From Synechocystis salina LEGE 00031 (GTDB lineage: Bacteria; Cyanobacteriota; Cyanobacteriia; Cyanobacteriales; Microcystaceae): a DNA stretch of 64,000 nt. The notes under the pieces are model-generated. The model saw only the letters and a program-made list of their open reading frames with translations. It was not told where the DNA came from and searched no databases. Shown here piece after piece: positions 1 to 64,000 of this stretch; within the stretch, counting starts at the first letter, position 1, and each line of letters begins with the position of its first letter. Where the stretch lies: the NCBI RefSeq assembly GCF_015207985.1, contig NZ_JADEVV010000007.1, forward strand, positions 1 through 64,000, read 5' to 3'. The position numbers were made by a program, and so were the translations under genes.

Positions 1-502
1 GTAGAGGGGGGAGTGATTATGCATCGCGTTCCAGGTTTTGAGTGGTATCTAATCCTAGAACGTGACCTCCCCTCTTTTCTACAATCCCCACCTAGACTGC
101 TTTTCACTTCTTTTGTCAGTCAATCAGTACTTCGCCTCAAACATTTTGGAAATTGCCTATGCCGATGAGTACTAGGTCAATATATATGTTGCAACCTAAC
201 AACCTGGCTGGAGTGAACTGGCATGAGATCTTGGTTGTGTTGCGAGGGCTATTTGCAGCCGCTCAGCAGGAACGTTGGGCGATCGCCTCCACCCCTAGGG
301 GGAAAGATGGGTTAGATTTGTGAAGGTACAATGGCCTTCTGCCTTGCTCAACCATTGCCTGAGTCATGGATACTTAGGCCATAGTCGCTTGTTTTTAGGG
401 CCTGTGTAACTTTTTTGACTAAGTGTAGATCGGGGTTTCTCGCAACGAAATCTCTCCATTTGAACGCATTAATCAGTTTTCCTGTCGATTATTTATTCCT
501 CC
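1..502. other. Upstream region, mostly non-coding
   Basis: No long reading frame covers this stretch. It holds one HIP1 site (GCGATCGC near 279), a possible 45-codon ORF at 186-323 listed separately, and an imperfect G-rich/C-rich inverted pair near 1-13 and 66-83. The last 180 bases must carry the promoter of the ABC exporter that starts at 503, but I could not single out convincing -35 and -10 boxes. Confidence 0.4.
186..323 (+). CDS. Possible 45-aa small protein
   Basis: An ATG at 186 opens a 45-codon frame ending in TGA at 321-323. The translation (beginning MLQPNNLAGVNWHEILVVLR) has ordinary amino-acid composition, a hydrophobic-amphipathic middle and a basic C-terminal part, and reads through the HIP1 site as Ala-Ile-Ala, as real Synechocystis genes often do. 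An in-frame stop lies just upstream, so it is not the tail of a longer frame. The ribosome site is weak (AGG about 11 bases upstream). I recognise no family. It may be a small protein, a gene remnant or chance. Confidence 0.25.
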   Translation: MLQPNNLAGVNWHEILVVLRGLFAAAQQERWAIASTPRGKDGLDL

Positions 503-2308
503 ATGACCCGTTCCCCCGCTGCTCCCCCATCCGATAATGATTGGCGCTTGTTATTGCGTCTGCTGCCCTACGTCAAGCGCTATCCCAGGGAACTGGCGGC
601 GGCATTAATTTTGCTTGTCCCGGTGGCTTTTTCGGGGGCGGTGCAACCCCTCATTATCGGGCAAGCCGTTTCCCTATTGCGGGAGGAGAGGGCCTGGGGC
701 TTTTTGCAGGCCATGCCGTTGGATCGGGCTTTGCATACCCTAGTGATTATCCTGGCCGTCACCATTGTCATTCGGTTGCTGTTTTTGGGGCTACAGGGCT
801 TCATTGTGCAAAAAATGGGGCAAGAAATCACCGCCGATGTGCGCCAGGACTTATTTGAGCACGTCACTTCTTTGTCGGTAAATTTTTTCCATCGCACTCC
901 TGTTGGTCGTTTGGTCACCCGCATCACCAGTGACGTGGAGGCCTTGGGAGAAGTATTTGCCAGTGGGGCGATCGGTGTGGTCAGTGACATTGTCTCCATT
1001 CTGGCCATTATCGTGACCATTTTTTGGGTGCAATGGCAATTGGCGCTACTACTGGTGGGGATGTTGGTGCCTGTGACTGTGTTAATCATTTATTTCCAGC
1101 AACAATATCGCAAAGCTAACTACCAAGCTAGGGAGGAATTGTCCCACCTTAATTCCCAGCTTCAAGAAAATGTGGCCGGCATTAATGTGGTGCAATTATT
1201 CCGTCGAGAAGAGTTGAACAGTCGTTCCTTTCGTCGGGTGAATGAGAAGTATCGTCGGGCAGTGGATAAGACCATCTTCCACGACTCCGCTGTGTCGGCC
1301 ACTTTGGAATGGATTAGTTTAGTGGCGATCGCCGGAGTTTTGGGTCTGGGGGGCTGGCTGATTTTGCGCAATAACATGGAATTTGGGGTGCTGGCGGCGT
1401 TCATTCTCTACGGACAACGGCTATTCAATCCCCTGCGGCAATTTGCGGATAAATTCACCATGTTTCAATCCGGCTTCACGGCGATCGAGCGCATTGGGGA
1501 ATTAATGGAAGAACCGGTGGAAATCAAAGACCAGGCGGTTATCACCCCCATTGAAATCAACAGCGCTCTGCGGGGCAGTCACGGGGAAATTTGCTTTGAA
1601 AACGTGTGGTTTGGCTATAAACCAAACGAATATGTGCTCAAAAATTTGAACTTCACCATCAAACCCGGAGAAAAAGTCGCCCTAGTGGGCCCCACGGGAG
1701 CTGGCAAAAGCTCTATTATTCGCCTCCTTTGTCGTCTCCATGATCCGTCCCAGGGTCGTATTTTGGTGGATGGCATTGACATTCGCGAACTGTCCCAACA
1801 ACAGCTACGTCGTTTCATTGGCGTCATTCTCCAAGACAGTTTCCTGTTTGCGGGGGACGTGAAACGCAACATTACCCTAGGGGAAGAATACAGTTTGGCA
1901 GAAGTGCAACGGGCGGCCCAGTTAACCAGTGTCGATCGCCTGATTGAAGAATTGCCCCAGGGTTACCACACCCAACTGCGGGAACGGGGCAGTAACCTAT
2001 CCGGTGGACAAAAACAATTGTTAGCCTTTGCCCGGGTGGCCATCCGGGAACCCTACGTGCTGGTTATGGATGAAGCCACCGCTAGTTTAGACGTCCGCAC
2101 CGAGGCGGCCATTCAAGAAGCGTTGTTGCATTTGCTCCAAGATCGCACTTCCATCATCATCGCCCACCGTTTATCCACTATCCGCAATGTGGACCGCATT
2201 TTTGTGCTTAAACATGGGGAAATTGTTGAAACCGGGAACCATGACCAACTGTTGACCCTGAAGGGACTCTACGCCAGTCTGTACCAGTTACAAATGCTGG
2301 GGGGCTAA
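503..2308 (+). CDS. ABC exporter half-transporter (MsbA/MdlB-like)
   Basis: This is a full-length fused exporter half-transporter of 601 aa in the inner membrane: an N-terminal membrane domain with about six helices (residues 25-310), followed by a nucleotide-binding domain. Visible motifs are Walker A GPTGAGKSS near 395-403, the signature LSGGQ near 499-503, Walker B VLVMDEA near 519-525, the D-loop SLD and the H-loop histidine in IIIAHRLST near 551-559. Such proteins work as dimers and export lipids, peptides or drugs. No partner half-transporter lies next to it, so a homodimer is the simplest reading. The substrate cannot be told from sequence. Confidence 0.9.
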   Translation: MTRSPAAPPSDNDWRLLLRLLPYVKRYPRELAAALILLVPVAFSGAVQPLIIGQAVSLLREERAWGFLQAMPLDRALHTLVIILAVTIVIRLLFLGLQGFIVQKMGQEITADVRQDLFEHVTSLSVNFFHRTPVGRLVTRITSDVEALGEVFASGAIGVVSDIVSILAIIVTIFWVQWQLALLLVGMLVPVTVLIIYFQQQYRKANYQAREELSHLNSQLQENVAGINVVQLFRREELNSRSFRRVNEKYRRAVDKTIFHDSAVSATLEWISLVAIAGVLGLGGWLILRNNMEFGVLAAFILYGQRLFNPLRQFADKFTMFQSGFTAIERIGELMEEPVEIKDQAVITPIEINSALRGSHGEICFENVWFGYKPNEYVLKNLNFTIKPGEKVALVGPTGAGKSSIIRLLCRLHDPSQGRILVDGIDIRELSQQQLRRFIGVILQDSFLFAGDVKRNITLGEEYSLAEVQRAAQLTSVDRLIEELPQGYHTQLRERGSNLSGGQKQLLAFARVAIREPYVLVMDEATASLDVRTEAAIQEALLHLLQDRTSIIIAHRLSTIRNVDRIFVLKHGEIVETGNHDQLLTLKGLYASLYQLQMLGG

Positions 2309-2406
2309 TTATCCCATCGGGAATTTCCCTGGTATCATCATTGGTACACCACTGACTTTGTTGATGAATTTTCCGACAAATTCAGTGAAATTGTCCAATC
2401 ATTGCC

Positions 2407-2919
2407 ATGGATATGAAATTTTTTACCCTTTCCCAACCATTGCTTTCCCTTGGTCTGGCTAGTATGCTTGCCCTGTCTTTAACCCCGGTTGCCCAAGCTG
2501 ACCAAAGCCCCGGCAACCAATGGGATGGGCAAATCAGTCTGCCCGATCGCCAGGCGTTTGCTGTGATTCCCTTTACGGAACTACCCCGGCGGACATTTTG
2601 GCAGTGGCCTAATCTCAACACCCTGACTAACCCAAACCAGCTTATTCAACAGTTTTATAGCCAGCCCTTGTTGCCCCAGCACTTAGGGGAAGGGGATTTT
2701 GGTTGTTTCCGTTCTAAGACTGCCACGGCTACGCTATTGGGGCAGGAATCCGTGACTGTATTGCTCACCCAAATGGGGAGTTGTGATGATTCCGTCAGTG
2801 GGCACCAAACCAGGGTAGATTTTGTTCCGGTAGGCGATCGATGGCAGGTGGATTGGGTAGGAGAAAGAAGCCATTGCCGGGGGCGTTTTTGGGCAGAGCC
2901 GGGACAACTTTGCCCTTAA
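2407..2919 (+). CDS. Small secreted hypothetical protein
   Basis: A 170-aa protein with a clear Sec signal peptide: a hydrophobic stretch at 11-27 and a cleavage site after the AQA motif (residues 29-31). The mature part of about 139 aa has four cysteines (in GDFGCF, MGSCDD, SHCRG and GQLCP), which could form two disulfides in the periplasm. I recognise no catalytic motif. An ATG two codons later (MKFFTL) is an equally possible start. It follows the ABC exporter on the same strand after about 100 bases, so co-transcription is possible but unproven. Confidence 0.65.
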   Translation: MDMKFFTLSQPLLSLGLASMLALSLTPVAQADQSPGNQWDGQISLPDRQAFAVIPFTELPRRTFWQWPNLNTLTNPNQLIQQFYSQPLLPQHLGEGDFGCFRSKTATATLLGQESVTVLLTQMGSCDDSVSGHQTRVDFVPVGDRWQVDWVGERSHCRGRFWAEPGQLCP

Positions 2920-3002
2920 TTTTTCCCTGTTTAAAAAGGCAATAATTGTTCTTGAGGGTTAGGGGTATAAGTCTTTTAGTTACTGAAATTTTACTGTCTA
3001 GC

Positions 3003-3668
3003 CTAACTGGAAAAGTTGTTAATGGTGGCAATAACCTCTGCCATATTATTGGCTAGCATAGCTGGAGTATTAAGCACTAAGCCTGGGAATTCCTGACTGA
3101 TTATTAAGCCATTATCGTCTGGACTCAGGCGTTCATATTTCCCATCCGATAACACAAACCAATCGATTTCTCGGTCGAGGGTACGCCAAACAATATACTC
3201 TCTTACCCCATGACTTTCATAAACCCGTTTTTTGCTATGGAGGTCGTAGGAGGCAGTGCTAGCGGCAATTTCCAGCACTAATTCTGGAGCACCGCTAATA
3301 TATTCATCTTCATCTATGTGGGCGCTACCCTCTAGTCGAAATAATATCCCATCGGGTTGGAGTTCGTTTTCGTCATCTAGTCGCACTGTGGCTTCAATGC
3401 TAACGGCCAGGTCATTTCTTTGGGCTTGGTAAGTTCCTAGCCAGGTGATTATGGCACTATGGGGTTGACCATGGTAGGTATGACGGAGGGGAGAGGCCAC
3501 GTGGACAATTCCTTCAATTAGCTCAGCTTTCTTAATGCCAGAAGCTGTGTAAATTCGTTCAAATTCTTGACGACTGAGGCGATCGCCATTTTCAAGGATT
3601 GGAATGGGAGCGGGGGAATTGGTGGTGACCATGGGGGAATGCGCTATAACTTCCGTTTTTTCCATCAT
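3003..3668 (-). CDS. Uma2-family (DUF820) restriction-endonuclease-like protein
   Basis: This is a member of the Uma2/DUF820 family, very abundant in cyanobacteria, with a PD-(D/E)XK nuclease-like fold. The acidic motif PDGILF and the core PELVLEIAAS are visible, followed by a lysine/arginine-rich helix and the typical GVREYIVW strand. Length (about 221 aa) is normal. A GTG lies six bases upstream, but the ATG at 3668 has better spacing from AGGG, so I start there. Biological function is unknown; family members are often scattered singletons. A second copy lies at 41248. Confidence 0.8.
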   Translation of the reverse strand: MMEKTEVIAHSPMVTTNSPAPIPILENGDRLSRQEFERIYTASGIKKAELIEGIVHVASPLRHTYHGQPHSAIITWLGTYQAQRNDLAVSIEATVRLDDENELQPDGILFRLEGSAHIDEDEYISGAPELVLEIAASTASYDLHSKKRVYESHGVREYIVWRTLDREIDWFVLSDGKYERLSPDDNGLIISQEFPGLVLNTPAMLANNMAEVIATINNFSS

Positions 3669-3687
3669 AGTCACCCTAGTTGAATGG

Positions 3688-4515
3688 TTAGGTTTGGGGA
3701 TTATTGTTGATTTGACTAAACATAGGGGAAAGGTAAGCTACTAAAACCCCGAGACTAAAGCCCATTAAATTGCGGAACAGAGGTAAAAAGTCGCTGGTGC
3801 GGGTGACCACAGGGCCAATGCCAAAGGCGATCACTAAAATTCCCCACAGGGGAGACATAATCAATACCCATTGCCACGCAAAAGTCTGATTCGGCGATCG
3901 GGGAATGGCCGCAAAACCAAAAATCAATCCCCCCACAATGGAAGTTACCAGGGTTAAAATCCACTGCTCCCTGGGTAATCCCGGCACAACGTTACAACCC
4001 CCTTTGACCAGACAGCCCTTAACGGTATTCAGGGCCTCGGTGATGGCTAGATTTTCTCCATTATCCCGAATATAGTACATATTTCCGAAGCGAGCCTGCA
4101 TCTCAATCCAAAAGGTGCGGGGCATCAACTCATACACCTCATCTCCAATGCTAAAGGCCAATAGGTTCCCCCCCCTGCCATCGGCCACCAATAAAATACT
4201 TTTATCATCCAGACCCCAAAAAGGAATCACTGCCCGTCCCGGACTACGGTCGTATTGGGTTAAGACCCGCAATTTCCATCCCGTTTCCACCTCAAAGCTG
4301 TTTAGATCATCAATTAACTGAGCTTCTTGGATTTCCGGTAAAAAGTTGGCCAGGTCCACCACCGGAGTTTTTTCCTCTGGCAACAACTCAGGGTTATTCA
4401 CCGCCTGGGCAGGGCTTACCGGTGCCCACCACAACACTAAAGATAAACTAACGGCCAAAAGCCAGGCAAAATTTTTGCTGAAACGGGTAGCAGACGACGG
4501 CAAATGGACAGCCAT
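3688..4515 (-). CDS. TPM-domain (DUF477) membrane protein
   Basis: A 275-aa protein with a signal peptide cleaved near AQA (residues 36-38), a TPM domain at about 50-165 beginning with the family motif VVDLANFL, and three C-terminal membrane helices (about 186-204, 213-235, 247-265). TPM proteins are related to plant TLP18.3 and cyanobacterial Psb32, which act in the thylakoid lumen in photosystem II repair, but this protein has more membrane helices than Psb32. The lumenal or periplasmic TPM domain is inferred from topology. It lies 19 bases upstream of the Uma2 gene on the same strand. Confidence 0.75.
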   Translation of the reverse strand: MAVHLPSSATRFSKNFAWLLAVSLSLVLWWAPVSPAQAVNNPELLPEEKTPVVDLANFLPEIQEAQLIDDLNSFEVETGWKLRVLTQYDRSPGRAVIPFWGLDDKSILLVADGRGGNLLAFSIGDEVYELMPRTFWIEMQARFGNMYYIRDNGENLAITEALNTVKGCLVKGGCNVVPGLPREQWILTLVTSIVGGLIFGFAAIPRSPNQTFAWQWVLIMSPLWGILVIAFGIGPVVTRTSDFLPLFRNLMGFSLGVLVAYLSPMFSQINNNPQT

Positions 4516-4608
4516 AGAGTTTTTCTTTAAGTTTCTTCACAGTTGTTTACCTTATTTTAAGGTATTGCCTCCGTTAAATTTTCACACTGGTCGATCTTTT
4601 CTGGACAA

Positions 4609-4638
4609 AAAAAAGCCCCCTAACAATGAGGAGAGGGG
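4609..4638 (-). terminator. Intrinsic terminator after tktA
   Basis: On the minus strand, CCCCT (4638-4634) can pair with AGGGG (4621-4617) and is followed directly by GC and eight T residues (4614-4607). It lies about 35 bases after the tktA stop, as expected for a Rho-independent terminator of the acpP-fabF-tktA group. Confidence 0.75.
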
Positions 4639-4671
4639 ACAGTGAGGAGTTTTAAGCTTGGGGGCGAGGAC

Positions 4672-6684
4672 TTAGCTCAGGAGAGTTTTAGCTTTGGCCA
4701 GCACATTATCAACGCTGAAACCAAATTTCTCCAGGCAAACCCCGCCGGGCGCTGAGGCACCAAATGTTTCAATACTGACTGTATCTCCTTCCGTGCCCAC
4801 ATATTTGTGCCAACCAAAACTGGTGGCGGCTTCTACGGAGAGACGTTTGGTGACAGCCTTCGGTAACACTGACTCTTTGTAGGCGGCGTCTTGGGCTTCA
4901 AACAGTTCCCAGGAGGGCATGGAAACTACCCGGACTTTTTTGCCTTCGGCGGCCAACTTTTCAGCGGCGGCCACACAAAGTTGTACTTCGGAACCCGTAC
5001 CTATCAAGATTAACTCAGGAGTCCCTTCAGAATCAACAATGGTGTAAGCTCCTTTGGCCACTCCATCCAGGGAAGTTCCCGCTAGGTTGGGCACGGCCTG
5101 CCGGGTGAGAGACAGGAGAGTAGGGGCATTTTCCTTGGCTTTGGCGATCGCCACTTTATAGGCCCCGGAGGTTTCATTGCCATCGGCGGGACGAATGACG
5201 GTCAAGTTGGGAATAGCCCGCAGGGAAGCCAACACTTCAATGGGTTGGTGGGTGGGACCATCTTCCCCTTGGCCAATGGAGTCGTGGGTCATCACCCAAA
5301 TTACCCCCGCCTCGGAAAGGGCAGAAAGGCGAATGGCGGCCCGCATGTAATCGGTGAAGATTAGGAAAGTAGCACCGAAGGGCAGTAACCCAGAGCTGTG
5401 GAGGGCAATGCCGTTGCAGATGGCGCCCATGGCGTGTTCCCGCACCCCAAAGTGGACGTTACGGTTTTGGTAAGCTCCTTTTTGAAAATCGCCTGAGCAG
5501 TGGAGTTCTGTCAAGTTGGAGTGGGTCAAATCCGCCGAACCGCCGATCAATTCCGGTAACACGGGGGCCAAGGCGTTGAGGCACTCTTCAGAGTATTTCC
5601 GGGTGGCCAAACCTTTTTGGTCCGGGGTAAAACTGGCTAAGTTTTTGTCCCAACCTTCGGGTAGTTTGCCGCTCAGTTGCCGTTCAAAGGCGGCCGCTTC
5701 GGCGGGATATTTGGTTTTGTATTGGGCAAAGGCTTGGTTCCATTCCGCTTCGTAGCTGGCTCCCCGGCCGATCGCCTTACGGGTGTAGTCCAACACTTCC
5801 TGGGGCACTTCAAAGGGAGCGTAGTCCCAACCCAGGTTTTTGCGGGTGGCGGCCACTTCATCAGTCCCCAACGCCGCCCCGTGAATGCCCGCAGTACCAG
5901 ATTTCTTGGGCGCACCATAACCAATGATGGTGGTGACCTTGATCATGGTGGGCTTATCGGTTACCGCCTTCGCTTCTTCAATGGCCTTGGCGATCGCCGC
6001 TAAGTCAGTGTTGCCATCTTCCACATGGAGCACGTGCCAGCCGTAGGCTTCAAAGCGTTTGCTCACATCCTCGGTGAAAGCCACATCGGTGGAGCCATCA
6101 ATGGAAATATGATTATCGTCGTAGAGAGCGATTAGTTTACCCAAGCCCCAGTGCCCCGCAATGGAAGCGGCTTCCCCGGAAATACCTTCCATATTGCAAC
6201 CATCCCCCAAAATCACATAGGTGTAATGGTCCACAATGGTGGCATCGGGCTTATTGTAGGTGGCGGCTAAATGGGCCTCCGCCAGGGCCAAACCAACACC
6301 ATTGGCAATACCTTGACCCAGGGGGCCGGTGGTGACTTCCACCCCAGCAGTGAGGAAATTTTCCGGGTGACCGGGGGTAGAAGATTCCCATTGACGGAAC
6401 TGTTTAATGTCTTCTATGGTCACACTGTCATAGCCCAGTAAATAGAGCAGAGCATACTGCAACATGGAGCCATGGCCGGCGGACAACACAAAGCGGTCCC
6501 GATTGAACCATTTCGGGTTCTTGGGATTGTACTTCATGAACTTGTTCCACAGGGTAAAGGCCATAGGAGCCGCTCCCATGGGCAAACCAGGGTGGCCAGA
6601 TTTGGCCTTTTCGATGGCGTCAATGGCTAAAAAGCGAATGGCATTAATAGAAAGTTCGTCTAAGGACTGGGTAGCAACGACCAT
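4672..6684 (-). CDS. tktA: Transketolase
   Basis: Transketolase, 670 aa, the usual length. It transfers two-carbon ketol units with thiamine diphosphate in the Calvin cycle and the pentose phosphate pathway, in the cytosol. Active-site histidines are visible in SGHPG (about 31), AGHGS (71) and PGHPE (106). The cofactor motif GDG...N starts at 160 ([11 protein letters not shown]), and the pyrimidine-binding domain holds the conserved [11 protein letters not shown] segment. The gene follows fabF on the same strand after about 120 bases and is followed by a strong terminator. Confidence 0.97.
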
Positions 6685-6806
6685 AATGTTTGGGAAAATA
6701 AACTAGCAATAATTGGGTCAATATCCACCGGGGGGCGGTAATGGTAGGGGCCAAGGCAGGCCAAATTGCTACCATCTTCCCACGGTTCGGGAAATTTTTC
6801 GGTGGG

Positions 6807-8057
6807 CTATTGATATTTTTTGAAGGCTAAGGTGACGTTATGGCCCCCAAAGCCAAAGGAGTTGGACAGAGCCACATCTACTTTTAGGACCCTACTCTGA
6901 CCGGGCACATAATCCAAATCACATTCCGCGTCGGGATTCTCTAAGTTAATGGTGGGAGGTACCTTATCCTCGGCGATCGCCATCACAGTGGCCACCGCTT
7001 CAATGCCCCCAGAGCCGCCCAACAGGTGGCCGGTCATGGATTTGGTAGAGCTAACAGCAATATTGTAAGCATGATTGCCCAAAGCCTGTTTAATGGCCCT
7101 GGTTTCCGTCACATCGTTAGCTGGGGTACTGGTGCCATGGGCATTGATATAACTTACTGCTTCCGGCTTCAAGCCCCCATCTTTTAAAGCCAAGGCGATC
7201 GCCCTGGTGGCCCCCCGACCGTCTGGGACTGGCGCTGTAATGTGATAAGCGTCACAGGTCATGGCGTAGCCCACCATTTCCCCGTAAATTTTTGCTCCCC
7301 GGGCCAAGGCGGATTCCAATTCTTCCAGAATCAAAATGCCCGATCCTTCTCCCATTACAAAGCCATCCCTATCCTTGTCAAAGGGACGACTGGCATGGAG
7401 GGGGTCATCGTTACGGAAGGATAAAGCCCGAGCCGAAGCAAAGCCAGCATAGCTAAGGGCAGTAATGGCCGCTTCCGTACCACCACAAATCATCGCCTTG
7501 GCATAGCCATTTTGCACCAGACGGAATGCATCCCCAATGGCATTGGAGCCTGCTGCACAGGCAGTAACAGTGCAATTATTGGGACCCTTGGCACCTAGGT
7601 TAATGGCAGTTAACCCCGAAGCCATGTTGGCGATCATCATCGGGATCATAAAGGGACTGCAACGACTAGGGCCCTTATCTAACAATATAGTTTGCTGGTC
7701 TTCCAACACTTTCAAACCACCAATGCCCGTGCCAATTAACACCCCAATCTCATCGGCATTGAGCTCGTTAATCACCAACTTGGCATCATTAACGGCCTGT
7801 TGACTGGCACAAACGGCAAAATGACAAAACCGGTCCATGCGCTTGGCTTCCTTGCGGTCAAGAAACTGGGTCGCGTCAAAGCCCTTAACTTCCCCCCCAA
7901 AGCGACAGGCTTGGTCACTGGCATCGAAACGGGTAATGGGGCCAACGCCGTTACGACCCTCCATTAGGCCTTGCCAATAATCTTGGAGGTTATTACCAAT
8001 GGGGGTGATGGCTCCCAATCCCGTTACAACAACACGTTTCTTTTCCAAATTTGCCAT
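6807..8057 (-). CDS. fabF: 3-oxoacyl-ACP synthase II (KAS II)
   Basis: Beta-ketoacyl-ACP synthase II, the condensing enzyme that elongates fatty acids using malonyl-ACP. With the ATG at 8057 the protein is 416 aa and starts MANLEKKRVVVTGLG, the normal KAS II start; the open frame runs 35 codons further upstream without family similarity. The catalytic triad is Cys167 (in TVTACAAGS), His307 (INAHGTST) and His344 (MTGHLLGG). It lies 196 bases downstream of acpP on the same strand, the classical acpP-fabF pairing. Confidence 0.97.
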   Translation of the reverse strand: MANLEKKRVVVTGLGAITPIGNNLQDYWQGLMEGRNGVGPITRFDASDQACRFGGEVKGFDATQFLDRKEAKRMDRFCHFAVCASQQAVNDAKLVINELNADEIGVLIGTGIGGLKVLEDQQTILLDKGPSRCSPFMIPMMIANMASGLTAINLGAKGPNNCTVTACAAGSNAIGDAFRLVQNGYAKAMICGGTEAAITALSYAGFASARALSFRNDDPLHASRPFDKDRDGFVMGEGSGILILEELESALARGAKIYGEMVGYAMTCDAYHITAPVPDGRGATRAIALALKDGGLKPEAVSYINAHGTSTPANDVTETRAIKQALGNHAYNIAVSSTKSMTGHLLGGSGGIEAVATVMAIAEDKVPPTINLENPDAECDLDYVPGQSRVLKVDVALSNSFGFGGHNVTLAFKKYQ

Positions 8058-8253
8058 GGTACTTAATAGATAAAATCGGGGAGGGGACTCCCCTAGGGTT
8101 CTCCGCAACGATATAGCGATGGGGTCGGGGCCTGGCCCAGGGAGCAAACCAGCCGGTCCCAAACCGGTATCGGAACCACCCCAAACAGTAGCTTAAACTG
8201 TCTGGGAACTGGGTTACAAAGGCCTATGGGGGAGTCGGGGCTATGACCGAAAT

Positions 8254-8487
8254 TTATTTACTTTCGATGTGCTCAACGGCTTTACCCACGGTATCAATGG
8301 TTTCTGCCACTTCATCGGGAATTTCAATATCAAACTCTTCTTCTAGGGCCATGACTAATTCCACTGTGTCGAGGGAATCAGCTCCTAAATCTTCGGCAAA
8401 GGTGGCGGAGGGGGTCACTTTATCGGGATCCACTTCCAACTGTTCCACGACGATTTTTTTTACTTTTTCAAAAATTTCTTGATTCAT
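8254..8487 (-). CDS. acpP: Acyl carrier protein
   Basis: Acyl carrier protein, 77 aa, acidic and helical. Ser38 in the motif GADSLD is the site of the 4'-phosphopantetheine arm that carries growing fatty acyl chains. The ATG at 8487 ([13 protein letters not shown]) gives the family length; upstream frame extension is not conserved in style. A TATAGT box sits about 20 bases before the start codon and is a plausible -10, although no well-spaced -35 is seen. It leads the acpP-fabF-tktA group. Confidence 0.96.
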
Positions 8488-8696
8488 TACAATACCTTTA
8501 ACTATAGAAGAAGAGTTTTCGAGCTGGGTCAACGGCTGATCGCCAGCAAAACGGGGGACAGCTTGGGGGCTGTCGCAGGGCCGCTCGGTTAGCAATGCAC
8601 TCAATTGTTCAGCGTTAACTATCTTAACGGAAAGGTATCCCTTGCACTAGATGCTTTCCTTGCCCATGGGCACAAAACAGTTCCTAACAAGGGGTC

Positions 8697-9122
8697 CTAT
8701 TCTCCCCAGTGGGGCAAAATTTTTTCTATGTAGCTCAATCGAGCCAGGGCAAACAGAATGGCCAGCCAATTTTTTTGCTGAGTGTTTCCTAGGGAAAGTA
8801 ATTGTCCCTGGGGGCAGCCGATGCGGCCAGGGCTGGAGGAAAATGTTAATGAAGGATCAATCATCAAAACTTCACTTTTTTTCGCGGGTACAATGCAAAA
8901 CTCATAGCCCTGGGAACGTTTACCATCCTCTGGACCAACCAATCCATGAACGTCAATGGCTCCTAGGGGAAATTGAATTTTATCTAGAGGATTAGGTACT
9001 GGCGCTGTCGATGGCCAAGGCTGAGCGGCGATCGCCCCAGGAACCTGGCCATAACCTCCACTAATGCTGAAGCCAGATATGGTTAAAATCGTCCCCAAAA
9101 AGTGATTCGCACTTAAAGCCAT
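8697..9122 (-). CDS. Hypothetical protein, possibly exported
   Basis: A 141-aa reading frame beginning MALSANHFLGTILTISGFS, with a short hydrophobic N-terminus that could be a membrane anchor or weak signal. It has a Pro/Gly-rich middle and a more hydrophobic C-terminal part (NWLAILFALARLSYIEKILP). Codon use and the in-frame HIP1 site fit a real gene. I recognise no domain. It lies downstream of the SipA-like gene on the same strand (about 36 bases after it), so the two may be co-transcribed. Confidence 0.55.
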   Translation of the reverse strand: MALSANHFLGTILTISGFSISGGYGQVPGAIAAQPWPSTAPVPNPLDKIQFPLGAIDVHGLVGPEDGKRSQGYEFCIVPAKKSEVLMIDPSLTFSSSPGRIGCPQGQLLSLGNTQQKNWLAILFALARLSYIEKILPHWGE

Positions 9123-9158
9123 ATCTTTAGATTAAATTTGGGCATTTATCCGCATCAT

Positions 9159-9404
9159 TTAACCAGAAACTTCAGTTTGCTCTTCTTGGGGCGTAATTAC
9201 CTCCAAATACTGACTTTCCAAAAGGAAAATACCCCGATCAAACTTCACCCCCCAATACCCCGCCGGTCGGCGATCCACCACCATTCCCTCCGCGGCGATC
9301 GCCAACAAGTCCGGAGGCCGGAGCATGGGCATGGGGTCAGCGGTTTTCAGATAGGGGGGGCGGGCAATTAAACGAACTGAGGCACCGACAAACAAATCAG
9401 CCAT
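9159..9404 (-). CDS. sipA: SipA-like small regulator (DUF3148)
   Basis: An 81-aa protein of the cyanobacterial DUF3148 type, with the characteristic stretch LKTADPMPMLRPPDLL followed by RRPAGYWGVKF and FLLESQYLEV. In Synechococcus and Synechocystis the SipA protein of this type binds the sensor kinase NblS/Hik33, which controls stress and high-light genes through RpaB; related plastid proteins also exist. The fold is likely a small beta-barrel (SH3-like), an inference from the pattern of short strands. The symbol is given from family recognition and recalled gene neighbourhood, not from a search. Confidence 0.7.
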   Translation of the reverse strand: MADLFVGASVRLIARPPYLKTADPMPMLRPPDLLAIAAEGMVVDRRPAGYWGVKFDRGIFLLESQYLEVITPQEEQTEVSG

Positions 9405-9592
9405 AATTGATTCAGTTTAGGGTCAGAGGGGGACGCTGCCTTGGAGAGAAAGGCAATTTTTCCGGGGGCAAAACATTAGAATAATTTAAACAATTTGTTG
9501 CTGTTGGGGTAAAGAAGCCCATCACTGTGCCGTGAATGGGTAAAAATGGAAACAACAACATTAACCGAAACCCCACATCAGAGGATAACAGC

Positions 9593-10066
9593 ATGGAAGG
9601 CAACCTAGAAGTCAGACAACACCTCAACCAAGCGCTGAAATTACAACTTACCGCCATTAACCAGTATTTTCTCCATGCCCGCATGTGCAAAAATTGGGGG
9701 CTAAATCACCTCAATAAGTACGAATACAAAGTATCCATCAAGGCAATGAAACAGGCTGATAGCCTGATCGAGCGCGTTTTATTTTTAGAAGGGCTGCCCA
9801 ATCTCCAGAATTTAGAAAAACTTCTCATCGGCGAAACGGTACCGGAAATCCTGGACAATGATCTGACCATGAACCAGGGCATTAGGGCAGGCTTAGTCAA
9901 CAGTATTGCCTTCTTTGAAACCCGACGGGACTATGTAAGCCGGGATGTGTTGTCGGAAATTCTTGAGGAAACCGAAGAACAAATTGATTGGTTAGAGTCC
10001 CAACAATGGCTGATCAGCAATTCTGGACTAGAAAATTATCTCCAATCCATGATGGGCGAAGACTAA
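9593..10066 (+). CDS. bfrB: Bacterioferritin, heme-binding subunit without ferroxidase site
   Basis: A 157-aa bacterioferritin subunit that aligns without gaps to E. coli Bfr up to about residue 93. The start at 9593 ([13 protein letters not shown]) matches the family; the frame extends 19 codons upstream. Met52, the axial heme ligand, is kept (SIKAMKQAD). All six di-iron ligands of E. coli Bfr appear replaced: Glu18 to Gln, Glu51 to Ala, His54 to Gln, Glu94 to Asn, Glu127 to Thr and His130 to Gln. This fits the known division of labour in Synechocystis, where heme and di-iron ligands sit on two different subunits. The protein should therefore need a ferroxidase-type partner, which is not encoded here. 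Role: iron storage in the cytosol. Confidence 0.92.
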
Positions 10067-10523
10067 ACCAAGATATGGGCACTATGGATAGGGCATCTCT
10101 CCTTTCATCGTGCCTGTCCAAGCCTGTCCAAGTACGAACATGGGCTTGGGGGACCTTTGCGGCTGGTGATCTTTTTCCCAGAAACCATTCTCTTCTTCGC
10201 CTTTCCTAGGTGGTCTAGTTCGGCACGGCTTCATTGTTCTGCGCAACCAAAATGTTTTCAAAAATCAATAAGTTGTAGCTACTTAAAATAAAATTGAGGT
10301 GGCAATCTTTTGTAAAAAAATTGTGTTGCAAGTATTTTAGTGTGCTGCTCCGCTGTGCTTTTCATTGAATCCGCTATACCAATAAAAAGCTCTCCTTAAA
10401 TCTAGTCGACTAAGGAGAGTTGCAAATTCAGGGGCGAAATTTAAATTTGGACAAAGTCCGCTAATCTCCCCAACCATTGGTTTCTAAAGTGTTTCCCTAT
10501 CCCCAGGAGCTGAGGGAATATCG
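10067..10523. other. Intergenic region between bfrB and rplY
   Basis: Convergent 3' ends of bfrB (plus) and rplY (minus) face each other here. No coding frame stands out. The region holds a 10-base tandem repeat CCTGTCCAAG (about 10110-10130), an AT-rich stretch at 10250-10330 and the strong rplY terminator at 10385-10419. I see no RNA gene. Confidence 0.6.
10385..10419 (-). terminator. Intrinsic terminator of purA-rplY
   Basis: A perfect 9-bp inverted repeat, CTCTCCTTA (10390-10398) and TAAGGAGAG (10411-10419), with a 12-base loop. On the minus strand the stem is followed by CTTTTTATT. It lies about 105 bases after the rplY stop and is the clearest terminator in this part of the window. Confidence 0.85.
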
Positions 10524-10820
10524 TTACTTTTTGCCAGCAAAGAAAGCTAAATGATAAAGATTGCGGCGCCAGGGATGGCACTGAATTTCCTGCACCACCG
10601 CTTCCCCTTCCCAGGAAAGATGGGGAATTTTAACTTCGATGGGGGTTTCCTTGACGGTGACACTCCGCAACATGGTGATAGCTGTTTTGTGGTCTACCAC
10701 CAGGGAAATGGACTCAGCGCCATTGTGACCATAGAGGGTGGCGGGAATTAAACCTTCCCGACGCAAAGCTCTAGGATTGACTTTTTCGGGACGTTGTTGA
10801 CATTCAATGGAAAGGGCCAT
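10524..10820 (-). CDS. rplY: 50S ribosomal protein L25 (short form)
   Basis: A 98-aa L25/TL5-type protein that binds 5S rRNA in the large subunit. It starts MALSIECQQRPEKVNPRALR at the ATG 10820; the frame extends 38 codons upstream into the intergenic spacer without family similarity. Diagnostic segments are the RREGLIPATLYG motif and the central KETPIEVKI strand. It is the short single-domain form, without the C-terminal CTC domain. It follows purA on the same strand with a gap of 46 bases, so the two probably share a transcript. Confidence 0.88.
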   Translation of the reverse strand: MALSIECQQRPEKVNPRALRREGLIPATLYGHNGAESISLVVDHKTAITMLRSVTVKETPIEVKIPHLSWEGEAVVQEIQCHPWRRNLYHLAFFAGKK

Positions 10821-10866
10821 GGTAATACTCGTAAAAATAATAATCAGGGTTAACAAAGGGGCAAAC

Positions 10867-12204
<1,338 letters not shown>

Positions 12205-12233
12205 TTATTATAAGAAAGTTCACACAAACTATC

Positions 12234-12262
12234 ACTATCACACTTTTGGGGTTTGGTGTCAA
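12234..12262 (-). promoter_or_regulatory. purA promoter
   Basis: Minus strand: a perfect -35 TTGACA (12262-12257), a 17-base spacer and a -10 GATAGT (12239-12234) preceded by TGT, which makes an extended -10. The start of transcription would be near 12227, leaving a leader of about 28 bases before the TTG start of purA. Confidence 0.75.
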
Positions 12263-12494
12263 TATTTGCAGTCTTGTTCTTTTAGATAAATCTTCCTGTC
12301 CGTTACTATAACCAAGGTCGGATGAGAAAGATTGTGATCACTTTAATTTAAATTGATATCTCAAAAGATATGGAACCCAGTAAGCAATGGGATTCAATAG
12401 ATAGGTCATCTCATTTTCATTCTAATGTTTGCCCATGATAAGGCCGGGCACCACTCTGAAAAATTCTTGACGACTTGTACCTAACAGTGGGGCA
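12263..12494. other. Upstream spacer of purA
   Basis: This AT-rich stretch lies between the purA promoter and the 3' end of the small 59-aa gene. I see only a short inverted GATATC/GATATG pair near 12355-12371 and no reading frame or RNA gene that I can support. Confidence 0.5.
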
Positions 12495-12674
12495 CTAACC
12501 CCAATGATCCAAAAGACGATCCAACTGAGAGGTATCAATTAGACCATATTGCCAAAAAATAACTGGCAGATAGGAGGGCATAGCCTCGGTTTGTTTCAGT
12601 CCCCAGGCAATTTGATCCGCTGACAGTGAAAATTCCTTTTTTAATAGTTGAATCAGATTTTTGGACACGACCAT
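12495..12674 (-). CDS. Small DUF2949-like protein, 59 aa
   Basis: A complete 59-codon frame from ATG 12674 to TAG 12495, translating to MVVSKNLIQLLKKEFSLSAD and ending LDRLLDHWG. The amphipathic helical N-terminus, the middle QIAWGLKQTE and the end IDTSQLDRLLDHW resemble the short cyanobacterial DUF2949 family. Function is unknown. A gap of 47 bases separates it from the 39-aa frame upstream on the same strand. It is too short for most default gene-calling cut-offs. Confidence 0.75.
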   Translation of the reverse strand: MVVSKNLIQLLKKEFSLSADQIAWGLKQTEAMPSYLPVIFWQYGLIDTSQLDRLLDHWG

Positions 12675-12721
12675 GGACTGCTCCCGGGGAAAGAATTAAT
12701 TTTTAATTTTTGTTCACAATT

Positions 12722-12841
12722 CTAGTAACGACGGTCAGTGTGTCTTACCCTAACGGCGATCGCCTCGGGGGCGGAACTGGGCTGGAGTTGTTGGAGCAGG
12801 GCAAAACCTAGGACCAAGAAAGCGCAGACGGCAATTAACAT
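12722..12841 (-). CDS. Possible 39-aa single-pass membrane microprotein
   Basis: ATG 12841 to TAG 12722 encodes 39 aa: a strongly hydrophobic N-terminal helix (MLIAVCAFLVLGFALLQ) followed by a Pro/Ser/Ala linker and a basic tail ending HTDRRY. An in-frame GTG three codons upstream is an alternative start. The shape resembles many cyanobacterial one-helix microproteins of the photosynthetic membranes, but I recognise none of the known ones (PsbX, PetG, PsaM and similar). The ribosome site is weak. A HIP1 site lies in frame. It sits between the rpmE terminator and the DUF2949-like gene. Confidence 0.4.
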   Translation of the reverse strand: MLIAVCAFLVLGFALLQQLQPSSAPEAIAVRVRHTDRRY

Positions 12842-12937
12842 ACAATTCACTTTGTAAACTTATGTTAACAATCCTATCGGTTCCTCTCATAATCTGCAAT
12901 GGGGTATTTACCGACCTTGGGCAGATCTTTTCTGGCC

Positions 12938-12969
12938 AGCAAAAAGCCAGACTATCAAAGGGCCTGGCT
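12938..12969 (-). terminator. Intrinsic terminator of the ribosomal superoperon
   Basis: Minus strand: AGCCAG (12969-12964), a 13-base loop, CTGGCT (12950-12945) and then TTTTTG. It lies about 95 bases after the rpmE stop and is the first good terminator after rplC, 16 kb upstream. Confidence 0.8.
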
Positions 12970-13061
12970 CAAAAAAACTCAAAAAAGTTATTAAGTTAAG
13001 GTTTAGTTTTCCCAAAGGCATACTCAGAGGGAATTTGGCAGTAAAGAAAAAGTTGGCTTAC

Positions 13062-13307
13062 TTATTTCTTTTTCTTATCTTGTTTGTCTTCGGCAGTTTT
13101 TTCCTTCATGCCATACTTACGCATAAAGCGGTCAACACGGCCTTCCGTGTCAATAATTTTTTGGGTACCAGTGTAGAAGGGGTGGTTACCGGACCAGATC
13201 TCTACGTTGATTTCTGGCTTGGTGGAACCAACGGTCATAATCACCTCTCCGTTACAGGTGACTTTGGCATCGGGATACCAGGTGGGGTGAATGTCAGCTT
13301 TTGGCAT
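13062..13307 (-). CDS. rpmE: 50S ribosomal protein L31, zinc-free type
   Basis: L31, 81 aa from ATG 13307 ([12 protein letters not shown]). The four zinc-binding cysteines of E. coli L31 are missing: the only cysteine is in KVTCNGEV, one position off, and the second pair is replaced in the [11 protein letters not shown] segment. This is the plastid-like zinc-free form. The tail is rich in Lys. It is the last gene of the superoperon. Confidence 0.95.
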
Positions 13308-13353
13308 GGTCAGTCCTAATAATTCCAATAGAGTGGTAAATCCAAATCTCCAA

Positions 13354-13767
13354 TTAACGTTTGGAGTACTGGGGGGCCTTACGGGCTTTATGGAGACCGT
13401 ATTTTTTCCGTTCTTTGGCTCGGGGATCCCTGGTGAGATAGCCTTCCGCTTTTAGGGGTTGACGATTTTCCGGGGAAAGTTGGCACAGGGCCCGGGCCAC
13501 ACCTAGCTTCACGGCATCTGCTTGCCCTGTTAGGCCGCCACCGTGGGCATTGACCAAAATATTGTATTCCCCTTCCAGTCCAAGGGTTTCTAGGGGGGCT
13601 TTCAAGCTTTGGATGTAGTTGGCAATGCGGTTGAAGTAAATTTCCCCAGGCTTACCGTTAACAATTACTTCCCCCTGACCGGGCACAAGACGAACCCTGG
13701 CGATCGCCGCTTTACGACGGCCGGTGCCCCAATAGACGACTTTATTGCTGGAATCGTTGGCTTGCAT
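13354..13767 (-). CDS. rpsI: 30S ribosomal protein S9
   Basis: S9, 137 aa. The family signature [17 protein letters not shown] is near the N-terminus, and the protein ends [11 protein letters not shown], the basic tail that reaches the P-site tRNA. Its ATG overlaps the rplM stop by one base (TAATG at 13769-13765), which indicates translational coupling. Confidence 0.97.
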
Positions 13768-14222
13768 TAGTTAGCTCCTGCAGGAATAGTGTTGATAACA
13801 AGGGTTTCGGGTTGTTGAGCTGCGTGGGGATGGCTAGGGCCAGCATAGACTTTCAGCTTAGTGAACAACTTACGGCCGAGGCTATTTTTGGGCAACATTC
13901 CCCGGACAGCACTTTCGACAATTCTTTCCGGTAAACGAACTTGGAGTTTTTCAAAGGTCTCCTCCTTCATGCCCCCGGGGCGGCCGGAATGGCGACGGTA
14001 TAACTTTTGCTCCCGTTTTCTGCCGGTAACTTCTATTTTTTCCGCATTAATAATAATGACAAAATCACCGGTGTCCATGTGGGGGGTGAAGGTGGGCTTA
14101 TTTTTACCACGTAAAATAGTGGCTACTTCAGTGGCAAGACGGCCAAGGCGTTGACCCTCAGCATCAATTACGTACCATTTGTGGTCTAGGTTGTCGATGG
14201 TTGGTAATACAGTTTTGTTCAT
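13767..14222 (-). CDS. rplM: 50S ribosomal protein L13
   Basis: L13, 151 aa from the ATG at 14222 ([10 protein letters not shown]); an ATG three codons earlier is possible. The motifs [17 protein letters not shown] and [12 protein letters not shown] mark the family. It is coupled to rpsI by a one-base overlap, the widely conserved L13-S9 pair. Confidence 0.96.
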
Positions 14223-14286
14223 AGTTTTCAAAAATACCCCCGCTTAATAACGGGGCATAATTATTTGCCTTGCTAATTTGGTTCGG

Positions 14287-15117
14287 CTAGCCAGTGAATT
14301 GCCACAGAGGCTGACTATCAAACCAAAGGGAATCAGGCAAGGGAAAATTTTCATAACCGACCCGCAGTAGGCATAAACCCTTGGCGGGAGCAGCATATTT
14401 AACCAAATCCCGCCGCTGATTAACCCAAATATTATTGAAGTCAGTCAGACTTCGTTGTCCAGAGCCCACCTCCACCAGCAAGCCCACCAGTAAGCGCACC
14501 ATGCCGTAAAGAAAACCATTGGCTTGGATTTCTAGATAGACCATGGGGCCTCGACGGTAACAGTCAACCTCCTGCACTTCCACCCAGGAATGGGTCCGGG
14601 CTGAACCGGCTCGGTGGAAAGCCGCTAGGTGATGTTTTCCTAGCAGTGGTTCCATGGCCGCCTGCATGGTCTTCTCCTGGAGGGGAAAACGGTAGTAATG
14701 CCAACTGTAAGCATCAGTGAACAGATTGGGCCACTGATCCGTATAGATGCTGTAACGATACCGTCGCCACAGGGCAGAAAAGCGGGCATGCCAACGGCTA
14801 TCCACCGCCGCTGACCCTCTCACTAAGATGTCCTGGGGAAGATGACCATTCAGGACTTTACTCCAACGGTGGGGAGGAATTTGTCCCACCGGGTCGTCAA
14901 AATGGGCCACTTGGGCCGCCGCATGGACCCCGGCATCCGTCCTGCCAGCCCCATGGAGAGTGACGGGCTGACCCACCACTTTGGCGATCGCCAACTCCAC
15001 TTCCTCCTGAATAGAAGAAAAATTAGGTTGACGTTGCCAGCCATGGAAACGGGTGCCCAGATATTGCATCACCAAGGCCACCCTTTGTTTACCAGCAGAC
15101 GGAGAGGAAGGCATCAA
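14287..15117 (-). CDS. truA: tRNA pseudouridine synthase A
   Basis: TruA, 276 aa, which makes pseudouridine at positions 38-40 of tRNA anticodon stems. The catalytic aspartate is Asp61 in HGAGRTDAGVHA, and the N-terminal YLGTRFHGWQRQ strand is typical. It sits between rplQ and rplM, 14 bases after rplQ, in the order common in cyanobacteria. Confidence 0.95.
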   Translation of the reverse strand: MMPSSPSAGKQRVALVMQYLGTRFHGWQRQPNFSSIQEEVELAIAKVVGQPVTLHGAGRTDAGVHAAAQVAHFDDPVGQIPPHRWSKVLNGHLPQDILVRGSAAVDSRWHARFSALWRRYRYSIYTDQWPNLFTDAYSWHYYRFPLQEKTMQAAMEPLLGKHHLAAFHRAGSARTHSWVEVQEVDCYRRGPMVYLEIQANGFLYGMVRLLVGLLVEVGSGQRSLTDFNNIWVNQRRDLVKYAAPAKGLCLLRVGYENFPLPDSLWFDSQPLWQFTG

Positions 15118-15131
15118 TACAAACCGTCTAA

Positions 15132-15482
15132 TTAGACCAATTCAATCACAGCCATTTCCGCATTGTCACCCCGGCGACGCAGAGTCCTGATAATGCGGGT
15201 ATAGCCACCATCTCTATCCTTATAGCGGCTGGGAGCATCCACAAATAGAGCATGGACTGTGGGCTTGTCGTACATGTAACCTAGGGCCCGACGACGGGCA
15301 GCCAGGGAACCGTCCTTAGCCAAGGTAATCATGCGGTCCACCTCGGAACGCACCGCCTTAGCCCTAGCCTTAGTGGTCTTGATTTGCCCGTGGCGGATCA
15401 ACTCTGTGGTCAAAGCCCGCAGGAGGGCCTTTCTTTGGTCAGCGGGCTTCCCCAACTGAGGCACTCGACATCTGTGTCGCAT
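15132..15482 (-). CDS. rplQ: 50S ribosomal protein L17
   Basis: L17, 116 aa, starting [20 protein letters not shown], with the family motif [16 protein letters not shown] at about 23-38. It follows rpoA by 77 bases, as in the alpha operon of most bacteria. Confidence 0.97.
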
Positions 15483-15559
15483 GGTAACTGAACTCCTAAA
15501 AAATTAACAACAGGGGGTTACTCCAAGGCCAGAAGCAGTAGTCAAACCCATTGAGCTTG

Positions 15560-16504
15560 TTAAGCTTTAGCCTTTTCGTGGGGCAGGGTAATACCCAAAC
15601 GTTTTTGCAGTGCCTCAATCACCTCTTCCGCGGATTTGAGACCAAAATTCTTAATTTCCAGTAGATCTTCTTGGCTATATTCCAGTAGATCCGCCACGGA
15701 ATTAATCTGGGCTCGCTTCAGGCAGTTATAGGCACGGACAGAAAGTTGCAACTCCTCAATGGGAATTTGACTTTCTGGGTTAACCTCGTCCTGGTAATCG
15801 CTATGGGCCGCTTCCAGCTCATTGAGATCCTTAAGGGGGATAAAAAGATTAGCAATAATGTCAGAGGCTTCCGACAGCGCTTCCCGAGGCTGAATACTGC
15901 CATTGGTCCAAATGTCTAGAATCAGCCGATCCTTTGGACTCATGCCATCGGCTCGGATATCTTCCACCGTGTAATTGACCTTGGTCACCGGCATAAACAC
16001 CGAGTCAATTTGGAGAAAATCCAGGGATGAATTTTCGTCCTTGCCCCGCTCGATAATCCGATAACCGACGCCCCGTTCCACCCGGAATTCCATTTCCAGT
16101 TTGGCTCCCTCTGCCAAAGTGGCAATGTATTGGTTGGGATCAATAACCTCCACTTCCGAAGGCACCTCAAACTGGGCCGCTGTCACCGTCCCCGGACCGA
16201 TCGCCGTTAAACGGCCAATCTGGGGCTGATCGGTGTAGCTTTTGAGCACAAGTTCCTTCATGTTCAGCATAATTTCCAGAACATCCTCCCGGACCCCTGG
16301 AATAGTGGCGAACTCATGGTTAACCCCCGCAATGCGGATAGCCGTTACCGCGGCTCCGGGCAAGTTGGACAACAACACCCGTCGCAAAGCATTTCCCACC
16401 GTCGTTCCCTGGCCCCGGTCTAAGGGTTCAAGGGAAAATTTACTGTACTGCTGTTGATTTTTTCTGGTGCTGGATTCCACACACTCAATTTGAAACTGCG
16501 CCAC
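15560..16504 (-). CDS. rpoA: RNA polymerase alpha subunit
   Basis: Alpha subunit, 314 aa. The N-terminal dimerisation domain contains GQGTTVGNALRRVLLSNLPG near 31-50. The C-terminal domain (about 248-300) has LSVRAYNCLKRAQINSVADL and the helix-hairpin-helix KNFGLKSAEEVIEAL that contacts upstream promoter DNA and activators such as NtcA-type regulators. Length is normal for cyanobacteria. Confidence 0.98.
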   Translation of the reverse strand: MAQFQIECVESSTRKNQQQYSKFSLEPLDRGQGTTVGNALRRVLLSNLPGAAVTAIRIAGVNHEFATIPGVREDVLEIMLNMKELVLKSYTDQPQIGRLTAIGPGTVTAAQFEVPSEVEVIDPNQYIATLAEGAKLEMEFRVERGVGYRIIERGKDENSSLDFLQIDSVFMPVTKVNYTVEDIRADGMSPKDRLILDIWTNGSIQPREALSEASDIIANLFIPLKDLNELEAAHSDYQDEVNPESQIPIEELQLSVRAYNCLKRAQINSVADLLEYSQEDLLEIKNFGLKSAEEVIEALQKRLGITLPHEKAKA

Positions 16505-16612
16505 TAACGCGACCTCCCTTATATCTCCGTGTAAATAGCTTGACCGACGCTATCTCAGTCAGAGGAAATTACGATTTGCTCAAAAAAGCTGTTAGCAAAA
16601 AATCTAACTGTC

Positions 16613-17005
16613 CTAGACCCGACGGCGTTTGGGGGGACGACAACCATTGTGGGGGATGGGGGTAACATCCCTGATCAGGGTGATTTCCAAACCAGCTCCC
16701 TGGAGGGCCCGGATGGCAGTTTCCCGACCAGCGCCGGGGCCACTCACCATTACCTCCAGTTGCCGCATGCCCTGTTCCATGGCCCGACGGGCGGCGGAGT
16801 CAGCAGCGGTTTGGGCGGCATAGGGAGTGCCTTTTTTAGCTCCTTTGAAACCGCTAGAACCAGCGGAAGCCCAGGAAATCACATCACCGCGAATGTCGGA
16901 AATGGTAACAATGGTGTTGTTGAAAGTAGATTGAATGTGGGCCACCCCGCTAGGGACATTCTTTTTTGCTTTTTTGGGCCCAGTTTTTCTGGTAGGACGC
17001 GCCAT
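16613..17005 (-). CDS. rpsK: 30S ribosomal protein S11
   Basis: S11, 130 aa, with a Lys-rich N-terminus, the [14 protein letters not shown] strand and the C-terminal motif [12 protein letters not shown]. It lies between rpsM and rpoA. Confidence 0.97.
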
Positions 17006-17053
17006 AATGATTGCTTGAAAGCTTCAATAAACAGGACAGGGATGGGGGGAAGA

Positions 17054-17437
17054 TTATTTCTTCGCTGGGGTCTTTTTCTTGCCGGCAACGGTCAAGCGGC
17101 GGCCCCGACGGGTACGGGCGTTGGTTCTAGTACGCTGTCCCCGCACTGGTAAGCCTTGGCGATGCCGACGACCACGATAGGTGCCGATGTCTCCAAGACG
17201 TTTGATGTTCATGGCCTCCCAACGACGGAGATCACCTTCGATCTCATAATTTTCGTCGATGTAGGTTCTTAACTTCAGCGCATCTTCATCACTGAGATCT
17301 TTGACTCGGACATCGGGACTAACCCCGGTTGCGTCCAGAATTTCATGGGAGCGCGACAGACCAATACCGTACAGATAAGTGAGGGCGATTTCCACACGCT
17401 TATCCCGAGGCAGGTCAACACCAGCTATGCGTGCCAC
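17054..17437 (-). CDS. rpsM: 30S ribosomal protein S13
   Basis: S13, 127 aa, starting [20 protein letters not shown]. It has the [18 protein letters not shown] motif and a basic tail ending KKKTPAKK. The protein lies in the head of the small subunit near tRNA. Confidence 0.97.
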
Positions 17438-17519
17438 GTTGATTTTCCTCTAAATAAGTTCAATAAATTTATGGAGTAGGGTTTAAGACAGACCAGAATG
17501 GTAATCACTAGGGGAACTG

Positions 17520-17636
17520 CTAACCTTGACGCTGTTTATGCTTGGGGTTGGCGGAACAGATGACCATCACACGACCGCGCCGACGAATAACGCGGCACTT
17601 ATCACACATTTTCTTAACGGAAGCTCTAACTTTCAT
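17520..17636 (-). CDS. rpmJ: 50S ribosomal protein L36, zinc type
   Basis: A 38-aa protein from ATG 17636, starting [20 protein letters not shown] and ending PKHKQRQG. It keeps the zinc ligands Cys11, Cys14, Cys27 and His33, unlike L31 in the same operon. The position between infA and rpsM is the normal one for L36. Confidence 0.96.
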
Positions 17637-17773
17637 GCCTGATTTTCTTTGGCAACACTGCAAGCTCTTAATTATAACAAGTTATCGTGCCCGTGTCATG
17701 GCAAATATTAAATCAGCTTTCCCCGCCGAGGGGAGGCATTAATTTTTAGCCTTTGCCATCGTCAAATTAATGA

Positions 17774-18001
17774 TTACTTTTTATTTTTAAGACGATAGGT
17801 TATACGCCCCTTGGTGAGGTCGTAGGGGGTTAATTCCACCTTGACCCGATCGCCGGGGAGAATTTTGATGTAGTTACGACGAATTTTGCCGGAGATGTGG
17901 GCCAAAACGTTGAAACCATTGTCAAGGTCGACCCTAAACATGGCATTGGGCAATGACTCCATCACCGTGCCTTCCATCTCAATTAAATCTTGTTTAGACA
18001 A
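17774..18001 (-). CDS. infA: Translation initiation factor IF-1
   Basis: IF-1, 75 aa, a single OB-fold (S1-like) domain. The motif [19 protein letters not shown] at the N-terminus and [18 protein letters not shown] near the end are diagnostic. It binds the A site during initiation. It lies between adk and rpmJ. Confidence 0.97.
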
Positions 18002-18120
18002 GCGGTTAATGACCTCCTAAAAATAGAATGGAATAAAATATCGAAAAAAGCGCCATTTTTAATCATAACAAATCTAGGTTGCTCCATTGGCCAACCTATG
18101 CTTGGCTTGACATTTTCTTC

Positions 18121-18678
18121 CTAGGGTTTGACCAGTTTTTCTAGGCTGGCGGCGATGGCTTCCACCGGCTGGTTGCCGTCGAGGGAATAAAGTTTGCCTT
18201 GTTCCTGGTAATAGGCCATGAGGGGAGCAGTTTGCTCTGTGTAAACCAGCAGCCGATTACGAATGGTGGCTTCGTTATCATCCGCCCGCCCCCTGGCCAA
18301 CAGGCGTTCCACAATCACTTCATCGGGAACTTTAAGGTTAATGACCCAATGGGTGCGGTGACCAATATTAACCAACAACTCATCGAGAAAAATTGCTTGG
18401 TTAACGTTACGGGGAAAGCCATCCAAAATCCAGCCAGCTTTGGCATCTTTATGACCCAATCGCTCTTCAATTAACCCCAGGATTAGCTGGTCGGGCACTA
18501 GTTCTCCCCTATCCATATAACCCTTGGCCTGGTTCCCCAACCCTGTGCCATCGGCGATCGCCTGGCGCAACATATCCCCAGTGGAAATATGGGGAATAGC
18601 AAGGGTGTCCGCCAAACCCACCGCTTGGGTACCTTTACCAGAGCCAGGGGCCCCTAGAAAAATTAAACCTTTAGCCAT
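18121..18678 (-). CDS. adk: Adenylate kinase, short-lid type
   Basis: Adenylate kinase, 185 aa, which interconverts ATP, ADP and AMP. The P-loop GAPGSGKGT is at 9-17 and the AMP motif STGDMLRQ follows. The LID is short (LLARGRADDNEATIRNRL), without the zinc-type insert. I prefer the ATG at 18678 to that at 18684, because AAGGA is 8-9 bases upstream of the former and too close to the latter. It sits in the secY-adk-infA order. Confidence 0.95.
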   Translation of the reverse strand: MAKGLIFLGAPGSGKGTQAVGLADTLAIPHISTGDMLRQAIADGTGLGNQAKGYMDRGELVPDQLILGLIEERLGHKDAKAGWILDGFPRNVNQAIFLDELLVNIGHRTHWVINLKVPDEVIVERLLARGRADDNEATIRNRLLVYTEQTAPLMAYYQEQGKLYSLDGNQPVEAIAASLEKLVKP

Positions 18679-18849
18679 GGCCATAGTCCTTAAAAACTCC
18701 AGAAAATTACTAATAAAAAGCGGTCAAGGAAATGTCTGTGCCAACTTCCCCCAACCGCACCATTTGTTTAACGATGTGATCAACAAAATTGCTCCATTGA
18801 TGCACGATCCATCGTTACCAATTCGTTCCCATCAATGCCCAAGGACACC

Positions 18850-20178
18850 CTAGGGCTGTTTGATCATGCCTTCATAACGCTGGGAAATGACATAGGTTTG
18901 GATTTGTTTTGCCGTATCAATGGCGACCCCCACCAAAATCAACAGGGATGTGGCCCCCAAACCCTGGAAAGTAGTCACTCCGGTAGCCTGCTCCACAAAA
19001 ATGGGCAGAGTAGCCACAAAACTGAGAAAAATTGCCCCTAAAAAGGTGAGACGGTTAAGCACTCCTTCTAGATATTGCTCAGTCTTTTTCCCAGGGCGAA
19101 TACCAGGAATACTAGAACCCATCTTTTTCAGATTTTTTGATACGTCCTCTGGGTTAACAATCAGACTGGCGTAAAAATAACTGAAGAAGAAAATCATCAA
19201 GGAATAAACCACGGTATAGACCCAAGTACCGGGGCGCAAAGCGTTGGAAATTTGGACGAGAATTTCCCCAAACCCGCCTAAACCTTCATTGCCAGTGGCA
19301 AAACCAGCCAGGGAAGAAGGCAAAATCAGCACAGCGGAGGCAAAAATAATCGGCATTACCCCCCCTTGGTTCAAGCGTAGGGGCAAATAGCTAGTGCGCT
19401 CCCGATAGAGCTTTTTACCCACCTGACGACGGGCAGAAATAATCGGAATGCGCCTGGTGCCTTCCTGTACAAAGACGATACCCACAATCATGACCAGGAA
19501 AACCAGCATCAACAGTACCACCGCAGTGATGGACTGCCTGCCCCCGGACTGGGCATACTCAATGGTTTGACCCAAGGTTTGGGGTAGGGTGGCCACAATG
19601 TTGACAAAAATCAACAGGGAAGCACCGTTACCAATACCCCTTTCTGTAATCAACTCCGAAATCCACATCACAAACATGGAGCCGGCGGTGATGGCTAAAA
19701 CCGTTTGAAAAATAAATAGGGGGCCATAGTTGTTGGCATAGGGGCGCAGTAAACCAATGGTCAAACCCAAACCTTGGATAATGCACCAACCAAAGGCAAT
19801 ATAACGGCTGTATTGGGAAATTTTCCGCCGCCCTGCTTCCCCTTCATTTTTCTGCAAATCTTCCAGGGCAGGAATGGCCGCTGTTAGCAGTTGCATGATG
19901 ATGGAAGCGTTAATGTAGGGCAAAATGCCCAGGGCAAAAATTCCCACGGTGGATAAACCACCCCCGGTAAAAATATTTAAAAAACCAATAACGGAGTTAT
20001 CGTTGATGGCCTGGCTAAAGGCCTGGCGATCAATGTCCGGTACCGGGATGAAAATTCCCACCCGGACTAGAATTAGTAGCCCAATAGTAATAAGCAGCCG
20101 ACCCCTAAGGCCAGCCGCTTGGGCCATCTGCAGGAAAGTTTCCTGGGCAGAGGGGGCTTTGTCTCGACTTACGACCAT
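18850..20178 (-). CDS. secY: Protein translocase subunit SecY
   Basis: SecY, 442 aa, ten membrane helices, the channel of the Sec translocon; in cyanobacteria it serves both plasma and thylakoid membranes. Recognisable segments are NIFTGGGLSTVGIFALGILP (plug and helix 2) and the cytoplasmic loop RRIPIISARRQVG near the ribosome contact site. It lies between rplO and adk. Confidence 0.97.
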   Translation of the reverse strand: MVVSRDKAPSAQETFLQMAQAAGLRGRLLITIGLLILVRVGIFIPVPDIDRQAFSQAINDNSVIGFLNIFTGGGLSTVGIFALGILPYINASIIMQLLTAAIPALEDLQKNEGEAGRRKISQYSRYIAFGWCIIQGLGLTIGLLRPYANNYGPLFIFQTVLAITAGSMFVMWISELITERGIGNGASLLIFVNIVATLPQTLGQTIEYAQSGGRQSITAVVLLMLVFLVMIVGIVFVQEGTRRIPIISARRQVGKKLYRERTSYLPLRLNQGGVMPIIFASAVLILPSSLAGFATGNEGLGGFGEILVQISNALRPGTWVYTVVYSLMIFFFSYFYASLIVNPEDVSKNLKKMGSSIPGIRPGKKTEQYLEGVLNRLTFLGAIFLSFVATLPIFVEQATGVTTFQGLGATSLLILVGVAIDTAKQIQTYVISQRYEGMIKQP

Positions 20179-20279
20179 TTATTTATACCTGAGTAAAAGT
20201 GCGAGGGATGAAGCAAAACAATGAATTAACCTATTATCCCCTTCTCCCCGGCGATGGGGAAGGATTTTGGTTACCATTG

Positions 20280-20723
20280 TTAGCCCTGCGCCACCACACT
20301 GCCACCGGCTGCTTCAATTTTGGCTTGGGCCGCTTTGCTACAGGGAGCATGGACGGTGAGAGCTACGGCTAATTCTCCGTTGCCCAGGATTTTTAAAGGG
20401 CCGTCGTTACTAGTGACAATACCCGCTTCCATTAAGCTTTCCAGGGTGACCACGGTGTTGGGGGCTAGACCGGCCAACTTACCGACGTTAACCACAGTAA
20501 AATGCTTAGGGTTGTAGAGGGGAAAGTGTTTTAATTTAGGCAGACGACGGTAGAGGGGCATTTGTCCCCCTTCAAAACCAGCTTTGGTACCGGTACCGGA
20601 ACGGGATTTTTGGCCCCGCATACCAAAACCACAGCTAGCGCCTTGCCCTGCCGCAATACCCCGGCCAACACGGCGACGGCGTTTTTTAGCACCGTCATTG
20701 GGAGAGAGTTCGCTCAAATTCAT
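20280..20723 (-). CDS. rplO: 50S ribosomal protein L15
   Basis: L15, 147 aa from ATG 20723 ([20 protein letters not shown]), with the Gly-rich loop [17 protein letters not shown]. No rpmD (L30) gene lies between rpsE and this gene, as in other cyanobacteria. Confidence 0.96.
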
Positions 20724-20791
20724 GGCTAATATCAAAAATTAAGTTCACAGGAGATGGAATTTTCACCTACCAAAGGCTTAGGACCTTGGGC

Positions 20792-21313
20792 TTAGGTGTA
20801 GAGATGCTCCACGGCAACTCCCCGCTCTTCCGCCACTTCCGAGAAAGTGCGCAGAGTTTCCAGGGCGTTGATGGCAGCCCGGGCATTGTTTAGAGGATTA
20901 TTGGAGCCTAGTTGTTTAGCTAGGATATTCTTAACTCCGGCCAGCTCTAGCACAGTACGAACAGCGCCACCGGCAATTACCCCGGTACCAGGGGCGGCGG
21001 GACGAACCACCACTTTGGCTCCCCCGGAAACCCCATTGGTGATATGGGTAATGGAATTGGATTTGGTCAGGGGCACCTCGATCAGTTGTTTTTTGCCATC
21101 GGCCACCCCTTTACGGACGGCTCCGATTACGTCCCCAGCTTTGCCCACTCCCACACCGACCTGGCCAGTTTCGTTACCGACTACCACGATCGCCCGGAAG
21201 CTAAGTTTTTTACCGCCTTTGACCACCTTACTGACTCGGCGGATTTGGATAACCCGTTCCTGCCAGTTGGTGTCTTCTTTTTTTTCACGGCTGGTTTTAC
21301 GACGCTTTGCCAT
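20792..21313 (-). CDS. rpsE: 30S ribosomal protein S5
   Basis: S5, 173 aa. The N-terminal double-stranded RNA binding domain contains [19 protein letters not shown], and the Gly-rich motif [13 protein letters not shown] follows. S5 acts in decoding accuracy. Confidence 0.97.
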
Positions 21314-21352
21314 AGTAATTTCCTTGGATGTTAATGGGTTTGGTTAACGTTG

Positions 21353-21715
21353 TTAGAAATCGAGACCGGCTTCCCTGGCCGCCTCCGCCAGAGCTTTTAC
21401 CCGTCCGTGATACAACTTACCACCCCGGTCAAAAACTACTTGGTTAATGCCTTTGGCGATCGCCCGTTGGGCTACCAACTTGCCCACCTCTGCGGAAGCA
21501 TCCTGGGTGGCGCTGGAACTGAGGGACTTTTTCAAATCGGGGTCGAGGGTGGAAGCCGCCGCAAGGGTGTGCTGGGCCACGTCATCGATCACCTGGGCGT
21601 AGATGTGGTCATTGGACCGAAAAACCGCCAAACGGGGCCGCTCGCTGGTACCAGATAAGTGGCGACGCAGCCGACGGTGACGACGTTGGGTGGCAGATTT
21701 ACGAGTACTTTTCAT
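21353..21715 (-). CDS. rplR: 50S ribosomal protein L18
   Basis: L18, 120 aa, which binds 5S rRNA. The N-terminus is very basic ([17 protein letters not shown]), followed by [20 protein letters not shown]. It is close-packed with rplF: three bases separate the rplF stop from its ATG. Confidence 0.97.
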
Positions 21716-21718
21716 GGT

Positions 21719-22258
21719 TTATTTTTTCCCTGTCTTACCAGCTTTACGACGGACATATTCACCTTGGTAGCGGATACCTTTACCCTTATAGGGTTCCGGT
21801 GGCCGCACAGCCCGGATTTTGGCCGCTGTATTCCCCAAGAGTTCCTTGTCAATGCCGGAGACAATTACCTGGGTGTTATTTTCAACTTTGACCTCAATGC
21901 CTGCGGGCATGGTCATTTCCACGGGCTTACTATAGCCGACATTCAGAGTCAACTTATTGCCCTGGGCCTGGGCTCGATAGCCCACCCCTTGGATTTCGAG
22001 ACGACGCTCAAAGCCCTGGGCCACCCCATCCACCATATTGGCAACGAGGGTACGCACCAGACCGTGGCGTTCCCGGGCAGCGCGGGACTCGTCCTGGCGG
22101 GTGACGGTGATGGTTTCCCCTTCCTGGGCCACAACTACCTTTTCCGGTAAATGTCTTGCCAGGGAACCCTTGGGGCCTTTCACACTCAGATGGGTGCCTT
22201 GAATATCTACGCTGACCTTCGCTGGGATGGGAATGGGGCGTTTTCCGATACGGGACAT
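21719..22258 (-). CDS. rplF: 50S ribosomal protein L6
   Basis: L6, 179 aa, starting [20 protein letters not shown]. The C-terminal motif [20 protein letters not shown] is the L6 signature. It is located near the factor-binding site of the large subunit. Confidence 0.97.
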
Positions 22259-22317
22259 AGGATTAATTCTGTAAAGTTAAGTTTAAGTAGTAATACAATA
22301 GTAGCCTTCGACCAGGA

Positions 22318-22719
22318 CTACCAAATGTAACAAAGGATTTCGCCCCCAATGCCCTGGCGACGGGCTTCCCTATCGGTCATGATGCCGTGGGAGGTGGAAA
22401 CAATGGCGATGCCAATGCCGCCCAACACCCGGGGAATTTTTTTGGAAGGGGCATACACTCGCAAACCGGGCTTACTAACCCGCTGGAGGGTATTGATCAG
22501 GGGCTGGCGGGTCTTGCCTTTGTACTTTAAAGTGAGCACTAAAGTACGACTAATGCCTTCGCCGGTTTCAGCATAGTCTTCGATAAACCCTTCGCTTTTG
22601 AGCACCTTGGCAATGCTCAGGGTCATTTTAGTGGTGGGCACCTGGGTAGTGCTATGTCTCACCGCACAGGCATTGCGGATGCGGGTGAGCATGTCGGAAA
22701 TTGTGTCTGTTGAAGCCAT
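22318..22719 (-). CDS. rpsH: 30S ribosomal protein S8
   Basis: S8, 133 aa, starting [20 protein letters not shown]. The C-terminal signature [20 protein letters not shown] is intact. No rpsN (S14) gene lies between rplE and this gene. Confidence 0.97.
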
Positions 22720-22810
22720 TATTCCTGCTGGTAGATTCTCCTAAGGGATGATGATTCAGGTGGATTGATGGAAACTTGTTACTGATCAATCACCCTGAGC
22801 CGCGACTAAA

Positions 22811-23353
22811 TTAACTTCTAAAGGGCATGCCCAGAGCTTTAAGCAATGCACGGCCTTCTTCGTCAGTTTGGGCGCTGGTAATGATGGAAACGTCCATGCC
22901 CCGGATTTGATCGATGGTGTCGTAATCAATCTCGGGAAAAATTAGTTGTTCGCGAATGCCTAAGCTATAGTTACCCCGGCCGTCAAAGCTGTTAGGGCTG
23001 ATGCCACGGAAGTCCCGAATGCGGGGCAACGCTAAGTTAATCAAGCGATCCAAAAAGGCATACATCCGCTCGGAACGGAGGGTAACCATCACCCCCACTG
23101 GCATACCTTCCCGGATTTTAAAACCGGCGATCGCCTTGCGGGCCCTGGTCACTACCGGCTTTTGCCCTGTAATGGTGGCCAACTCCGCCAGGGAAGACTC
23201 CAAAGCCTTGGCATTTTGGGAAGCTTCCCCTAATCCCCGGTTGACAGTAACCTTGGTCAATTTGGGAACTTGGTGAATATTTTTGTAGCCAAACTCCTCC
23301 TTTAACTTAGGAAGAACGGTTTCTTGGTAGAGGGTTTTAAGTCGTTGAGTCAT
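22811..23353 (-). CDS. rplE: 50S ribosomal protein L5
   Basis: L5, 180 aa from ATG 23353 ([20 protein letters not shown]). The open frame reaches 35 codons further and into rplX, but that part shows no family similarity. The signature [17 protein letters not shown] is present. L5 binds 5S rRNA. Confidence 0.96.
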
Positions 23354-23450
23354 GGTATTTACAGGGTCTCTGGGCTTGGTCAGAGAAATAAATGAACCGG
23401 GCACATCAAGCTGAAGTCTGGGGTCGGCCAGGGGGCAACTACACCAGCCT

Positions 23451-23798
23451 TTAGTCAATGATTTCTCCCGTTTTTTTCAGCATCCGCACTTTACGACCAT
23501 CGTCAGTGACGGTGTAGCAAATGCGACTAGCAATTTTTTCCTTAGTGGAATAGAGCATCACCTTGGAGCTATGGATGGGAGCTTCATAGCTACTGATCTG
23601 CCCCGATTCCCCCTCTTGACGGGGTTTAACATGCTTGGTGCGGATATTAACTCCTTTGACCACCACTTGACTTTGGCTCGGAATGGTTTGCAGGACTTCC
23701 CCCACTTTGCCCTTATCTTTGCCGGAAATTACTTGGATGGTGTCGCCTTTTTTGACGTGCATCTTCACCCGGTGGGGAGCTTGTTTGGTTTTAGTCAT
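23451..23798 (-). CDS. rplX: 50S ribosomal protein L24
   Basis: L24, 115 aa, a KOW-domain protein with the motif [20 protein letters not shown] near 14-33. Its ATG follows the rplN stop directly (TAA at 23801-23799, ATG at 23798), and its ribosome site GGAGGTGC lies inside the end of rplN. Confidence 0.97.
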
Positions 23799-24167
23799 TT
23801 AGAGCACCTCCGGAGCCAAAGAAACAATTTTGGTAAAGTTTTTGTCCCGCAGTTCCCGGGCCACGGGGCCAAATACCCTGGTACCCCGGGGATTACCTTC
23901 AGCGTTGATGATCACAGCGGCATTGTCGTCAAAGCGGATACTCATGCCACTGGCTCGGCGCAAAGGCTGTTTGGTTCTGACAATCACCGCCCGTACCACG
24001 TCGGACTTTTTGATCGGCATGTTGGGCAGGGCATCCTTCACCACGGCAATAATTTGGTCGCCAATACCACCATAGGTGCAGTTCCCCGTGCCCAGAACCC
24101 GCAGACACATGAGCTTGCGAGCCCCACTGTTGTCCGCGACGTTGAGATAGGTTTGTTGTTGAATCAC
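23799..24167 (-). CDS. rplN: 50S ribosomal protein L14
   Basis: L14, 122 aa, starting [20 protein letters not shown], with the family motif [20 protein letters not shown]. It contacts 16S rRNA in a bridge between the subunits. It abuts rplX without spacer. Confidence 0.97.
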
Positions 24168-24190
24168 GGCGTTTTCCTAAAAAAATCAGA

Positions 24191-24436
24191 CTAGGATGAA
24201 TGGCTCATAATGTTGATTACTTGCCAGCGCTTAGTTTTGCTCAGGGGGCGGGTTTCTTGGATGCGAACCTTGTCCCCTTCTTGGCACTGGTTTTCTTCGT
24301 CGTGAGCTTTAAATTTCTTGGTTTTGACGACAATCTTGCCGTACTTGGGGTGGGGAGAACGGCTTTCCACAGCAACAACGACGGTTTTATCCATTTTGTT
24401 ACTGACCACAATGCCCACACGTTCTTTAATCGCCAT
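24191..24436 (-). CDS. rpsQ: 30S ribosomal protein S17
   Basis: S17, 81 aa from ATG 24436 ([20 protein letters not shown]), with the signature [19 protein letters not shown] strong ribosome site GGAGGAA lies over the rpmC stop codon just upstream, so the two genes are coupled. Confidence 0.96.
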
Positions 24437-24443
24437 GGTGTTT

Positions 24444-24665
24444 CTATTCCTCCTCGGAAGGACTGTTCTCAAGTTGTCGTTCCCTTTCCACCGTTAATAG
24501 TTGGGCTAAGCGATGGCGGGCATGTTTAAATTCATGGGGATTTTCGGGACGACGGGTGGCCTGTTGGAACCGGAGTTGGAATAATCTTTGCTTGGTAGCG
24601 AGGATTTCCGTGCCCAGTTCTTCGTCGCCGAGTTTCCTTGCGTCCGCAATATTGGGAAGAGCCAT
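24444..24665 (-). CDS. rpmC: 50S ribosomal protein L29
   Basis: L29, 73 aa, two helices; the N-terminal part [20 protein letters not shown] and [13 protein letters not shown] near the end fit the family. It lies at the polypeptide exit tunnel. It starts one base after the rplP stop. Confidence 0.95.
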
Positions 24666-24666
24666 G

Positions 24667-25086
24667 TTAAATGTAATCCTCCTGACGGGTAATAAATTTA
24701 GTCTTAATGGGCAATTTCTGGGCGGCGAGGCGCATGGCTTCCCGGGCCACTTCCTCGGAGACTCCAGCTAGTTCAAACATGACCCGACCGGGTTTAACCA
24801 CCGCTACCCAATATTCCGGGGACCCCTTACCGGAACCCATCCGAGTTTCAGCAGGACGCATGGTGACGGGTTTGTCGGGAAAAATACGGATCCAGATTTT
24901 CCCACCCCGACGGATGTAACGGGTCATGGCTCGACGGGCGGCTTCGATTTGCCGGGAGGTGATCCAACAGGGTTCGGTGGCCTGGAGGGCGAAATCACCG
25001 AAGTTGAGGGTACTGCCCCGCTCCGCTAGACCCCGCATCCTGCCCCGTTGCTGTTTACGGAATTTTGTTCTTCTAGGACTTAACAT
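24667..25086 (-). CDS. rplP: 50S ribosomal protein L16
   Basis: L16, 139 aa, starting [20 protein letters not shown]. The signature segments [20 protein letters not shown] and [17 protein letters not shown] are present. It binds near the A-site tRNA. Confidence 0.97.
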
Positions 25087-25138
25087 AGTGCGTTAACGAA
25101 TAGGCGTTAATGATTGGCGATCGCCAAAGGAATGGAGC

Positions 25139-25861
25139 TTAACCGTCGTTGGAACGGTCATCAAACTGTTGTCGACGGGATTTGCGACGGGGTTGGCTGG
25201 GGGGAGCGACCACGGCCGCTTCTTGCCCAGGGATAATTTCCCCTTTAAAAATCCAGACCTTAATACCTAAAATGCCGTAGGTGGTGAGGGCCGTACGATA
25301 GGCATAGTCAATGTCCGCCCGCAGAGTATGAAGGGGCACCCGACCTTCCCGTACCCATTCTGTCCGGGCAATTTCTGCCCCGTTCAGGCGACCGCTAACT
25401 TGGATTTTGATACCTTTAACTTCAGCCCTTTCTGCCCTTTGCAATGCTTGGCGCACCACTCGGCGGAAGGAAACCCGACGCTCTAACTGTTGACCGATGT
25501 ACTCGGCCATCAAAGCCGCATCGGCATCAGCATTGGGTACTTCAATGACGTTGACCCGAATCTGCCGGGCTCCCCCAAGGAGGTTTTGCAGACCGGTACG
25601 TAGTTGCTCAATACCGGAGCCACCTCTTCCTACCACTACCCCAGGGCGGGCGGTGTGGATGCCTAATTCGATCTGTTCGGCTTTACGTTCAATGCGGATA
25701 TCAGAAATACCAGCATTATTGAGGGTTTTCTCAATATATTGACGAATTTTGTAGTCTTCCTGCAAAAGCTCTGGGTAGCGCTTGGGGTCGGCATACCAGC
25801 AAGATTTATGGTCTTTGGTAATGCCGAGGCGGAAGCCAACTGGATGTATTTTTTGTCCCAT
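25139..25861 (-). CDS. rpsC: 30S ribosomal protein S3
   Basis: S3, 240 aa, starting [20 protein letters not shown]. It has a KH domain around 45-110 ([13 protein letters not shown]) and a C-terminal domain with the motif [21 protein letters not shown] Lys/Arg-rich tail of about 20 residues follows. Confidence 0.97.
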
Positions 25862-25890
25862 GTTTTGTATGCGTGACGTGAACAGCGATG

Positions 25891-26256
25891 TTAGTTATCT
25901 GCCAAGGCCGGGGCAACGGCAACGGTGATGTGGCAAGTGGGCTTGCGAATTTGGTAGGCACGACCCTGGGCTCGGGGGCGAAAACGTCGCAAACTGGGGC
26001 CACCGTCGGCGAAGGCCTGGCTAACAACTAGATCCGTGGGTTCCAAACCTTCGTTATGCTCAGCGTTGGCCACGGCGGAACGCAGTACTTTTAGCACCGG
26101 CTCACAGGCTTTATAGGGCATAAATTCCAGGATGATGAGGGCTTCCCGGTAGGAGCGCCCCCGGATCTGATCTAGCACCCGCCGCACTTTTAGGGGAGAC
26201 ATCCGCACGTAACGGGCGATCGCCTTGACCTCGGCCGTCGTATCAAGTTTTGTCAT
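25891..26256 (-). CDS. rplV: 50S ribosomal protein L22
   Basis: L22, 121 aa. The motif [20 protein letters not shown] near 14-33 and the tunnel-lining hairpin near [20 protein letters not shown] are intact. Confidence 0.97.
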
Positions 26257-26271
26257 ACTGCTTACCTCTGG

Positions 26272-26550
26272 TTACTTACGCGCTTTTTTATCGCTTTTAG
26301 AATGACTGCGGAAGGTGCGAGTCGGCGCAAATTCCCCTAACTTATGCCCCACCATTTGTTCAGAGACAAACACTGGCACATGCTGGCGACCGTTGTGGAC
26401 GGCGATGGTATGGCCCACCATCTGGGGAAGAATTGTCGAAGCCCGGGACCAGGTTTTAACCACCTGCTTATCCCCCTTGTCATTGAGCTTGTCAATTTTG
26501 CGGAGCAGGGAAGCTGCCACAAAAGGACCTTTTTTTAGTGAACGACCCAT
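26272..26550 (-). CDS. rpsS: 30S ribosomal protein S19
   Basis: S19, 92 aa, starting [20 protein letters not shown], with the signature [20 protein letters not shown] followed by [13 protein letters not shown]. Confidence 0.97.
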
Positions 26551-26582
26551 AGTTCAGTTCCAACGAATAAAAACAAAAATAA

Positions 26583-27413
26583 TTATTTGGTGCGGCGACG
26601 GACAATCAGAGCACTACTGCGCTTCTTCTTGTTGCGGGTTTTAGCACCCAGAGCCGGTTTACCCCAGGGGGATACGGGGCCAGAACGACCGATGGGAGCC
26701 CGGCCTTCTCCACCACCATGGGGGTGGTCACAGGGGTTCATCACGCTACCCCGGACATGGGGACGACGACCTAGGTGACGCTTACGACCAGCTTTACCAA
26801 GTTTGAGGTTACGGAATTCGGCGTTGCTCACCCGACCAAGGGTGGCCACACATTCTTTCCGAACCATGCGTACTTCCTTAGAAGGCAACTTAATGGTCAC
26901 ATAGTCCCCTTCCTTGGCCACCACTTGGGCAAAAGCTCCGGCGGAGCGCACCATTTGGCCACCCCGACCGGCTACCAATTCCACATTGTGTACTTCACTA
27001 CCCAGGGGAATACGGCTCAGGGGTAAGGTATTGCCCACTTCAAAGGGAGCATCTTCCCCGGCAATCACGGTCATCCCCACCTGTAGTCCAGCGGGGGCGA
27101 GGATATAGCGCTTTTCTCCATCGGTGTAGAACAGCAGGGCGATGCGGGCATTGCGGTTGGGATCGTATTCGATCGCCGCTACCCGGGCCGGAATATTTTG
27201 CTTATTGCGTTTGAAGTCGATAATCCGGTAAAGGCGTTTATGGCCTCCCCCCCGGTGCCGACTGGTGATTACCCCGCGATTATTGCGACCTTTATGGTCG
27301 TGGCGGTTAGTGGTTAATGACTTTTCCGGCGTACTTTTAGTAATTTCAGTGAAATCGGAGACACTTGCCTGCCGAGTTCCTGGTGTCATTGGCCGATAAT
27401 TGCGAATACCCAT
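26583..27413 (-). CDS. rplB: 50S ribosomal protein L2
   Basis: L2, 276 aa, starting [20 protein letters not shown]. The motif [18 protein letters not shown], containing the histidine important for peptidyl transfer, is intact. Confidence 0.98.
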
Positions 27414-27455
27414 GGGTTTAGATAACAGTTAATGCAGTGGTGGTCTAAACGTGGC

Positions 27456-27761
27456 TTACACGTCGGGGAACAATTGGATGCTATCCCCTTCTTTGAGGGT
27501 GACAACGGCCCGTTTTACTTGGGCTTTAAAACCCATGAAACGACCCACCCGTTTTTGTTTGCGGGGCATGCGAGCCGTATTAACGCCTGTTACTTTGACG
27601 TCAAACAGTAGCTCGATCGCCGCTTTAATTTCCGGCTTGGTGGCTTCGGGGCGCACGTCAAAGACATATTTATTGTCTTCGAGCTGTAGGGTGGCCTTTT
27701 CCGTCACAATCGGCTTAATAATTAAGTCCGCCAAACGACGTTGGTCAATTACCTTACTCAC
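27456..27761 (-). CDS. rplW: 50S ribosomal protein L23
   Basis: L23, 101 aa, at the exit tunnel where signal recognition particle and trigger factor dock. I start it at GTG 27761 ([13 protein letters not shown] follows), because AGGAGG lies 5 bases upstream and the 19 codons before it are unlike L23. The GTG lies inside the end of rplD: the two frames overlap by 8 bases, which points to translational coupling. Confidence 0.94.
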
Positions 27762-28386
27762 CGTAAACCTCCTGGATTTTCTCGAGGGCAGTGGCGGTGG
27801 CCACAATGGTGTCTGCAACGAGGATGTCGTAGATATTGAGGTTATCTGCCCGTAAAATTTTCAAATAGGGAATGTTGCGCCCAGAAAGAAACACATTTTC
27901 CGGAATTTCATCCAGGATTAACAACACCCGTTTTTCAGGTTTAGCACCCCAGCGAGTCAAGGCCGTAGCCAACTCTTTAGTCTTGGGTTGGCTGAACTGG
28001 TCCCCAAAGGCTTCCACCACCACAAAGCTTTCTGCCTTAGAGGCGATCGCCGTTCTCAGGGCCAAACGCCGCTCCTTGCGGTTCATTTTTTGGCTATAGT
28101 CCCGGGGTTTGGGACCAAAGATTACCCCACCACCCCGCCAGAGGGGAGAACGGATCGAACCCGCCCGGGCCCGACCAGTACCTTTTTGTTTCCAGGGTTT
28201 GCGACCGCCCCCCCGGACTTCAGCTCGGGTTTTGGCGGAGGCATTACCTTGACGAGCATTATTCTGTTGTCGCACCAAGGCCCGGTGAACAATGTGGGCC
28301 GCATTTTCTTCCTTAGCAACCTTGAGGGTCAAGGAGGCATTACCTACCTCCTCCCCCTGCCAGTTTTTTACAATACAATCAACCAT
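27754..28386 (-). CDS. rplD: 50S ribosomal protein L4
   Basis: L4, 210 aa. The tunnel loop segment [20 protein letters not shown] and [20 protein letters not shown] are diagnostic. In E. coli L4 represses its own operon by binding the S10 leader; here the operon begins with L3 and has a long leader, so similar control is possible but unproven. Confidence 0.97.
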
Positions 28387-28425
28387 AGTTTTGTTCCTTC
28401 AGCAGTGACGGATAGAAAAGGCAAC

Positions 28426-29067
28426 CTAGCCCCGACCAACGGTTTTAGCGGGGGTGATATTCAAAAGAGTGCCGGGCTTACCGGGCAGGGCCCCTTTGAT
28501 GATCAGCAAGTTCCGTTCCGCATCCACTCGCACCACCGTTAAACGGCGCACCGTAACCTGGGACGCACCATACTGACCGGCCATTCTTTTACCGGGATAG
28601 ACCCGACCAGGGGTGGTACCAGCCCCAGTGGAACCGGGCAAGCGGTGGTTTTTAGAACCGTGGGTCATGTTACCCCGACGGAAATTGTGGCGCTTTTGGT
28701 AACCGGCAAAACCGCGACCCATGCTCTGGCCAGCCACATCCACCAGGTCTCCAGCTTGGAAAATGTCCGCTGTGACCGCATCCCCAGCCTGTAGACTGGG
28801 AGCTTCCGTCAAACGGTACTCCTTCAAATGGCGGACAGGGTCAGTGTTGGATTTTTTCAAATGGCCCAGTTCGGGTTTGGACAAGGCCTTTTCTTTAACG
28901 GGCAAAAAACCCACCTGTACGGCATTGTAGCCATCAGTGTCCTGGGTTTTAACCTGGGTAACGGGACAGGGCCCGGCTTGCACCACCGTCACAGGAATGG
29001 AAATGCCGCTTTCTTGATCAAATATCTGGGTCATGCCCAGCTTAGTTCCTAAAATACCGATAGACAC
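28426..29067 (-). CDS. rplC: 50S ribosomal protein L3
   Basis: L3, 213 aa, first gene of the superoperon. I start at GTG 29067 ([17 protein letters not shown] follows), six bases after GAGGG, rather than at the TTG two codons before, which abuts the ribosome site. The signature [20 protein letters not shown] (with one-letter tolerance) is near 140. No rpsJ gene precedes it; in cyanobacteria S10 lies elsewhere with tufA. Confidence 0.96.
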
Positions 29068-29410
29068 GGTCAACCCTCTGCACTAAATAATTAATGTGAA
29101 TAAACAAACAGGAAACACTCCAGACATAAAGCAGAGACCCCAGACAAATGCCTCTGGTCAATGGCTTTGAGCCCGATAAATAACTGATTTAGTTACGTCG
29201 ATGGAGCGTTTCAATCAAGCTTGGCTTGAGAGACCACCTTGTGTCCTAGCGGTAGGGAGAGTTAGTCCTACATGGGCCCAGAAGGTGGATAACCCTAGTT
29301 CCTGGTCAGACTTAGAAACCCTATGGCATTCCAGTATCTGCAGGGGGTCTTCAAAAATAGCAGTTTAACGTTTTGATATTACTCGATCTAATATCCAGTT
29401 TTGACCGCGA
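29068..29410 (-). ncRNA. Long structured leader of the rplC operon
   Basis: From the predicted start near 29410 to the rplC start there are about 340 bases without a coding frame. On the minus strand a 7-bp stem CCACCTT/AAGGTGG (29287-29281 and 29240-29234) encloses an inner hairpin GTAGG/CCTAC. A second hairpin CCAGA/TCTGG lies near 29158-29141. This is unusual length for a cyanobacterial leader and suggests post-transcriptional control of the ribosomal genes, or a separate small RNA. It does not match any riboswitch or RNA family that I can name. Confidence 0.45.
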
Positions 29411-29416
29411 TTAACC

Positions 29417-29445
29417 ATCATAGCCATAAAGGGAACCCCCGTCAA
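29417..29445 (-). promoter_or_regulatory. Promoter of the ribosomal superoperon
   Basis: Minus strand: -35 TTGACG (29445-29440), a spacer of exactly 17 bases and -10 TATGAT (29422-29417). Both boxes differ from the sigma-70 consensus by one base each, so this should be a strong housekeeping promoter. Confidence 0.8.
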
Positions 29446-29516
29446 ACTAATTTTCCTGCCAGGGCATCTCCTCGGAGGTGTAAGAACAAGCATTCTTTCG
29501 CTGACGCGCAAATTTC

Positions 29517-29548
29517 GTTAAAATGGTACTGTGTTAAATTTTGTTAAA
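29517..29548 (+). promoter_or_regulatory. Direct repeats upstream of dps
   Basis: GTTAAA occurs three times, at 29517-29522, 29533-29538 and 29543-29548. The last two form GTTAAATT, two bases, GTTAAATG, the same geometry as the HLR1 box of RpaB (two 8-mers of the type GTTACAWW separated by 2 bases), but with A in place of C at the fifth position of each half. It may instead overlap the -10 region. Regulator identity is inference. Confidence 0.3.
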
Positions 29549-29563
29549 TGGAGATATTCCTGT

Positions 29564-30034
29564 ATGGCTACGATTAATATCGGCATTCCTGAAGCGGACC
29601 GCGTCAAAATTGCAGAGTCCCTGAAAAAACTGTTGGCCGATACCTACACCCTTTATCTACAAACCCATAACTTCCACTGGAATGTTACCGGCCCCCAATT
29701 CCGCGACCTACACCTCATGTTTGAGGAACAGTACAATGAGTTGGCTCTGGCGGTGGATGACATTGCTGAACGTATCCGCAGTTTGGATGTTTTTGCCCCC
29801 GGCACCTATAAGGAATTTAGCAAGCTGAGTTCTGTTCAAGAAGTGGATGGCATCCCCACCAGCAAAGAAATGGTCGACATTTTGACCAAGGGCCACGAAA
29901 CCATTGTCCAGTCCTGTCGGGATGTGCTCAAGTTTTCCCAACCCGCTGATGATGAATCCACCATTGCCTTGGCTTCGGACCGGATGCGGGTCCATGAGAA
30001 GACGGCTTGGATGTTGCGTGCCATGAATAAATAG
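29564..30034 (+). CDS. mrgA: Dps-family ferritin (MrgA)
   Basis: A 156-aa Dps protein, which forms a 12-subunit shell that oxidises ferrous iron with peroxide and stores it. Ferroxidase residues at the subunit interface are present: His38 (in HNFHWNVTG), His50, Glu54, Asp65 and Glu69, at the spacing of E. coli Dps. I start at ATG 29564 ([14 protein letters not shown]), 10 bases after GGAG. In Synechocystis the orthologue MrgA moves stored iron and belongs to the peroxide-stress regulon of PerR. The gene diverges from the ribosomal superoperon promoter. Confidence 0.93.
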
Positions 30035-30065
30035 GCTGCAGTTTTACCTATTCCTGGCTGAAACT

Positions 30066-30674
30066 TTACTGGAATTTCGCCCTGGGCAATTCCCCCAGGT
30101 AGCGGGATAGGTAGGGAGAAAAAATTTCGTAAATTAGGGTTAGGGGTTTACGGTCATGCCAGAAAAGGTAATGTCGACCCCAAAAAGGCCCTTCCTGGCC
30201 AAAGGCATCGGCTAAGGCACGGTTGTGGCCACAGTATATGGCCTGGATATCCCGATACAACTCGGTATGCAATCGGGAAAGGCTGTCCCAGATGGGTAAA
30301 TTGCGATTTTGCAAATATTCGTCCACATGGCTGGCATCCCACCAGGAAACGGCATAGGCTAGCCTTTGACCAGATTGGGTCCTCAGCCACACCTGTCGCC
30401 GCAGATGGGGACTGGGTACAGTGTTAATTTGGGGGGGGGCGCCGTCATCCCTGGGGCCCACCGGGGCCATGTCAATCACATCTACCTCTGTCTTCTCCCC
30501 GGTGAGTAGTTGCAGGTGCCTGGTGGGGGAACCGTCCCCAAGGATGAGGATTTGCCATGGGGGGGGCAGGATGCTGTGGGGCAGACCATGCCTAACGTCG
30601 TGTTGATCCCCCTGCCAGAGTAAGTCCAGTGAATGCCAAGCAAGGGAAGGGGAAACGGCCGGAGAAAGGTTCAA
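30066..30674 (-). CDS. Chorismate lyase (Ycf21 type)
   Basis: A 202-aa member of the Ycf21/DUF98 chorismate-lyase family, which makes 4-hydroxybenzoate from chorismate for plastoquinone head-group synthesis in cyanobacteria. Fitting segments are PPWQILILGDGSPTRHLQLL (residues 38-57), RRQVWLRTQSGQRLAYAVSW and the end LTLIYEIFSPYLSRYLG. Arg and Glu residues expected in the buried pocket are present, but I cannot assign them with certainty. The start is TTG at 30674, only 12 bases from the start of the divergent gene at 30687. Confidence 0.8.
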   Translation of the reverse strand: MNLSPAVSPSLAWHSLDLLWQGDQHDVRHGLPHSILPPPWQILILGDGSPTRHLQLLTGEKTEVDVIDMAPVGPRDDGAPPQINTVPSPHLRRQVWLRTQSGQRLAYAVSWWDASHVDEYLQNRNLPIWDSLSRLHTELYRDIQAIYCGHNRALADAFGQEGPFWGRHYLFWHDRKPLTLIYEIFSPYLSRYLGELPRAKFQ

Positions 30675-30686
30675 GGGGAGTTGCCT

Positions 30687-31847
30687 GTGCGTTACAAAAC
30701 TTTACATTTTCGTGACTTTTTCGATGATAACAAACTCAAGCTAAGGAGGTGGGCTTTCTGTTTCCTGGCGATCGCCGTTTTTGTTGGGATCATTACCGGG
30801 TCGTGGTTGACTTCTCCAGGGGGATCAGTGGGTCTGGGACAAACTCTTCCGCTCAGGGGGGACTTACGCATGGCCGTGATTAGTGACCTCAACAGCGCCT
30901 ATGGTTCTACCAGCTATGAGCCAGAGGTACACAAAGCGTTGGAGCTTATCCCCAATTTGCAACCAGACCTTGTTCTTTGTAGTGGGGACATGGTGGCGGG
31001 GCAGAGTCCCAAATTAACCAGTGCCCAAATTCAAGCGATGTGGGACGCCTTTGACCGGGTGGTGACCCAACCCCTGCGGCAAGCCAGGATTCCCTTTGGT
31101 TTTACCCTAGGGAACCACGATGCTTCCGGTGCCCTGGATCAAAATCGTCGTTTTCGTTTCCAAAATGAACGGGAGTTGGCGGCTCGTTATTGGCGTAACC
31201 CAGCCCATGATCCAGGCATAACTTTCCTGGATAAAAGTGATTTTCCTTTTTACTACACCTTTAGTCAAAATGGTGTTTTTTTTCTGGTGTGGGATGGGTC
31301 AACCCACCGGATTCCCCCGGAAAAATTGGCTTGGGTGGAAAGGGCCCTGGCCAGTGCCCCGGCCCAAAATGCCAAGTTACGAATGGCGATCGGGCATTTA
31401 CCCCTCTATGGTGTGGCGGAAGGTCGCAATAAACCGGGGGAAGTGATGGCCAATGCTGAACAGTTAAGGGCTTTGTTGGAAAAGTACCAAGTCCATACCT
31501 ATATCAGCGGTCACCAACACGCTTACTATCCTGGCCGGCGGGGTAATTTAGAGTTACTGCACACTGGTATTTTGGGGGCAGGCCCCAGAGTTTTAATTGG
31601 CCAAGAACGGCGATCGCCGAAGACGTTAACCATTTTAGATGTCACGTTTGATCAACCGGATCAAGTGCAATACACCACCTACGATATGAAGGATTTGAGC
31701 CCTGTGGGACTGGAATCCTTACCCCGGTTTCTCTTGGGCCATAATGGCCGGGTAATCCGCCGAGACCTGAGGGAAGCAAATTTGACCCCAGCGGAGCAGC
31801 AGGCCTGTGGCGCAAGTTTGGGCTTGGCCCTGTGCAATGTTAGGTGA
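30687..31847 (+). CDS. Membrane-anchored metallophosphoesterase
   Basis: A 386-aa calcineurin-like phosphoesterase with one N-terminal membrane helix (about 21-40). The metal motifs appear in order: a D in AVISDLNS (about 67), GD at 100-101, GNHD at 142-145, GH in AIGHLPLYG and GHQH in ISGHQHAYYPG. The usual histidine after the first Asp (DxH) is Asn here. Catalytic domain is probably in the periplasm or lumen. I chose GTG 30687 because AAGGGGAG lies six bases upstream; the frame is open further into the neighbouring divergent gene. The substrate is unknown. Confidence 0.8.
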   Translation: MRYKTLHFRDFFDDNKLKLRRWAFCFLAIAVFVGIITGSWLTSPGGSVGLGQTLPLRGDLRMAVISDLNSAYGSTSYEPEVHKALELIPNLQPDLVLCSGDMVAGQSPKLTSAQIQAMWDAFDRVVTQPLRQARIPFGFTLGNHDASGALDQNRRFRFQNERELAARYWRNPAHDPGITFLDKSDFPFYYTFSQNGVFFLVWDGSTHRIPPEKLAWVERALASAPAQNAKLRMAIGHLPLYGVAEGRNKPGEVMANAEQLRALLEKYQVHTYISGHQHAYYPGRRGNLELLHTGILGAGPRVLIGQERRSPKTLTILDVTFDQPDQVQYTTYDMKDLSPVGLESLPRFLLGHNGRVIRRDLREANLTPAEQQACGASLGLALCNVR

Positions 31848-31938
31848 GCAATTGAGTAGTGGGGATGCTTAGTCATCAATGGCCAGTTAAAACTACCATG
31901 GGAATTTGTCCCCAGACTTGCCGATTTTCTTTCAGACC

Positions 31939-32331
31939 ATGGCTGCCGTTACCCCCAACAATCTCCCTCCCCTCAACAAAGCCACCTTCTGGGCCATCAT
32001 TCACCAGGAAATCAGTGATGAGGTGGTCAACGCCCTCCTAGCCTATTATCTCGGTTATCGATTCGACGGCGATCGCCAACGGTGGGAACTGGGAGAAGTG
32101 GAGTCAAGCTGGGCCCAGGAGTATCCCGAACCGCCCAATTTCATCGAAAATCGTCCCCCCACAGTCAAATTGACCCGGTCCATTCCTCCGGAAAATAAAC
32201 AATTGCTCAAGGAACAGTTGGATTTTACTGGTTATAAAATTGGCGAGTTCACCCCCCGCCACACCCGCAGAGCCACAGCGGTTAATTGGTTGCTCAGTTA
32301 CATGGCTATCCACAAGCTCCCATTGCATTGA
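31939..32331 (+). CDS. Hypothetical protein, 130 aa
   Basis: An acidic-basic soluble protein starting MAAVTPNNLPPLNKATFWAI, with the central motif YYLGYRFDGDRQRWELGEVE and a C-terminal helix ending YMAIHKLPLH. There is no signal peptide or membrane helix. I recognise no named domain. It follows the metallophosphoesterase on the same strand after about 90 bases; a longer frame from 31906 is possible. The next gene, petJ, is convergent. Confidence 0.6.
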   Translation: MAAVTPNNLPPLNKATFWAIIHQEISDEVVNALLAYYLGYRFDGDRQRWELGEVESSWAQEYPEPPNFIENRPPTVKLTRSIPPENKQLLKEQLDFTGYKIGEFTPRHTRRATAVNWLLSYMAIHKLPLH

Positions 32332-32358
32332 CAAAGAAATGGGCCAGGGAGACCCATT
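32330..32358 (-). terminator. Probable terminator of petJ
   Basis: AATGGG (32338-32343) and CCCATT (32353-32358) form a 6-bp stem with a 9-base loop. On the minus strand the stem is followed by TTTCTTTGTC. The loop and weak T-run make it moderate, but it sits about 50 bases after the petJ stop. Confidence 0.5.
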
Positions 32359-32410
32359 CCGCTCACCAGCCCCCGATTCTCCCTGATCAAACCATTAGAA
32401 ACTGGGATAT

Positions 32411-32773
32411 CTACCAGCCCTTTTCTGCTTGGTCAAGCACGTAGGACGCCACATCTTCCATGTCGCTGTCACTGATGCGACCCTTAAAGCCGGGCATAGC
32501 TCCATTACCATTGGTGATTTGAGCAACAATTGCTGCCACGGAGTTCTTGCCATTGGCTTCCAAGTCGGCCATTTTCAAGGTTTTGCTGGGGTTGATGGAA
32601 TTGAGCCCCCCATTGTGGCAAGCGGCACAGTTGCCGGCAAAAATAGCTTTACCATGGGCCAGGTCAGCGGCTAAGGCGGTGTTACCTAGGGAAAAAATAC
32701 CCCCCAGGAAAATTAGACAGGGAAGGGCAATGCCCCAAAAAATCTGGCTAGCTTGGTTGAACAATTTAAACAT
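32411..32773 (-). CDS. petJ: Cytochrome c6 (cytochrome c553)
   Basis: Cytochrome c6 precursor, 120 aa. It carries electrons from cytochrome b6f to photosystem I and to cytochrome oxidase in the thylakoid lumen, replacing plastocyanin when copper is short. The signal peptide is cleaved after Ala35 (NTALA/ADLAHG). The heme motif is CAACH at 49-53, with axial His53 and Met93 (GAMPGF). The start at 32773 has AAGGAG seven bases upstream; the frame extends 10 codons further. Expression is repressed by copper in Synechocystis; a matching operator candidate lies upstream. Confidence 0.97.
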   Translation of the reverse strand: MFKLFNQASQIFWGIALPCLIFLGGIFSLGNTALAADLAHGKAIFAGNCAACHNGGLNSINPSKTLKMADLEANGKNSVAAIVAQITNGNGAMPGFKGRISDSDMEDVASYVLDQAEKGW

Positions 32774-32814
32774 TAGTTCTCCTTTCAAGGATAAAGTCTT
32801 CAAGACGCGAAGGT

Positions 32815-32856
32815 ATTATGGGAGGCGATCAAAACAAAGTCAAAAGACAATCTGTC
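32815..32856 (-). promoter_or_regulatory. petJ promoter with palindromic operator
   Basis: Minus strand: -35 TTGACT (32843-32838), a 17-base spacer and -10 CATAAT (32820-32815). A perfect palindrome GACA-N3-TGTC (32846-32856) lies two bases upstream of the -35 box. BlaI/MecI-type repressors bind such ACA/TGT dyads, and the copper-responsive repressor of petJ in Synechocystis, PetR, is of the BlaI type. The link to PetR is inference. Confidence 0.55.
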
Positions 32857-32954
32857 AAAGTTATGGTCAAGCTAGAATTGGCTAGGTTTATGGAGGGGCC
32901 ATGGCAGTCCCATTCCTAGCCCACCGTTTTTTTATAATTTCCCCAGCTTTTACG

Positions 32955-34256
32955 ATGGTTTCATGGTGCCGATGGCGATCGCCAAGACGTTGGTTTCTGT
33001 TTGCGTGTCTGGGACTGTTGCTCAGTGGGTTAATCAGTTGCCAGGGTAAGCAACCCCAGAGCATGGAGGGGAAAGTCAGCTTTTGGACCATGCAACTACA
33101 ACCAAAATTTAACCAGTATTTTGACGAATTGATTGGTACCTTTGAGAGAGAAAATCCACCGGAGCAGGTAAATTGGGTGGATATTCCCTGGAATGCCATG
33201 GAGAGCAAAATTCTCACCGCTGTCTCGGCTAACACAGCCCCCGACGTAGTAAACCTCAACCCCACTTTTGCTTCTTTATTAGCCAGTAAAAATGCCTGGC
33301 TCAATTTGGAACAGGAGGTGAGCCCCGAAGTTAAGGCCCGCTATCTGCCTAGTATTTGGCAAGCCAACAGTCTTAGGGAAGGGGAGGTGTTTGGTTTCCC
33401 CTGGTATCTCACCACCCGCATCACCATCTATAACCAGGACCTACTACGACAGGCGGGGTTGTCCGCCCCTCCAGCCACCTTTGCGGAGTTAGCTGTGGCT
33501 GCCAAAGCAATTCGGGAAACCACCGGTAAGTATGGTTTTTTCATCACTTTTTCCCCCTCCGATTCCGCCGAGGCCCTAGAAAGTCTAGTGCAAATGGGAG
33601 TGCGGTTGGTGGACAATGACGGCCGAGCCGCCTTTAACAGTCCCGCCGGCAAAGTGGCCTTTCAATATTGGGTAGATCTGTATCAGCAGGGATTACTGCC
33701 ACCGGAAGTCTTAACCGAAGGACATCGTCGGGCCGGAGACCTTTATCAGTCCGGGGCGATCGCCTTTTTATCAGCGGGGCCAGAGCTATTAGCTAGTTTG
33801 GAAAAAAATGCCCCCAGCATTGCGAAAGTTTCCGCGGCCGCGCCCCAAATTGTCGGGGAAACTGGTAAAAGAAATGTGGCAGTGATGAATCTAGTCATTC
33901 CCCGGAGCACCCAAAATCCCACCGGAGCAATTAAATTTGCCGAATTTGTCACCAACACGGACAATCAATTTACCTTTATCAAACAGGCCAATGTCTTACC
34001 CTCAACCATTGGTGCCGTCGATAAGTATCGAGAAGAGTTGGCAAAAATCAGCAACGCCAGTTCCTTGGAAAATGCCCGTCGGGTCGCATTGGAACAATTG
34101 CCCACAGCGGAGGTTTTAATTCCCCCCATGGCCAACCTCAATCAGCTCAAGCGCATCATCTACGAAAACCTTGGGGCGGCAATGGTGGGCAACAAAACTG
34201 TAGACCAGGCCCTACAGGATGCGGAACAAGTCTGGAACGATAACTTGAAAGGCTAG
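32955..34256 (+). CDS. Extracellular solute-binding lipoprotein (sugar type)
   Basis: A family-1 ABC solute-binding protein of 433 aa from ATG 32955 (MVSWCRWRSPRRWFLFACLG). The signal ends in the lipobox LISC, so it is probably a lipoprotein on the periplasmic face. The sequence VSFWTMQLQ, near the mature start, and the WVDIPWNAMESKILTAVSAN segment are typical of sugar-binding proteins like UgpB/MalE. No permease or ATPase genes are adjacent, so the transporter partners must be elsewhere. The ligand is unknown. Confidence 0.85.
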   Translation: MVSWCRWRSPRRWFLFACLGLLLSGLISCQGKQPQSMEGKVSFWTMQLQPKFNQYFDELIGTFERENPPEQVNWVDIPWNAMESKILTAVSANTAPDVVNLNPTFASLLASKNAWLNLEQEVSPEVKARYLPSIWQANSLREGEVFGFPWYLTTRITIYNQDLLRQAGLSAPPATFAELAVAAKAIRETTGKYGFFITFSPSDSAEALESLVQMGVRLVDNDGRAAFNSPAGKVAFQYWVDLYQQGLLPPEVLTEGHRRAGDLYQSGAIAFLSAGPELLASLEKNAPSIAKVSAAAPQIVGETGKRNVAVMNLVIPRSTQNPTGAIKFAEFVTNTDNQFTFIKQANVLPSTIGAVDKYREELAKISNASSLENARRVALEQLPTAEVLIPPMANLNQLKRIIYENLGAAMVGNKTVDQALQDAEQVWNDNLKG

Positions 34257-34538
34257 ACCAGGGTAGTTGCAGTCAAGTGCCCCTCATTGGCAAGTCGTTG
34301 TCGCCATCTACCTGTCGTGTTGATCAGGATAGAAGGAGATAATCATCATGTACATCTGCTGCACCGATTGATTACCTATAACCCGGCCCGATCCCCAAGG
34401 GCATGGCCAAAAATTTTCGCCCCTCCAAGGCAACTGTTAGCCCTGAACAGTTTTCACATTGCCTTTAGCATTTAAACTGACAGGCAGTTTTGCTCCCCGG
34501 AGCTAAAGCCCATCTCGACCATTCACCTAGCGATCGCC
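34257..34538. other. Intergenic region upstream of argB
   Basis: No gene-sized frame is convincing. A good ribosome site (GAAGGAGAT, 34332-34340) precedes an ATG at 34348 that opens only a seven-codon frame (MYICCTD, stop 34369-34371). The last bases hold a GCGATCGC site directly before the argB start. No clear promoter or terminator is seen. Confidence 0.45.
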
Positions 34539-35432
34539 ATGAGCAGTACCCAAGATTATATCGGCGAGGAAGCCGCCACCAGAGTCAAAATCCTTAGTGA
34601 AGCTTTGCCCTACATCCAACACTTTGCTGGCCGCACTGTGGTGGTCAAATATGGGGGAGCCGCCATGAAGGACAGCAACCTCAAAGACAAGGTGATCCGC
34701 GATATCGTCTTTATGGCCTCCGTTGGCATTCGCCCGGTGGTGGTCCATGGCGGAGGGCCAGAAATTAACACTTGGTTGGATAAGGTAGGCATTCAACCCC
34801 AATTTAAAGATGGATTAAGGGTCACCGATGCGGCCACCATGGATATTGTTGAAATGGTGCTGGTGGGTAGGGTTAACAAAGAATTGGTCAACTTAATTAA
34901 CCAAGCCGGCGGCAAAGCGGTGGGACTTTGCGGCAAAGACGGCCAATTAATGACTGCCCGCACCATGACCAATAAAGACGTTGGTTTTGTGGGGGAAGTG
35001 AGTTCCGTTGATGCCCGGGTGGTGGAAACCTTGGTAAAAAGCGGTTACATCCCCGTCATTTCCAGTGTGGCGGCGGATGAATTCGGTCAAGCCCACAATA
35101 TTAATGCTGATACCTGTGCTGGAGAATTGGCGGCGGCCCTAGGGGCAGAAAAATTAATCCTCCTCACCGATACCAGAGGTATTTTGCGAGATTATCAAGA
35201 CCCCTCCACCCTAATCCACAAGTTAGATATTCAACAGGCGCGGGAATTGATTGGCTCCGGCATAGTGGCGGGGGGCATGATTCCCAAAGTCAACTGTTGT
35301 GTGCGATCCCTAGCCCAAGGGGTGAGAGCAGCCCATATCCTTGATGGCCGTTTGCCCCATGCCCTGTTGCTGGAAGTATTCACTGATTTGGGCATTGGTT
35401 CGATGATTGTGGCTTCGGGCTATGATCTTTGA
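34539..35432 (+). CDS. argB: N-acetylglutamate kinase
   Basis: N-acetylglutamate kinase, 297 aa, second step of arginine synthesis, cytosolic. The ATP-binding motif KYGGAAM is at 37-43, [11 protein letters not shown] contacts the substrate, and the C-terminal [18 protein letters not shown] is typical of the arginine-sensitive type. The N-terminal helix of the hexameric, feedback-inhibited form is present. In cyanobacteria this enzyme is controlled by the nitrogen signal protein PII, known from the family, not from this sequence. Confidence 0.97.
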
Positions 35433-35481
35433 GGCGGAAGAGATTTTTTCAACTCCTTCAACAATGGATTAAGCAATCATT

Positions 35482-36213
35482 TTGGCTGATAACTTTTTAC
35501 CTTTGCTGTCAGGATCTGCCCAGTTAAAACTTTTGCAATTGGTCAGCCCGACCTTGCCGGTGGGAGCCTACAACTATTCTGAAGGCTTGGAATGGTTAAT
35601 CGAACGGGGAAATATTACTAATGCTGATACCCTGGGGGCATGGATTACCCAAGAGTTAGGCCAGGGTTCCATTGCAGTGGACACAGCTATCATGGCTCGG
35701 GCCCATCGACTTACTGGCCAACTTGCCCCAACTGATGTTGTCCCCAACCCCACTGTTAAAAATTTATCTTATTGGAATCAATGGTTAACGGCCACTAGGG
35801 AGAGTCGAGAACTAAGAGAGCAGAGCTTGCAAATGGGAGGCTCCCTGCGAAAATTGTTGGTGGATTTAGACCCGGCTGTGCAGGCTTGGTTTGAGCCGAT
35901 TCCCTCCACACAACCCTGTAACTATGCGATCGCCTTTGGAATAGGGGCCGCTTTTTGGGGCATTGATCTCCATCAGAGTGGGTTGGGCTATCTCCACAGT
36001 TGGGCTAATAACTTGATTTCAGCCGGGATAAGACTGATTCCGCTGGGACAAACGGCAGGTCAAAAACTGTTGTTGCATTTAACACCCACCATTTTGCATC
36101 AATGGCAGAGAATTTTATTACTGGGGGATGATGATCTGTACAGTTGCAGCTGGGGGTTGGCTCTGGCTAGCATGGGCCATGAAAGTCAATACACCAGACT
36201 ATTCCGCAGTTAG
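35482..36213 (+). CDS. ureF: Urease accessory protein UreF
   Basis: UreF, 243 aa, which helps UreD and UreG to load nickel into urease. The N-terminal part [20 protein letters not shown] (residues 18-37) is the family signature. The start is TTG at 35482 with no good ribosome site. No other ure gene is nearby, as in Synechocystis where urease genes are dispersed. It follows argB by 49 bases. Confidence 0.94.
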
Positions 36214-36357
36214 GAGTAGATAAGTAATCGTCTATGCAAAGCATTGTGGGGTTGCAGGGAGAGTCATAGCCAATTAGACCCGGATATATCCCTTTGCACA
36301 AAGTACCGGCTCCTATGTAATGCTGGTTATAGCTTAATTAATCTCTTACCTCATCCT

Positions 36358-36999
36358 ATGACTGCCACTGTTACTGCCCAAGAAGCTTTCCGAGCTGCCT
36401 ATGAAAACCGCTACACCTGGGACGAAGATTTTCCCGGTTATCGAGCCCACCTCACCGTTACCCAAGGGGATGAACGCTACACAGGGGAAGTGGAAGTGAA
36501 GGCGGACTACACCGTTACCGTTACTGGTTTCAGCGACGGAACTGTGCAGGAAAGCGTTTATAACCAAATGCGAGACATTGTTACCCACCGTAAACAGGGA
36601 AATTTTGAAAAGTCCCATGGTAAGAATCAGTTTAGCTTTGGGGAAACCGATGCTTCCGGGGCGATCGCCATTGATGTGAAGGGAGATGCCATGGGATCGA
36701 ACTATAAAATCCGGGGTACGGAAATTTGCCAGGTCAGTCGAGTGATGGGGCCTGTGGCTTTCACCATTAACACTGAAGAAAGTTTGGATACCGGCTCCGG
36801 CTACATTGCCGTTAAATATAACGCTATTTTCAAAGATCCTAAAACTGATACCCTCAAAGGTAAAAGGGACTTCACCGAAACCTATGTGGAACTAGGGGGT
36901 TATTATCTGCCCAGTCAACAGACCGTAGAGGCGATCGCCGCTGGTGGAGAAAAAACCTTTACCGATTTCAGCTTCACCAATTTAGAACTTTTGGCATAG
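36358..36999 (+). CDS. DUF3386 protein
   Basis: A 213-aa soluble protein starting MTATVTAQEAFRAAYENRYT, probably of the DUF3386 family found in cyanobacteria and plant plastids. It is rich in beta-strand patterns, with ENRYTWDEDFPGYRAHL at the front and DFTETYVELGGYYLPSQQTV near the end. No signal peptide, membrane helix or catalytic motif is visible. The frame extends 38 codons upstream but without similar composition. Function is unknown. Confidence 0.75.
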   Translation: MTATVTAQEAFRAAYENRYTWDEDFPGYRAHLTVTQGDERYTGEVEVKADYTVTVTGFSDGTVQESVYNQMRDIVTHRKQGNFEKSHGKNQFSFGETDASGAIAIDVKGDAMGSNYKIRGTEICQVSRVMGPVAFTINTEESLDTGSGYIAVKYNAIFKDPKTDTLKGKRDFTETYVELGGYYLPSQQTVEAIAAGGEKTFTDFSFTNLELLA

Positions 37000-37010
37000 G
37001 TGACAGCGCT

Positions 37011-38039
37011 TTGTCCAGGTTAGCAACTCCATTGGTATCAACGTCTGCCCCCACCATTGTGGTGGAAAATTTGAGCAAGGTTTATCCCATTGCCCTCAAA
37101 TCCCCTGGTCTGAAGGGAACATTGCAACATTTTTGGCAGAGACGTTACCGCCAAATTCTTGCGGTGCAGGATATTTCCTTTACCATTCCCCCTGGGGCGA
37201 TGGTGGGCTTCCTCGGTGCCAATGGAGCCGGCAAAACCACCACATTGAAAATGCTTACAGGGCTGATTAAGCCCTCCGGAGGAAAAGTGCGGGTGGCGGG
37301 CTTTGATCCCTTCCGTCGACAAACGGCTTTTTTACGGTGCACCAGTTTAGTGATGGGGCAAAAGCAACAATTAATCTGGGATTTACCTACCCTGGATTCC
37401 CTCCGCATCAATGGGGCAATTTACGAAATTCCTGACCAAATCTTTGAGCAACGGCTAGGGGAATTGAGCGAAATGCTCGATCTAACTACGGAATTGAAGC
37501 AACCGGTGCGGAAACTTTCCCTGGGGCAAAGGATGAAAGCGGAATTGTTGGCCGCTCTGCTCCACCATCCCACCGTTTTATTTTTGGATGAACCCACTTT
37601 GGGGCTGGATGTTAATGCCCAAGTGGCGGTGCGGCAGTTTTTACAGGAATACAACCAGCGTTACCAGGCCACCGTGTTACTGACCAGCCATTACATGGCA
37701 GACATCACCGCCCTTTGTGAGCGGGTGCTATTGATTCACCAGGGACAATTGATGTATGACGGTGATCTGGAAGCCCTGGTAGAAAGATTTTCCCCTTACC
37801 GGCAAGTGGCAGTGGAATTATCTACTCCCATAACTCTGGAAAAATTAGAGATCTATGGGGAAGTGGAGAGTGTGGAGGGTTTACTGGTGCGCTTTTTGCT
37901 CAAACGGGAAAGCCTAACTACGGCGATCGCCAAGCTGTTAGCAGAGTTGCCGGTATCAGATTTAAGTGTGTCTGACCCCCCCATCGAAGAAATCATTGGT
38001 CGTCTATTTTCCCAGGGTAATTTGGACAATAAACTTTGA
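37011..38039 (+). CDS. ABC-2 type transporter ATP-binding protein
   Basis: A 342-aa ATPase with Walker A GANGAGKTT (69-77), signature LSLGQ (169-173), Walker B VLFLDEP (189-195) and the D-loop GLD. Conserved insert FWQRRYRQILAVQDISF (41-57) marks the group that pairs with ABC-2 type permeases for export. No permease gene is adjacent. The start codon is unsure: TTG 37011 gives the longest frame, and GTG codons at about residue 17-18 are alternatives. It starts 11 bases after the DUF3386 gene, so the two are probably co-transcribed. Confidence 0.85.
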   Translation: MSRLATPLVSTSAPTIVVENLSKVYPIALKSPGLKGTLQHFWQRRYRQILAVQDISFTIPPGAMVGFLGANGAGKTTTLKMLTGLIKPSGGKVRVAGFDPFRRQTAFLRCTSLVMGQKQQLIWDLPTLDSLRINGAIYEIPDQIFEQRLGELSEMLDLTTELKQPVRKLSLGQRMKAELLAALLHHPTVLFLDEPTLGLDVNAQVAVRQFLQEYNQRYQATVLLTSHYMADITALCERVLLIHQGQLMYDGDLEALVERFSPYRQVAVELSTPITLEKLEIYGEVESVEGLLVRFLLKRESLTTAIAKLLAELPVSDLSVSDPPIEEIIGRLFSQGNLDNKL

Positions 38040-38108
38040 TCTTTAACCAGTGGTGAACTACTCCTCCCTGCTTGTAGCAGCAAATCTGCCGATGAGGAAG
38101 GATAGTGT

Positions 38109-38149
38109 TTGCTTGTAAAGGTTAAAGATGGCAAGCAAGAAAATTTTTT
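38109..38149 (+). terminator. Terminator between the ABC gene and ftsH
   Basis: TTGCTTG (38109-38115) and CAAGCAA (38132-38138) form a 7-bp stem, followed on the plus strand by GAAAATTTTTTA. It lies about 70 bases after the ABC gene, and its end overlaps the convergent ftsH stop. CTTTAACC/GGTTAAAG (38041 and 38120) forms a wider inverted pair around it. Confidence 0.55.
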
Positions 38150-40034
38150 ACACCGCTACGGTGGCGGGAGCTTGTACCTGGCCTAAAAACTGATTCAGTT
38201 CTTCCCCTTCGATGACCTCTTTTTCGAGGATTTTTTCGGCGATCGCCTCCAGTAAATCGCGATTATGGTCGAGAATTGCCAAAGCCTGGTTATGACCCTG
38301 CTCAACAATTTCTTTGACTTCTAGATCAATTTCCTTGGCAGTGTCATCACTGACCATACGCCGGGGATTGCCCATGCCCTGCCCCAGAAAATTATTTTGC
38401 TGACCCTTATCGTAGGCGAGGGGTCCCAAAACCTTGCTCATGCCGTAGGTGGTGACCATTTGCTCTGCTAAATCCGTGGCCCGTTGTAAATCATTGGCCG
38501 CGCCAGTGGTGATGCTGTCAAAAACAATTTCTTCGGCGGCCCTTCCCCCTAGCAGGGTGGCAATTTGATCCCGTAGTTCAGACTCGTTTAACAAAAAGCG
38601 GTCTTCTGTGGGCATTTGGAGGGTATAACCCAGGGCGGCCATCCCCCGGGGCACAATGGAAATTTTCGCCACCTGACCACCGCCGGGCATCACTGCCCCC
38701 ACTAGCGCATGGCCCACTTCATGGTAGGCAACAATTTTTTTCTCCTTATCCGACAGCACCCGACTTTTCTTCTCCAAGCCGGCCACCACTCGTTCGATCG
38801 CCTCGCGGAAATCGGCTTCAGTAACGCTATTTTGCTTATTGCGGGCGGCTAGCAGTGCCGCTTCGTTGACTAAATTAGCCAAGTCAGCCCCGGCAAAACC
38901 AGGGGTACGGGTGGCAATATTTTTTAGCTCCACCTCGTTGTCTAATTTAATTTTCTTGGCATAAATTTCTAAAATTTTCAGCCTGCCTGCCAAATCTGGC
39001 CGGTCCACCAACACCTGGCGATCAAAACGCCCAGGACGGAGTAAAGCTGGGTCCAAAGTTTCTGGGCGGTTAGTGGCAGCTAACACAATCACCGTCGCCC
39101 CCGCCGCACTGAACCCATCCATTTCCGTCAGCAGTTGGTTCAGAGTCTGTTCCCGCTCATCGTTGCCCCCCATCAAACCACCGCTGGCTCGGGATTTACC
39201 AATGGCGTCCAATTCGTCAATAAAGACAATGCAAGGGGCTTGCTTTTTGGCTTGCTCAAATAAATCCCTTACCCGGGCGGCCCCTGCCCCCACAAAGAGT
39301 TCGACAAATTCAGAACCAGAAATGATAAAAAATGGCACCCCTGCTTCCCCCGCGGCGGCCTTAGCGAGCAGGGTTTTACCTGTGCCGGGAGGCCCCACTA
39401 GCAAGACACCCTTAGGAATTTTTGCCCCCAGGGCAGTGTAACGTTGGGGAAATTTGAGAAAATCCACCACTTCGCTCAGTTCTGTTTTGGCCTCTTCTAC
39501 CCCGGCCACATCGTCAAAGGTAACTTTGGTGGAATCCCCTTCCACATAGACTTTTGCCTTACTTTTAGTAAAAGCCAAAGCCCCGCCGGGGGCACCATTA
39601 TTATTACGGTTCAAGAAAAATGACCAGATACCAACAAAAATCAGCGGGGGAATGACCCAACTTAAAAGGGTGCCAAACCAAGAATTTTTTGCTGGGGGAG
39701 CGGCGGCAAATTCAATGCCCTTGGCTTCCAAGCGCTTGGGTAACTCCAGATCAAAAATAGGAGTGGTTCTTAAAATCTGTCCATCGGCCGCTTTTTCCTT
39801 GCCCTCATCCCCTAACTCCGGCTTAAGTTGGTAGCGAATCTCGTTTTGGCCCACATAAACACTGACAACTTTGTCCCCTTCCACCTGGTCAATGAAAAGA
39901 CTGTAGGGTACTTGGGGGGGTTGGGAACCAAATAATGTTGGGGCAAGCAGGTTCACCAATAGGTAAATGGTGGCACCCCACAGCAAAACGCTAGCAAGGC
40001 GACGTTGCCATTGGGGTTGGGGTTTGATGGCCAT
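38148..40034 (-). CDS. ftsH: ATP-dependent zinc metalloprotease FtsH
   Basis: FtsH, 628 aa, a membrane AAA+ protease that degrades damaged or unassembled membrane proteins. Two membrane helices lie at about 13-33 and 120-141, with a lumenal or periplasmic loop between. Walker A GPPGTGKT is at 214-221, Walker B near FIDELDA (271-277), the arginine-finger segment at 321-339 and the zinc motif HEVGH at 438-442. By recalled similarity this is the FtsH4 type of Synechocystis. Upstream of it, hypE is in the same direction. Confidence 0.95.
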
Positions 40035-40165
40035 GGGTTTGGAGGAGAGTAACTAAACAAAAAAAATCTGGCGATCTAGTCAATCGGCCTTTCCCCATCA
40101 TATCCCTAACCCAAGGTGATATTTCTGCGCTATGGCTTTCAGCCTAGGGTTTGGGGGCTGGCAAT

Positions 40166-41203
40166 CTAGCAAATACGGGGCAATTGTTCCCCACTGATCA
40201 TGTCCAGTAAACGGGGGGCACCAATGCGACTCTCTAGGGTGACTAACCCCAAAGCCCGTGCACTTTTGCCTGTAACTGTACCGATCGCCGTGGCTTGGGG
40301 ATGGAAAGTTTGCAAAATTTCTAGGGTTTTTTGCTCTGCTGTTGGGGGCACAATGGCTAAAAATCGTCCTTCATTGGCTACATAAAGGGGGTCAAAACCC
40401 AATAGTTCGCAGGCGGCCTGCACTTCTGTCTCCACCGGAATCAAATTTTCCCGCAAAGCCATGGTCACTCCCGCGGTTTGGGCAATTTCATTCGCCGCAC
40501 TGGCCAGCCCCCCCCTGGTCAAGTCCCGCAGACAATGGATCGGTATTCCTGTTGACAATAAAGCTTCCACTTGCCGATGAACCGGGGCTGAATCACTCTC
40601 AATGGTGGTTTCAAATTCCAATCCTTGACGCACCGCCATAATGGCCATGCCGTGGCGACCCAAATCCCCACTGATAATTAGGCGATCGCCCACCTGTACC
40701 TGATTGGGATGGATAGTTTGTTGATGGTCAAGGGAACCAATGCCACTAGTGTTGATGAAAATGCCGTCCCCCTTACCCCGGTCCACCACTTTGGTATCGC
40801 CAGTAATAATTTCCACGCCACAATTTTTCGCCGCTTGCCCCAGGGATTGGGCTATCCGCCAGAGGGTTTCCATCGACAATCCTTCTTCCAGGATAAAACC
40901 AACGCTAATGTAACGGGGAGTAGCGCCGGCCATGGCCAGGTCATTAACAGTGCCGTGGACTGCCAAAGAACCAATATCACCTCCGGGGAAAAAGAGGGGA
41001 TTAATCACGTAGGAATCGGTGGTGAAGGCCCAGGATCCAGGGTTAACCGTAAACACCGCCGCGTCATGGCTGCCTGTTTCGGAAGCGCCAAAGGCCGGTA
41101 GAAAAATTTGCTTGAGTAATTGTTGGCTCAACTTACCGCCCCCACCGTGGGCCAACAGCACCTGGGGATAACGTTCAAGGGGAATAGGGCAGGCTAAGTT
41201 CAC
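40166..41203 (-). CDS. hypE: Hydrogenase maturation protein HypE
   Basis: HypE, 345 aa, which dehydrates the thiocarboxamide on its C-terminal cysteine to make the cyanide ligands of the [NiFe] hydrogenase centre, together with HypF. The C-terminal motif PRIC, ending exactly at the last residue, is intact. The PurM-like fold shows LAHGGGGKLSQQLL near 13-26 and ITGDTKVVDRGKGDGIFINT. Other hyp genes are not in the window. Confidence 0.96.
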   Translation of the reverse strand: MNLACPIPLERYPQVLLAHGGGGKLSQQLLKQIFLPAFGASETGSHDAAVFTVNPGSWAFTTDSYVINPLFFPGGDIGSLAVHGTVNDLAMAGATPRYISVGFILEEGLSMETLWRIAQSLGQAAKNCGVEIITGDTKVVDRGKGDGIFINTSGIGSLDHQQTIHPNQVQVGDRLIISGDLGRHGMAIMAVRQGLEFETTIESDSAPVHRQVEALLSTGIPIHCLRDLTRGGLASAANEIAQTAGVTMALRENLIPVETEVQAACELLGFDPLYVANEGRFLAIVPPTAEQKTLEILQTFHPQATAIGTVTGKSARALGLVTLESRIGAPRLLDMISGEQLPRIC

Positions 41204-41247
41204 TAGAAGTTAATCTCTTTATGGGAGGGAAAATCACGGCCAAGAAC

Positions 41248-41889
41248 TTAAATTTCCTCAGGATCAACGCCCAATTCCTTTAGTTTGGCCGCCAGGCGAT
41301 CGGCCCGTTGTTTTTCCTTAGCCATTTCTTGATTAAACTCCACCGTAGTCAGGAACTTGCGGCCGTCAGGATAATAAATTTCTAGGGTATCGGGGGTAAG
41401 TAGAAAACGAATGCCCAGGAGGGGGCTAGTCCAATCTTCTATGGTCTCAATCATCTCTAATCCGTTTTCTCCCCGCTGCAATCCAGTTAATTCGTTGTCA
41501 TCAGGGTCATAAACGTAATACTCATTCACTCCGTAGCGTTCATAAAATTGTAATTTACGAATCATTTCCTTGGCACGATTACCGGGAGAGAGGATTTCAA
41601 AGACTACCTGGGGAGCAGTATTATCTTCCTCCCATTGCCGATAGGAGCCTCGTTTTCCCTTGGGTCGCCCTAAGGTCACCATGGCATCGGGGGCCACACG
41701 AATTTCAGGATGCCCTTCCACCGGATACCAGAGTAAATCCCCCGCCACAAAAATGTTGGCATCTTGGCCAAAAAGACATTCCAGATTTTCCTTGAGTAAA
41801 ACAATCCATTGAAACTGTTCTGTATTATCCGCCATGGGTTGGCCGTCGCTGTCGGGATAAATAATGGTGCGATGGGGAGCTATAACCAT
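41248..41889 (-). CDS. Uma2-family protein with C-terminal coiled coil
   Basis: A 213-aa Uma2/DUF820 protein: PEIRVAPDAMVTLGRPKGKR and the core PQVVFEILSPGNRAKEMIRK followed by YERYGVNEYYVYDPDDNEL carry the PD-(D/E)XK-like acidic residues. The last 30 residues (EMAKEKQRADRLAAKLKELG) form a predicted coiled coil, frequent in this family. It follows hypE upstream on the same strand by 44 bases. It is clearly divergent from the Uma2 copy at 3003. Function is unknown. Confidence 0.82.
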   Translation of the reverse strand: MVIAPHRTIIYPDSDGQPMADNTEQFQWIVLLKENLECLFGQDANIFVAGDLLWYPVEGHPEIRVAPDAMVTLGRPKGKRGSYRQWEEDNTAPQVVFEILSPGNRAKEMIRKLQFYERYGVNEYYVYDPDDNELTGLQRGENGLEMIETIEDWTSPLLGIRFLLTPDTLEIYYPDGRKFLTTVEFNQEMAKEKQRADRLAAKLKELGVDPEEI

Positions 41890-42129
41890 TTGCTTAAGTT
41901 TCCTAAAACGGGCAACTTCCCCTGTATTTTACTCAGAAATCCCTAGGAGCCGCGTTTGGCGATTTACCCAGAATGTGTTTCAAGAATCCCCCTGACCCCT
42001 AATTCAAAGGGGATAACCCCAGAGTAGCCTAGAGCTTTAGGGCAAAAATTTAAGGGGCTGGGCACAACCTACTAAACCAGTTCCCATCTAAATACGTTGA
42101 CCATTTTCTCGATATTGGGACTGACCCAA

Positions 42130-42807
42130 TCAAATTTTGAGCTGGGTGATGGCAATGTTGCCGGAAAAGCAAACGTCAATGTCGGATCCAGGTTGTCGTG
42201 GTCGCTGGCTGTATTCTCCCCGGTAAAAGAAATTTGACCCTTCTATGGTGAAGGCTACGGGCAGAGGATCTCGACTGGGTTCACAAAAAATCAATTCCGG
42301 TTCCGGATCGCCGCTTTGCCAATGGGGTAGGTTAACGTTCCAAAAATGTTGGGGGGGTAAATCCTCTTGCCAAAGGGTATTAAAAACAGCATTGGCCCAG
42401 TGGGAAGCCCAGACCCAATCAATGGTGCGGGGTTTGTTAATCCAATGGGAAATGGCGATCGCCTTGTGGCCAAGGATCGCGGCCTCCCGTACCGCCGCCA
42501 CTGTGCCGGAGAGATAGGAGTCGATGCCCATATTGCCCCCCGCATTAATGCCCGCAATGACCCAGTCCACTTCTGGATAAAAATGAACCACCCCTAAACG
42601 GGTACAGTCCGCCGGAGTGCCGTCCACTGCGTAACGGTCTTTGCCCCTCTGCTCCACGGCGATCGCCTGGTCTGTGGTCACCTTATGGCCACAGCCGGAA
42701 TGTTGATTTTTGGGGGCTACCCACACACCCCGTTTACCAAGGGCTTCGTAGAGAGCTTCAATACCAGGGGCATCAATGCCATCGTCATTGGTGAGCAAAA
42801 AATTCAT
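42130..42807 (-). CDS. surE: 5'-nucleotidase SurE
   Basis: SurE, 225 aa from ATG 42807 (MNFLLTNDDGIDAPG). It is a metal-dependent nucleoside monophosphate phosphatase. Asp8 and Asp9 bind the metal, with Ser and Asn in PKNQHSGCGH and AGINAGGNMGID. An ATG-like start four codons earlier lacks family similarity. It is divergent from def. Confidence 0.94.
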   Translation of the reverse strand: MNFLLTNDDGIDAPGIEALYEALGKRGVWVAPKNQHSGCGHKVTTDQAIAVEQRGKDRYAVDGTPADCTRLGVVHFYPEVDWVIAGINAGGNMGIDSYLSGTVAAVREAAILGHKAIAISHWINKPRTIDWVWASHWANAVFNTLWQEDLPPQHFWNVNLPHWQSGDPEPELIFCEPSRDPLPVAFTIEGSNFFYRGEYSQRPRQPGSDIDVCFSGNIAITQLKI

Positions 42808-42936
42808 AGGATAAAGCACTAATCAAACTGGCAAAGCTAAACAAGCCCTTTAAACCATAGCGAAAATTGTCCAGGCCGTGATTTTGTTAAGATGTAGTCT
42901 GAGACCCCATTGTTGAGATAGGCCCGTAGAACGTCC

Positions 42937-43500
42937 ATGACTGCCACCCTCCTCGTTGAAAAGCAAAAAGTTGATCGTCCCCCTTTGGAACTCCATTACC
43001 TGGGAGATAAGGTGCTCCGACAACCGGCCAAGCGCATTGCCAAGGTAGATGACAGCATCCGCAAATTGGCCAAGGAGATGTTGCAGACCATGTACAGTGC
43101 TAACGGCATTGGTTTAGCTGCGCCCCAAGTGGGGGTTAACAAACAATTATTGGTGGTGGATTGTGAACAGGATAAGCCTGATGAACCGCCCCTAATTATG
43201 ATCAATCCCCAGATTACCCGCACTAGCGAAGAACTTTGTGTAGTGGAAGAGGGTTGTCTGAGTGTGCCCAATGTTTATATGGATGTTACCCGACCCAGGG
43301 CGATCGAAGTGACCTACAAGGATGAGCATGGCCGCCCCCAAAAACGCCTTTTTGCTGAGCTAACCGCTAGGGTAATTCAACACGAAATGGACCACCTCAA
43401 TGGTGTTATGTTTGTGGACCGGGTGGACAATCCCCTGGCTTTGGCGGAATCTTTGAAGAAAGAAGGTTTTTCCATGCAGGCCGTCAAGCCCATGGCCTAG
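42937..43500 (+). CDS. def: Peptide deformylase
   Basis: Peptide deformylase, 187 aa, removes the formyl group from new proteins. All three motifs are present: GIGLAAPQVG (57-66), EGCLS (105-109) and QHEMDH (148-153), with Cys107, His149 and His153 as metal ligands. The N-terminus is slightly extended (about 15 residues), as in plastid-type enzymes. Confidence 0.97.
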   Translation: MTATLLVEKQKVDRPPLELHYLGDKVLRQPAKRIAKVDDSIRKLAKEMLQTMYSANGIGLAAPQVGVNKQLLVVDCEQDKPDEPPLIMINPQITRTSEELCVVEEGCLSVPNVYMDVTRPRAIEVTYKDEHGRPQKRLFAELTARVIQHEMDHLNGVMFVDRVDNPLALAESLKKEGFSMQAVKPMA

Positions 43501-43717
43501 CCTGGCCCTGTAAACATAGCCTAATGGACTCCATTTTGTCTGGGGGTCTATTTTTTCAGGTCTCCGTAACTTTAGATAGGGAGGGAAGCCGATGGGGATT
43601 TGCCCTCTTTCCAGACCTCTGACCGCTGCGTAGAGGGGAAATTTAAGACCTTTCCGACAACCCCTTAACGGTAAACTGGACTGTTGACTGTTCATTCGTC
43701 CCGGAGGTTGATTTTCT

Positions 43718-43915
43718 GTGACTCCTAAAAGTGGTATTCTTTTGCTCCTTTCCTGTGTGTCGGCGATCGCCGCTGTGGGCTGCGTATTTGAACTGTCATC
43801 GGGGCAACCGGAATTAGGCAGTGCCACTACCACGGCCATTTTGCTGGGTAGCATTCCCCTGACGGCCATCTTCTTTTGGATTGCGGTGCAGGACACTAGG
43901 GCCAACATGAAATAA
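43718..43915 (+). CDS. Small two-helix membrane protein
   Basis: A 65-aa protein with two hydrophobic helices (residues 6-25 and about 38-57), starting MTPKSGILLLLSCVSAIAAV and ending VQDTRANMK. The start codon is GTG, with GGAGG 10 bases upstream. A cysteine in the first helix could suggest a lipobox-like feature (AAVGC), so a lipoprotein is an alternative reading. No family recognised. It lies between def and lysS on the same strand. Confidence 0.7.
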   Translation: MTPKSGILLLLSCVSAIAAVGCVFELSSGQPELGSATTTAILLGSIPLTAIFFWIAVQDTRANMK

Positions 43916-43968
43916 CCAACAAATAATTCAAAAGTATTTAATTTCTAATTTTTCCCGTTTGCGTCACC

Positions 43969-45501
43969 ATGGCCGATTCCCATTCCCACTCCAGCCTCGA
44001 AGAAATCCGTGCCACCCGCCTAGAAAAAGCGGCACAATTACGACAACTCGGCCTTAATCCCTACGCCTATACCTGGGATGCTACCCACCAAGCAAAGGAA
44101 CTTCAAGCAGCCTATCAAGACCTGGCCAATGGTGAAGAAGTAGACCTCAAAGTGGCGATCGCCGGTCGAATTTTAGCGCGGCGGGTCATGGGAAAATTGG
44201 CCTTTTTTACCCTCCAGGATGAAAGCGGTACTATCCAACTTTATTTGGAAAAGCAACGGCTGACGGAACACATGCCGGAGTTGGAAAACGCTTTTAATTT
44301 GCTGAAGAAAATTACCGATGTGGGGGATATTTTAGGGGTGACGGGTACCCTGAAGCGTACGGAAAAAGGGGAATTATCGGTTTATGTGCAAACCTATGCC
44401 GTACTCACTAAATCCCTATTGCCCCTACCGGACAAATGGCACGGTTTAACCGATACGGAAAAGCGTTATCGCCAACGTTACGTGGATTTAATTGTTAACC
44501 CCACCGTACGGCAGACTTTCCGCCGTCGGGCCCAGATTACCGCCGCCATCCGCCGTTACTTAGATGAACAGGGCTTTATTGAAATTGAAACTCCAGTCTT
44601 GCAAGGGGAATCGGGCGGCGCAGAAGCAAGACCCTTCATCACCCACCACAACACCCTGGATATGCCCCTGTATCTCCGCATTGCCACGGAATTACATCTG
44701 AAAAGACTGGTAGTAGGGGGCTTTGAAAAGGTTTTTGAACTGGGTCGTATTTTTCGCAACGAAGGGATTTCCACCAGGCATAATCCTGAATTTACTTCCA
44801 TCGAAGTCTATCAAGCCTATGTGGATTACAACGAGATGATGGCTTTAACGGAAGCCCTCGTTACCACCGCCGCCCAATCGGTACTAGGCACACTGAAAAT
44901 TACCTACCAAGGGGAAGAAATCGACCTCACCCCTCCCTGGAAACGCATCACTATGCACGACGCAGTGAAGTTAGCAACGGGGGTAGATTTTAGTCAATTC
45001 ACTGACCTAGAAACGGCGAAAACGGCCGCCGCCGGAGCAGGCATTGGCGTGCCAGAAGATTGTCCTTCCCTGGGGCATTTGTTAAATCAGGCCTTTGAGC
45101 AAAAAGTGGAAGGAACGTTAATGCAACCAACTTTCATTACCGATTTTCCAGTGGAAATTTCCCCCTTGGCCAAACCCCATCGCAGTAAGCCAGGACTGGT
45201 GGAACGGTTTGAGCTCTTTGTTTACGGTCGGGAATTGGCCAACAGCTTTTCTGAGTTGACAGATCCCATTGATCAACGTCAACGCTTGGAAGCTCAGGCG
45301 GCCAAAAAAGCGGCAGGGGATTTAGAAGCCCACAGCGTTGATGAAGATTTTCTCACTGCTTTGGAATATGGTATGCCTCCCACCGGTGGTTTGGGCATTG
45401 GCATCGATCGCCTGGTGATGTTGCTAACGGATTCCCCCAGCATTCGGGATGTCATTGCTTTCCCGTTATTGAAAAATCAGGAAGCCAGCGCCGAGGGTTG
45501 A
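43969..45501 (+). CDS. lysS: Lysyl-tRNA synthetase, class II
   Basis: LysS, 510 aa. The N-terminal OB-fold anticodon-binding domain covers about 60-160 ([20 protein letters not shown]). The class II catalytic core has motif 2 [20 protein letters not shown] and motif 3 [15 protein letters not shown] His/Ser-rich N-terminus (MADSHSHSS) precedes it. Length is normal. Confidence 0.97.
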
Positions 45502-45568
45502 TCTCTGGCCAACGCAATTTTTTTCCTCGGGGCTAATGGCTGAGGTGATTTGGTTAACTAATTGGCCC

Positions 45569-46525
45569 CTAGATTTCCTTAATTTCCACCCTGGGAATTC
45601 TGAGATAGGCCATGCGCTTCAGTTCCCGCCGTCCTCGGGCAACGGAATCTAAAATTAAGCCGCAGGTAAAAAATACAAAGCCTAGGGACATCAGAGAAGC
45701 GGCAATGATCAGAGTGGGAAATCGAGGCACTTGCCCCGTTTCTAGATAAGTCCACAACACCGGTAACATTAAGGCGATCGCCGCTCCGGAAAATAGGGCA
45801 AAGAAAACACCAAAAAACAAGAACGGTCTGGTTTCCTTCATCAACAAAAATGAGGTGCCCAAAACCCGAAAACCATCACTAATAGTGTTTAACTTGCTTT
45901 CAGAACCAGAAGGGCGGGATTGGTACAACACCGGCTCCTCAGCGAAGGGCAACCGTAACTCCAGGGTATGAATGGTTAATTCCGTTTCAATTTCAAAGCC
46001 GTTAGAAATGGCCGGAAAGCACTTGACGAAGCGACGGGAAAAAATTCTGTAGCCCGATAACATATCGTCCAGCCGGGCTCCAAATTGTAACTCCACAATG
46101 CCCTTAAGGAACTGATTGCCACTGCGATGACCAAAACGGTAGGCTTCCTTATCCTTAAATTCCGATCGCCTGGCCCCCACCACCATATCCAATTGCTCAT
46201 TAATCAGGCGATCGACTAGGCGACCCACCGCGCCGGCTTCGTAGGTATTGTCTCCATCCACCAAAATGTAGATATCCGCTTCAATATCGGCGAACATGCG
46301 GCGGATCACATTGCCTTTGCCCGGTTGTTTTTCGTAACGGACAATGGCCCCTGCTTGCTGGGCGACGGTGGCGGTGTCATCGGTGGAACAATTGTCATAA
46401 ACGTAGACAGCGGCATGGGGCAACTGCTGGCGAAAATCAGTCACAACCTGAGCGATGGTCAACGCTTCATTACGGCAAGGAACTAGCACCGCCAAACGAT
46501 AGGCACTGGAAAAGGAGGTTGACAC
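45569..46525 (-). CDS. Family 2 glycosyltransferase (GtrB/DPM-like)
   Basis: A 318-aa GT2 enzyme with the N-terminal signature VPCRNEALTIAQVVTDF and the nucleotide/metal motif DGD (90-92, in LVDGDNTY). Two membrane helices close the protein (about 230-255 and 268-290), followed by a basic tail. Enzymes of this shape transfer a sugar from UDP- or GDP-sugar to undecaprenyl or dolichyl phosphate. The product could feed the GT-C type protein at 47754, an inference from proximity. Confidence 0.82.
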   Translation of the reverse strand: MSTSFSSAYRLAVLVPCRNEALTIAQVVTDFRQQLPHAAVYVYDNCSTDDTATVAQQAGAIVRYEKQPGKGNVIRRMFADIEADIYILVDGDNTYEAGAVGRLVDRLINEQLDMVVGARRSEFKDKEAYRFGHRSGNQFLKGIVELQFGARLDDMLSGYRIFSRRFVKCFPAISNGFEIETELTIHTLELRLPFAEEPVLYQSRPSGSESKLNTISDGFRVLGTSFLLMKETRPFLFFGVFFALFSGAAIALMLPVLWTYLETGQVPRFPTLIIAASLMSLGFVFFTCGLILDSVARGRRELKRMAYLRIPRVEIKEI

Positions 46526-46734
46526 CGTTAATTTAGCTAAAATTTTGGTAAAAATGGGCTGAGAGAACGTCGCAGAGTGCCAATTTTCCCCAACCCGGAC
46601 AATTTAGGGTATTGATTAAGGCCTGCTGAGGCGGTTCTCAGAACTGGGGCTAATTCTATCTGGCCGGTTGTCCCTCCGCAAGTTTGCCCCGCATACAAAG
46701 GATATGGACCCCACGTCTTGCCGAGATGCCATCA

Positions 46735-47643
46735 TCACGCCGGACTAGCGAAAAGGGTATGGCCATCGCTGTCGCAACGGTAACCCAGGCCTTCCAACAG
46801 CGGTCGAACTCCTAATAGGGCTGATTTTTTGGTTTTCACATCGGCATGGATATCAATGCAAAGATAGGGGCGGCAGGTTTTCAAGGTTTCCATGGCCCCC
46901 TGGAGGGCGTACAGTTCAAAGCCTTCAATATCAATTTTGATCGCCTTGGGACGGAGATTATTTTCCTTGGCAAATTTATCAATGGTGGTGATTTCCACCT
47001 CATAGGTGGCATAGTTATCCAAGCTCGGCTCCACGTCCTTAGCTAGGGTAGATGTGTCCGCCGCCCAGGAAAAACGGTTATCGGTGCTGTATTCAATGAA
47101 TTCCGCTTCTCCCGTTTCGTCGGCGATCGCCAGGGGAAGTACCGTGATCTGGTTCAGGTGATTACCCCCAATAATTTGCTCCAGGCTATGGCGGGTTTGA
47201 CGAGCCGGTTCAAAGGCATAAATATGCCCCGTACTACCCACAATTTCAGCTAAAGGAATACTAATTACCCCATAGGCTGCCCCCACGTCGAAAAACACAT
47301 CCCCCGGCCGTAGATGCTGCCCCAACCAATGGACGCAGTGACTTTCTATGCAATAGGTGAAACTAAACTCCTGGGAAGTTTCCAAACAATGGGCATAGGC
47401 CCGTAAAATTTCCACCGGTACCCTGAGGGGGACTCCGTTGATTTCACAGCTTAGGATAGTCTGGGGTTGGGCTTGGGCCACAACTTCCACCAAAGCACGG
47501 CTGTAGTCCAGATGGAGGTGGTCAAAGGATTTTTGCAAACCGGCAATTAAATCGTTGGTGTCGGCAATGGCTTTGATCATGGCCGCTTCCTGCTCATCTA
47601 GGCCAAAAAGCTTGCGACGTAATTGTTTGAAAAATTTTTGCAT
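46735..47643 (-). CDS. FkbM-family methyltransferase
   Basis: A 302-aa SAM-dependent methyltransferase of the FkbM type. The SAM-binding segment is VFFDVGAAYGVISIPLAEIV, and the later IDKFAKENNLRPKAIKIDIE, with FELYALQGAMETL, is diagnostic. I start at ATG 47643 (MQKFFKQLRRKLFG); a TTG twenty codons upstream is possible. FkbM enzymes methylate sugars or lipids in surface polysaccharide clusters, which fits the neighbouring glycosyltransferases. Confidence 0.8.
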   Translation of the reverse strand: MQKFFKQLRRKLFGLDEQEAAMIKAIADTNDLIAGLQKSFDHLHLDYSRALVEVVAQAQPQTILSCEINGVPLRVPVEILRAYAHCLETSQEFSFTYCIESHCVHWLGQHLRPGDVFFDVGAAYGVISIPLAEIVGSTGHIYAFEPARQTRHSLEQIIGGNHLNQITVLPLAIADETGEAEFIEYSTDNRFSWAADTSTLAKDVEPSLDNYATYEVEITTIDKFAKENNLRPKAIKIDIEGFELYALQGAMETLKTCRPYLCIDIHADVKTKKSALLGVRPLLEGLGYRCDSDGHTLFASPA

Positions 47644-47753
47644 AGGGGCGTTTCCCAAAAAATCCGATGGTTTATCCTCAGGTTGGCTAACATTCTCCCA
47701 CAAAAATCAGCCCCATCTAGGGCCAGCTAAAAAATGCAATCCCCTGTGATATT

Positions 47754-50288
47754 ATGTGGCGTTATTGGTCGCCCCAAATACCCCCAACTGAGTCATTCTT
47801 GGATCTAATGCTAATTCCTGTAATCGGCTTTGGTTTAGCTGTTATTTTATTGATTGGATTTTTTTTGCTCTATCAAGAAGTTGGCATTTTTAAAAACTTA
47901 AAATTCCTTATTATTCAGAAAAATAATCCCTTTTTTATCCTGGCTTTATTATGCCTTGTTTTAGGACTAGCCTTGGGATTAGTAGGCTATTGGGGCATCT
48001 TAGAACCGAAGCTCAGTGCGGCCGATTTGCAAGCTTTAAGACGTAACTTAGTTATTCTCAGCCTATTACTTTTCGGAGTAACTTTTCGTCAGTATTTGCT
48101 TAATTGGATCAAGCCCGTTACCACCATGGCAATTTGGCGAAAAATTGGCACTTTTAACTATAGAAATCGCATTGCCATTCTCACTTATATTTTGTTCGGC
48201 CTGATTGCTTTGGCTTGGATGGCCCCCATGGCATCGGCAAAGATAATTTTTTCCATTAACGACCACACTTCCCATATTGGTTACATTGTCCAAGGCAGAA
48301 TGGCCCTAGAGGAAGGACAATTTCCCCTGCGGGTGGCCCCCCTAGAAAATTTTGGTTTCCGCTATCCTGGTTTTCAATTTTATAGTCAACTGCCCTATTT
48401 TTTTGGAGCAATAATTTACAAGTTTTTGACTCCCACCAATCCCTACACTGCCTATAAAATTTTGCTTTGGTCTGCTCTCTGGTTAGGGGGGATTTTCATT
48501 TATCGTCTGGGGTTTTTCTTCACCCGTTCCCAAATTGCTGCCATTTTGGGGGGAGTGGCCTATATGTCTGCCCCCTACTTTCTCAATAATGTCCATGCTA
48601 GGGGAGCCTTCACCGAGGCGATCGCCCAGGGAATTTTAGCCATCGTTTTATTTTACGTTATTCAAACTTTTTATTATCCCCATTATCGCCATTTAATTTT
48701 GGGGGCTATAGCCTGGTGTGCCCTGGGATTAACCCACATTATTACCTTTGTTTACACGACTATTTTCATTGCTTTATTGGGCGGTATTTTCTTAGTCAAA
48801 AATAAGCCAAGCCATTGGCAACAGGGAACTATTTACATTAGCTTAAGTTACATCTGGGCCTGGTTGCTGGCGCTGTACTTTTTAGCTCCTGTGGCTTTGG
48901 AATCTAGTAGTTTGGCCATTCGTCGTCAAATTCAAGCCATTAATCCTTTCAACACCACTGATATCACCCCGATCGCCAATTTACTAGCCCCGGACTCCCT
49001 CCCCCATCAACCAACGGAACTGGGGATTGCTCCCACCTATGGCTTCCATCCCGCTGTCGGTTGGATTCTTCTAGCTGGTTTTGGTACGGTAATTTACTTT
49101 GTTTTTGCTGGTAAATCCTTACCCCGACGCCTATGGCGATCGCAACCCTGGCTGACTCCTCTACTGAGCGTATTTATACTAGCTCTATTTCTCACTTGGA
49201 GTCCCATTAACATTTGGAATCTTTTACCGAGACAGTTGTGGGTCACCCAATTTACTTTCCGTTTTTTGACCCATGTGATGTGGTCTGGCGCACTGTTAAC
49301 TACATTGGCCATTATGCTAATTTTCCGAGAAAGATTACGCAGTCGCCATTTAATTTTAGGAATATTAATTATTGTGATTGCCAGCCGTCCTTGGTTACCC
49401 ATTCCCCGGGGCACAGTGACGGTGGAAGAGTTATTACAAGATCCCCTCTTTCGTTATTCCGGCGCTTTGGATTATCTCTATCGCTTGCCCAACAAATCCG
49501 TTCCCGTGAGCACAAAATCCCAACCAGCGGTGGAAAAAATATATGGAAAAGCTGAGTTGCAACTACTTCATCCCGACTGGATTCCTGGTTATCTTTCCTG
49601 GGATGTGTTTATTAATGGCCCCCTACCCATTGACGTAGATATTCCCTATCCTGCCTGGCCAGAAACAGAAAAACCCACTCTCGTTTTACAGGGTAAGGTT
49701 CCCATGGATAAAATTAAAAACCAAGCTAATTTGATCATTTTTATTGATCAACAGCCCCTAACTTCCATTCCGTTGACCCAGGAAGAATTAAAAGTAAAAA
49801 TTCCTTTCGCTGACGTTAAATTGGCTGGCAATGCCTTTGAGTTAAAATTTATTGTCGATGGGGAAACCACAGATGGGAATCCTCTCTATATCAGAATGGA
49901 CCATCTATACTTTGATGATTTTTCCGCCGAAAATACCCTTCTACCTGTCCATGCAACTAAGGAAATGTGTAACCAAAAGGGAGTTGTGACTAACTGCGAA
50001 GTTGAAATGACCGCAGAAGCTGGCATAGTGCAGTTGCCTATTCTGTACTATCCTGCAATGCAACAAGTTGTAGTAGACAATCAACCGACGGCAGGATTTT
50101 TTACTAATTATCGAGACTTTAATTTACTCAGCCTTAATTTAAGTCCGGGCAAACACCAAATCCAAGTCAAATTCACCGGCCTAATCTGGGCCAACTTGAT
50201 CAGTTTTCTTGCTTGGTTAGCATTAATCACTATGGCGATCGCCTTGAAATTTTATCCACGCAAATCGGAGCAAGGAATTTACAAGTAA
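47754..50288 (+). CDS. Large GT-C type membrane glycosyltransferase-like protein
   Basis: An 844-aa protein with about 12-14 membrane helices in the first 570 residues and a soluble C-terminal domain (about 575-825) with one last helix (AWLALITMAIALKFY). The acidic DH in the first large outer loop (SINDHTSHIGYIVQGRMALE) is the place of the catalytic Asp in GT-C enzymes. The region matches the style of the membrane family annotated as PTPS-related. It should act on a lipid-linked sugar on the periplasmic side. It is divergent from the FkbM gene (about 110 bases). Confidence 0.72.
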   Translation: MWRYWSPQIPPTESFLDLMLIPVIGFGLAVILLIGFFLLYQEVGIFKNLKFLIIQKNNPFFILALLCLVLGLALGLVGYWGILEPKLSAADLQALRRNLVILSLLLFGVTFRQYLLNWIKPVTTMAIWRKIGTFNYRNRIAILTYILFGLIALAWMAPMASAKIIFSINDHTSHIGYIVQGRMALEEGQFPLRVAPLENFGFRYPGFQFYSQLPYFFGAIIYKFLTPTNPYTAYKILLWSALWLGGIFIYRLGFFFTRSQIAAILGGVAYMSAPYFLNNVHARGAFTEAIAQGILAIVLFYVIQTFYYPHYRHLILGAIAWCALGLTHIITFVYTTIFIALLGGIFLVKNKPSHWQQGTIYISLSYIWAWLLALYFLAPVALESSSLAIRRQIQAINPFNTTDITPIANLLAPDSLPHQPTELGIAPTYGFHPAVGWILLAGFGTVIYFVFAGKSLPRRLWRSQPWLTPLLSVFILALFLTWSPINIWNLLPRQLWVTQFTFRFLTHVMWSGALLTTLAIMLIFRERLRSRHLILGILIIVIASRPWLPIPRGTVTVEELLQDPLFRYSGALDYLYRLPNKSVPVSTKSQPAVEKIYGKAELQLLHPDWIPGYLSWDVFINGPLPIDVDIPYPAWPETEKPTLVLQGKVPMDKIKNQANLIIFIDQQPLTSIPLTQEELKVKIPFADVKLAGNAFELKFIVDGETTDGNPLYIRMDHLYFDDFSAENTLLPVHATKEMCNQKGVVTNCEVEMTAEAGIVQLPILYYPAMQQVVVDNQPTAGFFTNYRDFNLLSLNLSPGKHQIQVKFTGLIWANLISFLAWLALITMAIALKFYPRKSEQGIYK

Positions 50289-50341
50289 ATAGGTAACTCA
50301 ATACGCACTAGTTGATCTTAACTAACTTAATGAGAAGCAAA

Positions 50342-50830
50342 TTAACTAATTGTAACTTTTTCTTGACTTGGCATAAGACCAAACTCTTTGATTGCCGGTA
50401 GGAAGTTACGATTTTCGTGCCCAGTTCTACTTAGTTTAATCAGCGCAAATCTTTGTAAAGGAGTGAGACTTTGCCATTGACTCAGGGTTATGCTGGGAGA
50501 TGCTAGAGAGGGTAACTTATTACCTAACTCCGTTAATATCTGAACTGGAATTTGATCAGCATTTAACCATTCGGGTAAGGCCGGGACTGACAATGTAGAA
50601 GCCGGCTGACCAGTTAATTCCGTCACCCAGTTTTGCAACTTTTCACCATATTGGCTAACTTCTGCCGGTGTTTTGCAGTTAGCTTCAGTTAAATACTGCC
50701 TTTGGTCCAAACTCAGTTGATGCCAATGACTTAATTTTAATTTAACGCCACAGGTGTCTAGTTTATAGCGGACAACCATGGGAATACAGCGCAGAGAATC
50801 GACAAAATCAGTTTCAAATTGAAAAAACAT
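50342..50830 (-). CDS. Nitrate-reductase-associated protein
   Basis: A 162-aa protein starting MFFQFETDFVDSLRCIPMVV, resembling the conserved cyanobacterial/plant family named nitrate reductase associated (Nitr_red_assoc). The motif MVVRYKLDTCGVKLKLSHWH near the front and WQSLTPLQRFALIKLSR near the end are the best marks. Its exact role is unknown. The place, about 650 bases from narB, supports the assignment. Confidence 0.78.
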   Translation of the reverse strand: MFFQFETDFVDSLRCIPMVVRYKLDTCGVKLKLSHWHQLSLDQRQYLTEANCKTPAEVSQYGEKLQNWVTELTGQPASTLSVPALPEWLNADQIPVQILTELGNKLPSLASPSITLSQWQSLTPLQRFALIKLSRTGHENRNFLPAIKEFGLMPSQEKVTIS

Positions 50831-50897
50831 TGTTGTTGCAGTTAAATTAATTTAGCCTATAATGTTAGCATTTGATGTTGAGCAAGGATATAATTCG

Positions 50898-51338
50898 ATG
50901 TCTTCCCCCAGTACTTATCACAGCGATTTTTATGCCTGGACAAAAGAACAAACTGAGATACTAAGTAACCAGCAATGGCATAAACTAGATGTTGAAAATT
51001 TGATCGAGGAAATAGAGAGTTTGGGGAGACAACAACGTCAGGAATTAAGAAGCCGTCTAGCAATTTTGCTTGGTCACCTCCTCAAATGGCAATATCAATC
51101 GGAACAAAGAAGTCGTAGTTGGCTGGCAACAATTCGGGTACAACGACGGGATATTTTAAAGTTGATTAAGGAAAATCCTAGCTTAAAAGCCCATTTATTA
51201 GAGACCATACTAGATGCCTATGACAATGGTAGAGATATAGCCATGGGAGAAACTAACTTGCCAGAAGAAATATTTCCCCAACAATGTCCATACGTTCCTG
51301 ACCAAATTTTAAACTTAAATTTTTACCCCGATAACTGA
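50898..51338 (+). CDS. DUF29 protein
   Basis: A 146-aa DUF29 protein, a cyanobacteria-rich family of unknown function. Typical are YHSDFYAWTKEQTEILSNQQ, the helix ENLIEEIESLGRQQRQELRS (residues 34-53) and LLKWQYQSEQRSRSWLATIR. I start at ATG 50898, with AGGA about 9 bases upstream; an earlier ATG at 50862 is possible. It sits inside the nitrate region but on the plus strand and may be an insertion there. Confidence 0.82.
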   Translation: MSSPSTYHSDFYAWTKEQTEILSNQQWHKLDVENLIEEIESLGRQQRQELRSRLAILLGHLLKWQYQSEQRSRSWLATIRVQRRDILKLIKENPSLKAHLLETILDAYDNGRDIAMGETNLPEEIFPQQCPYVPDQILNLNFYPDN

Positions 51339-51478
51339 TCAATCTTTGAATTATAGTTGAAAAGCTAAATTTACTAGTTAATTTATCTTAGGTTAAAATG
51401 AAGTTGTGTAAAATTGCAAAATAAGGTACTCCACTGGAACACTTGACAGCAGATCATCTTGCAGCGGTTCGACCTCAA

Positions 51479-53629
51479 CTAACGATAAATCGGTGTCACA
51501 CTAACAGCACAGGCTTTCAGTTCCGGCTGTTTAGAAATGGGGCAAGCAATGGGATGGGTCAAACTATTAACCTCTGCGTTATTTTGCCATAAAAAGCCCC
51601 AGTGCATGGGCATAAAAACAGTGCCAGGGGCAATGGCCTTGGTAACTAAAACTTCTAGTTGAGCAGTGCCCCGCCGAGACTTAATCGCCACTAAATCCTG
51701 GCTTTTAATGCCCAATTTTTCTGCGTCCCTAGGATGCATTTCCAATATGGGTTTGGGATGCATTTTTTTGATTTTCTCAATGTGGCCAGTACGGGTTTGG
51801 GTGTGCCAATGACCATAAAGACGACCGTTGGTGAGGACAAAAGGATAGTCAGGATCGACCGGTTCAGCTAATCCTTGACTGTGGTCTAAGCAAAAGTTCG
51901 CCCGACCAGTTTCTGTGCAAAATTTATGGTCCGTGTATAGTCTTTTGGGACTTGAAACTTCCTTTTCATGCTCAGCACTAGGGCAGGGCCATTGTAGGGG
52001 GCCAAATCTTTCCAAAGCGCCGTAACTAATGCCCGATTGGTCGCACAATCTACCGGCGGTTAATTGCACATACTCTGAATGGACAGCCGCTGAATCGGAA
52101 AAGTTAAACTGCTCTTCAAAACCCAGTCTGCGCCCGACTTCAGCAAAAATTTCCCAGTCAGGTCTGGCTTCCCCTGGGGGAGAACGGAACGCACGAGAAA
52201 GGGTAACTCTCCGTTCTGAATTGGTCATCGTACCCGTTTTTTCGCTCCATTGAGCTGCTGGTAAGACTAAATGGGCATATGCCGCTGTTTCGGTGGGGAA
52301 ATATGCATCCTGGTGGATCGTAAAGGTTGATTGCCGCAGGGCATTTTTAACCCTTTCTAAATCTGGCATACTGACAACTGGGTTGGTGGCCACAATCCAC
52401 AGCAAGCCAACCTGTTGATTTTCCAGTGCCATAAACATTTCCCAGGCCGATAAACCGGGCTGAGCATCAATGCGGCCGAGGGGAATTTGCCAGAGTTGTT
52501 CCACTTCTTGGCGGTGTTGGGCATTTTGAATGGAACGATAACCAGGCAATAGATGGGATAGTCCCCCAGCTTCCCTACCCCCCATGGCGTTGGGTTGGCC
52601 AGTGAGGGAAAAAGGCCCACTGCCTGGTTTGCCAATCTGACCAGTAAGTAAATGGAGATTAATTAAACAACGACCTTTAGCGGTGCCTTGGGATGATTGA
52701 TTCAGACCCATGGACCAAAGGGAAAGCACTGTTCTGGCATTGCCCCAATAGCGAGCAGCGGTTTCCAATTGTTCCAAACTAATACCACAAATTTGGGTAA
52801 CTTTGTCCGGGGGATAATGGCTAATAACTTGACAATACTGCTCAAAATCTTGGGTATGATTATCAATGAATTTTTGGTCAATTAAATTCCACTTTTTTAG
52901 TAAATAAGCGATGCCATGGAGCAAAGAAATATCAGTGCCTGGATTGATCGCTAAATGCAAATCAGCCACTTCGGCGGTGGCAGTGCAACGGGGGTCCACT
53001 ACAATTAATTTAACGTGGGGATTTTGTTTATGATGTTTGCGTAAACGATTAAAAATAATGGGATGGCAATCGGCGGTATTGGTGCCAATTAAAAAAGCGC
53101 AATCGGTTAATTCTAAATCTTCATAACAACAGGGAGGACCATCGGAACCAAAGCTCAAACCATAGGCTGAGACCGCTGAAGACATGCAAAGACGGGAGTT
53201 GGTGTCGAAATTATTAGTACCCAAACAACCTTTAAATAACTTCTGGGCGATATAGTAGTCCTCTGTTTGCATTTGCCCAGAGGCATACATGCACAAGCCA
53301 CTCACACCCAAAGTCTGCTTAACTTGCTGAATTTTATCGACGATAATTTCCAGAGCCTTTTCCCAACTAATCCTTTGCAGAGGCTGGTCTAAACTTGACC
53401 GAAACATGGGGTAAAGTAAGCGTTGTTTATCCATCGACTCCATTACCGTGGCCCCTTTGACACAGACCATGCCTTGGCTAGAAGGATGTTGGCGATCGCC
53501 TCTTATTTTATAGCTATTGTGGGACTGAACCGCTGATTTCTGGGGACTAGCGACGGCTTCCAAGCCACAGCCAACCCCACAGTAAGGACAAAGGGTTCTG
53601 GTGGGGGGAAGAATGGCTAAAGCATCCAT
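51479..53629 (-). CDS. narB: Ferredoxin-dependent assimilatory nitrate reductase
   Basis: NarB, 716 aa from ATG 53629 ([14 protein letters not shown]). It reduces nitrate to nitrite with electrons from ferredoxin in the cytosol. The [4Fe-4S] ligands are in CPYCGVGC followed by GMVCVKG; the molybdopterin-binding segments [34 protein letters not shown] and the C-terminal MPMHWGFLW region are all present. It is the last gene of the nrt-nar group and follows a DUF1830 gene. Confidence 0.95.
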
Positions 53630-53846
53630 TAAAGTATCAACAGTTAATTGAGATAAATGTAAATAAAAATAGGTTTGAAGAGCCCCCAAAATTCCCCGTT
53701 TTTAGACTGGTTGCAGAGAACTCACCGCTGACGGCAGAAAAGTTCACAGTCTACCCACCCCAATCGGAGCTTGAGTGGGAAGGCCAAGAGGATAGATTAA
53801 AAGTTGGCCAAAGGCATCCAAGTTAGTCAAGCTTAACAGCTCTGCA

Positions 53847-54116
53847 TCAGTGCACCAAAAGACGGTCGCAGGTAATGGAATCAACCAGCACTTGATCAGA
53901 TTGGAAAATCTTAACAGTTAATTGATCCTGGGGCTGGGCCCAAAACAATAATTGTTCTCCAGGAAAAATTAGTTTTTCTTTTTTCCAGGTGCCATCAATA
54001 ATTATTTGTTGTAACTTATTGCCACTATTGCGATAGTAACAAAGTTGATCATTGCCGTCTTTAGAAGTATGCACGGCCGGGGTGAGGGAGTTATTAGAGT
54101 CGTTGATGGTTGCCAT
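53847..54116 (-). CDS. DUF1830 protein
   Basis: An 89-aa soluble protein with the DUF1830 pattern: QLCYYRNSGNKLQQIIIDGT, then IFPGEQLLFWAQPQDQLTVK and a C-terminal TCDRLLV. The family is small, restricted mainly to cyanobacteria, and without known function. It lies between nrtD and narB in the same direction, so it is probably co-transcribed with the nitrate genes. Confidence 0.8.
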   Translation of the reverse strand: MATINDSNNSLTPAVHTSKDGNDQLCYYRNSGNKLQQIIIDGTWKKEKLIFPGEQLLFWAQPQDQLTVKIFQSDQVLVDSITCDRLLVH

Positions 54117-54211
54117 TGTCTTAGATGCTAATTGTGAACCTTGGGCCTAAGCAGAGGAGCAATAAGCACTAGGTAAACTAGGTAAAACTTGAGATAATTT
54201 AGGCGGGTTAA

Positions 54212-55213
54212 TTAGTTTTCGGAAGATTCCACTGCGGGAGTAGGTCCACCATTTCCTCTGGGACCAAAGGTTTGTACTAAGCCAATGCCCACCAAGGCGA
54301 TCGCCGCCAGTCCTAGGGCTCCAGCCATAACCTTTTTGAACAACAAACCGGCATTGGGTTTATCTTCTTTGAGGTCATCGTCATCATCATGGGCATAGCG
54401 ATGGTAAAGAAAATCCAGGGCATAATTCCGCAGTTGATAATATTTGGGATCATCGGTAATCTGACTGCGGTTACGGGGCCGGTCAAAGGGAATATCCAGG
54501 ATTTCACCAATTTTAGCGGCGGGACCATTGGTCATCATCACTAGACGATCGGCTAGAAATAAGGCTTCGTCAATGTCGTGGGTAATCATCAACACAGTTA
54601 GATTATTTTCTCGCCAAATTTTTAATAATTCTTCCTGTAGTTCTTCTTTGGTGATAGCATCCAACGCCCCAAAGGGTTCATCTAAAATCAAAACCTCTGG
54701 AGAAATAGCTAAAGCTCTGGCGATCGCCACCCGTTGCTTCATCCCCCCGGAAATTTGACCAGGCTTCTTTTGGGCGGCTTCTGTCAAACCCACCATTTCA
54801 AGGTAGTGGCCAACCAATTCTTCTTTTTCTGTTTTGGATTTGTCTGGATAAACCGATTCCACCGCTAGGGAAACATTATCATAGGCAGATTTCCAAGGTA
54901 GTAAACAATAATTTTGGAAAACCATCATCCGGTCTGGACCAGGGGCAGTAATTAACTGATTTTTCAGCTTAACAGTGCCGCCCGTGGGTTGATTAAACCC
55001 AGAAACCATATTCAAAAGGGTAGATTTACCACAGCCTGAATGGCCAATTACACAAATAAATTCTCCCTGTTTGACCTCTAAATTAACCCCATCTAATACC
55101 GTATAGGATCCCTGGGCAGTGGGATAGACTTTACTAACATTTTCAATGGCTAAAAAAGCCGTTTTCTCTTGAGTTAGGGTAGGATCATTGACATTCATTG
55201 TTTGCATAGTCAT
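54212..55213 (-). CDS. nrtD: Nitrate transport ATP-binding protein NrtD with membrane tail
   Basis: NrtD, 333 aa, one of two ATPases of the high-affinity nitrate/nitrite ABC importer. Walker A is GHSGCGKS (57-64), the signature ISGGMKQ (154-160), Walker B VLILDEP (174-180). After the normal end of such proteins there is an aspartate run (276-280) and a hydrophobic helix (about 296-316) with a short Gly/Pro-rich end. The extra helix is unlike the shorter NrtD of Synechococcus. It forms a heterodimer with NrtC in the known system. Confidence 0.94.
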   Translation of the reverse strand: MTMQTMNVNDPTLTQEKTAFLAIENVSKVYPTAQGSYTVLDGVNLEVKQGEFICVIGHSGCGKSTLLNMVSGFNQPTGGTVKLKNQLITAPGPDRMMVFQNYCLLPWKSAYDNVSLAVESVYPDKSKTEKEELVGHYLEMVGLTEAAQKKPGQISGGMKQRVAIARALAISPEVLILDEPFGALDAITKEELQEELLKIWRENNLTVLMITHDIDEALFLADRLVMMTNGPAAKIGEILDIPFDRPRNRSQITDDPKYYQLRNYALDFLYHRYAHDDDDDLKEDKPNAGLLFKKVMAGALGLAAIALVGIGLVQTFGPRGNGGPTPAVESSEN

Positions 55214-55286
55214 AGGGTCAATAGTGGATAGTTAAAGATCAGTAAATCGTTAAAACAAAAATCACTGAAAATAATTAAGCAACGAA

Positions 55287-57299
55287 CTATTTACTAGGGG
55301 AGTCCACTGGATCGATCATTATTTCTGCCACTCGAATATCCCGGTGGATGGTAAAGCGTTTGATGTAACCAACGGGATCATTGGGGGTGAAAACCATGCC
55401 ATCAAACAAATTAACGTTATGGTGGTCTCCTTCCAAATCGGGCCAGCCCAATTGGCGGCAAGCTTCTCCAAACAAATCGGGACGCCGCACCCGCTCGATA
55501 ATTTCTAGCCAATTTTTCGGAAAATCAATGTATCCCCAGCGGGCTAATTGGGTCAGAATCCAGAGCCCTTCACTACGGGAAGGATAGTTGGATTGTTGAA
55601 CGTAGAATTGGTTAAATTGCAGCAACATTTCCGGCTCAGTCTCGTTACCTTTGTCATAGGCGTCAATGAAGCCGGGGCTGATATATTCCGCTGCTACCCC
55701 CAGGTATTGGGGCTGGGCCAGATAATCGACTATTTCCCGACGATGACGGCGATCGTCGCAATATTCACAGGCTTCCAGCAGGGCTTTAACTAGGGCCAAA
55801 TGGGTTGCAGGATATTTATTGACCCATTCTTCCCGCACCCCCAAAACTTTCTCAGGATGGCCATCCCAAATGTCCAAATCGGTGGCAATGACATAACCTA
55901 AATCTTCCTTAACTGCGTAGGAGTTCCACGGTTCCCCCACAGCAAAACCATCAATGTTTCCTGCTTTTAAATTGGCTACCATTTGGGGAGGCGGTAGGCG
56001 GATTAAATTAACATCCTGGTCAGGATCTATCCCCCCGGAAGCTAACCAATAGCGCAGTAAAAGATTCTGCATGGAAGCCGGATGAACCATACCCAAGGTG
56101 GATACTTGATCGGGAGTTTCTGTCAGTTTAGTCTTTAAATCTTCTAGGTTTTTAACCCCCGCTTCGGCAAACTTTTTCCCTAGGGTAATGGCATTACCGT
56201 TGCGCCCCATCACTAGGGCGGTGATCATTGGTAGAGGGGTTTTTCCCCCCATACCTAGGGTGAGGGCCAGGGGCATACCGGCCACCATGGGGGCACCATC
56301 TAGGCGTCTTTCCCGAATACCGTCGGCGATCGCCTGCCAACTAGGTTCCTTCACCAGGTTAACCTGATCTAATCCATGCTTTTGGAAGAAACCTTTTTCT
56401 TTGGCAATTACCAACGGTGCACAATCGCTCAGAGCAATGAAACCCAAATTGAGGTTGATTTTTTCCAAACCATTGCCACTCATGGCTCCGGCAAACTGAC
56501 TGACGGCCCCAACCTTTTTGGCCCGTTTTTGTTGATTGAGGAAATAGACGATTTCCCCCCGCAGGGCGTAGTAACTGGGATGGTTGACCACTTCCAAGCG
56601 GTGACGGGGCCGGGGAATGGGCACCTCTAAAACTTGGCCAATGTGAGCTTCGGGCCCCGTGGTTAACATCACCACCCGGTCTGACAATAACAGGGCTTCA
56701 TCCACGTCATGGGTCACCATAATGCAGGTCACGCCGCTTTCCTGGACAATTTCCATGAGCCGCTCTTGCAAATTTCCCCGGGTCAAGGCATCCAAGGCCC
56801 CAAAGGGTTCATCCAGCAGTAGGACTTTTGGTCGAGTAGCCAAGGCCCTGGCGATCGCCACCCGCTGTTTCATGCCCCCGGACAGTTCCCCTGGCCGTTT
56901 ATGGGCCGCCCGTTGCAACCCCACTAGGGCAATGTTGTCGTCAATAATTTTTTCTTGTTCTGGCTTGGGCAAATTCCGCAGCACTCGATTCACGGCCAGG
57001 GCGATATTTTGCCGCACCGTCAACCAGGGCAACAGGGAATAATTTTGAAAAACCACCATCCGTTCAGGACCAGGCTCAGTGATTTCTTTCCCCTCCATGA
57101 TGACCCCGCCAAACGTAGGCTTATCTAGCCCAGAGATCATGTTCAAAAGGGTAGATTTGCCGCAACCAGAGTGACCAATCAAGGAAATAAATTCCCCCTG
57201 ATTAATTTTCAGCTCAATGTTTTTGAGGGCAATGTAACGTCCCCCGTCGGGGAGGAGAAAAATACGATCAACATGATCAATTTCAATAAAGGGCATCAT
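55287..57299 (-). CDS. nrtC: Nitrate transport ATPase NrtC with NrtA-like domain
   Basis: NrtC, 670 aa. An N-terminal ATPase (1 to about 255; Walker A GHSGCGKS at 42-49, signature LSGGMKQ, Walker B VLLLDEPF) is fused to a C-terminal NrtA-like solute-binding domain (about 280-660; LNLGFIALSDCAPLVIAKEK). In Synechococcus the C-terminal domain inhibits transport when ammonium is available. The fusion is full length here. Confidence 0.96.
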   Translation of the reverse strand: MMPFIEIDHVDRIFLLPDGGRYIALKNIELKINQGEFISLIGHSGCGKSTLLNMISGLDKPTFGGVIMEGKEITEPGPERMVVFQNYSLLPWLTVRQNIALAVNRVLRNLPKPEQEKIIDDNIALVGLQRAAHKRPGELSGGMKQRVAIARALATRPKVLLLDEPFGALDALTRGNLQERLMEIVQESGVTCIMVTHDVDEALLLSDRVVMLTTGPEAHIGQVLEVPIPRPRHRLEVVNHPSYYALRGEIVYFLNQQKRAKKVGAVSQFAGAMSGNGLEKINLNLGFIALSDCAPLVIAKEKGFFQKHGLDQVNLVKEPSWQAIADGIRERRLDGAPMVAGMPLALTLGMGGKTPLPMITALVMGRNGNAITLGKKFAEAGVKNLEDLKTKLTETPDQVSTLGMVHPASMQNLLLRYWLASGGIDPDQDVNLIRLPPPQMVANLKAGNIDGFAVGEPWNSYAVKEDLGYVIATDLDIWDGHPEKVLGVREEWVNKYPATHLALVKALLEACEYCDDRRHRREIVDYLAQPQYLGVAAEYISPGFIDAYDKGNETEPEMLLQFNQFYVQQSNYPSRSEGLWILTQLARWGYIDFPKNWLEIIERVRRPDLFGEACRQLGWPDLEGDHHNVNLFDGMVFTPNDPVGYIKRFTIHRDIRVAEIMIDPVDSPSK

Positions 57300-57372
57300 A
57301 GTTAGTCCGGGGGTGACAAATCAAAAATGGAGAAGTAATACCTAGGGAAAATGGCCGGCCTATGGATGTTGG

Positions 57373-58200
57373 TTATTTTTGCTCCGCCGGTACCACCAAA
57401 CTTTCCAGAAAAGCGATAAAACGATCTAGCAATAAACCGACAATGCCCACATAAATTAAGGCAATAATGATTTCACTGATCAGGGAACTGTTATAGGCAT
57501 CCCAGATAAAAAAGCCAATACCCACACCACCAATCAGCATTTCTGCAGCGACGATCGCCAGCCAGGAAAGACCGATGCCAATGCGTAGGCCAGTGAAGAT
57601 ATAGGGCACTGCCGCCGGAAATAGAATATTGAAAAAATATTGGCTTTTAGAAAGCTTTAGAACCCGGGAAACATTGCGGTAATCCTGGGGCACTTGCTGG
57701 GCCCCCACCGTGGTGTTGATGACAATGGGCCAAATTGCCGTAATAAAAATGACGAAAATGGCTGAAGGTTCCGCCTCCTGCAAAGCCGCCAAGGCAATGG
57801 GCAACCAAGCCAAGGGGGGAATAGTCCTTAAGACCTGAAAAATTGGGTCTAGGGCATCGTACATAAATTTGCTACTGCCAATTAAAATGCCCAGGGCAAT
57901 GCCCACCACCGCCGCCGCACTAAAGCCCACGGCCACCCTGGTTAGACTGGCAAAAATTTGGATACCCAAACCTTTATCGGTGCCGCCATTATCAAAAAAG
58001 GGATTGAGAATCAAGGGATAGGTCTGTTCCAGTACCTGCACGGGACTAGGTAAGTTAGAGCCTTCCCCGGAGCAAAGAATTTGCCAAACCACCAACAAAA
58101 CGGCGATCGCCACGGCGGGACGGATAACTTTAGGGGCGTAGATGAAACTGAGGGGATTTTTTTTACGGCGGGGACGGAGCCCAGCGGTGGAACTAGCCAT
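57373..58200 (-). CDS. nrtB: Nitrate transport permease NrtB
   Basis: NrtB, 275 aa, the permease subunit in the plasma membrane, with about six membrane helices and a basic N-terminus (RPRRKKN). The segment near VLKLSKSQYFFNILFPAAVP is the EAA-type loop that touches the ATPase. It dimerises and works with NrtA, NrtC and NrtD. Confidence 0.96.
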   Translation of the reverse strand: MASSTAGLRPRRKKNPLSFIYAPKVIRPAVAIAVLLVVWQILCSGEGSNLPSPVQVLEQTYPLILNPFFDNGGTDKGLGIQIFASLTRVAVGFSAAAVVGIALGILIGSSKFMYDALDPIFQVLRTIPPLAWLPIALAALQEAEPSAIFVIFITAIWPIVINTTVGAQQVPQDYRNVSRVLKLSKSQYFFNILFPAAVPYIFTGLRIGIGLSWLAIVAAEMLIGGVGIGFFIWDAYNSSLISEIIIALIYVGIVGLLLDRFIAFLESLVVPAEQK

Positions 58201-58255
58201 AATTTTTACCTGATAATGATGAAATGAACTGGAGTAATCAGAGCAAGGGAAAGAT

Positions 58256-58270
58256 TAGCCCAGGGGGCTA
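58256..58270 (-). promoter_or_regulatory. Hairpin between nrtA and nrtB
   Basis: A perfect 6-bp inverted repeat TAGCCC/GGGCTA with a 3-base loop lies in the 93-base gap between nrtA and nrtB. On the minus strand it is followed by ATCTTTCCC, so it may act as a weak terminator or as a block to 3' decay of the nrtA messenger, which would raise NrtA over the other subunits. Confidence 0.5.
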
Positions 58271-58293
58271 GCCTAGAGCGCCACAGCTAAGCA

Positions 58294-59634
58294 CTAACTT
58301 TTGATGGTCTTAATTTTCAAACTGTCCAGATAGGCCTGGGGATTTTCCGGATCGAAGGTTATGCCGTCAAAGAAAGTTTCCACCCCCCGGGAAGGACTGG
58401 TGGGAATTTGATCCGCTGGCACCCCGATGGCCTGGGCCGCTTCTCGCCATAGATCTTCGCGATTGACTTTATCCACAATGGCTTTCGTATCCGTACTGGC
58501 CGGCAAATAGCCCCAACGAATGTTTTCCGTTAAAAACCATTGGTCATGGCTTTTATAGGGATAGGAAGCATTGTCATTCCAATATTTCTGCATTAAATCA
58601 GGGTCATCGAAAACCGTCTCCCCGTCCCCAAAGTTGTACACTCCTTTAGAGCGGTCAATGATGTCATCAAAGGGCACCTTAAACCATTCCCGTTTTGACA
58701 AAATCTGACACATTTCTTCTTTATTTTCCGCCTGGTCACACCATTGTTGAGCTTCCATCACCGCCATTAATAAGGCTTTGGCGGCTTTGGGATTTTGATC
58801 CACCCAATCGGCCCGCATGCCAAACGCTTTCTCTGGATGGTTTTTCCACAGTTGACCGGTGGTTAATGCTTGATAGCCCACCCCTTGGTTCACCGTTTGC
58901 AACGGCCAAGGTTCCCCAACGCAAAACGCTTCCATCGCATTGACCTTAACGTTAGCTACCATCTGGGCTGGTGGAACCACAATGGTGGAAACTTCCTTAC
59001 CGGGCTCAATGCCTCCAGCGGCTAACCAATAGCGAATCCACATGTCGTGGGTGCCGCCAGGAAAGGTCATGGCTACCTTGGGATCTGTTACTTTAGCAAA
59101 GGCTTCCTTTAGGGGAGAAGCATCAGTACCTACTTTCAAGTCTTTGTAATTATTGCCCAACTGAATACCTTGGCCATTGACATTTAAGCGGGCCAAAATG
59201 TACATCGGGGTTGGTTTCCCGTCGGTCACAGTGCCCATGGTAATTAGGTAGGGCATGGGGGTGAGGATATGGGCCCCATCAATACCCCCACTGGCGGAAC
59301 CCAATACGAGGTTATCCCTGGTGGTGCCCCAGGACGCTTGCTTCAGCACTTCCACGTCAGGCATGCCATATTTGGCGTAAAAGCCCTTTTCCTTGGCAAT
59401 AATCAAAGGAGCCGCATCGGTTAGGGCAATAAAGCCCAATTTGGCGGTGGTTACTTCCGGGGCATTTTCCCCTTCAACCAAAGGACTAATGGCTTGATCC
59501 GTGCCGGACCCGGACCCAGTCCCTGTGGATGTGGTGGTGGGGGAAGTACAACCATGGAGAACCACTCCTCCAATGGCGGCGGCCCCAGCGGTGAACATGA
59601 ACTTACGACGGGTGCTTCGGGAAAAATTACTCAT
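58294..59634 (-). CDS. nrtA: Nitrate/nitrite-binding lipoprotein NrtA
   Basis: NrtA, 446 aa, the substrate-binding lipoprotein of the nitrate importer. The N-terminus has a twin-arginine (STRRKFMF, Arg9-Arg10) and a lipobox with Cys29 (VVLHGC), then a Thr/Gly/Ser linker. The sequence LGFIALTDAAPLIIAKEKGF is shared with the NrtC C-terminal domain. It sits on the outer face of the plasma membrane. Confidence 0.97.
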   Translation of the reverse strand: MSNFSRSTRRKFMFTAGAAAIGGVVLHGCTSPTTTSTGTGSGSGTDQAISPLVEGENAPEVTTAKLGFIALTDAAPLIIAKEKGFYAKYGMPDVEVLKQASWGTTRDNLVLGSASGGIDGAHILTPMPYLITMGTVTDGKPTPMYILARLNVNGQGIQLGNNYKDLKVGTDASPLKEAFAKVTDPKVAMTFPGGTHDMWIRYWLAAGGIEPGKEVSTIVVPPAQMVANVKVNAMEAFCVGEPWPLQTVNQGVGYQALTTGQLWKNHPEKAFGMRADWVDQNPKAAKALLMAVMEAQQWCDQAENKEEMCQILSKREWFKVPFDDIIDRSKGVYNFGDGETVFDDPDLMQKYWNDNASYPYKSHDQWFLTENIRWGYLPASTDTKAIVDKVNREDLWREAAQAIGVPADQIPTSPSRGVETFFDGITFDPENPQAYLDSLKIKTIKS

Positions 59635-59705
59635 AGTTTAGGCAATAACTAAAGCCAGAAAGGGCAACTGCTGACGATCACATTCCTAGACTGGATTTTT
59701 TCCTT

Positions 59706-59758
59706 GTAAATATTTGTATAGTTTGTAACTAATAATTAAATTTCATGCGGTTAATGCA
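59706..59758 (-). promoter_or_regulatory. NtcA- and NtcB-like sites of the nrt operon
   Basis: Minus strand, upstream to downstream: TGCA-N5-CGCA at 59758-59746, one base off the reported NtcB motif TGCAN5TGCA, then GTT-N8-TAC at 59729-59716, one base off the NtcA motif GTAN8TAC, and an overlapping ATA-N8-TAC at 59719-59706. They lie 72-124 bases before the nrtA start. I found no clear TAN3T -10 at exactly 22-23 bases after the NtcA-like site. Confidence 0.5.
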
Positions 59759-59769
59759 TTTTTGCTAGC

Positions 59770-60819
59770 TTATTTTGCATATAACTGCAGTCGATGCCAT
59801 TGTTGTTTGACTAGGCCGTCATCAATGAGCTTTTCTGCTGTGGCGATCGCCGTTTCCAGATTGGGGGCATCTGTATGTTGCCAGAGGTAAAAAGCACTGT
59901 TCCAAATTAAAGCTGGCCGCAGGGGGGTTTGTTCCCCGCTCAAAGTAGCCTGGGCCAAGTCAAGATAATCGGCCAAATCAGTCCAGACTGGATTTTTTCC
60001 CCCTAGACCAAAATCGGCGGCGTGGAGCCGCAAACGGGCGAGGGAATCTTCAGCTTTGGTTAAGTCGTACAGACCAATGATGGCAGTGCGCTCCTGGGGC
60101 AAATCACAACTCCCTTCCAACCCCTTAACCGTGGTGAACGCAGGGACGCCCCGCTGGCTGAGAGCCTCGGCAATCATATTTTCCGTTGGGGGATGGACAA
60201 ATCCCGCCACCACATGGTGTTTCCCAGCATAGGGAACCCAAATTAACTCCAGGGTTGCCAGGGGAGGGCGTTTGCCAATTTCTTCCCGGTAAATGACTAA
60301 CTTCTGGGCCTCGGGAAAATATTTGGGCAGATAAACAAAGCCCATATTAGTTTTTTCCAAAATATCCTGCATGGCCGCCAAGGATGGCGATCGCCAATCT
60401 ATTCCAAGGCCTTGCCATAACTCCACCAGGGGAATTCCCTCCTTGGTGGGCATTCGATCACCGCCATGTTGAATGACGGGACAACCCGCCGTTGCCAACA
60501 CTAGGGCTGTGAGGGGTCCCAAGGGGCAGGTACGATCTCGACCATCGTAGGGTTGACTGAGCACAACTACCGTTTGCCCGGAGCTAAGGGCTGGAATTTT
60601 TGGTCCCCATTGCTCAAAGGCATCCAACATCCCTGCCAATTCAGTGCCGGTGGGGCGTTTAATGCGATGGGCAATCAAAAAAGCGCCGATCTGGGCCGGA
60701 GTCGCTTCCTGACTTAGCATCAGCTCCAGAGCTCGACAAGCCTCCCCTCGACTCAAATTTTTGCTGGTATGGGGACCACTACCCACTTTTCTCAACAGCT
60801 CTCGAAATTCCTTGCTCAT
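59770..60819 (-). CDS. TrpD2-like protein (anthranilate phosphoribosyltransferase family)
   Basis: A 349-aa member of the glycosyltransferase family 3/anthranilate phosphoribosyltransferase fold, starting MSKEFRELLRKVGSGPHTSK. The helical N-terminal domain and the Rossmann-like second domain are present, but the PRPP loop KGTGGD of true TrpD is replaced by QPYDGRDRTC. It therefore resembles TrpD2/YbiB proteins, some of which bind nucleic acid instead of making tryptophan. Substrate is unknown. It lies upstream of nrtA on the same strand, but the nrt genes have their own promoter sites. Confidence 0.75.
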   Translation of the reverse strand: MSKEFRELLRKVGSGPHTSKNLSRGEACRALELMLSQEATPAQIGAFLIAHRIKRPTGTELAGMLDAFEQWGPKIPALSSGQTVVVLSQPYDGRDRTCPLGPLTALVLATAGCPVIQHGGDRMPTKEGIPLVELWQGLGIDWRSPSLAAMQDILEKTNMGFVYLPKYFPEAQKLVIYREEIGKRPPLATLELIWVPYAGKHHVVAGFVHPPTENMIAEALSQRGVPAFTTVKGLEGSCDLPQERTAIIGLYDLTKAEDSLARLRLHAADFGLGGKNPVWTDLADYLDLAQATLSGEQTPLRPALIWNSAFYLWQHTDAPNLETAIATAEKLIDDGLVKQQWHRLQLYAK

Positions 60820-61007
60820 AGTTCCGCAAAAATGGGCAGTTTAAGTATGGCTTCGCAAAGATTTTTTATAACTTTTTGGCTAGGGAACAAAGGTGATTTT
60901 GGCTACCAATCAACTTGTGGACGCGAAAAAACAGAGTATTTACGTACAATGAAGGGGGACAGGTCTAAGCCCCCTCCTCTGTAATGTTGCTGCTTTTCAA
61001 CTCGCCC

Positions 61008-61652
61008 ATGGCCCTCAAACTTTATTTTCTGCGCCACGCACAAACCGCCTACAGCGCCACCGGAGGCTATTGCGGTACCCCGGAAAATGACCCCGGCTTG
61101 ACCCCAGAAGGAGTTTTAATGGCCAAGGAATTTGCCGAGGCCTACGCCCAACACCCTTGGCAGGCAGTCTATGTCAGTCCGTTGCAGCGGGCCCGACAAA
61201 CAGCCAAACCCCTGTGCGATCGCCTGGGCATTGAAATGCAAATCCGCCCTGGCCTAAGGGAAGTGGCCTATGGGGAATGGGAAGGACTCCACCCGGACGA
61301 GGTCTATCAACGGGACCACGACCTTTATATGCAATGGCTCACCGATCCCGCCTGGAACTCCCCGCCGGGAGGGGAAAGGGGCATTGACATTGCCCGCAGG
61401 AGCACTAGGGTGCTAGAGGAAATTGAGGACCGCTTCGAGGATGGCAATGTGTTATTGGTTTCCCACAAAGCTACCATCCGCATCCTACTCTGCTGTCTAT
61501 TGGGCATCGATGTGGGTCGTTACCGAGACCGTTTTGCCATGCCCGTCACCGGACTGAGCGTGGTGGAATTATCCTCCCGGGGACCGCTATTCCACTGTAT
61601 TGCGGAACGCTCCCACCTTAGTCCCTATTTGCGCAGTTTACCCAGCACCTAG
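61008..61652 (+). CDS. Histidine phosphatase (phosphoglycerate mutase family)
   Basis: A 214-aa histidine phosphatase. His10 in the motif LRHAQT is the phospho-acceptor, and a second histidine is in LLVSHKATIRILL; the acidic residue is in LREVAYGEWEG. It could be a phosphoglycerate mutase-like or a sugar/nucleotide phosphatase; sequence alone does not decide. I prefer ATG 61008 (MALKLYF) to 60984, although neither has a good ribosome site. Confidence 0.82.
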   Translation: MALKLYFLRHAQTAYSATGGYCGTPENDPGLTPEGVLMAKEFAEAYAQHPWQAVYVSPLQRARQTAKPLCDRLGIEMQIRPGLREVAYGEWEGLHPDEVYQRDHDLYMQWLTDPAWNSPPGGERGIDIARRSTRVLEEIEDRFEDGNVLLVSHKATIRILLCCLLGIDVGRYRDRFAMPVTGLSVVELSSRGPLFHCIAERSHLSPYLRSLPST

Positions 61653-61972
61653 AGACGGGTAATGCTCACGGGAACCCGGCCTTTGCGGGGATTAGCAATT
61701 TGTTGAAATGCCGCACGACTGAGGTCGATGGAGCAATTGCAACGGTCACTCACCGTCACTACGACCGATTTTCCCGTGCGACGATTGGTCACCCTAACTC
61801 TGGTGCCTAGGGGCAGACTGGGATGGGCCGCCACCATGCGACCGTGGTTGTAGACCTGGCCGTTGGCCATCTTCCGCCCTACAAATTGATTGCCATAGAA
61901 AGTGGCGGATTGGGCCAGCACTGGCAAGGGCAATACCAAGGGAATTAGTAGGCTAGCAAACAAAAAGCGCAA
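61649..61972 (-). CDS. rlpA: Short RlpA-like lipoprotein-family protein
   Basis: A single DPBB (double-psi beta-barrel) domain protein of 107 aa: ATFYGNQFVGRKMANGQVY, the strand LPLGTRVRVTNRRTGKSVVV and DRCNCSIDLSRAAF carry the RlpA pattern with the catalytic Asp. I start at TTG 61972, which gives a perfect 20-residue signal peptide (MRFLFASLLIPLVLPLPVLA) with AAAGAGG nine bases upstream; the frame is open 29 codons further. Mature RlpA enzymes cut naked glycan strands at the septum. It has no SPOR domain. It lies downstream of ftsZ. Confidence 0.78.
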   Translation of the reverse strand: MRFLFASLLIPLVLPLPVLAQSATFYGNQFVGRKMANGQVYNHGRMVAAHPSLPLGTRVRVTNRRTGKSVVVTVSDRCNCSIDLSRAAFQQIANPRKGRVPVSITRL

Positions 61973-62077
61973 ATCAATCAACCTCTTTAGCTTGAAACAA
62001 CAATTCGAGGTTAACAGTGTAGCCCAGGAAACTTCCTTGGTCAAATTAGGTGGCTCCAACCAGCAATTTCGGGGAAC

Positions 62078-63370
62078 CTAACGGCGGGGAAAACGTCGCT
62101 TCTGGAGAAAATCAGGAATATCTAACTCGGGGGCCATGGGGATTTCCCCTAGGGGATCTTCCGGAGCAGTTGTTGATTCCACCTTCTCTACTCCGGCCGG
62201 TGGGCCACTGATAGTGCTTTTACTGACGGTTTTTGCCTGGGGTTTTTCCTTTTCACCGTTGAAGCCCGTGGCAATGACGGTAATTCTCATTTCTCCTTGC
62301 AGGCGATCGTCAATCACCGCCCCAAAGATAATATTGGCATCGGCATCCACCACTTCATAGATAATCTCTGCGGCAACATTGACTTCGTGGAGGGTCAAAT
62401 CCGTCCCACCGGTGACATTAAATACCACCCCTTTGGCTCCCTGGATGGAAGATTCCAACAGAGGAGAAGAGATGGCGGCAGTGGCCGCTTCCTTAGCCCT
62501 GGATTTACCAGAGCCCACCCCAATGCCCATTAACGCTGAGCCCGCATCGGCCATCACAGCCCGCACGTCAGCAAAGTCCACATTCACCAAACCTGGGATG
62601 ATGATGATGTCTGAAATGCCCTGTACCCCCTGGCGGAGAATGTCGTCAGCCACGCGGAAAGCTTCCTGGAGAGGAGTTTCGGCAGGGATAACTGACAGCA
62701 GTTGGTTATTGGGAATCACAATCAGGGTATCAACCCGGGACTGGAGAGCACTAATACCTTCCTCCGCCTGTTTCGCCCGCCGTCGGCCTTCAAAAGTAAA
62801 AGGACGGGTGACAATGCCCACCGTCAAACAGCCCATTTCCTTAGCGACTTCCGCCACAATGGGGGCCGCCCCAGTACCAGTGCCGCCGCCCATGCCAGCG
62901 GTGATAAAGACTAAATCCGTGCCTTCAAGGGAACGGGCAATTTCATCTCGGGATTCCTCCGCCGCTTTTTGCCCGATCGCCGGATTACCACCGGCCCCCA
63001 AACCGCGGGTGAGTTTCTGGCCAATCTGAATTCGATCCGGGGCTGTTGTATTGGTTAAGGCCTGGGAATCGGTATTAATTGCCCAAAAGTCAATGCCTGT
63101 CACCCCACTGGCAATCATACGGTTGACGGCATTGCAACCGCCTCCCCCAACTCCGATCACTTTAATTTTGGCAATGTTACTAGGCACAATCTGATCCCTT
63201 TTTAGGCTAGGACTAGGGCTGGCAAAAGCGGGCGCTTCTACCACAGCCTCCAACGGTTCATTTTCAACGATGGAGGACGAAAATAAGTCATCTAACCCCT
63301 CCGTCCCATCATCGAGACCACTACCGGTGAAACCTATGTTGTTTAGAGGTAAATCATTATTGAGCGTCAT
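62078..63370 (-). CDS. ftsZ: Cell division protein FtsZ
   Basis: FtsZ, 430 aa, the GTPase that forms the division ring. The tubulin motif GGGTGTG is at 161-167, after an N-terminal extension of about 65 acidic and Pro-rich residues typical of cyanobacteria. The C-terminal peptide [14 protein letters not shown], which binds partners, is present. It lies 248 bases downstream of ftsQ. Confidence 0.98.
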
Positions 63371-63618
63371 TGCAGGGGGGAAGTATTAGGGGATCAAAAT
63401 GGGCAATTCTTAAGGCGCAAAAGCAACCACAGGGAGAAGAAAGCTTCCGAGGCAGCAGGGTATTGAAGCCTTTTTACGACGACAGAGACCCCCTCGCCCA
63501 AGCACAAATCCCAGCGGTCTATCGTCCCTACACTAGGCATATTGAGCAAATTTGTCAATGTGAATCTGAGCTTTTTTCCCATGCCTAGGGAGAATGACTA
63601 AGGTGGAGAGTAGAAATG
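63371..63618 (-). other. Spacer between ftsQ and ftsZ
   Basis: No gene is visible. The region should hold the ftsZ promoter; I could not choose clear -35 and -10 boxes. No terminator hairpin with a T-run was found after ftsQ, so read-through into ftsZ is possible. Confidence 0.4.
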
Positions 63619-64000
63619 TTAAGGCTTGTTGACGGCGGCTTTTTCCTTGGGGGCTTGGGGACGAAGTTGGATACTGGGACTGTCTGGATTAGTTAGATCA
63701 ATAAATAGTAAACGCTCCTTGGGCACCCGACTGGGTAAATTCTGCATTTTTTCTAAAACCTGCACCTGTTGCTCGAAGCGAGAAAGGTCGGAACCGAGGA
63801 AAACCAACCCCAAATCCGTCGTCAAACTGATGTTACTGGGGTTGTTGCCATTAATAATCCGAATATTGACAGGGGACTTTTTAATCTGGATTTGATGGGT
63901 CTGCCAAAAACTGCGGTATTGGGGACCATAGCCCAAAAACTGTGGGGTTTGGGGCAAAGTTTTTCTGATAGCCTGGCCGTAGAGGTTGGCCGGAATATAA
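63619..64000 (-). CDS. ftsQ: Cell division protein FtsQ (C-terminal part)
   Basis: The reading frame is open to the window edge, giving the last 126 codons of what is probably FtsQ/DivIB: VFLGSDLSRFEQQVQVLEKM and RLLFIDLTNPDSPSIQLRP fit the C-terminal domain that interacts with FtsB/FtsL in the periplasm. The start and POTRA domain lie outside the window. Confidence 0.75.
   Translation of the reverse strand, partial: YIPANLYGQAIRKTLPQTPQFLGYGPQYRSFWQTHQIQIKKSPVNIRIINGNNPSNISLTTDLGLVFLGSDLSRFEQQVQVLEKMQNLPSRVPKERLLFIDLTNPDSPSIQLRPQAPKEKAAVNKP

Follow-up and report, generated by a model that had tools for sequence, protein, structure and literature searches.

The 345-base leader ahead of rplC in Synechocystis salina LEGE 00031 is very probably an autogenous control region, to which ribosomal protein S8 would bind so as to repress the downstream ribosomal-protein superoperon. 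That the leader is real and conserved can be regarded as confirmed; a conserved S8-type site within it, and the link of that site to S8, are supported by sequence comparison, from which we infer binding by S8 and feedback on the operon. All positions refer to the window, that is, the whole stretch of 64,000 nucleotides analysed.

The rplC leader and its operon

The 5' part of the superoperon comprises the following features:

29417 to 29445, minus strand: promoter, with a -35 box TTGACG (29445-29440) and a -10 box TATGAT (29422-29417) at a spacing of 17 (10 of 12 consensus matches)
29399 to 29411, minus strand: conserved first transcribed bases ATCGCGGTCAAAA (relatives: GATYGTGRCCAAAA), kept right after the -10 box in relatives
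29068 to 29411, minus strand: leader RNA, the 5' UTR of rplC, published as ncl0380 (from the promoter position and PMC10989929)
29074 to 29079, minus strand: Shine-Dalgarno sequence AGAGGG of rplC, read from the sequence and kept in relatives
28426 to 29067, minus strand: rplC (L3), first gene of the superoperon, with a probable GTG start at 29067

The promoter that the initial annotation had proposed (TTGACG, 17 bases, TATGAT) lies at 29445-29417 of the minus strand, as it had reported, and sites of the form TTGnnn-17/18-TAnnAT align ahead of rplC in both the genus and the family. Promoter-like sites within 3 kb are not enriched (4 observed vs 2.6 expected). The promoter places the transcription start near 29411, about 345 bases ahead of the probable rplC start, and the bases with which the transcript begins, following the -10 box (GATYGTGRCCAAAA), are conserved family-wide. 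Translation of rplC probably begins at GTG 29067 and not at the upstream TTG 29073, since homologues have GTG or ATG at that place. A TTGTCTAG-like sequence is conserved 5' of the Shine-Dalgarno sequence, 20-35 bases before rplC, in many relatives (L008, L009, L012, L022 and others). The region had also been described as free of coding frames, and indeed zero minus-strand open reading frames of at least 40 amino acids lie wholly inside the leader.

Judged from its own sequence alone, the leader stands out only mildly, a weak signal (MFE of -97.2, z of -1.86, 4 of 100 shuffles equally good), and an Rfam search of the window gave zero matches. The leader is convincing because of comparison: promoter and hairpins align across the genus, and the promoter together with the upstream hairpin aligns across the family.

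The published names at the locus are sll1799 for rplC and slr1894 for the divergent gene. Genes for L4, L23, L2, S19, L22, S3, L16, L29, S17, L14, L24, L5, S8, L6, L18, S5, L15 and SecY, on to rpoA, lie 3' of rplC on the same strand, with names read from the translations and S8 alone confirmed by a structure match:

22318 to 22719, minus strand: rpsH (S8), the proposed ligand; an open reading frame matching solved S8 structures (E 1e-41), in the cluster and on the strand of rplC

The encoded protein is a normal uS8 with its STS motif. In the genomes compared, rpsH lies 6-7.5 kb downstream on the same contig and strand, and in the window it shares the gene cluster and strand of the site, which, as in an S8 operator, would thus be located within the S8-encoding transcript. 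Co-transcription itself is taken from the literature, an 18-gene ribosomal-protein unit being described for strain 6714 (PMC5386190).

An S8-type site in hairpin A

The most widely conserved hairpin of the leader lies just 5' of the CCACCTT/AAGGTGG hairpin that had been flagged at the outset, and was scored with R1, a covariance model built from the leaders:

29301 to 29344, minus strand: hairpin A, S8-type site, with GAUACUG (29338-29332) opposite CUAAGUC (29315-29309); R1 score 32.3 bits (E 8e-7), covariation, and identity with the S8 site of 16S helix 21

That hairpin A mimics the helix 21 docking site, with S8 as its predicted ligand, is well supported. The S8 site in helix 21 of the organism's own 16S rRNA consists of GCAAGUC (593-599) and GAAACUG (639-645), and the leader shares all conserved bases of its internal-loop core; the two differ at base 641 (U in the leader, A in the organism's 16S) and in the 593/594 flank, and their strand order is reversed. 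The leader forms the structure expected of an S8 operator, namely an asymmetric internal loop with A640-U598, G597-C643 (29311/29334), A596-U644, A595 and an unpaired A642 (29335). At base 641 the 16S site of E. coli has U and its operator has A, and thus both cyanobacterial leader variants have counterparts among known S8 sites.

Conservation and covariation in cyanobacteria

A total of 108 distinct rplC upstream regions were collected. A plain MAFFT alignment of 18 regions, made before the motif was chosen, contained an invariant GATACTG together with a TAAGTC/CAAGTC partner. Of 142 oxygenic cyanobacterial leaders, 140 carry the strict core GA[AT]ACT...AAGTC ahead of rplC vs 2.4% of mononucleotide shuffles, many of these leaders being close relatives or same-species repeats and hence not 142 independent cases; the two leaders without it are L188 and L193, the latter carrying GAAACU...CAGUC. 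In alignment A1 the invariance of the core holds by construction, because its sequences were picked by the core, and the informative part is the unselected flanking stems, which covary: double changes occur in 7 of 12 pairs, and the covariation score of 0.416 (vs 0.227, sd 0.015, when shuffled and at most 0.209 when slid) was reached by 0 of 500 shuffles. The initial annotation had proposed aligning the leader across cyanobacteria and analysing its covariation, and the outcome is a conserved structure with covarying stems around an S8-type core.

R1 matches one place in the 3.97-Mb genome and one strong place in the window, where the strict core likewise occurs once, in the rplC leader. Across the phylum it scores in 115 of 386 genomes, a set that includes many non-photosynthetic members and was scanned with strict filters under which weak matches are lost. 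Second R1 matches in some cyanobacteria (L209-L217) have none of 12 ribosomal-protein genes nearby and were set aside; in four genomes of genus g41 (L214-L217), the second match is a conserved S8-like hairpin, GGGAAACTGAGGTAGAATCAGTTTTAAGTCCC, away from the ribosomal-protein genes tested. S8-core strings (AAGTC...GAAACT) also occur ahead of a 16S gene (L165:190-259), possibly by chance.

The motif before rpsH in a sister family

One weak outgroup match to R1 (G063) sat directly before rpsH, which prompted a test of 30 members of that family, a non-photosynthetic sister family in which photosystem I genes are absent from the 13 members checked. Searching the 30 rpsH loci (99 kb) with R1 gave 11 matches, each immediately ahead of rpsH; 11 of the 30 loci contain the strict core vs 0.6% of shuffles. 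Several further loci have CUAUACUG...UAAGUAG, in which the G639-C599 pair has changed in a compensatory way. The combined alignment A2 has a covariation score of 0.595 (vs 0.177, sd 0.021), and its G639-C599 pair is GC in 36 sequences and UA in 4, a pairing percentage that is partly by construction because those rows were chosen for the core and some pairing. The sister-family hairpin ends at the ribosome-binding site of rpsH itself. The weak R1 matches of four other outgroup genomes (L205-L208) lie away from S8 and were put down to chance.

These results bear on whether another ribosomal protein regulates the operon, L3 or L4 by analogy with the E. coli S10 leader, so that the S8-type motif would be coincidental or serve another RNA-binding protein. 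The first genes are indeed rplC and rplD, and the E. coli S10 operon is controlled by L4 (PMC2704228); against this, the S8 site is matched at every core base and the motif stands directly before rpsH in the sister family, and we consider such an arrangement improbable. The earlier proposal of a new ribosomal-protein leader, with L3 and L4 as possible binders, is thus upheld as to the kind of element and sharpened by sequence to S8; L3 and L4 are not the suggested ligands, and the transcript itself had already been published.

Published transcripts from the locus

An 'rplCD operon leader' was predicted in marine picocyanobacteria as cluster 5 of Axmann 2005 (PMC1242208), and in Synechocystis an sRNA from the sll1799 5' UTR is reported as ncl0380 (PMC10989929). 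These open-licence papers and the report on Nc26 (PMC1242208, PMC5341163, PMC10989929) name, in the text found, neither a ligand nor an S8 motif for the leader. The description of cyanobacterial leaders for this operon as poorly described was therefore a fair one, the 2005 marine prediction having come without a ligand. Relative to the open-licence literature found, S8 as ligand, the phylum-wide operator and its position at the head of the superoperon are new.

The leader might instead encode a separate trans-acting small RNA, similar to an actuaton, and not act mainly in cis. Discrete RNAs are reported from the locus (PMC10989929, PMC5341163) and actuatons exist in Synechocystis (PMC5386190); however, sll1799 is not among the entries seen of the published actuaton table (PMC5386190), and the most widely conserved element is a protein-site-like motif always found upstream of rplC, not a free-standing gene. 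We regard this possibility as very unlikely. The suggestion of a separate small RNA holds insofar as ncl0380 and Nc26 are reported as sRNAs, but both derive from the 5' UTR.

Proposed mechanism of S8 control

Since hairpin A copies the 16S docking site and is near-universal in oxygenic cyanobacteria, S8 probably senses its own excess and turns the operon down. Free 16S rRNA, while available, would capture S8; in excess, S8 would bind hairpin A, and the bound protein would lower expression of the superoperon from rplC onwards, including rpsH. In Synechocystis the readout is most likely premature termination or truncation at a strong 3' stem before the ribosome-binding site, which would leave the leader as a separate RNA:

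29101 to 29210, minus strand: 3' stem domain (29210-29114) with a U-rich tract (29113-29101) behind it, a candidate attenuator

The stability of this stem (z -3.73), the U-rich tract and the coincidence of the domain with Nc26, which maps to the 3' part of the leader near 29106-29216 with an accuracy of some 3 bases (PMC5341163), fit truncation or attenuation. Terminator-like stems occur in 81 of 134 leaders vs 103 of 268 shuffled sequences; with enrichment this mild, general intrinsic terminators across leaders were rejected, and attenuation is kept as a candidate readout. Across species the site stands 120-550 bases from the start codon, a long and variable distance that counts against S8 control as proposed here.

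A serious and close alternative to termination is masking of the ribosome-binding site: S8 would bind hairpin A and act on translation or mRNA decay, with a long-range fold hiding the ribosome-binding site or processing of the leader being triggered. Several observations favor this reading, which we hold to be a real possibility if somewhat short of an even one: the sister-family hairpin lies right against the rpsH ribosome-binding site, S8 acts as a translational repressor in E. coli (PMC10931766), most bases of the Shine-Dalgarno and start region of the window leader are predicted to be paired (0.74-1.0), and a conserved picocyanobacterial CGCUGGCG close to the start has complementary segments on both sides of hairpin A. 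Attenuation, on the other hand, better fits the reported uncoupling of leader and operon RNA after UV, when ncl0380 leader RNA rises and the operon falls (PMC10989929), and the pairing between the transcript 5' end and the start of rplC, present in L001, is not kept in L004, L005 or L075. Such pairing was accordingly discarded as a genus feature, being good in L001 and not kept across the genus. In the picocyanobacteria of family f36 (L253-L282), two conserved motifs flank the S8-type hairpin, GGCCAG on its 5' side and CAGCCAGCUGA on its 3' side. Each is complementary to the CGCUGGCG that immediately precedes the start codon, and these motifs may form a switch at the ribosome-binding site.

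Comparison with known systems

The leader agrees in sequence and predicted structure with an S8 operator and would function as one; its location and the range of genes it would control set it apart from the operator of E. coli. Like the spc operator at the E. coli rplE start, it belongs to an operon encoding S8 and has the internal-loop core (GAAACUG/CAAGUC there, GAUACUG/CUAAGUC here) in the same 5'-to-3' strand order, the E. coli order agreeing with the reported triple A+80-(A+81-U+11) (PMC4176348). Unlike that operator, the cyanobacterial site has a short loop, is found in the 5' leader of rplC, far from start codons, and would bring the S10 and spc genes under joint control; the rplE start in the window is free of such a site, the only core of the window being that of the rplC leader. 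R1 gives the E. coli rplE operator no score, probably because its loop is much longer, and the comparison with K-12 was therefore made base by base. The L4-controlled E. coli S10 leader is likewise a long structured leader ahead of a homologous operon, but the cyanobacterial operon starts at rplC and not rpsJ (no rpsJ lies between promoter and rplC), and its conserved motif is S8-type. Cluster 5 of Axmann 2005 and ncl0380/Nc26 concern the same locus, predicted in marine picocyanobacteria and detected as a transcript in Synechocystis, and differ in having been published, in the text found, without a ligand or S8 motif.

According to a 2024 review, the regulation of spc in B. subtilis and other species is unknown, and its phylogeny has seen no advance (PMC10931766). 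The present analysis addresses this question, the regulation of the largest ribosomal-protein operon outside Proteobacteria, by proposing a ligand, at the level of single bases, for an entire phylum, Prochlorococcus-type and reduced 1.4-Mb genomes among them. S8 control would explain why the Synechocystis leader RNA is uncoupled from the operon under stress, and a single operator type would occupy three positions (operon head, rpsH and rplE). More broadly, it is an evenly balanced proposition that S8 serves as master autogenous regulator for the fused S10-spc superoperon across oxygenic cyanobacteria, acting via an attenuating leader and taking over a job split between L4 and S8 in E. coli, with the operator having shifted, as the phylum evolved, between the ribosome-binding site of rpsH (in non-photosynthetic lineages) and the operon head.

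Hairpins B and C

Two further hairpins lie between hairpin A and the 3' stem domain:

29234 to 29288, minus strand: hairpin B, flagged earlier, CCACCTT/AAGGTGG (29288-29282/29240-29234) around GTAGG/CCTAC (29271-29267/29256-29252), clade-specific
29215 to 29229, minus strand: small hairpin C, TCAAGC/GCTTGA, from the fold, its sequence visible in L001-L003 and L005

Hairpin B is present exactly as the initial annotation had described it, with CCACCTT/AAGGTGG around GTAGG/CCTAC. As the key element of the leader it fails: it is confined to one clade, made up of the genomes of genus Synechocystis, L014 and the Snowella bin L075, and does not correspond to the S8-type site, and it was rejected as main element given only seven related loci and an unremarkable folding energy (z -0.75 alone). 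Its apical 27 bases (ATGTAGGACTAACTCTCCCTACCGCTA, window 29273-29245) are nearly invariant in the seven loci, including L002-L005, L014 and L075, and the outer stems differ. The 20-base core of the apex occurs once in the genome without mismatch, and the loop looks like a candidate second binding site.
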